Virus record (IMG/VR): IMGVR_UViG_3300033153_003499
Location: 1-24,064 of that record
Source: a virus
Reading direction: 5' to 3' (one strand)
Length of the DNA: 24,064 bases
Positions within the stretch are counted from its first letter, which is position 1. The number at the start of each line of letters is the position of its first letter. Both the position numbers and the translations under genes were made by a program. The notes below the pieces were generated by a model that worked only from the letters and a program-made list of their open reading frames with translations, did not search any database and had not been told where the DNA came from. Below, piece by piece: positions 1-24,064 of this stretch.

Positions 1-57
1 AAAGCCGGGCGACGGCGCTAGCACCTGATTGACTGTTACGTATTGCTTTGCGGGCAT
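1..57 (-). CDS. Tail protein, 5' fragment (continues past the left edge)
   Basis: Only the first 19 residues are in the window, beginning MPAKQYVTVNQVL. The ATG shares its A with the TAA stop of the tape measure gene (TAATG), the same junction used throughout the structural module. In long-tailed phages the gene after the tape measure usually encodes the distal tail protein or another baseplate/tip component. That assignment rests on position alone, because the fragment is too short to recognise. Confidence 0.55.
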   Translation of the reverse strand, partial: MPAKQYVTVNQVLAPSPGF

Positions 58-2138
58 TAGCTAACACCTACCCTTGCTGCCTGCATCATAAGCTGCCCGC
101 TTATGTGCGCCTGCCCCGGCCCCGTAGCAATGAGCCGCAATTGCTTGGTGAGGTTCAGGAATGCGGTTACAAGGTCGCCCTGGTTTACCACGTGCACATA
201 CATCGGCTGTGAGGGCATCTCGCCGCGCTTCTTCTTGCCGAATAAGCCGCCCAGCAGCCCGCCAATAGCGCCACCAACGGGGCCGCCAATTGCAGTGCCA
301 ATCATCGGCAGCACGCCCTGCATTACGTCGCCAAACCCGCCGCCGCCTGACACCGTCCCCGCTATCACAGCGCCGTATTGCTGCATATAACGAAGGTTCT
401 TAGCCGCTTGCGTCTCAATTACACCCTCTTCCGCTGGCACTTCCGGCCCGATAGGAATGCCAACAGGGGCTATCGCGCCCCCACCGAAATACTTTTCCGA
501 CAATGCGGCTTGCGCCTCAAGCCGCTGCATTATTTCTATAGCATCTTCGCCATATGATTGAAGGGCTTGCATTGAAGTGCCAAACAGGTTTATTGTTTCC
601 GTTACGCCGGTTACGACCGACCCCGCCGTTTTCATCTCATCGGTAAAATAGTTAATCTGCAATGTGGTTTCCGCGCTTTCCTTCTGTATGATTTTCAGCG
701 GGTCAATCATTTTCCTGATAGCGGTGGACGCCTTTTCCAATCCTTCAGCGGCCGCGCTTTCTTCGCCACCTTCGCCCGTGCCCATTCGCGACCCGCCGCC
801 ACCGCCTCCGCCGCCGCCGACAAATCCTGCAAGCCCGGTGCTTGGCGCGGATGCGAACTGCGGAAAGGTAAGTAGATTCTCCATTTTCCCTAATAATTCT
901 TCCCTGGCAAACCCTGCCTGAATTGCAAATGTTTCAAATGGCGAACCCAACTTGCGGAAGCCTGCTCCTGCGCCTTTAAGCCCCACTGCTTCATGAAATT
1001 TAGCCAACCCTTCAAATGCCTTACCTATAGCCGATGATATAGTCCCCACTGCGACTATTGCCGCAACCGCTAAACTCTGGAAGCCCAATATCAAGCGTTT
1101 TATTATCCAGCCGACGCCCTGTAGTAAAGCCTCCATTACTTGAATACTATCGCGCGAGAATATTGCAATGGCTTCCTTGTTTGCTTCAATACCCATCAGC
1201 AATTCTCCCAGTTTGCCCGTGTTGCCTTCCTCGCCAATTAGGTAATTGATCGCTTCCTCAAGCCCAGGCTTAATTGCTTCCCCCATCCTAATCAATATGC
1301 GCGACCATGCATCGGCTATATTGGACATTTTCGTAACCATTAGGTCGCTTATCTTCTCAGCTAATACGCCAAAATCTTTTTCGTATAAGCCAAAGGCTTC
1401 CTGGATTACATCTCTATTTTCATCCATAACCTCCCTGATAGCCTGCGGGCTAAGGCGCGCCGCTGCAACCATCCGGCTAAGGAATATGCCCTCCTTCAGC
1501 CGCCCAAGTGTGTCAATCATCTGGCTGACCTCAACCCCCGTTACCTTTGACACGGCAGCCAATATCTCGATCTTGCCCATCATATTTTCCAAAGCCTCTG
1601 CGCTCTCAAATGTTGCCAGTTTCCATACGCGAAGCTGAATAACCGCCTGCATAATTTGGGTTACTTCAAGGGGCGTTTTGATTGCCCTTTCAAGGAAGTA
1701 TTCGTAGGCTATACCTGCATCCCTGGCTGTCAGCCCAAAGCTTTCCAGCGTTAACCTGGCTTGCTCCATTTCAGCCGCCGCCTGTATGCTTCCTTTTATG
1801 ATGCCGCCTATTGCGCGCGCAACGAAATAAGTGGCTGTAACAAGCGCTACACGCTGAAGCGTTGTAACCATCTTGCGCATTGTTGCATTGAGCTTTTTAG
1901 CCTCAACGTCCGCCTTTTTCATAGCGTCAGCTTGCTTTTTATACTCCAACGCTGCCCGCTTCGTCTCGGCGTTCATCAGCTTGGCCTTCGCTGACATCAT
2001 CTTCGTCTCTTGCGCGAGTTTCTTGGTAGCGCCTGAAGTCTTGAGCGCCTCAGCCGCCAGCTTCTTCAGTTCAGGCGACAGATTATCCTTTGCCTTCAGG
2101 ATAACTTCCAGTTCCTTCGCGCTTATACGTATTGCCAT
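57..2138 (-). CDS. Tail tape measure protein
   Basis: A 693-residue protein that sets tail length and is threaded through the tail tube during assembly and DNA ejection. Residues 1-90 are a Lys/Ala-rich coiled coil. Hydrophobic segments follow near residues 95-115 (LVTATYFVARAIGGIIKG) and 350-375 (LILGFQSLAVAAIVAVGTI), and a Gly-rich hydrophobic stretch near 605-645 ends in FGKKKRGE. A run of nine Gly sits near residue 445. Alternating helices and membrane-like segments are typical of tape measures. At roughly 0.15 nm per residue the tail would be about 100 nm, which is inference. It starts at the TAATG junction with the chaperone GT frame, directly after genes G and GT, exactly where a tape measure is expected. 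No peptidase or lysozyme domain is apparent. Confidence 0.93.
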   Translation of the reverse strand: MAIRISAKELEVILKAKDNLSPELKKLAAEALKTSGATKKLAQETKMMSAKAKLMNAETKRAALEYKKQADAMKKADVEAKKLNATMRKMVTTLQRVALVTATYFVARAIGGIIKGSIQAAAEMEQARLTLESFGLTARDAGIAYEYFLERAIKTPLEVTQIMQAVIQLRVWKLATFESAEALENMMGKIEILAAVSKVTGVEVSQMIDTLGRLKEGIFLSRMVAAARLSPQAIREVMDENRDVIQEAFGLYEKDFGVLAEKISDLMVTKMSNIADAWSRILIRMGEAIKPGLEEAINYLIGEEGNTGKLGELLMGIEANKEAIAIFSRDSIQVMEALLQGVGWIIKRLILGFQSLAVAAIVAVGTISSAIGKAFEGLAKFHEAVGLKGAGAGFRKLGSPFETFAIQAGFAREELLGKMENLLTFPQFASAPSTGLAGFVGGGGGGGGGSRMGTGEGGEESAAAEGLEKASTAIRKMIDPLKIIQKESAETTLQINYFTDEMKTAGSVVTGVTETINLFGTSMQALQSYGEDAIEIMQRLEAQAALSEKYFGGGAIAPVGIPIGPEVPAEEGVIETQAAKNLRYMQQYGAVIAGTVSGGGGFGDVMQGVLPMIGTAIGGPVGGAIGGLLGGLFGKKKRGEMPSQPMYVHVVNQGDLVTAFLNLTKQLRLIATGPGQAHISGQLMMQAARVGVS

Positions 2139-2931
2139 TAGCGATTGCGCATCTGCTGCATCACAGACGCGATTTTCTGTTCTTCAGCCTCCTCTTGCAT
2201 TAGTTCGGCATCGATTCGCCCGAATAGGCGGATTGCCTCCACCACCACGTGCGGCTGGTCGCACATAGCGCCAGCAAAGGGCAGGAAGCCCTTTTCGTAG
2301 TCAGCATAAAAAGAGAGCAAATCCGCCATCGTATCGGGAAACTCAATTGTGCGACCTTCACATCTCAGCCCCCCGTGCCAGGGGCAGCCGTAATACGCCT
2401 TGCCGCCTACCACCAGCGGAATACTGTTGCATCGTGCAGGGCATTTGCTTACGTCTCCTGTGCAGGTGTCGCAGGCGTCATACCTGGGGCTTCGGGTGAT
2501 TGCGCGAAAGGGCGGGCAGCTTCCCGCTCCTCGCCCGTCATAGCCGCCATTTCGATAATCGCCACCGCTATGCCCGCCAGATACTCCGCAAGGGCGTTTA
2601 GCGTGTCGTTCGTCACAATCTGCTGCTTTTCGCCCGACACGCGCGCCTGTGTGCGTTTGATGGCAAATGGCTGCCCTGTGTCGGGGTCGTTTGGCGGGTC
2701 TACAATATCCACCAATCCGAGGCGCACAAGGTCGCGCATCCAGCCCGTCCACATCGGCGTGGTGGCGTCCTCGGTAGTTACGGCGTTCACCACATCAGGA
2801 TTGCGTTCCGCCAGCCATTGCATCTCGGTTTCCAGCAATGCGCGCACGACTACGGTCAGCTTATCGTCAGGGTTTGCGGACGAACTGACCTCAACCGTCC
2901 GCTCCTTTACTTTCCGGCTCCTCAGAGCCAT
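2138..2931 (-). CDS. Tail assembly chaperone GT (product of -1 ribosomal frameshift)
   Basis: Predicted frameshift product of gene G. Translation starts at 2931 and slips back one base at the heptamer covering 2506-2512. It then continues in the overlapping frame to the TAA at 2138-2140, giving 142 + 122 = 264 residues. The downstream frame has no ribosome binding site at its first convincing ATG (in the context PDTMADLLSF), so independent initiation is unlikely. In lambda-like phages G and GT coat the tape measure before tube polymerisation, and the gene pair lies just upstream of the tape measure, as here. The T-specific part begins with a cysteine-rich segment, with C-x2-C, C-x3-C and C-x7-C spacing over about 45 residues. 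This suggests a bound metal and is not usual for lambda T. The tail end is helical and Gln/Glu-rich. Confidence 0.8.
2449..2931 (-). CDS. Tail assembly chaperone G
   Basis: A 160-residue protein made when the ribosome does not shift frame, ending at TAA (2449-2451). It lies between the major tail protein and the tape measure, the standard place for the lambda gpG-type chaperone. Its middle is helical (WLAERNPDVVNAV, TNDTLNALAEYLAGIAVAIIEM) and its last 20 residues are Pro/Ala-rich and unstructured, as expected when the functional fork lies just upstream. The start is supported by a very strong ribosome binding site. I recognise it by position and by the frameshift architecture, not by a sequence motif. 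Confidence 0.82.
   Translation of the reverse strand: MALRSRKVKERTVEVSSSANPDDKLTVVVRALLETEMQWLAERNPDVVNAVTTEDATTPMWTGWMRDLVRLGLVDIVDPPNDPDTGQPFAIKRTQARVSGEKQQIVTNDTLNALAEYLAGIAVAIIEMAAMTGEEREAARPFAQSPEAPGMTPATPAQET
2506..2512 (-). promoter_or_regulatory. Slippery heptamer C CCT TTC for -1 frameshift
   Basis: On the coding strand the bases read CCCTTTC, and the gene G reading frame divides them as C CCT TTC. This fits the X XXY YYZ rule with X = C, Y = T, Z = C. After slippage the codons become CCC and TTT, so the Pro and Phe tRNAs re-pair with only wobble changes. The downstream frame stays open from here to 2138, and the zero-frame stop is 55 bases further on. Confidence 0.75.
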
Positions 2932-2935
2932 AAGA

Positions 2936-2945
2936 CACCTCCTTT
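2936..2945 (-). promoter_or_regulatory. Strong ribosome binding site of gene G
   Basis: The coding strand reads AAAGGAGGTG, four bases (TCTT) before the ATG at 2931. It matches the 16S rRNA 3' end over nine to ten bases. Chaperone G is needed in excess over GT, so a strong site is fitting. Confidence 0.8.
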
Positions 2946-2958
2946 AGTGCCAGTGATT

Positions 2959-3933
2959 TTACGTCCAGCAGATTTGCAGCCTGCCGCCAGGCTCCATTGA
3001 ACCCTCAATGGCATAGCCCAGAATCTTGTCAGCATCGGTTAGCTCAACCCAGCGGTCAACCGTGAAGTCCACTGTTACCGTTGCGATATTGCCCGGCGTT
3101 GCGCCAAGCACAAGATTAAGCGCATAAACCGTATGCGTTGCAATATCAGGCGTCCACTGGTAGGTTGCGAAATCAGGCGCTTCAATCACGAAGTTTACCT
3201 GCACATTGCGGTCAACAATCTCGTGCTCAGTGTAGCCGGTTACTGCCGCTATATCGTCGCGGTCGGGAACTTCGTTGTTCAAAGCGATGTCCAGGTTACG
3301 GTAAACGAACTGCTTTGCTACACCGCCAGCGGGCGTAAGCGTGAGGGTCGCGCCAACGCCGGTCAGGGGGTCGCCCACAGTGGTGTCAAACGCGGGATGC
3401 GCGCCAATCTGCGGCGCTTCCGTAATATCAGAGCTGTCCATCGTTCCGTTGAACGCCCACTCGATTGTGGCAACATCGTTCGCCGGAAAATGGAACGTGC
3501 AATCGCCTACACTGTCGGCTAGATAGTGATACAGCCCGTCGTTATACAGCTCCATATCAACCGGATGCGTCGCGCCGCCTTCTGTGCGGTTATGGAAATT
3601 ATCAGTTAGCGCGTAGCATACGCCAACGCCCGTGCTAACGTCCTTCCAGAAGCCGCAAGCGCAATACAGGTCATTGTCAATTACTAACGAGCCTAATGGC
3701 GCGCCCGGCGGCCCCGTAGTTCCCTGGAACTCCGTGCTGAACGCCAGGTCGCCATACGTGCCGCCAAACCGGTTATAATACCTGTCGGCAGCGCCCGGTA
3801 TGCGCGTATCAGGCAGCGAGGGGCCGTCAAGCACACGCGCGGGCGTCCAGATAATGCGCCTGCTGTGCAGCGCCTTGCTATCACCGTTGAACGCTAGGTG
3901 GCTATACGTTTCCCATTTGCGTGGATGTGGCAT
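2959..3933 (-). CDS. Major tail (tube) protein
   Basis: A 324-residue, beta-rich, Gly/Thr/Asp-rich protein with little helix, consistent with a tail-tube subunit. Its second half (from about residue 180) alternates short beta strands, for example ATLTLTPAGG, VQVNFVIEAP and IATVTVDFTVD. Identification rests on position (after the connector genes and tail terminator, before chaperones G/GT and the tape measure) and on its near-perfect Shine-Dalgarno sequence, which fits an abundant structural protein. The start overlaps the previous stop as TAATG. It is somewhat longer than the common 150-250 residue tube proteins. Because the first 150 residues look like a distinct segment with several aromatic and Cys residues, an added surface domain is possible. 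Confidence 0.78.
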   Translation of the reverse strand: MPHPRKWETYSHLAFNGDSKALHSRRIIWTPARVLDGPSLPDTRIPGAADRYYNRFGGTYGDLAFSTEFQGTTGPPGAPLGSLVIDNDLYCACGFWKDVSTGVGVCYALTDNFHNRTEGGATHPVDMELYNDGLYHYLADSVGDCTFHFPANDVATIEWAFNGTMDSSDITEAPQIGAHPAFDTTVGDPLTGVGATLTLTPAGGVAKQFVYRNLDIALNNEVPDRDDIAAVTGYTEHEIVDRNVQVNFVIEAPDFATYQWTPDIATHTVYALNLVLGATPGNIATVTVDFTVDRWVELTDADKILGYAIEGSMEPGGRLQICWT

Positions 3934-4295
3934 TACTTATCACCTCCTTTAGGTTCATTCCAGTCATTATCGAATAGCGGATGCTTTATGCCCCGCTTGC
4001 GTAAATGCTCACGTAGCGCCGCAAGCGTGCGTTTCCTGCGGCGGGCGTGCTCGTCAGGGTCTATGCCGCCACTTAGCGGCGGGCGCACAGGCGGATGCGC
4101 CTCCTTGATAATGCGGTCTAGCCGCTCGGCTGCGCTCTGTTCCTCCGGCTGCTCGTCCGCCTCCGGCTTGTCCTCAGGTGTTGCATCAGTGGCGCTGTTG
4201 TCTAAATACGCAACATCCGAAGTAAACTCCTGAGGCTCATCCTTTATTTCAGCCTCTTCTTTTTCAACTTCGTTTAACTTCTCGTCATCCATCAT
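3933..4295 (-). CDS. Small acidic protein between tail terminator and major tail protein
   Basis: A 120-residue, strongly charged protein. Residues 1-65 are Glu/Asp-rich and probably disordered or coiled coil. The C-terminal half contains a basic helix (ARRKRTLAALREHLRKRG) followed by a short Gly/Asp tail. The ATG overlaps the TGA of the tail terminator gene (ATGA) and the stop overlaps the major tail protein start. I do not recognise the family. Small charged proteins at this spot are often tail assembly accessory proteins, but that is inference. Confidence 0.72.
   Translation of the reverse strand: MMDDEKLNEVEKEEAEIKDEPQEFTSDVAYLDNSATDATPEDKPEADEQPEEQSAAERLDRIIKEAHPPVRPPLSGGIDPDEHARRRKRTLAALREHLRKRGIKHPLFDNDWNEPKGGDK
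3940..3950 (-). promoter_or_regulatory. Near-perfect ribosome binding site of major tail protein
   Basis: The coding strand reads AAAGGAGGTGA, six bases before the ATG at 3933. The whole core of the anti-Shine-Dalgarno sequence is matched. The site lies inside the last codons of the upstream gene (ending KGGDK), so one stretch serves as both protein code and ribosome binding site. Confidence 0.85.
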
Positions 4296-4669
4296 AAGGG
4301 AATATCCCTCCTTAGCCGAACTTCAAATACCATATCCTTGAAATACGTTCCCGCTTCAGGGTTCAAATAGCGTGGCGCATCCTCAAGCTTCAACTTGCAG
4401 CAGATACACGTGCCGCCAATTGTCACATCAGCGTTAATCACATCCATAATGTATTCGCTGCAATACAGTGCGCTGCTGAAAGTGGGCGCGTAGACCCTTA
4501 CCACCAGATCGCGCAGCCTGTCCTGGGCGTTGTGCAAGCGGTATAGCTGCTGGCTGCCCATAAACGCGAAGTCCACGAACAACCCGTTCTGCGCGGGCAC
4601 GTAGCCTGCAACCTGCGGCTCGATATACGCCTCCTGCACACAGCTCAAGCCGATTAGCCGCAAGCGCAA
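4292..4669 (-). CDS. Tail terminator/tail completion protein
   Basis: 125 residues from the TTG at 4669. The fold pattern (strand, helix around DRLRDLVVRVYAP, strand, then paired strands with CICCKLKLED and FKDMVFEVRLRRDI near the end) and the position between the gp10-like protein and the tail protein fit the gpU/tail-terminator group, which caps the tail tube at the neck. The reading frame is open further upstream to 4735. A perfect AGGAGGT lies eight bases before an in-frame ATA (4705) that overlaps the previous stop as ATAG. Starting there gives 137 residues with IATHPTKPFLDAL in front. No ATG or GTG is available in that interval, so the true start is either TTG at 4669 or a rare ATA. Confidence 0.75.
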   Translation of the reverse strand: MRLRLIGLSCVQEAYIEPQVAGYVPAQNGLFVDFAFMGSQQLYRLHNAQDRLRDLVVRVYAPTFSSALYCSEYIMDVINADVTIGGTCICCKLKLEDAPRYLNPEAGTYFKDMVFEVRLRRDIPL

Positions 4670-4701
4670 TGCGTCCAGAAACGGTTTGGTGGGATGTGTC
4701 G

Positions 4702-5184
4702 CTATAGCCCGATACCTCCTGGCCCCATAATGCGCGCTTCAAAGTCATCCACTGCCAGGGCAAGTGCAGGTCTGATGAATGGGCGCTCCGGTATCCTGCT
4801 GCCAGGATGGTGAACTATCCTTACGGGATGCGCCGCGCCTTCCCAGTATAGCGCCCGCTTGTTGCGCGGTCGTATATCGTGCGGGCGCGTCTGTGCGCCC
4901 AATTCGTGGGCGGCTGCATAGGCTTTCTCATTGCGTATACCCGTTACCATCGTATCACCACGCACTTGCAGCGGAATGGGGTAGTTCTCCTGCACCAATG
5001 CGCCACTCCTGACGTGTAGCCCGCTTGCCAGATACGTCTCGCGTGTAATGTAACCCTGCGCGTCAATGGGCACTTTGCGGAATTCGTCTATGATGTATTC
5101 GCGATTGCCGGTAGCGGCTGTGAGTAATATCTCCGCAAGTTTCGCGCTCAGGTTTTCCATCTTGACTGTTATCTTCTGTGCCAT
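4702..5184 (-). CDS. HK97 gp10-like head-tail connection protein
   Basis: 160 residues starting MAQKITVKMENL at the ATG in the TAATG junction with the upstream connector gene. The open frame extends further upstream, but that part overlaps the connector gene and is not coding. The body shows the pattern of the HK97 gp10 family: an N-terminal helix, then VRSGALVQENYPI, a segment AYAAAHELGAQTR in which the virion-type protein contacts neighbours, and a C-terminal PERPFIRPALALAVDDF motif, which is the hallmark '(P)xRPFxxPAL' of this family. It acts at the neck, joining head and tail. Its last codons supply the ribosome binding site of the tail terminator. Confidence 0.85.
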   Translation of the reverse strand: MAQKITVKMENLSAKLAEILLTAATGNREYIIDEFRKVPIDAQGYITRETYLASGLHVRSGALVQENYPIPLQVRGDTMVTGIRNEKAYAAAHELGAQTRPHDIRPRNKRALYWEGAAHPVRIVHHPGSRIPERPFIRPALALAVDDFEARIMGPGGIGL

Positions 5185-5867
5185 TAGAGTATGTGCCTGT
5201 ATTTCTGGATTACACGCTCGGTGGACGTGCTGATGAGGTCGCCAAACGCCTGTATGTCCATGCCTTCCGCGCCCCTGCTGATGCTGTGCAAGCCACGCCG
5301 CGAGCGTCTGCTGCCAACACCTTCCATCCATAGCTTGTGCGCCAAGTCGCAGCAGGCATATTCCAGATCGTCTGGCACGCCGATAACGTTGGCGTAATCA
5401 GCCGCGTTTGTCTGCCAGCCGGAATCGTCATAGCCCGCATCGTATGTAATCTTGTAGCCCTGATTGCGAACCCAGCCGCCGCCATATTCGCCTACGGTTG
5501 GCGAATCGCTTTCCAGGTTATGCTGCCAGCTGCCAGCCGTCAGATAGCGGATGTATTTGTGGCCGATTGGCGCGCCTCGCAGGTAAACAGGGTCGCATAG
5601 CTCGTAACTGCCGGCACTTTCGCCGCTAACGGCATAAGTAATAGCGGCTACTAAAACTATTGGCGAACGCTGCGGATACCACCTTGCCGTGCCGTCGCCT
5701 ACCCAGTATTCATCAGTATATGTCGTGAGCAGCAGTTCGCGCCCGACAAGCGCCTGAATAATGTCTGTAGCCTCAACCAGCGCCATCGTTAGCTGCGCGT
5801 CAGAAGCGCCAGCAATCTCGCCCGTAAACAGGCTGGATTTCAACAGTTCGAGCCTGCCGAGTGCCAC
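5184..5867 (-). CDS. Head-tail connector (gp6-like) adaptor protein
   Basis: 227 residues from a GTG start (5867) that overlaps the previous stop as TAGTG. The N-terminus (LELLKSSLF, then QLTMALVEATDIIQALVGREL) is the helical bundle seen in HK97 gp6/SPP1 gp15 adaptors, which bind under the portal. It is followed by the typical TTYTDEYWVGDG and RSPIVLVAAIT strands and an insertion of about 60 residues, and closes with the GVPDDLEYACCDLAHKLW helix. At 227 residues it is about twice the length of HK97 gp6 (about 110) but within the range of the longer gp6-like adaptors. The order capsid, small gene, adaptor, gp10-like, terminator is standard. Confidence 0.83.
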   Translation of the reverse strand: MALGRLELLKSSLFTGEIAGASDAQLTMALVEATDIIQALVGRELLLTTYTDEYWVGDGTARWYPQRSPIVLVAAITYAVSGESAGSYELCDPVYLRGAPIGHKYIRYLTAGSWQHNLESDSPTVGEYGGGWVRNQGYKITYDAGYDDSGWQTNAADYANVIGVPDDLEYACCDLAHKLWMEGVGSRRSRRGLHSISRGAEGMDIQAFGDLISTSTERVIQKYRHIL

Positions 5868-6379
5868 TAGCCGTCATCCTCCTGCTTCTTGCGCGGTCTG
5901 CCACGCTTACGCCTGGGTTTCAGTTGCGCCTCAGCAGCACGCTTGGACTTGGGCTGTTCACCTTCGGCAGGGTCTGCGCCCTCGTGTTCATCAGGTTCGG
6001 TTTTCACATCACGCGGCGGCACAGCCAGCCGTGCGGGGCTGATAGCGCCTACCCGCGCACTGATGTTCCGCACGCCATTTCTTGCGCCTGCACCCTTCAC
6101 AACCTCATGCCCGAAACGGTAGGTTACGCCGTCAAGTTTCACGTCACCTTCACTTAGCGCAACCTCAGTTGCCGTTACACGCACACCAGGCACGCGCAGT
6201 AGCTCGACAAGCTCCTTTTGATACATACGCACAGTTTCCTTTGCCCTGAACCCGTCAAAAGGCACTTCAAACCGCACGTCATATACCTTCATACCAGGAT
6301 ACACCTTCAAATTGCGCGCTTCCGTGCAATGGCGCGGAGGCTTCATCTTACCCCATGTTTCTGCTGTCATCGCAGCCAT
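5867..6379 (-). CDS. Protein with AT-hook-like basic tail, between capsid and connector
   Basis: 170 residues if started at the second ATG (6379), which lies six bases after GAGGAG; the first ATG (6385) touches that ribosome binding site directly and is less likely. The first 110 residues are mixed beta/helix with a VYDVRFEVPFDGF strand. The last 60 are low-complexity: an acidic stretch (DEHEGADPAEGE), then KSKRAAEAQLKPRRKRGRPRKK. The core RGRP within basic residues is the AT-hook consensus for binding the minor groove of AT-rich DNA. I do not recognise a family. The position, directly after the capsid gene, suggests a virion or head-completion protein that might touch packaged DNA, which is inference. 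Confidence 0.7.
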   Translation of the reverse strand: MAAMTAETWGKMKPPRHCTEARNLKVYPGMKVYDVRFEVPFDGFRAKETVRMYQKELVELLRVPGVRVTATEVALSEGDVKLDGVTYRFGHEVVKGAGARNGVRNISARVGAISPARLAVPPRDVKTEPDEHEGADPAEGEQPKSKRAAEAQLKPRRKRGRPRKKQEDDG

Positions 6380-6401
6380 ATTCATCTCCTCAAATAATAT
6401 T

Positions 6402-6437
6402 GCCAGGGCGGGGCAAGGGGGTTAACCCCGCCCCGGC
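6402..6437 (-). terminator. GC-rich hairpin after the capsid gene
   Basis: GGGCGGGG (6406-6413) pairs perfectly with CCCCGCCC (6426-6433), and after one mismatch GCC (6402-6404) pairs with GGC (6435-6437). The loop is 12 bases. It fills the 77-base gap between the capsid stop and the next start. There is no clear U-run on the 3' side of the minus-strand transcript, so it may weaken read-through or protect the capsid mRNA 3' end rather than end transcription fully. Confidence 0.5.
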
Positions 6438-6462
6438 TCGCCACCACTAAGGGGATAGCTGC

Positions 6463-7998
6463 CTATTCGTGAACATTGGTTAGAACGCTTGAGCTGTTGC
6501 GGTCTATCATGTTCGCATCGTAACGCTCCTCAAACCGCCACAGGTGGTAGTTGTCCTGGAACGCCTTGATGGTCTTAGAGCCAAACACCACAGTCGCACT
6601 ATCGGAATAGCTGACCTTGAACCCCTCGCCCGGCTTCCTGAAGAATACGTAGTTATACGGGTCGATGAAGTAGATGTTACTTACACCCTGACCCGGCGAC
6701 GTAGCTCCAGCAGGCAGGAAGTTGTTGACGTAGATCGGGCGTCCAAACGGCGTTGGGTTCACGCCACTGTCGAATACGCGCCACAGGTAGCTGCCCTGCC
6801 CCGCTGCCGCGCCCGCATTGTCCTGAAGATTACAAATCAGCGTCAATGCCGCGTCATTCATAATCCACACGTTGCGGTTGCGGTAGTTCTGGATAACAGC
6901 ACGATTGCACCGCTTCACATCGCGCTCCACCAGGCTTGCGCCCGCCTGCGCGATTGTGTTGCTTGCAAGGAACGCTATTGCGCCCAAGCCCGTCGGCTGC
7001 CCGACGCCCGTTCCGGTTGCAACGTGCTGCCATATCCACTGGTTACGGCTGCGTGCAGCAACCTCGACGATATATGCGCCCAGGTTGATAACACTGTCAG
7101 CCAGAAGCTCATCAGTTACAGCACAGATACCCGCGTATTTGTGCAGCGCCCAGTTGAGCGACGTGCCATCCGGCTCGACTTCCGGCTTGGCTGCCGCCTC
7201 GCCAACCCAGCCGTAGCTGAATAGCGAAGTCTCCCAGTCATAGTTGCCGGATGCCTGGGATACCGGAATCGTGCGGAAGATGTTGTGGTAAGTGCCTTCA
7301 TCCTCCATACGCTGGTAAGTCTCCAGGTTTTCGAAATATACCCAGAGCGAGCCAACACCAAAGCCTGAGTTCAGCTCCTTCAGTATGCCCTGGTCTTCGC
7401 CCACGCCCTCGGCGGCATTGCGAAATTCCCGCTTGGACATTACGTTCTTGGCATATTCCGTAGCCAGCCGCACGCATTCACGCTGCTTCTCGCGGTCTTT
7501 GGTCGCCACAGCAAGCGCCCATTCGCCTACAAGCGCAAAGTATGCCTTCTCCTCAGTGGTATACTCGTAGCGCGTGCTCTTGCGCAGGTCGCCATAACCC
7601 GGCTCCGGCATTACGAACCGCTCGTTGCGCACCGACCTCTCATCGCCGTCAAGGAATATCGGCGCAGGCGTGCTTTCCTGCCCCCAATACACCTTTTTGC
7701 TGGTGAGCTGCCGCTCAGTGACCAGCTCACGCTCCAGCGCCTTCTGAATAGCAAAGGGCGCAGCAGGCTTGACCGATACATCCTTCGTCTCCGTCTTGCT
7801 CTCGCCCGGAGTGATGATGTAGGTCTTGCTCTCCTGGCTCTCAGGCTTCAGTTCAGCCGCCAGCGCGTCTACCTTCTCGATAACCGGCTTCACCAGGTCG
7901 GTAAGCTCCTCATTGACGATTTGCTTTACCTCCAGCGGGTCGCTTACCGTTTCCTCGGTTTCCTCGGTTTTCTCGTCCTTCTTTTCCTTTTCGTCCAT
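6463..7998 (-). CDS. Major capsid protein, HK97 fold, with N-terminal scaffolding (delta) region
   Basis: 511 residues. The first 100 or so are highly charged and helical (KKDEKTEETEETVSDPLEV and on) and correspond to the delta/scaffolding domain that the prohead protease removes. The mature part carries the family pattern: an N-arm, the E-loop/P-domain helix region around residues 140-200, then FRTIPVSQASGNYDWET, WALHKYAGICAVTDELLADSV, GTGVGQPTGLGAI and RPIYVNNFLPAG, ending in the A-domain strands FVFRKPGEGF-like and SKTIKAFQDNYHLWRFEERYD. The TGVGQPTGL segment and the 'vtdELLaDS' helix are classic for HK97-like capsids. It is preceded by the protease gene and has a near-perfect ribosome binding site overlapping the protease stop. 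Confidence 0.95.
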   Translation of the reverse strand: MDEKEKKDEKTEETEETVSDPLEVKQIVNEELTDLVKPVIEKVDALAAELKPESQESKTYIITPGESKTETKDVSVKPAAPFAIQKALERELVTERQLTSKKVYWGQESTPAPIFLDGDERSVRNERFVMPEPGYGDLRKSTRYEYTTEEKAYFALVGEWALAVATKDREKQRECVRLATEYAKNVMSKREFRNAAEGVGEDQGILKELNSGFGVGSLWVYFENLETYQRMEDEGTYHNIFRTIPVSQASGNYDWETSLFSYGWVGEAAAKPEVEPDGTSLNWALHKYAGICAVTDELLADSVINLGAYIVEVAARSRNQWIWQHVATGTGVGQPTGLGAIAFLASNTIAQAGASLVERDVKRCNRAVIQNYRNRNVWIMNDAALTLICNLQDNAGAAAGQGSYLWRVFDSGVNPTPFGRPIYVNNFLPAGATSPGQGVSNIYFIDPYNYVFFRKPGEGFKVSYSDSATVVFGSKTIKAFQDNYHLWRFEERYDANMIDRNSSSVLTNVHE

Positions 7999-8003
7999 TA
8001 CAT

Positions 8004-8013
8004 ATCACCTCCT
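8004..8013 (-). promoter_or_regulatory. Near-perfect ribosome binding site of capsid gene
   Basis: The coding strand reads AGGAGGTGAT, five bases before the ATG at 7998. The protease TGA stop (8005-8007) is inside it, so ribosomes ending the protease gene finish on the capsid site. This resembles the site of the major tail protein, another abundant product. Confidence 0.85.
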
Positions 8014-8988
8014 GAATGTATGTAATGTATTGAGTGTATTTAGCAGTTGCCGAACTACCGCCTTGCCCACCTTAGATGCATACTCGCGTATGGTCTCCTT
8101 AGTTAGCAGCTTGGTCTCCTGCCCCTCGCTAAAAAGAATGGCTTTGCCAATGTTGGGATGCGCCTTATACCACGCCTGCGCTTTCGCCTTCGTCCACGCA
8201 GGCTTGGGGAATATCAGGCTTTGCAGTTTCGTCTTGCCGCCCTTCTTTAGCGGCCCCACCGTCGCCTTTACGACCGGCGCTTTCTTCTGCAATGTTATCG
8301 TGCGCAGCCGCACGAACAGGTTAGGGTCGCGCAGCCGGTAGCGGATGGACGTATCAGTTTCGTCCCAGCCGGGCTTGGTGGTTTCAGCCGTGCTTGTAGC
8401 ACTTTTGCCCACAATTGTAGCACTTTCGCCTACATCCTGTTTGATACCCGCCCGTGTTCGCTCATCAGCAAACGTGCAAACGAGACTACCGTCGGCCAGC
8501 GCCTTGCAGACCGTTGGGAATTCAGCACTACGCGCCTGAATAGCAGCATCCAGGTTGGCAGGGATGGACACGACACTTATTTCTATCAACTTGTTGTTGC
8601 GAAAGGTCATACCCTCATCTTCCTTCTCGCTACGTTCCGTTTCGCCCGGCCTGAAGCGATGTGAAGCATATGTGAGTATGCCTTCCTCAATAAGCGTCTT
8701 TATCTCCTGCGCAAATGCGGTCTGTGAAACCCGTGCCTTGAATCGTGACTTGCGCGAGCCTAGCTTTATTTCCATAATGCGACCTATAAGGTAGTCGGTA
8801 TTATGGTTGAATAACAGCACCGGATTGCGCTCAATCTCGCTTAGGTCAAAGTCCTGCTCCACCACATCGCCTTCACGGTCGCGCTTACTGGAGCTAAAAA
8901 CCCCGCTGATAATGCCATATGGGGCATCCTCGGACTTCTCAATCGCAAGTCCGCTTTCCATTGATTTGATTACCATATTTTCGCTCAT
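8005..8988 (-). CDS. Prohead maturation protease (HK97 gp4-like, family S78) with C-terminal extension
   Basis: 327 residues from the ATG that overlaps the portal stop (TAATG). The open frame begins earlier but that part lies inside the portal gene. Residues 1-190 are the protease: YGIISGVFSSSKRDREGDVV, the His-bearing VLLFNHNTDYLIGR, the Ser-bearing segment ILTYASHRFRPGE and the ISVVSIPANLDA strand. Ser and His in these motifs are the expected catalytic residues; the usual 'S-x-GF' reads 'ASHRF' here. The protease cuts the capsid delta region and other prohead parts. The last 110 residues are a separate basic segment (RDPNLFVRLRTITLQKK, KPAWTKAKAQAWYKAHPN) with a Trp/Ala helix motif seen at the end of many phage prohead proteases. 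It may bind a scaffold or substrate. Confidence 0.88.
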   Translation of the reverse strand: MSENMVIKSMESGLAIEKSEDAPYGIISGVFSSSKRDREGDVVEQDFDLSEIERNPVLLFNHNTDYLIGRIMEIKLGSRKSRFKARVSQTAFAQEIKTLIEEGILTYASHRFRPGETERSEKEDEGMTFRNNKLIEISVVSIPANLDAAIQARSAEFPTVCKALADGSLVCTFADERTRAGIKQDVGESATIVGKSATSTAETTKPGWDETDTSIRYRLRDPNLFVRLRTITLQKKAPVVKATVGPLKKGGKTKLQSLIFPKPAWTKAKAQAWYKAHPNIGKAILFSEGQETKLLTKETIREYASKVGKAVVRQLLNTLNTLHTFRR

Positions 8989-11156
8989 TAACTGTTCATC
9001 CTCCTTACGGGCGCTTCGTGGCAGCGGCAGTTGCAATCCTCACCTGGCACGCCCGTCAAGCGCGGCCCCATTGCCGAAATACCCGCTATATTGGGATACG
9101 GCTCGCCTGTAGCCGCAACCTTGCCGCTTATACTGTTATGGAAATCCGTGTTGCGGTGATCTGGCCACGTTACCCATTCGCGCCCCTCCATACCCGCCAG
9201 CCGCCAGCCATCCTGCTGCGCAAGCGTAACAGCCCGCCCCGCTTCCGTGCGTGCAATTGTGGCAGCCCGTGCGGGCGTCATATCAACGAATAGCTCCTTT
9301 ATCCGCCTGCCCATCTCATCACGCCCAATACCCTCAGCCATACCCTGCTGCAATAGCTCACGCAGCTTCTCCGCTGTGGTGCTGTTGATTAACTTGCTGC
9401 GCTCCTCAAGCCCCTTGCCCACAAGCTGCACAGCCCGCACACGCTCGTATATTGCCGTGCCACCTACCTGCTCTATCGCCTCACTGCCGAAATGCATCGT
9501 CATAGCGATTAGCGTTGCAAGCACAGCCTCGCTGTAATATTCATCCTCCTTCTGCAATTCCTGCATAATGGCGTCCGCATCAGCCTGCCGCAAGTCCTTG
9601 CGCGTCCGCAGCGCCTTCAGGATGCGCCCTGACTGCTGAATGAAATACGTTGTTAGCTTCTCCTCCATCAGCCGTATCCAGGGTTCACGCTGCCGGTCTG
9701 CGGCAACCACATACGCATCCCGCTGTGCCTTGCTGGGCAATACAGAGCCGGGGAAGTCTGACGCGGCTGCCGCTGCTTCCCCGACCATCGGCTCTGTATC
9801 TGTTTCTGTCATTGCGGCTTGCGGCTCTTCCTCTGGCTCATTGGACGATGGTGATGGAGGTTGTGGCGATGGTTCTGGTGGCTCGACGCCCACAGGTTTC
9901 TCGCCAGGGGCGTCCTCGACTAATCTCATCTCACGGAAGAGCCGCTCGCCTGCGCCGTCGGGTAGTGGCTCATCCCCGAATTCGGCGCGCATTTCGTCAG
10001 CCGTGTATACAGCCATTGGTATACCAGCCTTGTATTTCTCCAGCTCGAATTCCTTGTCAATGGGAATATCAACGTCAATATCAATGTCTACCTCTAGCGG
10101 CAGCCCGAACTTGGGCAGCACGAACGCCTCCAGCGCATCCCCGAACATCCGCGCCAGCTTCTTTACAGTCTGCGTCTTGAACACGTATTCCATACTTTCC
10201 ATTATGGAGCGGTTGGCATTCTCCACGTAGCCAAACATCTGCTCAGGTACGCCGAATATCGCCGCTATCCGCTTGCGAGCATCCGCACGCCCCGCAAGGA
10301 ACATAAACTGATCCTGTGCAACGTTCACCACCTCGCACTCCAGCCCGCCAGCTAAAACTATCATATTGCCAGCCCTGTCCTTGCCCCTTAGCTGCGCGTT
10401 CCACTTGTGGATTGCTTCCTCAATCTGGTCGCTCGTTAGCTGGACTTTGGACTTCAGGATAATCGGCGGGATGGACTTGTTTTTCAGGAAGCCATACGTG
10501 CTTTGCGCCATTATGTTGTCAAGGTCTACGTCCAGCGCCGCACGCATTAGCACGCTATAGCCGTATATCGTATCGTATGGGTCTGGATACTTCAGATGCG
10601 CCACTTCATTTGGCTTCATCATAATCCCAGCCTGCCCCGGCTTGGTATACTTCCAGCCCGCTATCTTACCCGCCTCGGTAAGCATAACCTCCATCCACTC
10701 ACTGCGTAAAAGCGTTATCTCCTGCACGCGCCCCATCCTGTCATAGCCAAACCACCAGTATGCATTGCCTAGCTGGTCAAGGATGATGCTGGTATTGCGT
10801 ATCAGCTCATATTGCGACGTGAACTCATTCGGGCGCTTGAATACCCTGTAGAACTGCTGCGCCTCAGCAGTGCCCTCAAACGGCTCACCATTGTGCACCA
10901 GCGAATAATCAGCCATTGCCAGCGCATCAGCGCGCTTCTCCTCCAGCACATATACCAGCCCGTGCAGCGCCTTCTTAATCTCTGTATAGTTGGTGGCTTT
11001 CATCGAGGCTTCATATTGCTCCAGCCCGATAATCTGTATCAGCCCGGCAGATGCCTTCACAACCGGCTCCGGCACGTCCACCTTGTTGCCCTTGCGCTGC
11101 CTCAGCCACGTGGACGGCGCATACCATACCCGCTCTGTTGCCTGTGCGCTATCCAA
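8988..11156 (-). CDS. Portal protein fused to MuF/SPP1 gp7-like head morphogenesis domain
   Basis: 722 residues. Residues 1-400 are an HK97/lambda-type portal: QFYRVFKRPNEFTSQYELIR, GNAYWWFGYDRMGRVQEI, HLKYPDPYDTIYGYSVLMRAAL, then the clip/stem region with IFGVPEQMFGYVENANRS. A Pro/Glu-rich linker (about 405-470) follows. Residues 520-722 are a MuF domain with the diagnostic TPARAATIARTEAGRAV motif and a closing CNCRC motif; this domain is normally a separate minor head protein. The TTG start is inferred because a TGA lies four codons upstream in frame and the next start is far downstream. GGGAGG lies 13 bases before it. The gene overlaps the terminase end by eight bases. The portal forms the DNA entry ring of the head. 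Confidence 0.93.
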   Translation of the reverse strand: MDSAQATERVWYAPSTWLRQRKGNKVDVPEPVVKASAGLIQIIGLEQYEASMKATNYTEIKKALHGLVYVLEEKRADALAMADYSLVHNGEPFEGTAEAQQFYRVFKRPNEFTSQYELIRNTSIILDQLGNAYWWFGYDRMGRVQEITLLRSEWMEVMLTEAGKIAGWKYTKPGQAGIMMKPNEVAHLKYPDPYDTIYGYSVLMRAALDVDLDNIMAQSTYGFLKNKSIPPIILKSKVQLTSDQIEEAIHKWNAQLRGKDRAGNMIVLAGGLECEVVNVAQDQFMFLAGRADARKRIAAIFGVPEQMFGYVENANRSIMESMEYVFKTQTVKKLARMFGDALEAFVLPKFGLPLEVDIDIDVDIPIDKEFELEKYKAGIPMAVYTADEMRAEFGDEPLPDGAGERLFREMRLVEDAPGEKPVGVEPPEPSPQPPSPSSNEPEEEPQAAMTETDTEPMVGEAAAAASDFPGSVLPSKAQRDAYVVAADRQREPWIRLMEEKLTTYFIQQSGRILKALRTRKDLRQADADAIMQELQKEDEYYSEAVLATLIAMTMHFGSEAIEQVGGTAIYERVRAVQLVGKGLEERSKLINSTTAEKLRELLQQGMAEGIGRDEMGRRIKELFVDMTPARAATIARTEAGRAVTLAQQDGWRLAGMEGREWVTWPDHRNTDFHNSISGKVAATGEPYPNIAGISAMGPRLTGVPGEDCNCRCHEAPVRRMNS

Positions 11157-12438
11157 TGCCGAAACTCAACCTCCCGCCCGCCGCCAAACGCTGCTGGTAG
11201 CCGTATTCGCTAAGGCATTCGGCGTATACCTCATCGTCGTGGAAGCCCTCTGGCGCTTCATAGCGGATACGCCCGCTTTTGGTCATTGAGAATTCAAATA
11301 TGTCCATCTCGCTCAACAGGTTGTCATCCGCCTTCAGGAACGCTATCTCGCCCTCTGCAATCGCAAGCGTTAGCCCGTTTATCAACACCTGCTTGCTGTC
11401 GCTGGTGAACTTGTAGCCCTCGCAATTTACCCCCCGCTGCAATAGCTGGTCGAACACGGGGTCGCCAACCCCTGTGCTGTCCAGATACATAACGGCGTGG
11501 TTGTATGCCTCACTTACCGCCGCTATGCGTGCAATGATGTAGTTATAGTCCTTGCCGGTGAACCGCTCACGATACCACGTGGAATGGTCAGTGCCCTTTA
11601 TGCGAATAACGGTATAATCACGCACTTTTGCGATGTCCACGCCGCCTACATAGCTCATACCGGCTTCCGGCTTGCGTGCGTAAACGTCCTCGCCAATCTC
11701 GTCAGCCTCAACCGTTGCCAGCTTGCGATGCCCCATAAACACGCCCGCCGCCTCGTCAAGGAACTCTGCACCCACTTCCTGCCGGAACGCCATACTGTCC
11801 TTGCCGCCCAAGTCTTCAGCCAGCATATCTACCGCTTCAGTGGTTATGCGCGGGCTTGTCCAGCTGGGATAGTGAAAGCTCTTGTAGCGCGGCTCATTCG
11901 GGTCGTTGCCCTTGCAGAATAGCCTGTATGTCCAGTGCGTCTTGCCTTTGGGCGTGGTGATTATCAATATGCGTCCGTCAACGTCAAGCGTGCGCGGCAG
12001 TATGTATTCACGCCATACGTCCTCACTGATGCGTGCGGCTTCCTCGACCACGTGGAATGGATGTGAACGCCCCAGCATACTATCAGGGCTTTCAGCACTG
12101 CGCATATCAATCTTTGCGCCGTTTATCAGCTCCCACTCGTGGTCAACCTTGTTATGCCGCCTTATCAGCTCATACGGCAGCTCACGCGCAAGCTCGTCCT
12201 CCGCGATCTTGCTCAACTTGTAATTCGGAACTGTCCACCTCAGCACGTCCTGTGGGTTGCGGCTCGCGCCCGTCTCAATTGCTGTATCTATCAGCCGGTC
12301 AGCTGCTGTGCGGCTCTTGCCCCAGCGTATGCCGCATACCGCTATCGTTATCTTCGCCGGGCAGCGGTATATCTCCTGCTGCGCTGGAAATAACGTTCGC
12401 CGGACTGTAATCGTGCTGTAATCACGCGCTGCCTCCAC
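11149..12438 (-). CDS. terL: Terminase large subunit (packaging ATPase and nuclease)
   Basis: 429 residues, GTG start overlapping the terS stop (TAGTG). The ATPase half has a Walker A CGIRWGKS at residues 35-42, a Walker B HVVEEA at 129-134 with its catalytic Glu, and the coupling motif ITTPKG at 160-165. The nuclease half carries Asp268 (GGVDIAK), Asp320 (YLDSTG) and Asp401/402 (FHDDEVYA), which fit the RNase H-like metal site. Length and layout match terminase_6-type large subunits. The protein docks on the portal, pumps DNA into the prohead and cuts the concatemer. The order terS, terL, portal, protease, capsid is the usual HK97-type one. Confidence 0.95.
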   Translation of the reverse strand: MEAARDYSTITVRRTLFPAQQEIYRCPAKITIAVCGIRWGKSRTAADRLIDTAIETGASRNPQDVLRWTVPNYKLSKIAEDELARELPYELIRRHNKVDHEWELINGAKIDMRSAESPDSMLGRSHPFHVVEEAARISEDVWREYILPRTLDVDGRILIITTPKGKTHWTYRLFCKGNDPNEPRYKSFHYPSWTSPRITTEAVDMLAEDLGGKDSMAFRQEVGAEFLDEAAGVFMGHRKLATVEADEIGEDVYARKPEAGMSYVGGVDIAKVRDYTVIRIKGTDHSTWYRERFTGKDYNYIIARIAAVSEAYNHAVMYLDSTGVGDPVFDQLLQRGVNCEGYKFTSDSKQVLINGLTLAIAEGEIAFLKADDNLLSEMDIFEFSMTKSGRIRYEAPEGFHDDEVYAECLSEYGYQQRLAAGGRLSFGIG

Positions 12439-12920
12439 TAAGCCGTTGCCCCCACTTCGCTGTTTTCGTCCACATCGTCCACAACGGCAAATCCCTCGTG
12501 CCTGATAACTATCTCCCCTATGTGCCGCTGCTCAACCTCTGTGCGCCCGTATGTATGGCTGTAGGCATGCTCCAGTATCCACTGGGCTGCCCTGTAGTCT
12601 TTCGGTGCTGCCTGCTCTATAATCTCCAGTAGCCGCCGCTCTCCTTCTGCACGCGCGCGCGATATGGCTAGCGCCAATTCCTGGTATAGCGTGCCGTCCT
12701 CATCCGCGCGTTGCATCCAGCTATTGAATGTGTTAGTGCGGATACCACAAGCCTGTGCAGCGTGGGACATTGGCATACCGAGCGATACGCCCTTGCAGAT
12801 AGCCTCGATTATCCCCGGTGTTAGCTTGCTCTGCCTGCCCCGCTTGCGTTTTGGCGCGTTGCCGCTACGCTTATTGTGCGTAGCTGCGTCCCCCTTCGGA
12901 CTGGGCTTGTTGTCCGGCAA
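12438..12920 (-). CDS. terS: Terminase small subunit
   Basis: 160 residues from a TTG at 12920. A basic N-terminal tail (KRKRGRQSK) precedes a helix-turn-helix, GMPMSHAAQACGIRTNTFNSWMQRAD (about residues 48-74), typical of small terminases that recognise the packaging site. The following helix AISRARAEGERRLLEIIEQAAPKDYRAAQWILEHAY is the ring-forming region common in this family, and the C-terminus is acidic. The start is uncertain: no Shine-Dalgarno sequence precedes the TTG, and a promoter candidate ends only a few bases before it. A transcript from that promoter would be nearly leaderless, so read-through from upstream or a later start is possible. No other ATG or GTG occurs before residue 48. 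Confidence 0.88.
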   Translation of the reverse strand: MPDNKPSPKGDAATHNKRSGNAPKRKRGRQSKLTPGIIEAICKGVSLGMPMSHAAQACGIRTNTFNSWMQRADEDGTLYQELALAISRARAEGERRLLEIIEQAAPKDYRAAQWILEHAYSHTYGRTEVEQRHIGEIVIRHEGFAVVDDVDENSEVGATA

Positions 12921-12928
12921 CTGCTATT

Positions 12929-12957
12929 AGTATACCACAGAACGAGGGGTCATACAA
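12929..12957 (-). promoter_or_regulatory. Promoter candidate for the packaging/structural genes
   Basis: On the minus strand TTGTAT (12952-12957), a 17-base spacer and TATACT (12929-12934), preceded by TGG as an extended -10. This fits a housekeeping sigma70-type promoter. It lies across the end of the regulator gene and immediately before terS, so initiation would fall within a few bases of the terS TTG. Confidence 0.55.
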
Positions 12958-13431
12958 CTAGCGCAGAGGGTGTTTCCGCAAATGCGCTTGGAGTGCCTTG
13001 TAGCGTTCCTTGTTGCGTGCGCGCTGAAGTGCCTTGCGGCATTCTGCCGTCCGTGTGCATATTTGATGCTTACCATACGTGGGACGCTTGCAAATGAGAC
13101 AGGGCTTGTATTCAACATGATTGGTCTTGGGTGGTGGCGCTTTGGGTTCTGCATCAACCAGAATGTAGCGGCGATAGAAATGCGGATTGAGCTTCAGTAA
13201 TCCGCGTTCCAACGCAGTGCGCAAAATGTTTCCGCACTGCGCCCGCGATAATCCCATTTCTTTTGCAAGGTCTGTAGCTCGTATGCCATAAGGATATTTC
13301 GGCATCAACGCGGCAATCAGTTCGCTTCGGTCAATCTGGCGAATAGTAGTAATGTGACAACCGCGCGCCTTCCGCTTTCCTTCAAACAAGCTCTTAGTTG
13401 TAGTTATCAAGCGTGCTATTAGTCCCACCAT
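12958..13431 (-). CDS. Winged-helix regulator with C-terminal zinc-binding motif
   Basis: 157 residues. An N-terminal basic segment is followed by a helix-turn-helix/winged helix (PYGIRATDLAKEMGLSRAQCGNILRTALERGLL, residues about 47-79). A Pro-rich linker leads to a zinc-finger-like motif PCLICKRPTYGKHQICTRTAECRKALQ (C-x2-C-x9-C-x5-C, with a His just inside the third Cys) and a basic helix. The motif resembles the short Cys4 segment seen in many phage and actinobacterial small proteins. It probably binds DNA, and may regulate late genes since it sits directly before the terS promoter; that role is inference. The ribosome binding site GGAGG lies two bases before the first ATG and five before a following GTG (13428), so the GTG may be the real start. 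It is a single gene under its own promoter candidate. Confidence 0.75.
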   Translation of the reverse strand: MVGLIARLITTTKSLFEGKRKARGCHITTIRQIDRSELIAALMPKYPYGIRATDLAKEMGLSRAQCGNILRTALERGLLKLNPHFYRRYILVDAEPKAPPPKTNHVEYKPCLICKRPTYGKHQICTRTAECRKALQRARNKERYKALQAHLRKHPLR

Positions 13432-13443
13432 TGCCTCCAGTCG

Positions 13444-13472
13444 ATTTTACCACAAAACGCGCAAATATGCAA
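13444..13472 (-). promoter_or_regulatory. Promoter candidate for the winged-helix regulator
   Basis: On the minus strand TTGCAT (13467-13472), a 17-base spacer and TAAAAT (13444-13449) preceded by TGG, again an extended -10. It lies in a 68-base gap between two genes. The expected transcript start falls near the ribosome binding site, so the leader would be very short. Confidence 0.55.
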
Positions 13473-13499
13473 CGGGCTATGGGGAATGCAGTCTCCGTA

Positions 13500-13961
13500 T
13501 CATTGTATCATATCATTGAATAATTCCAAAGCCCGCTCGCCCACAGCCCAGGGTTCAAGCGCCTGCTCCAGGCTCTTCCCCTTCGCAATACTCGTGGAGA
13601 GCATTATCGCCGCGTATAGCGTGCAATCCGCGAAGTTGTCAGGGTCTAGCCCGGCTGCCCGCACAGCGTTGAAATGTATCGGATGCAATTGTAGTAACCC
13701 CCGCTCGCCCGCATCGCCCACAGCATCAGGGTCAAACGTGCTTTCATATCGCGCGATTGCAAGGAGTAGCTTGTAGTTTGCAGGCTCGCTCAGGTTCGCG
13801 TTGTAGCTGGCGAATACCAGCTCCTTTGCCACCGCCCGCGCGTCCACTTCGGCGTTTATCGAGTGAATGAATTGCTCCGCCAGCAGGATTTTGCCGTTCA
13901 TCACAGGATCGGGCGGTGTTGTGATTGAGAATATCAGTAATGCAAGTAAGAATAACCTCAT
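13500..13961 (-). CDS. Lytic transglycosylase-like endolysin with N-terminal signal
   Basis: 153 residues. The first 15-16 form a hydrophobic segment (RLFLLALLIFSI) that looks like a signal peptide or release-type signal anchor, so the enzyme would act in the periplasm or cell wall. The catalytic core reads LLLAIARYESTFDPDAVG with the expected general-acid Glu at residue 73, then GERGLLQLHP, then the helix YAAIMLSTSIAKGKSLEQALEPWAVG, where the family usually has 'N...A..YL..L....W..A...YN.G'. This matches the SLT/goose-lysozyme-like group, which cleaves peptidoglycan between MurNAc and GlcNAc. The ATG overlaps the methyltransferase stop, with GAGGTGA as ribosome binding site. The most likely role is host lysis; a tail-associated enzyme is less likely from its position. 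Confidence 0.82.
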   Translation of the reverse strand: MRLFLLALLIFSITTPPDPVMNGKILLAEQFIHSINAEVDARAVAKELVFASYNANLSEPANYKLLLAIARYESTFDPDAVGDAGERGLLQLHPIHFNAVRAAGLDPDNFADCTLYAAIMLSTSIAKGKSLEQALEPWAVGERALELFNDMIQ

Positions 13962-15592
13962 TCCGTCACCTCAAACAGTGGTGTGTCGCGGCTTTCCGCT
14001 TCCCATTGCAGCTTCACCGCGTCGTATTCCTTGCCGCGTTGTTTCGCCCACCATTCCTCGCGGGCTACTGCAATCGCGTGGTATTCCGGCTCCTTCTCGA
14101 TACCGATAGCCTCACGCCCAAGCCAGCGGGCGGCGGCGCAAGTAGTGCCCGAACCGCATAGCGGGTCGAGTATGATTTGCCCCTCGCGGGTAACAAGCTC
14201 AATCAGCCAGCGCATCAGGCGGATGGGCTTAATAGTTGGATGCGGATTGCGGGCTTCGGCTTCGTAATGATAATCCGGCTGTGTGTGAGGGCGTGCCCCG
14301 TTGTTACCAAAGTTTGAACCTTTGATAATCGCGTGCCTTCTGTCCAGCCCCGCTTCCCGTTCCCACCGTGTAGCCTTCGCCGTGTATTTGAAGCGGGGAA
14401 AGAAGCGGGATGCGCCCGCGTCCGGTTCGTCTATCACGTCAGTAGTCTCATACCCAGTGGGCTTACCCTTGTTGTCGAATACCCGTGCGCCGTCCGTGCG
14501 GTTGCGAACAAAGCCGCCCTTCTCAACGCCACTCTGCTCGTCCACCATCGCCGCAGCATACTCGTCCAGCAGCAGGTTCGGGGGGAAGCGACCATCCCCT
14601 GATTGCTCTATGCGTTCGCGTCCAAGCTCATAAAGCCCAGCGGGTGAACTGCCAGTAGCGCCACGTGACCAGCTATCCCCCGTCTCCACTCTGCACGCAT
14701 CAGCATTGAACGCCCCCACGCCGTATTTCAGCACATTGGCGGTAATGCTACCCTCACAGGGCTTGCGGGCGAGCAGGATTGGCTCATATGCGGGCTTCAA
14801 GCCCCCCACCTTCCAGCCATCCCATTCGCGGGCGAGGTCGGTGGCGGGGGCGGTGATGGGTATTTCGACGGAACGTGAGCCGCCGACAGTGTGGCGTCGC
14901 CTCTCCCCTGGGACAGCAATGCCTGCTTTGCCTCGCCCCACCACTTCCCGCTCGGCTTCTTCTAGTGTGGCAAACGGCAAATCCATAACCGCGCACAGCG
15001 TGTTGAACTCATCTACTGTTGGCAGGTTATAACCAAGCTCCCAATTCGCCACACAGCCAGTCAAGCCGCCCGTTTTACTGGGGAAGTGCTTTGCAAGTTC
15101 CTTCTGTGTAATACCGCGCCGTTTGCGTTCTTCACGCAGCCACGCGCCAAACCAGCTAATGTCAACGCCACCGCGCTTATCAATCAGCGCGCCCAAGTCC
15201 TGCGCTTTGGGGAAGCCCGCTCCGTAGAGCCAGAGCAAAGTGTTTTTCACCTCAAAGCCCACATCCTCTGCCGCGCATACCAGCCGATGATAGGTGCGCG
15301 TGCCCCCGAAGGCTAGTAGCGCTGCGCCTGGCATCATCACGCGGTAGCACTCGGCGAGCCATTCCATATTCCATTTCTGATAGGGCGAACCGCCTAAGTC
15401 TTTTTCAACGCTTCCCTGCGGAAACTTCTTTGCATCGCCGCCAAACACGTCCCACGCTTTGCCCATCATGCCGAGTGCGTATGGCGGGTCTACTATCACC
15501 GCGTGGACACTGGCAGGCTCTAGCCCGCGCATCACTTCAACACAGTCGCCCAGGTGTATCACGATACGGTTACCCGTCCTCCTGCTGGTCAC
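13958..15592 (-). CDS. DNA methyltransferase (N4-cytosine/N6-adenine, beta-type) with inserted XRE domain
   Basis: 544 residues. The catalytic motif DPPYALG is near residue 35, and the SAM-binding LDPLCGSGTTCAAAR is near residue 490; the order DPPY first, then FxGxG-like, is that of permuted (beta) methyltransferases. The segment around residues 150-210 (WLREERKRRGITQKELAKHF, ending TVDEFNTLCAVMDLPF) is an XRE-type helix-turn-helix inserted between the two halves, so the protein may recognise DNA or repress genes with it. The remainder of the centre is the probable target-recognition region. Such enzymes protect phage DNA from host restriction. The GTG at 15592 overlaps the preceding gene by 23 bases. 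A second GTG (15562), with AGGAGG 15 bases upstream, is the alternative start. Confidence 0.92.
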   Translation of the reverse strand: MTSRRTGNRIVIHLGDCVEVMRGLEPASVHAVIVDPPYALGMMGKAWDVFGGDAKKFPQGSVEKDLGGSPYQKWNMEWLAECYRVMMPGAALLAFGGTRTYHRLVCAAEDVGFEVKNTLLWLYGAGFPKAQDLGALIDKRGGVDISWFGAWLREERKRRGITQKELAKHFPSKTGGLTGCVANWELGYNLPTVDEFNTLCAVMDLPFATLEEAEREVVGRGKAGIAVPGERRRHTVGGSRSVEIPITAPATDLAREWDGWKVGGLKPAYEPILLARKPCEGSITANVLKYGVGAFNADACRVETGDSWSRGATGSSPAGLYELGRERIEQSGDGRFPPNLLLDEYAAAMVDEQSGVEKGGFVRNRTDGARVFDNKGKPTGYETTDVIDEPDAGASRFFPRFKYTAKATRWEREAGLDRRHAIIKGSNFGNNGARPHTQPDYHYEAEARNPHPTIKPIRLMRWLIELVTREGQIILDPLCGSGTTCAAARWLGREAIGIEKEPEYHAIAVAREEWWAKQRGKEYDAVKLQWEAESRDTPLFEVTE

Positions 15593-16004
15593 GCGCCAAG
15601 CCTAACGCAAGTTCGTTTACGCCTTTGTTATCAGAACTATCGGGCTGTTTTGTTACGCTAACTACTAGCGCGTTGTCCTCTGCCCTCGTGATAGCCATAG
15701 AGCCTTGCGCGGAGTATTTCGCGGCGAGCTTGATAAACTTCTCTTTCCATTCGCGGGCTTGGGCGATGGCGGCACGCTTCGCCGCCGTCTCGCGTGTGTG
15801 GTCTAGCGCGGCTTCCAGTTGTGCGTCCTGCCACCAATTCACTTCATCCCGCAATTCCTTCACCTGTTTGGCGAAGCGGCGTGTGCGGTCGCGGGCTAGT
15901 TCTTCCCAGAACCTTGCCTCCATATACCACCACCACCAAAGTGCCAATGCCACCAGAAGTGCAGCAGGGAGTATAATGACTGCCATTATGAGTATGCTAA
16001 TCAT
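15570..16004 (-). CDS. Membrane-anchored coiled-coil protein (spanin-like candidate)
   Basis: 144 residues. One N-terminal membrane helix (residues 1-27, ILIMAVIILPAALLVALALW) ends in four Trp and one Tyr. A long charged coiled coil follows (about 30-95: RTRRFAKQVKELRDEVNW, KRAAIAQAREWKEKFIKLAAKY), then a polar C-terminal tail. Length and topology (short cytosolic end, one helix, periplasmic coiled coil) match inner-membrane spanins, which join the two membranes at the final lysis step. The lysozyme-like gene lies one gene downstream. No second, lipoprotein-type spanin was seen overlapping it, so the identification is tentative. The ATG overlaps the phosphoesterase stop. Confidence 0.7.
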   Translation of the reverse strand: MISILIMAVIILPAALLVALALWWWWYMEARFWEELARDRTRRFAKQVKELRDEVNWWQDAQLEAALDHTRETAAKRAAIAQAREWKEKFIKLAAKYSAQGSMAITRAEDNALVVSVTKQPDSSDNKGVNELALGLARDQQEDG

Positions 16005-17224
16005 CGTTCGTCTCCTGTAATATCACCTGCATTTTGCGGCTCAATCTTGCCCCATTCGCGCCTGTCCTCAAGGTAGATCGTGCGGTGGCTGCTGATGCCG
16101 TAATGCGGATGAATTTCATAATACTCCTGGCTGGGGCAATTGCCCTTCTTTAGCACGTCTACGCTGAAATCATCGCTGCCCGCCCAGTTCCCGTTCATCA
16201 GGCAATTGCCGAATAAAGCGGGGTCGTGGTGATGCCCCACAAGGTAGCCGTGCACAATTGCGTTTACCAGCCGCTGAATACGCCCTGCTGCACGCTCCAT
16301 CCCGTAGTATGGGATGCCGCCCCAACTGCGTATTTTATCGCCGTGCTCCATAAAGAAATTCCATCCTGCTATCTGCCAGAATAGCCACATTCCCTTTGGC
16401 TGGTCAAACTTGATATTGGATACATTCGCCAGCCGTTCGCGCAGCATAAGGAATATCATATAGTCCCAGTAGTCCGTCCAGTGGTCAACGCCCTTTAGCG
16501 GGCTGATGCGTGTGTGGTTGCCCATCGCACAGCCGATGATAACCTCAGGCACAATGCCCGCAATCGCAATGAAGTAGTCAGATAGATACTGCACCGCAAT
16601 CCATACCTGCTCAATTATGCCCCGTGCACGCGGGTCAAGGTTCTTCGACTGCCCCCGGTAAATGCCCTTGCCGTCCACCATATCACCAAGCATCGGATGC
16701 CATAGCCGCCTGATACTTGGGCGCTCAATGTTGATTATCGCCGTAATGTGCTGCCGGTATTTTGCGATGCGCTTACCAAGTATCTCAATGTCAAAGCCAC
16801 CAAGCCCGCCCGTATCATCCCACCTTACCAGTTTACCGGCGTGCATATCACTAAGCGGCGCGAGTATGTCTATCTCCGCGCCCTTTGGCACTGGCGGCGC
16901 AGGCGGTAGTTTCGCCTTCGGAATAGCCTCAATACTGGAACTTAGCATTTCGTATATCGTCTCCACAATGCCCTGCTTATGCTCCCGCTCACGCTCCATC
17001 GCACGATCTGACGCTGCCATAACACGCTCGCCCGGTGTCTGCTGTGGCGCTGCCTCAAGCCCGTATCTGTAGCCAGCCGCCGCCCATCCGTATGCCTTGC
17101 AGCTATACGCATCCAGACCCAGCTCACGCCCAACACTGAGCCACGAACGCTCAGGGTCGTCATTCATTGCCTTGATAAATGCATCCAGCGTATCAGTTTC
17201 AAATTGTTTCTTTCGCATTGGCAT
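16001..17224 (-). CDS. Calcineurin-like metallophosphoesterase
   Basis: 407 residues with all five motifs of the metallophosphoesterase superfamily in order: LSDMHAG at residues 124-130, LGDMVDG at 179-185, GNHTR at 235-239, EHGDK at 293-297 and GHHHDP at 330-335. These bind two metal ions. The N-terminus (about 1-100) adds a helical, helix-turn-helix-like segment (SVGRELGLDAYSCKAYGWAAAGY) and a charged coiled coil before the catalytic domain. Phages carry such enzymes near replication and recombination genes, where they may act as nucleases or phosphatases; the substrate is unknown here. The start is ATG 17224 or the second ATG (17218). It ends in GDER, whose codons also form the ribosome binding site and start of the next gene. 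Confidence 0.85.
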   Translation of the reverse strand: MPMRKKQFETDTLDAFIKAMNDDPERSWLSVGRELGLDAYSCKAYGWAAAGYRYGLEAAPQQTPGERVMAASDRAMEREREHKQGIVETIYEMLSSSIEAIPKAKLPPAPPVPKGAEIDILAPLSDMHAGKLVRWDDTGGLGGFDIEILGKRIAKYRQHITAIINIERPSIRRLWHPMLGDMVDGKGIYRGQSKNLDPRARGIIEQVWIAVQYLSDYFIAIAGIVPEVIIGCAMGNHTRISPLKGVDHWTDYWDYMIFLMLRERLANVSNIKFDQPKGMWLFWQIAGWNFFMEHGDKIRSWGGIPYYGMERAAGRIQRLVNAIVHGYLVGHHHDPALFGNCLMNGNWAGSDDFSVDVLKKGNCPSQEYYEIHPHYGISSHRTIYLEDRREWGKIEPQNAGDITGDER

Positions 17225-17259
17225 AGCGGATTATCGGTGAAACTCCTTGTGTTGTTTTT

Positions 17260-18147
17260 TCATCTAATCGGCTTCTCCTTCATCTTTTGCCGCATCGCCT
17301 CAATATTGCGCTGCCGCTGCTCCTCGGAAATAACAGGCTTTCGCTTGCGCTGCTCTACGTGTTCCTCAACCGCCCGCGCGTGCTGCTCCTCAGCAACTGC
17401 CGGGCTGCGCTGGTATGCCTCCCAGACCTTCTCGAACTTGATTGCATCGCCGCTCACTTTCGCCCTGCCAAGCGGCGCAAACCCCTTCACGTTCGTTCCC
17501 CAGAAATCATCGTGAACCGCCCATCGGATGCAATTGATAATATCGTGGATGCTGTATTGCTTGCGCAAACGCTTCCATACCTGTATTTCCGCCTTTGTTG
17601 GCTTGCGTTTCTCGCCTCTTATCGTTTTGATAGCTAAAGCGAGCGCCGCAAGCTCAGCTTGCGGCAAGGGTGGCTTTGCACCCTCTTTTAATTCTTCTCT
17701 ATTCTTATCTAATCTCTTCTTAACGCTAACATTGCTAACATTTGCTAACTTTTCAGCCCTGCGCTTCTCTTTCATATATGCTGCGGATTGCGCCCGCCGG
17801 AAATCTGACCTCAATTTGGCGGCGTAAAACTCATAATTCACGATGCGCCAGACGTTCCTGCCCTCGGCTATTACACGCCGCCCGTCCTCGGCTTCTGTGG
17901 TGCTGTTTGGGTCTGGCGATTGGAGCACTTCCATTGCGCGTCTCGTGCGCTCCAGTGGCGTGAACTTACCGAGTGGCTTTAGGTTTACGTAGCGGCTGAT
18001 AGCCTCAATAGTGGCTTTCACCTTGCCGTCCCGCCGCCCCTTGTTCGCCATACTCATCAGCCCCAGAAATACCAGCCGCGTTCCCTCATCCTCCTCGCTG
18101 ATGGTGGAGGTGAAGAAGCTATCAAACACCGGAAACCATAAATCCAT
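17260..18147 (-). CDS. Replication initiator/replisome organizer-like protein
   Basis: 295 residues. The first 110 residues look like a winged-helix DNA-binding domain: FTSTISEEDEGTRLVFLGL, TIEAISRYVNLKPLG, LERTRRAMEVLQSPDP, then RVIAEGRNVWRIVNYEFY. A charged linker (about 115-180) follows. It is encoded by a repeat-rich stretch of DNA. The C-terminal part has the helical pattern KPTKAEIQVWKRLRKQY..IHDIINCIRWAVHDDFWG, typical of phage replication proteins that load a helicase. I assign it as an initiator by this combination. Three iteron-like repeats, an AT-rich tract and a palindrome lie inside the gene, comparable to lambda O, and the promoter carries a matching operator. Confidence 0.72.
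   Translation of the reverse strand: MDLWFPVFDSFFTSTISEEDEGTRLVFLGLMSMANKGRRDGKVKATIEAISRYVNLKPLGKFTPLERTRRAMEVLQSPDPNSTTEAEDGRRVIAEGRNVWRIVNYEFYAAKLRSDFRRAQSAAYMKEKRRAEKLANVSNVSVKKRLDKNREELKEGAKPPLPQAELAALALAIKTIRGEKRKPTKAEIQVWKRLRKQYSIHDIINCIRWAVHDDFWGTNVKGFAPLGRAKVSGDAIKFEKVWEAYQRSPAVAEEQHARAVEEHVEQRKRKPVISEEQRQRNIEAMRQKMKEKPIR
17645..17665. repeat. 21 bp perfect palindrome inside the rep gene
   Basis: GCCGCAAGCT, one central base, then AGCTTGCGGC: a perfect 10 bp inverted repeat with a single-base centre. It lies on the far side of the AT-rich tract from the iterons, about 60 bp away. It could be a hairpin or a dimeric protein site and may be part of the replication origin. Confidence 0.85.
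17684..17724. other. Strand-biased AT-rich tract (candidate unwinding element)
   Basis: A 41-base stretch with no G on the plus strand, made mainly of T, A and C; the coding strand is correspondingly purine-rich. It sits directly beside the three iteron-like repeats and encodes the Lys/Arg/Glu-rich linker of the initiator. Such easily melted DNA next to iterons is the layout of known phage and plasmid origins. Confidence 0.55.
17725..17749. repeat. Three iteron-like direct repeats (GCTAAC units)
   Basis: GCTAAC occurs at 17725-17730, 17734-17739 and 17744-17749, spaced 9 and 10 bases, so all lie on nearly the same face of the helix. The longer unit ATTGCTAACATT (17731-17742) occurs again exactly at the rep promoter (18171-18182). 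Encoded protein: LANVSNVSVKKR. Probable initiator binding sites. Confidence 0.7.
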
Positions 18148-18161
18148 CTACATCATCTCCC

Positions 18162-18179
18162 GTTAGCAGAATTGCTAAC
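18162..18179. promoter_or_regulatory. Palindromic operator at the rep promoter
   Basis: GTTAGCA (18162-18168), four bases, TGCTAAC (18173-18179): a perfect 7 bp dyad immediately downstream of the -10 box and overlapping the expected transcription start. Each half matches the repeats within the rep gene, suggesting autoregulation by the initiator. Confidence 0.7.
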
Positions 18180-18188
18180 ATTATACCA
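18180..18188 (-). promoter_or_regulatory. Extended -10 promoter of the rep gene
   Basis: The minus strand reads TGGTATAAT: consensus TATAAT with the TGn extension. The region 17 bases upstream (CACCTG) is a poor -35, as is common for extended -10 promoters. The leader to the ATG at 18147 is about 26 bases and includes the ribosome binding site GGGAGATGATG. Confidence 0.65.
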
Positions 18189-18217
18189 TTTGCAAGGTTG
18201 TGCAGGTGTGTGTAGCA

Positions 18218-18424
18218 TTATGTGTTTTCGTTGCTGTTGCAACCCAATTCCTCGCGCAATTCCGCAATCAGTTTTTCCAGCGACCGGATGCGCTTGTCGG
18301 CGGACTGGTTGTATTTTCGCTTCTTTCGTATAGCCTCAGCAAGTGCATTCTCCGCCGCCTGTAGCTGCATTAGCTTGTGTTCAGGTGCTGTTACCCCGGT
18401 TATTTTGCTTTTGCGTTTAGCCAT
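18218..18424 (-). CDS. Small basic coiled-coil protein
   Basis: 68 residues, no recognised family. A basic N-terminus (AKRKSKIT) is followed by one long helix with heptad spacing, LMQLQAAENALAEAIRKKRK, then a second heptad stretch, RIRSLEKLIAELREELG, and a short polar tail. It probably forms a dimeric coiled coil. The ATG is preceded by TTGGAGGCACA, a good ribosome binding site. It lies directly upstream of the rep promoter and downstream of the inverted-repeat region. A role in replication or regulation is a guess from position. Confidence 0.65.
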   Translation of the reverse strand: MAKRKSKITGVTAPEHKLMQLQAAENALAEAIRKKRKYNQSADKRIRSLEKLIAELREELGCNSNENT

Positions 18425-18442
18425 TGTGCCTCCAAAATATAA

Positions 18443-18638
18443 GGGGCGGGCAAACCTCAGGAGACATTACAACACCCGCCCCCGTTCTGGTTTTCACGCG
18501 CCGCTCTTTCAGTCAGGTAGAATACGGCGGCGCTTATATTTTCAAGCGGGCTGGGAGCACTGATTATAGTAAACTTCACCATAAAATACAATACGGCTCC
18601 CAGCCCAGTCCAGAAGGTTGGTGTCGTGAAAACCAACC
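18443..18638 (-). repeat. Cluster of four perfect inverted repeats in a 228-base gap without a confident gene
   Basis: The gap between the deacetylase stop (18653) and the next start (18424) holds four consecutive, non-overlapping perfect inverted repeats. A: 18443-18450 with 18475-18482 (8 bp). B: 18498-18504 with 18527-18533 (7 bp). C: 18548-18558 with 18596-18606 (11 bp, GGGCTGGGAGC; 37-base AT-rich loop). D: 18616-18622 with 18632-18638 (7 bp, 9-base loop). Repeat A is followed on the minus strand by a T-rich stretch (TTATATTTT), so it may act as a terminator. The ensemble could be a structured RNA, an operator array or a second origin element. Confidence 0.6.
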
Positions 18639-18652
18639 AGAGAACAGTGCCG

Positions 18653-19297
18653 TCATTTTCTGTCCGACGGCAGGACGGATTGATTAGGTAATTCATCCAC
18701 CCAGCGCACGACCCTGAATGGCTCGGCGGCAAGGTTGTTGGGTAGCTCATAGAAACGCCTGTCAAACGCCGCAGGGCTGCGCCAGTGGGGATATTCCCGC
18801 ATTTCCGACTTGTAACACGCAAGGGCGCGTTTTGCCGCCCACACGTGGTCTGCGTGCAGCCTTACCCAGAAGTTAGGCTCAAAGGGATGCCCTTCCAGCG
18901 CGTATGGTATTGGGCGGGTCATCAGCACGCGCGGGCAATCGCGGAAGGCGGTCATCGCAGCACGCGCGGTTATCTGGTGGTCAAGGTTCAGATCGTGCAG
19001 GTAATGGGTTATGAGCAGGTCTAGCTTGTAGTCTTCCAATTCCGTTAAAGCTTCAAGCCAGCGCGTTATATCAAGTAGCGCGATATTATCTAACATTTGG
19101 TCTGTGAAGTGGCAATTTAGCGTAAGGTCATGCACGCCCAATGCCGCTAACGCTTCAGTGAACTCATCGTCAATGCAGCGCCCAGATGTTGCAAAAAATA
19201 CATTGACGTGATGCCCAGCCTCAGCATAGCGCGCAATCGTGCCACCAGCGCCCAGCACTTCATCATCGGGATGCGCGAATACCGCCATTATGTTCAT
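18653..19297 (-). CDS. PIG-L/LmbE family zinc-dependent N-deacetylase
   Basis: 214 residues from the ATG at 19297 (TAAGGAGATACACA before it); the longer open frame upstream is rejected because it lacks such a site. Motif I is AHPDDE at residues 8-13 and motif II is HDLNLDH at 101-107, giving the expected zinc ligands His9, Asp12 and His107. A GGTIARYAEAGHHVNVFFAT segment completes the Rossmann-like core. Family members remove the acetyl group from N-acetylated sugars or related molecules. It is the last gene of a cluster with NeuB and formyltransferase homologues, so its substrate is probably an acetamido sugar. It overlaps the preceding gene by 35 bases. Confidence 0.88.
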   Translation of the reverse strand: MNIMAVFAHPDDEVLGAGGTIARYAEAGHHVNVFFATSGRCIDDEFTEALAALGVHDLTLNCHFTDQMLDNIALLDITRWLEALTELEDYKLDLLITHYLHDLNLDHQITARAAMTAFRDCPRVLMTRPIPYALEGHPFEPNFWVRLHADHVWAAKRALACYKSEMREYPHWRSPAAFDRRFYELPNNLAAEPFRVVRWVDELPNQSVLPSDRK

Positions 19298-19667
19298 TGT
19301 GTATCTCCTTACAGCCAAAGAAATGCTCAATCGCTTTCATGCAATCTGGAAGCCTTTTGAATGCTTTTGTTTCGAGAGTAGTTATTTCGGGGGCATCTAT
19401 ATGAAATTCATTTGCTAGATAATCATGTGCAAGGATTTTGGCTCTATAACCCCGCTTCCGCCCTGTCCATATTTCAATACGGGCAAGAACAATAGTTCGG
19501 CTTAATCCACGCCTTCCTATTTGGCATTCCAGTTGAACCCAACAGTTATCACTCGAAGTATCACCGGGGCCATTGCCAGCCCAAAATAACCAGTTACCAA
19601 AATCATCTTTATAATGCTTCCTGCACCCCCAAATATCATCTAATAATTTATCGCTTGGTTTCATCAT
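19263..19667 (-). CDS. Hypothetical protein between formyltransferase and deacetylase
   Basis: 134 residues, no recognised family. The start is supported by GGGAGG five bases before ATG and by a four-base ATGA overlap with the formyltransferase stop. The first half contains aromatic and Trp-rich stretches (KDDFGNWLFWAGNGPGD, CWVQLECQIG), the middle is basic with a WTGRKRGYRAKILAH segment, and the C-terminal part has a helix around LPDCMKAIEHFFGC. The base composition is more AT-rich than that of its neighbours, and the last 35 bases overlap the deacetylase. It may be a recent insertion in the cassette or a small accessory protein. Confidence 0.68.
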   Translation of the reverse strand: MMKPSDKLLDDIWGCRKHYKDDFGNWLFWAGNGPGDTSSDNCWVQLECQIGRRGLSRTIVLARIEIWTGRKRGYRAKILAHDYLANEFHIDAPEITTLETKAFKRLPDCMKAIEHFFGCKEIHNEHNGGIRASR

Positions 19668-20572
19668 TGCTGCCTCCCAAGTTTATCGCCAGCCTTCATC
19701 CCCCATTTCATTGCCAGCTCATACGCGGGTATCACTTCGCCGTCCTGCGTTTCGCTGGCGGTCAGGAGTATGTCATTCTCGCCCATTATGATTGCGCCAC
19801 CTATTTCATCGAAGGCAAGTATTTCGCCTTCATTGAAATGCGCCAAGTTGTGGTCGCTATTCACTATCTCATCGGCTTTCCATATCCAGAACTTCCTGCC
19901 CTTCCAGTATGTGAATGCGCCCGGATAGGGCTTGGTGAGGGCGCGTATCAAGCGCAGTGGCTGGTCAGTCCAATCAATCTCGCCCATCTCCGGCGTGCGC
20001 TTCTCCCACCATTCGCCGTCGCCTTCCTGTTTGCGGCGGGGCGCTGTGCCTGCCAGTAGCCCGTCTAGATGCTCGTCCAGCAGCGCGATGATAGCCTTCG
20101 TATGCTTCTCATAAAGCGTGCCTGCATCGTCCTTGTAGCCCACGTAGAAGCCCTTAGATGCGATTATGTCGCCACTATCAGCCTTCTCGTCAGCGTAGAA
20201 CATCGTCATTTCCGTGTAGCCCAGATCGTGCAGGATGGTATGCGGGATGGGCGCACGCCCGCGGTAGTCCGGCAGCTTTGCGGCGTGGAAACATACCGTG
20301 CCACGTGGCGGGATTGCCAGCACTTCGGGCGGTATGAGGCTCGACCAGCCGACAACAAGGATAAGGTCGGGTTTGCTGGATTTGATTGCATCCACACTGT
20401 AGGGAATAATCGCGCCGTCTATATTGCAAGGCGGCAGCCTGTAATCGCATATCCCTTTGGCATCATCAGGCGCAAGCGTCGCATATATTACATCCTTGTC
20501 GAAAGCTAATTGCGGCATCGCCAGAATCCGCGTAGCCATTTGCGTTGCCCCGATGAATAGTATGCGGCTCAT
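19664..20572 (-). CDS. Formyltransferase (methionyl-tRNA formyltransferase/sugar N-formyltransferase fold)
   Basis: 302 residues. Residues 1-145 are the formyl_trans_N fold with GTVCFHAAKLPDYRGRAPIP at 91-110 and the loop KADSGDIIAS at 130-139. The expected catalytic His is His96 and the Asp is Asp132. The Asn that normally precedes this His by two residues is Cys94 here. The C-terminal 130 residues resemble the formyl_trans_C region (ALTKPYPGAFTYWKGRKFWIWKADE). The enzyme would transfer formyl from N10-formyl-tetrahydrofolate to an amine; neighbouring sugar enzymes point to an amino sugar rather than Met-tRNA. The ribosome binding site GGAGGTGATGTT is before the ATG, and the start overlaps NeuB's stop. 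Confidence 0.85.
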   Translation of the reverse strand: MSRILFIGATQMATRILAMPQLAFDKDVIYATLAPDDAKGICDYRLPPCNIDGAIIPYSVDAIKSSKPDLILVVGWSSLIPPEVLAIPPRGTVCFHAAKLPDYRGRAPIPHTILHDLGYTEMTMFYADEKADSGDIIASKGFYVGYKDDAGTLYEKHTKAIIALLDEHLDGLLAGTAPRRKQEGDGEWWEKRTPEMGEIDWTDQPLRLIRALTKPYPGAFTYWKGRKFWIWKADEIVNSDHNLAHFNEGEILAFDEIGGAIIMGENDILLTASETQDGEVIPAYELAMKWGMKAGDKLGRQQ

Positions 20573-21306
20573 AACATCACCTCCACTTCCCGTATCCGCT
20601 GCACCATCTCCGTGAACTCAGCCGGATTCAGTGAGCAGGAATAATCAGGATGGTCAGGGTTGCCCGGTTCTAGCCGGAAGTGCTTCTCTATCAGAGTAGC
20701 CCCAAGCGCAACGGCGGCTATGGGCGCGGTTATGCCAACGGTATGGTCGGAATAGCCGACATCGCAAGTCTCTTTGATTTTCTTTATTTCTCCTAATGCG
20801 GCCTCATTCGGCGGCGTTGGATATTGCGATACGCAGTGAAAGAAAGTTAGCCTATCAACCGGAAGTGCGCTATCGGTCATAATTATCACCCTTCCGGGCT
20901 TGACCATGCCAAGAGATATGTATACAGGTTTGCCCTGCTCTATGATATATGTTACCAACTTAGGGTCATCACGCAATGTTCGGCTTGCCACCTTGTGGCG
21001 CTGCACGCCTATATCAGTGAGCAAGTCTACCGCCCATCGGTCAAACGCGGATGCCATAAACTCTATGCCCTTGCTGTAGCAATGGGCGGCGATCTGCCGC
21101 CAGCCGCTTTCGGTGAAGCGGCGCTCTAGGAAAAACGCCGCCAGCTCAGGCGGTTCATCCTTACGCAGGAAGCCCGCATCCCTGTAACACTGAAACTTCA
21201 CAGCATCAGCGCCCGTTTCGGCAGCGGCGTCAATATGGCGCTTGGCAAGCTCAAGTAAGCCGTCGTGCGCCGTTCCTACTTCGGCAATTATGAATGTATT
21301 AGTCAT
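20569..21306 (-). CDS. NeuB-family sialic/nonulosonic acid synthase, barrel domain only
   Basis: 245 residues that align with the TIM-barrel part of NeuB/SpsE: EVGTAHDG at residues 9-16, AVKFQCYR at 35-42, FMASAFDRWAVD at 83-94, FHCVSQYPTP at 156-165, VGYSDHTVGI at 183-192, GATLIEKHF at 202-210, and SLNPAEFTEMV at 225-235. These carry the PEP- and metal-binding residues. Family members condense phosphoenolpyruvate with an N-acetylmannosamine-like sugar to a nine-carbon acid. Usual length is about 340-350 because a C-terminal SAF (antifreeze-like) domain caps the active site of the partner subunit. Here the protein ends just after the barrel, so the SAF domain is absent. It begins within the last bases of the previous gene. 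Confidence 0.85.
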   Translation of the reverse strand: MTNTFIIAEVGTAHDGLLELAKRHIDAAAETGADAVKFQCYRDAGFLRKDEPPELAAFFLERRFTESGWRQIAAHCYSKGIEFMASAFDRWAVDLLTDIGVQRHKVASRTLRDDPKLVTYIIEQGKPVYISLGMVKPGRVIIMTDSALPVDRLTFFHCVSQYPTPPNEAALGEIKKIKETCDVGYSDHTVGITAPIAAVALGATLIEKHFRLEPGNPDHPDYSCSLNPAEFTEMVQRIREVEVML

Positions 21307-21758
21307 CGTTCATCTCCTGTAGGCATCTTCTCCAGCTTGCGCTTGGCGGCTTCTAGCTGCCTTTTGGCGGCGGCTACCTTTTTCTCCTGCTTTTCCCGCG
21401 CTTCACGTATAGCGACCCTATCATAGGGTTTCCCCATCCCCGTGCCGCCACATTCGTCGCAAGCCACTCGTTCGCCCATCCGGTCAAAGTTATTGCCTGA
21501 ACCGTAGCACTTCATACAAAGTTTCCGTCCACACACGGAACACTCCCTTTCCCTGCCCGCGATACCCCGCGAACCCAGAAAACAGAGGTGCATTGCGCCA
21601 CAGACACAGCGCCAGATTTCCACGTGGCGCGTGGAAAGAACCTTGAACTTCACGTTCTGTAGGCTGTCAAAGAGGGCTTCCACTTCGCCAGCGATTTCTT
21701 CCCTTTTGATGGGCTTGTTGTATGAGCCGTCCCAGTATGGCTGTTTTGTTTTAGTCAT
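21303..21758 (-). CDS. Zinc-finger protein with DnaJ-like CxxCxGxG motifs and a coiled-coil tail
   Basis: 151 residues. Four CxxC-type pairs occur between residues 50 and 110: WRCVCGAMHLC, ECSVCGRKLC, CMKCYGSG and CDECGGTGMG. The last two have the C-x-x-C-x-G-x-G pattern of DnaJ zinc domains, with about 16 residues between them. A long charged helix (about 115-145, REAREKQEKKVAAAKRQLEAAKRKLEKM) follows. The motif suggests a zinc-dependent protein-protein or nucleic-acid contact; no J-domain is present. The last residues (GDER) double as the ribosome binding site of the NeuB gene, so translation is coupled. Confidence 0.75.
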   Translation of the reverse strand: MTKTKQPYWDGSYNKPIKREEIAGEVEALFDSLQNVKFKVLSTRHVEIWRCVCGAMHLCFLGSRGIAGRERECSVCGRKLCMKCYGSGNNFDRMGERVACDECGGTGMGKPYDRVAIREAREKQEKKVAAAKRQLEAAKRKLEKMPTGDER

Positions 21759-21957
21759 CGTCTACCCCCAGAAGACGCGCCAGTTCATCAGGATAGATTT
21801 CCGCCAGCATCAATGACGGCGCGAACTCAGAGCCAGCCAGATAGAGGGCACACCCATCACGGTATTCGCGGAACTCCAGCCGCGTTCCGTTGCGGGATTC
21901 CTTCTTTCCCAACCGCTCGTTCGCTATCCGAACCAGCGTTTTCACCCGCTTACCCAT
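21751..21957 (-). CDS. Small protein of unknown function
   Basis: 68 residues, no recognised family. The basic N-terminus (GKRVKTLVRIANERLGKK) is followed by a beta-hairpin-like segment (RLEFREYRDGCALYLAG) and a helix (DELARLLGVDDD). The ATG is preceded by GGGGAGAGG, which lies in the last codons of the upstream gene. Its acidic end comes from the overlap with the next start (GACGATGACTAA). Confidence 0.65.
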   Translation of the reverse strand: MGKRVKTLVRIANERLGKKESRNGTRLEFREYRDGCALYLAGSEFAPSLMLAEIYPDELARLLGVDDD

Positions 21958-21958
21958 A

Positions 21959-22375
21959 TCACCTCTCCCCCATCGCGGCGCGGGCTATAACAACGTCTAA
22001 GTCTCTTTTGCTTCTGCCAATTACCAAAGACCCGCCACTCAAAACTTTGTGCGTGTTCCTACAATAAGGGCAAACTACGCTTACGAGTTCGCTCTCGCGG
22101 GCAAGGTTAGCAGCTAAATAGTCGCGCACCGATTTTACCCAACCTAGCGCCTCCCGCAACCGCTCGTTCTCGGCAATCAGCTCCGACACATCGGCTTCTG
22201 CGTTTTCCCATAAGTCCTTGTATTCGTGCTCGCACTTTTCGCCCAGGCGCTTCCTGTTTTCCTGATACCGCTTCCAATCAGTCATCTTCGCGAACTCCTC
22301 GTCGCGTAGCTTGCGCCGACCGTAGTCGTCGTCGCCAGGCCCGATAAGATATGAGTTCTGTAGATACTTAATCAT
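21959..22375 (-). CDS. Coiled-coil protein with one CxxC pair
   Basis: 138 residues from the ATG at 22375, with AAGGAG nine bases before it; a longer open frame above it overlaps the previous gene. The protein has a charged N-terminal helical segment (about 20-60), a leucine-rich coiled coil (about 61-80, DVSELIAENERLREALGWV), and a CPYCRNTHKVL motif near residue 100 that could bind half a metal site in a dimer. Function unknown. Confidence 0.68.
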   Translation of the reverse strand: MIKYLQNSYLIGPGDDDYGRRKLRDEEFAKMTDWKRYQENRKRLGEKCEHEYKDLWENAEADVSELIAENERLREALGWVKSVRDYLAANLARESELVSVVCPYCRNTHKVLSGGSLVIGRSKRDLDVVIARAAMGER

Positions 22376-22380
22376 CGTTA

Positions 22381-22779
22381 TCATCTCCTTTGCCCCACCA
22401 GCGCGTCCAGTAGCTTGGTATCCCCAGTCTCCACCGCCTGCTCCAGCAGCGCCACCCACAGGGCTTGCCAGCCTTCGCGGAGTGTGTCGGCGAAAATAGG
22501 GTCGGACGGTAAATCGTCTTTGTGTGGCGGATAAGGCGTAAGAAATGCCACGTCCCATTTGCGCTTCTCTCGCCTGTATATCGCCGTCGGCGTTGAATTA
22601 TCAGCCCGCACATCCGCAACCCGCGCCAGTGCTTTGTCGAAGTAGTCAGTCGGTCGCCGCATCACCCACCCAGCGACCTCCTCCACTATCGGCGTAAAAA
22701 CCTCCCTGTTCGCAAAACGCTTCGCCAAACCAGGGTTCTCGTCCAGCACCTTCGTCAGCTTGTCGTGCAGGTCAGTCAT
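22381..22779 (-). CDS. Hypothetical helical protein
   Basis: 132 residues, mostly helical, no recognised family. It starts MTDLHDKLTKVLDENPGLAK, then EEVAGWVMRRPTDYFDKALARV, a Pro-rich stretch (TPYPPHKDDLPSDP) and a C-terminal helix (EGWQALWVALLEQAVETGDTKLL). The ATG overlaps the previous stop (ATGACTGA). It belongs to a set of small coupled genes typical of a phage early region. Confidence 0.65.
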   Translation of the reverse strand: MTDLHDKLTKVLDENPGLAKRFANREVFTPIVEEVAGWVMRRPTDYFDKALARVADVRADNSTPTAIYRREKRKWDVAFLTPYPPHKDDLPSDPIFADTLREGWQALWVALLEQAVETGDTKLLDALVGQRR

Positions 22780-23023
22780 CGTCCCCTCCTTGCGCCTGCG
22801 CGATGTAGTGACCCACCAATTTAGTCACGTTTGACTGGAAGATACCGTGCGTTACGCCAACGCCGTCTAGTGTGTCGCACGCCATCTCCAGCGCCCGCAG
22901 CGCGATGTCGAGGTCGTTGGCAAGATGCCTTGCTCCTGCCTCAATTATGGGCTGCGTAACGGGTAATTTCAGGTCGTTACGCACTGTGTCCACCAGCTTT
23001 AGCATCTCGTCAAGCGTCCTCAT
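22772..23023 (-). CDS. Small helical protein of unknown function
   Basis: 83 residues starting at the ATG at 23023, which has AAGGAG six bases before it; an earlier in-frame start is rejected. It is almost wholly helical (LDEMLKLVDTVRNDLKL, LANDLDIALRALEMACDTL) and ends in the acidic GGDDD produced by the overlap with the next gene. Confidence 0.65.
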   Translation of the reverse strand: MRTLDEMLKLVDTVRNDLKLPVTQPIIEAGARHLANDLDIALRALEMACDTLDGVGVTHGIFQSNVTKLVGHYIAQAQGGDDD

Positions 23024-23156
23024 TGGTGTCTCCTTGTGCGCCACCCCAGATGGCTTCCCATCGTGCAAGAGCCTTCCTCACTTCCGCGTTAGTTTCCTCT
23101 AGCGTGAGCCGGATGCTTCTTAGGTCAGCCCGTATATCGTCCAGCGTTTCACTCAT
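23010..23156 (-). CDS. Very small coiled-coil protein
   Basis: 48 residues from the ATG at 23156, preceded by GGAGGCGCAGGA. One helix with heptad spacing, DIRADLRSIRLTLEETNAEV, then a short tail. It overlaps both neighbours. No function can be read from it. Confidence 0.6.
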   Translation of the reverse strand: MSETLDDIRADLRSIRLTLEETNAEVRKALARWEAIWGGAQGDTNEDA

Positions 23157-23395
23157 TCCTGCGCCTCCTCTATAGTCCAGTGTGACACCTCTGCCCATAA
23201 AACGTCAGCCAAGCTCATATAACGTTTCACTTTCCATAGGTAGATACTATCCGAGTCACCACCAATGGTAACCCTCAGCCGTAGACCATTGCCCTTTATA
23301 TCAAACGTGAAAGCGTATTTGTAATAGCTAACGAACTCCGCATTACAACGGTAGTCATCCCATACCTGTTTCGCAATAGTTTCAAGCTCACTCAT
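23153..23395 (-). CDS. Small protein of unknown function, mixed alpha/beta
   Basis: 80 residues from the ATG at 23395, with AAGGAG seven bases upstream. It has a helix (LETIAKQVWDDYRC), two strands (YYKYAFTFDIKGNGLRLRV) and a C-terminal helix (LADVLWAEVSHWTIEEA). No family recognised. The stop and next start overlap by four bases. Confidence 0.65.
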   Translation of the reverse strand: MSELETIAKQVWDDYRCNAEFVSYYKYAFTFDIKGNGLRLRVTIGGDSDSIYLWKVKRYMSLADVLWAEVSHWTIEEAQE

Positions 23396-23684
23396 CGGCG
23401 TTCTCCTTTTCCAATTCCGCTTCCATTTCCTCACGTGTCAGCATACAGCGTTCGGCAGCCGCGTCCACTGTGCATTCGTCCAGCGCCACCAGTTGCACAA
23501 CAGCGGCTATCAGTTCCCGCCGCAGAATGTGTATTGCAGTATGCAGATGTGGCACGCACGAGCAGTGCTTTTCGTCAAGGCACGGATGCAGCGAGTGGAA
23601 CGCCGCCTCGCGCAGTTCGCGGTATTCCTGATACCAGTAAGCCGCTGCGTGCTTGGCTTGCGTGAGTTCAGAAAAGTTACTCAT
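23388..23684 (-). CDS. Small His/Cys-containing protein of unknown function
   Basis: 98 residues. The segment HSLHPCLDEKHCSCVPHLHTAIH (residues about 30-52) concentrates five His and three Cys, suggesting a metal site. It is followed by helices (RRELIAAVVQLVALDEC, REEMEAELEKENADE). The start ATG lies in the overlap GACGATGAGTAA with the upstream gene. Function unknown. Confidence 0.65.
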   Translation of the reverse strand: MSNFSELTQAKHAAAYWYQEYRELREAAFHSLHPCLDEKHCSCVPHLHTAIHILRRELIAAVVQLVALDECTVDAAAERCMLTREEMEAELEKENADE

Positions 23685-23910
23685 CGTCCACCTCCAGGCG
23701 GCACTCGCTTTCTAACCGCCACACTTCAACTTCGCCAAACCCAACGACAATGCGCGTGTCGCCCGTTTGAATGTCGCACTCTGGGCATTGAGAGAGATTT
23801 CTAACAGCCTTATCAATTAGCTTTTGCGTTGAAACATCATCCAAGCGAGTGGCAATCGTTAGGGCAAAGTCTTTCTTGTAGGTCGGCACTTTATACTTTT
23901 TACGTTTCAT
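23677..23910 (-). CDS. Small protein with a CPEC motif, unknown function
   Basis: 77 residues from the ATG at 23910, with GGGAGG nine bases before it. A basic N-terminus (KRKKYKVPTYKKD) is followed by a helix (STQKLIDKAVRNLSQC) containing a CPEC pair and beta strands (TRIVVGFGEVEVWRL). It ends VDDE by overlap with the next gene. Function unknown. Confidence 0.62.
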   Translation of the reverse strand: MKRKKYKVPTYKKDFALTIATRLDDVSTQKLIDKAVRNLSQCPECDIQTGDTRIVVGFGEVEVWRLESECRLEVDDE

Positions 23911-24064
23911 CGTCCACATCCTCCCACTTCACATTGCCGCCGAGGAAGCGCTCCAGTCGCCGGAGCAGGTTGCGGCGCTTGCCCGCTATGCCCGCTATGG
24001 ATGGTGTCCCTAGCCCCAGTTCTAGAAGGCTGCGCTCCTTGCCACCGTATAGCTCTGCGATGAA
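23900..24064 (-). CDS. Partial gene running off the right edge
   Basis: The last 54 residues of a gene whose start is outside the window; the TAA is at 23900-23902. The visible part reads IAELYGGKERSLLELG, a Gly-rich turn (GTPSIAGIAGK), then a basic helix (RRNLLRRLERFLGG) and an acidic end. It looks helical and basic enough to bind nucleic acid, but no family is recognisable. It overlaps the next start by 11 bases. Confidence 0.6.
   Translation of the reverse strand, partial: FIAELYGGKERSLLELGLGTPSIAGIAGKRRNLLRRLERFLGGNVKWEDVDDET

Follow-up and report, generated by a model that had tools for sequence, protein, structure and literature searches.

A phage operon for the probable synthesis of a sialic-acid-like sugar with formyl in place of acetyl

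Layout and coupling of the cassette

The window considered here, all 24,064 bases of the virus record, is a linear contig with genes for portal, terminase and major head protein on board. Its minus strand carries a cassette which, in order along the strand, encodes a NeuB-family synthase, a formyltransferase (FT), an orphan protein and a PIG-L family deacetylase. The features are:

21303..21758, minus strand: upstream ORF, 151 aa, with CxxC pairs and a 4-nt overlap with the NeuB start; no confident family
20569..21306, minus strand: NeuB-family synthase, 245 aa, TIM barrel only, first gene of the cassette (Pfam NeuB, barrel residues)
19664..20572, minus strand: ArnA-type FT, 302 aa, N- and C-terminal domains (Pfam, AlphaFold model)
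19263..19667, minus strand: orphan ORF, 134 aa, between FT and PIG-L (own GGAGG, 4-nt overlap with FT)
19305..19310, minus strand: AAGGAG, Shine-Dalgarno-like site of PIG-L (read from sequence)
18653..19297, minus strand: PIG-L family deacetylase, 214 aa, start ATG 19297 (Pfam, AAGGAG, motifs)

All reading frames of the cassette are intact and come with ribosome-binding sites and 4-nt overlaps. Two of these overlaps join the upstream gene to NeuB and NeuB to FT, and a Shine-Dalgarno-like AGGAG or GGAGG can be read from the sequence 5-7 nt 5' of each cassette gene. The upstream 151-aa ORF is probably co-transcribed with the cassette, whose shift in GC content is small (0.51-0.53 vs 0.53-0.58). 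Of the three adjacent and coupled enzymes in the preliminary description, the identities (Pfam) and the coupling (4-nt overlaps) stand, but the adjacency of FT and PIG-L gives way to the 134-aa ORF between them, which that description had passed over. Its PIG-L start, TTG 19330, is likewise replaced by ATG 19297, the most likely start judging by the AAGGAG 7 nt upstream.

Searches of Pfam, NCBIfam, PHROGs, INPHARED phages and viral contigs gave no match for the orphan ORF, whose AlphaFold model (pLDDT 58.7) has no fold match in the PDB. Beyond the three enzymes, no pathway gene is present in the 24-kb fragment; since the record is a linear virus contig, the absence of a CMP-synthetase and a glycosyltransferase holds for these 24,064 bases only. 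Looking for close relatives of the phage by terminase gave distant, partial matches only.

Catalytic residues of the three enzymes

The synthase covers profile positions 2-235 of 241 of Pfam NeuB (PF03102; E = 3.6e-54, 184 bits against a gathering cut-off of 22.1). Alignment with N. meningitidis NeuB places E25, K53, Q55, K129 and S132 of the latter at E9, K37, Q39, K105 and S108 of the window protein, and Y186, S213, H215, H236 and D247 at Y162, S186, H188, H209 and D221. Among these, Lys53, Lys129, Ser132, Ser213, His215 and His236 are the PEP and metal residues of the N. meningitidis enzyme, whose SAF domain contributes Arg314, reported to be essential. This C-terminal SAF/antifreeze domain with its conserved Arg is absent from the window protein: the ORF stops after the barrel, and directly there its stop codon shares a 4-nt overlap with the ATG of FT. 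Owing in part to the missing SAF domain, the protein misses the NCBIfam equivalog cut-offs (NeuB_NnaB, 204 vs 399.65 bits; PseI, 163 vs 340.25 bits), and no specific synthase name is therefore claimed for it. It is closest to NeuB/LegI-type synthases, with its best BLAST relative in the bacterial locus L124. SAF-less NeuB proteins account for 34/65 in phages, compared with 2/35 in cells; a dedicated SAF-less phage clade containing the window protein was considered and dropped, its placement in the tree being unsupported.

The FT (19664-20572) matches Formyl_trans_N at 2e-16 and Formyl_trans_C at 1.7e-11. ArnA is its best match by sequence and by fold, the top PDB match of the AlphaFold model (pLDDT 82) being the ArnA transformylase 5j63 (E = 5.9e-26). 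It shares with the ArnA transformylase domain the fold, the domain order, the folate-site loops RGRAP and DxGDI and the equivalents of His104 and Asp140, whereas it is paired with PIG-L and lacks the UDP-glucuronate oxidase domain. The catalytic His96 and Asp132 are retained, but Cys94 occupies the position of ArnA Asn102, leaving the Asn-His-Asp triad incomplete, and membership of the ArnA subfamily is therefore not claimed. We keep the view that it would work like a sugar formyltransferase.

FTs coupled to PIG-L usually show this replacement, the FT of the 5-N-formyl-legionaminate cluster described below among them, and Asn-less FTs are the rule among the bacterial ones. When about 600 genomes were searched with FT only, the closest relatives of the window FT were FTs overlapping PIG-L genes. 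In the window-FT search of about 600 Bacteroidota and Bacillota genomes, 14/14 Gly-type FTs adjoined PIG-L, as against 0/43 of the Asn type, both counts leaving out four genomes chosen beforehand. As a strict mark of PIG-L coupling, loss of the Asn fails, six methanogen Asn-type FTs adjoining a different PIG-L; the set fetched with PIG-L holds nine Asn-type FTs beside PIG-L, mostly second FTs. The scan for FT alignment A3 gave no confirmed relative.

PIG-L is recognised by PF02585 over 18653-19330 (1.2e-18, 68.3 bits vs a cut-off of 28.2). Its AHPDDE and distal D-H motif (D106, H107; NLDH) are invariant with its relatives, so that the metal site is kept. Tried as a BshB, MshB or Mca thiol-pathway deacetylase, it reaches 28-36 bits vs NCBIfam cut-offs of 182-277. 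Both PIG-L and FT are distant from their relatives, the best lying at about 30-40% and on long branches.

Recurrence in phages, bacteria and haloarchaea

NeuB, FT and PIG-L co-occur far above chance, and the triad is a conserved cassette. In a scan with PIG-L only, 23/80 viral and 23/80 cellular loci had NeuB as well as FT within 3 kb. The viral triads are concentrated in close PIG-L relatives (17 of the top 40 vs 6 of the bottom 40), and the tight NeuB-FT-PIG-L order of the window recurs at 12 viral loci; FT/PIG-L pairs without NeuB were also found. No viral match came from scans with FT, PIG-L or the orphan ORF as single proteins, INPHARED contains each family and, at the sensitivity used, no record with two of them, and PHROGs searches did little to strengthen the case that the marine contigs are of phage origin.

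Environmental phage contigs (L137-L140, L144, L147, L151, L165, L168, L175, L184) share the NeuB-FT-PIG-L order, with overlaps of 4 to 55 nt, but differ from the window in having dehydratase, aminotransferase and cytidylyltransferase genes alongside, a full-length NeuB and another FT subfamily, and are not near relatives of its phage. Bacterial flagellin or surface-glycan loci for pseudaminate or legionaminate (L051, L052, L057, L073, L099, L124) contain the same three families in overlapping genes; unlike the window, they hold complete pathways for nonulosonic acids (NulO), usually in the order FT-PIG-L-NeuB, and most have a shorter FT of about 230 aa related to PDB 1zgh. Here, L051 is a complete pseudaminate set (PseB-like, PseC, PseF, PseG, then FT-PseI-PIG-L, with flagellin downstream) in which PseC, PseF, PseG and PseI score over curated cut-offs. 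In the legionaminate locus L124, LegC, NeuD, NeuB and NeuC, all over cut-off, are followed by FT-PIG-L and a CMP-sugar synthetase, and its FT is among the best relatives of the window FT.

In a search of 394 Halobacteriota genomes, the window FT found its best match in cluster L308, whose legC, legB, legF, legG, FT and neuD ORFs measure 1140, 1026, 723, 1164, 954 and 630 bp; their counterparts in Halorubrum sp. PV6 measure 1139, 1025, 722, 1163, 953 and 629 bp (PMC6137143). After the legC-neuD genes, L308 continues with NeuB and an overlapping PIG-L. Judged by gene order and lengths, L308 would be the PV6 cluster type, matching gene for gene. 5-N-formyl-legionaminic acid occurs on PV6 and on the HRPV-1 spike protein VP4 made in PV6, and the paper leaves a PIG-L gene unmentioned (PMC6137143). 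The cluster resembles the window in uniting NeuB/LegI, an Asn-less ArnA-type FT and PIG-L (L308), but it is cellular, with a complete Leg pathway and a SAF-bearing NeuB, where the window is phage, with three enzymes only and a SAF-less NeuB. The N5 of legionaminate comes from the N-acetyl of UDP-GlcNAc. A 5-N-formyl product thus needs a deacetylase as well as a formyltransferase, and the gene unmentioned for PV6, which would be HrrPV6_1052 of GenBank MH673034, should be PIG-L. Papers on flagellin glycosylation islands mention formyltransferases and no PIG-L partner.

Proposed function and rival explanations

From the gene identities, the coupling, the conserved cassette and the retained motifs, we infer catalysis, N5 as the site, the order of steps and the purpose as follows. 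NeuB would condense phosphoenolpyruvate with a six-carbon amino sugar to a nine-carbon NulO; before or after this step, PIG-L would strip the UDP-GlcNAc-derived N-acetyl (NulO N5), and FT would transfer formyl from 10-formyl-tetrahydrofolate to the freed amine, yielding a 5-N-formyl NulO of the legionaminic or pseudaminic type. Precursor sugar, CMP activation and transfer would be supplied by the host or by phage genes beyond the 24-kb fragment. The likeliest use of such a phage-borne tailoring cassette would be an altered NulO on the surface glycan or flagellum of the infected host (receptor alteration, exclusion of competing phages), and we give this reading a probability of roughly 0.58.

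The exchange of acetyl for formyl by NeuB, PIG-L and FT had already been suggested in the preliminary description, along with a search for co-occurrence of the families and a check of their active sites. Conserved neighbourhoods do exist in phages and bacteria, and because the cassette is conserved and the Halorubrum-type cluster makes 5-N-formyl-legionaminic acid, the exchange is well supported by inference. The active sites hold in part: the PIG-L motifs, the NeuB barrel and the FT His/Asp are kept, but the NeuB SAF domain and the FT catalytic Asn are not. Besides these two losses, the orphan between FT and PIG-L, the distant homologues, the FT/PIG-L pairs without NeuB and the methanogen Asn-type FTs beside PIG-L speak against 5-N-formyl tailoring.

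It is unlikely that the modified NulO ends up on virion proteins (capsid, spike or tail) instead of on the host surface. The host-made 5-N-formyl-legionaminic acid on HRPV-1 VP4 (PMC6137143) would fit, as would the phage relatives L008-L020 and L032, where, by similarity only, a CMP-sugar synthetase/NeuB/LicD cassette lies between capsid-like and head-tail-like genes; yet the window has no identifiable glycosyltransferase or target, and the closest phage triads sit among many sugar genes, not structural genes. Somewhat less probable still is formylation of the 4-amino group of the precursor hexosamine (NulO N7), in the manner of ArnA or PseJ, with PIG-L acting elsewhere and no N5 swap. 4-amino sugars are the substrates of ArnA, PseJ and VioF-type sugar formyltransferases, ArnA is the top sequence and fold match, and L057 and L099 contain a PseG-formyltransferase fusion. 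Both, however, carry a second FT adjoining PIG-L besides the fused one; FT and PIG-L are likewise added in L051, although PseG is fused there to a PseH-like acetyltransferase domain, and in L124, although NeuD is present for the 4-amino group. Moreover, in the product known for the Halorubrum cluster the formyl group is at N5 and not at N7.

We consider it improbable that the cassette modifies an amino sugar outside the NulO group, or else a small molecule, with NeuB a KDO-type or unknown aldol synthase. A SAF-less NeuB may accept another substrate, and FT/PIG-L pairs occur without NeuB in surface-glycan or other loci (L089, L102, L108, L129), but the window NeuB is nearest to NeuB/LegI-type synthases and complete NulO pathways repeatedly include the pair. 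Lowest of all we rank host-derived cargo in decay, in which NeuB, being truncated, and FT, being unusual, would have ceased to make up a pathway. The missing SAF domain and Asn, the inserted orphan ORF and the lack of any other pathway gene in 24 kb are what decay might leave behind; against it stand the intact, overlapping frames with ribosome-binding sites, the invariant PIG-L and NeuB barrel motifs, the nearly unchanged GC content, the frequency of SAF-less NeuB in phages and the Asn-less FTs usual beside bacterial PIG-L.

Returning to 5-N-formyl tailoring, a broader version is tentative, at somewhat less than even odds: phages may spread an N-acetyl-to-N-formyl exchange module, consisting of PIG-L and an Asn-less FT with a changed catalytic centre, here beside a SAF-less NeuB that would no longer read the N-acetyl, so that host NulO glycans would be remodelled to formylated ones; the same module would be the missing step to 5-N-formyl-legionaminic acid. 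Phages carry the same FT/PIG-L module as cellular NulO clusters, and among formyltransferases coupled to PIG-L there is a class without a residue held to be catalytic. The cassette also offers a gene-level proposal for making N-formylated nonulosonic acids, a step partly left open by the one paper that has both structure and cluster, where the PIG-L gene goes unmentioned. If confirmed, formylation would join the known phage changes to host NulO glycans, such as the conversion of pseudaminic to 8-epipseudaminic acid by prophage epaA/epaB in Acinetobacter, seen by NMR on the capsule (PMC12053666); there, too, phage genes alter a host NulO, but by epimerisation and with other enzymes.

Layout and active sites of the cassette

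The record is a linear virus contig of 24,064 bases; its minus strand encodes a major head protein, a portal, a terminase and a tape-measure-like protein. The cassette under study comprises four genes:

18653-19297, minus strand, PIG-L (Pfam E=1.2e-18)
19263-19667, minus strand, orphan ORF of 134 aa with good translation signals
19664-20572, minus strand, ArnA-like formyltransferase (FT; Formyl_trans_N / Formyl_trans_C, Pfam E=2e-16 / 1.7e-11)
20569-21306, minus strand, NeuB (Pfam E=3.6e-54)

All three enzyme families named in the preliminary description were recovered by Pfam. The coupling it had proposed stands, with 4-nt overlaps read from the sequence at three junctions (upstream gene/NeuB, NeuB/FT, FT/orphan ORF) and AGGAG or GGAGG 5-7 nt ahead of each cassette start codon, but its three-gene count has to be amended, as the orphan ORF between FT and PIG-L had been overlooked. 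The best PIG-L start, ATG 19297, is preceded by AAGGAG and gives a 35-nt overlap with the orphan ORF. For the latter, no homologue was found in Pfam, NCBIfam, PHROGs, INPHARED phages or viral contigs, and its predicted structure, a poor model, yielded no fold match. Elsewhere in the window (13958-15592), an HTH_3-like insert interrupts the catalytic domain of an N6/N4 DNA methyltransferase.

According to the alignment, the window NeuB retains the equivalents of N. meningitidis NeuB E25, K53, Q55, K129, S132, Y186, S213, H215, H236 and D247, barrel positions which we take to be functional, and carries Ser at those of T110 and N184. Its scores do not reach the equivalog cut-offs for sialic or pseudaminic synthases, and it has no C-terminal SAF domain, the site of Arg314 in the N. 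meningitidis enzyme. Judged by tail length, this domain is missing from many NeuBs of viral contigs (34/65) and from few of cellular loci (2/35). PIG-L retains both AHPDDE and the distal D-H. The FT retains His96 and Asp132, with Cys94 at the position of ArnA Asn102; ArnA is the best structural match of its AlphaFold model (pLDDT 82).

Conservation of the gene neighbourhood

Four phage PIG-Ls were aligned, and a scan with this alignment gave 80 loci from cellular genomes and 80 from viral contigs, across every ORF of which NeuB and FT profiles were run. Both genes occur no more than 3 kb from PIG-L in 23/80 cellular and 23/80 viral loci. This co-occurrence is concentrated among the PIG-Ls nearest the query (top versus bottom 40 loci: 17 versus 6 viral, 19 versus 4 cellular) and is clustered on the PIG-L tree, where the window PIG-L occupies a long branch. 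The tight NeuB-FT-PIG-L order of the window recurs in 12 viral loci, including two near-duplicate pairs, with overlaps of typically 4-35 nt; in cellular loci FT-PIG-L-NeuB prevails. Phage triads are flanked by PseB-like dehydratase, aminotransferase and cytidylyltransferase genes. In six loci (L066, L069, L144, L147, L168, L184), PIG-L stands between two FTs, one Asn-less and the other carrying Asn (NLHISYLP or NLHNSFLP), an arrangement that would suit formylation of two amino groups.

Since fetching by PIG-L would bias towards PIG-L neighbours, the window FT alone was searched against 297 Bacteroidota and 300 Bacillota genomes. Its closest relatives there abut or overlap PIG-L genes. Within 1.5 kb flanks, and with four genomes picked in advance excluded, PIG-L is present at 14/14 FTs that have Gly in place of the Asn and at 0/43 that have Asn; the L228 FT, Gly by eye, has no PIG-L in its locus. 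NeuB lies within 1.2 kb of 5 of the 14 PIG-L-coupled Gly-type FTs. Asn loss is not a universal mark of PIG-L coupling, because six Asn-type FTs in Halobacteriota also adjoin PIG-L, of another type. These six belong to methanogen genomes (L284, L286, L287, L289, L290 and L294); the adjoining PIG-L is of type AHPDDMELEAGGT, a WbqC-like gene lies ahead of the pair and a glycosyltransferase-2-like gene behind it.

Pathway context in cellular genomes

Two bacterial loci place the pair beside curated pathways (bits/cut-off). L051 (Oceanospirillaceae) encodes PseC (565/423), PseF (329/206), PseG (212/154), PseI (505/340) and a PseB-like dehydratase, with overlapping FT-PseI-PIG-L and flagellin genes downstream. 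In L124 (Pontibacter), LegC (553/420), NeuD (209/161), NeuB (491/400) and NeuC (500/236) are followed by FT-PIG-L and then by genes for a nucleotidyltransferase and a CMP-sugar synthetase. In the FT-based search of the L124 genome, the FT beside PIG-L reaches 136 bits and the next FT 64. Because another enzyme is present in both loci for acylating the 4-amino group, the FT/PIG-L pair looks like a tailoring addition.

Among 394 Halobacteriota genomes, the top match of the window FT lies in cluster L308, and is likewise Asn-less (GMHPAPLP). Legionaminate N5 derives from the N-acetyl of UDP-GlcNAc, and an N5-formyl product therefore needs a deacetylase and a formyltransferase, which is exactly what the PIG-L/FT pair offers. 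Zaretsky et al. 2018 (PMC6137143) describe such a sugar, 5-N-formyl-legionaminic acid, from the S-layer of Halorubrum sp. PV6, whose cluster comprises legC, legB, legF, legG, FT and neuD (RT-PCR product lengths 1139, 1025, 722, 1163, 953 and 629 bp); the cluster list passes over gene 1052 before legI, leaving HrrPV6_1052 unmentioned. L308 has ORFs of 1140, 1026, 723, 1164, 954 and 630 bp in the same order, followed on the opposite strand by NeuB (LegI) and PIG-L with a one-base overlap (L308:8339-10065). Gene 1052 is therefore very probably a PIG-L.

Proposed chemistry and use

For the cassette, whose genes, coupling, conservation and motifs are established here, we infer a route in which NeuB would produce a nonulosonic acid (NulO), PIG-L would expose the N5 amine by deacetylation and the FT would formylate it; precursor, CMP activation and transfer would come from the host or from genes beyond the fragment. 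A literature search covering few subscription papers found no paper joining PIG-L, FT and NeuB; pseI has been named in a review as a phage-borne metabolic gene (PMC6359870), and formyltransferases are known from flagellin islands (PMC5109656, PMC4875605).

As to purpose, the proposed remodelling of the host surface has the closest phage precedents, namely 8-epipseudaminate genes (PMC12053666) and phage O-acetyltransferases modifying capsule NulOs (PMC6586298). The main rival is decoration of the virion with NulO, for which virus HRPV-1 provides a precedent for the sugar, 5-N-formyl-legionaminic acid being cited on its spike when grown in PV6 (PMC6137143), but not for viral genes. A different cassette recurs in viral contigs L007-L020, L022, L027 and L032 (glycosyltransferase-like gene, CMP-synthetase, short NeuB, HAD, LicD, methyltransferase); it is flanked by apparent major-capsid and head-tail genes, a setting that hints at virion glycosylation. 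In viral contigs L004, L014, L023, L028 and L035, NeuB adjoins a NeuC-like epimerase and a CMP-NulO synthetase, which looks like a whole sialic-acid-type route.
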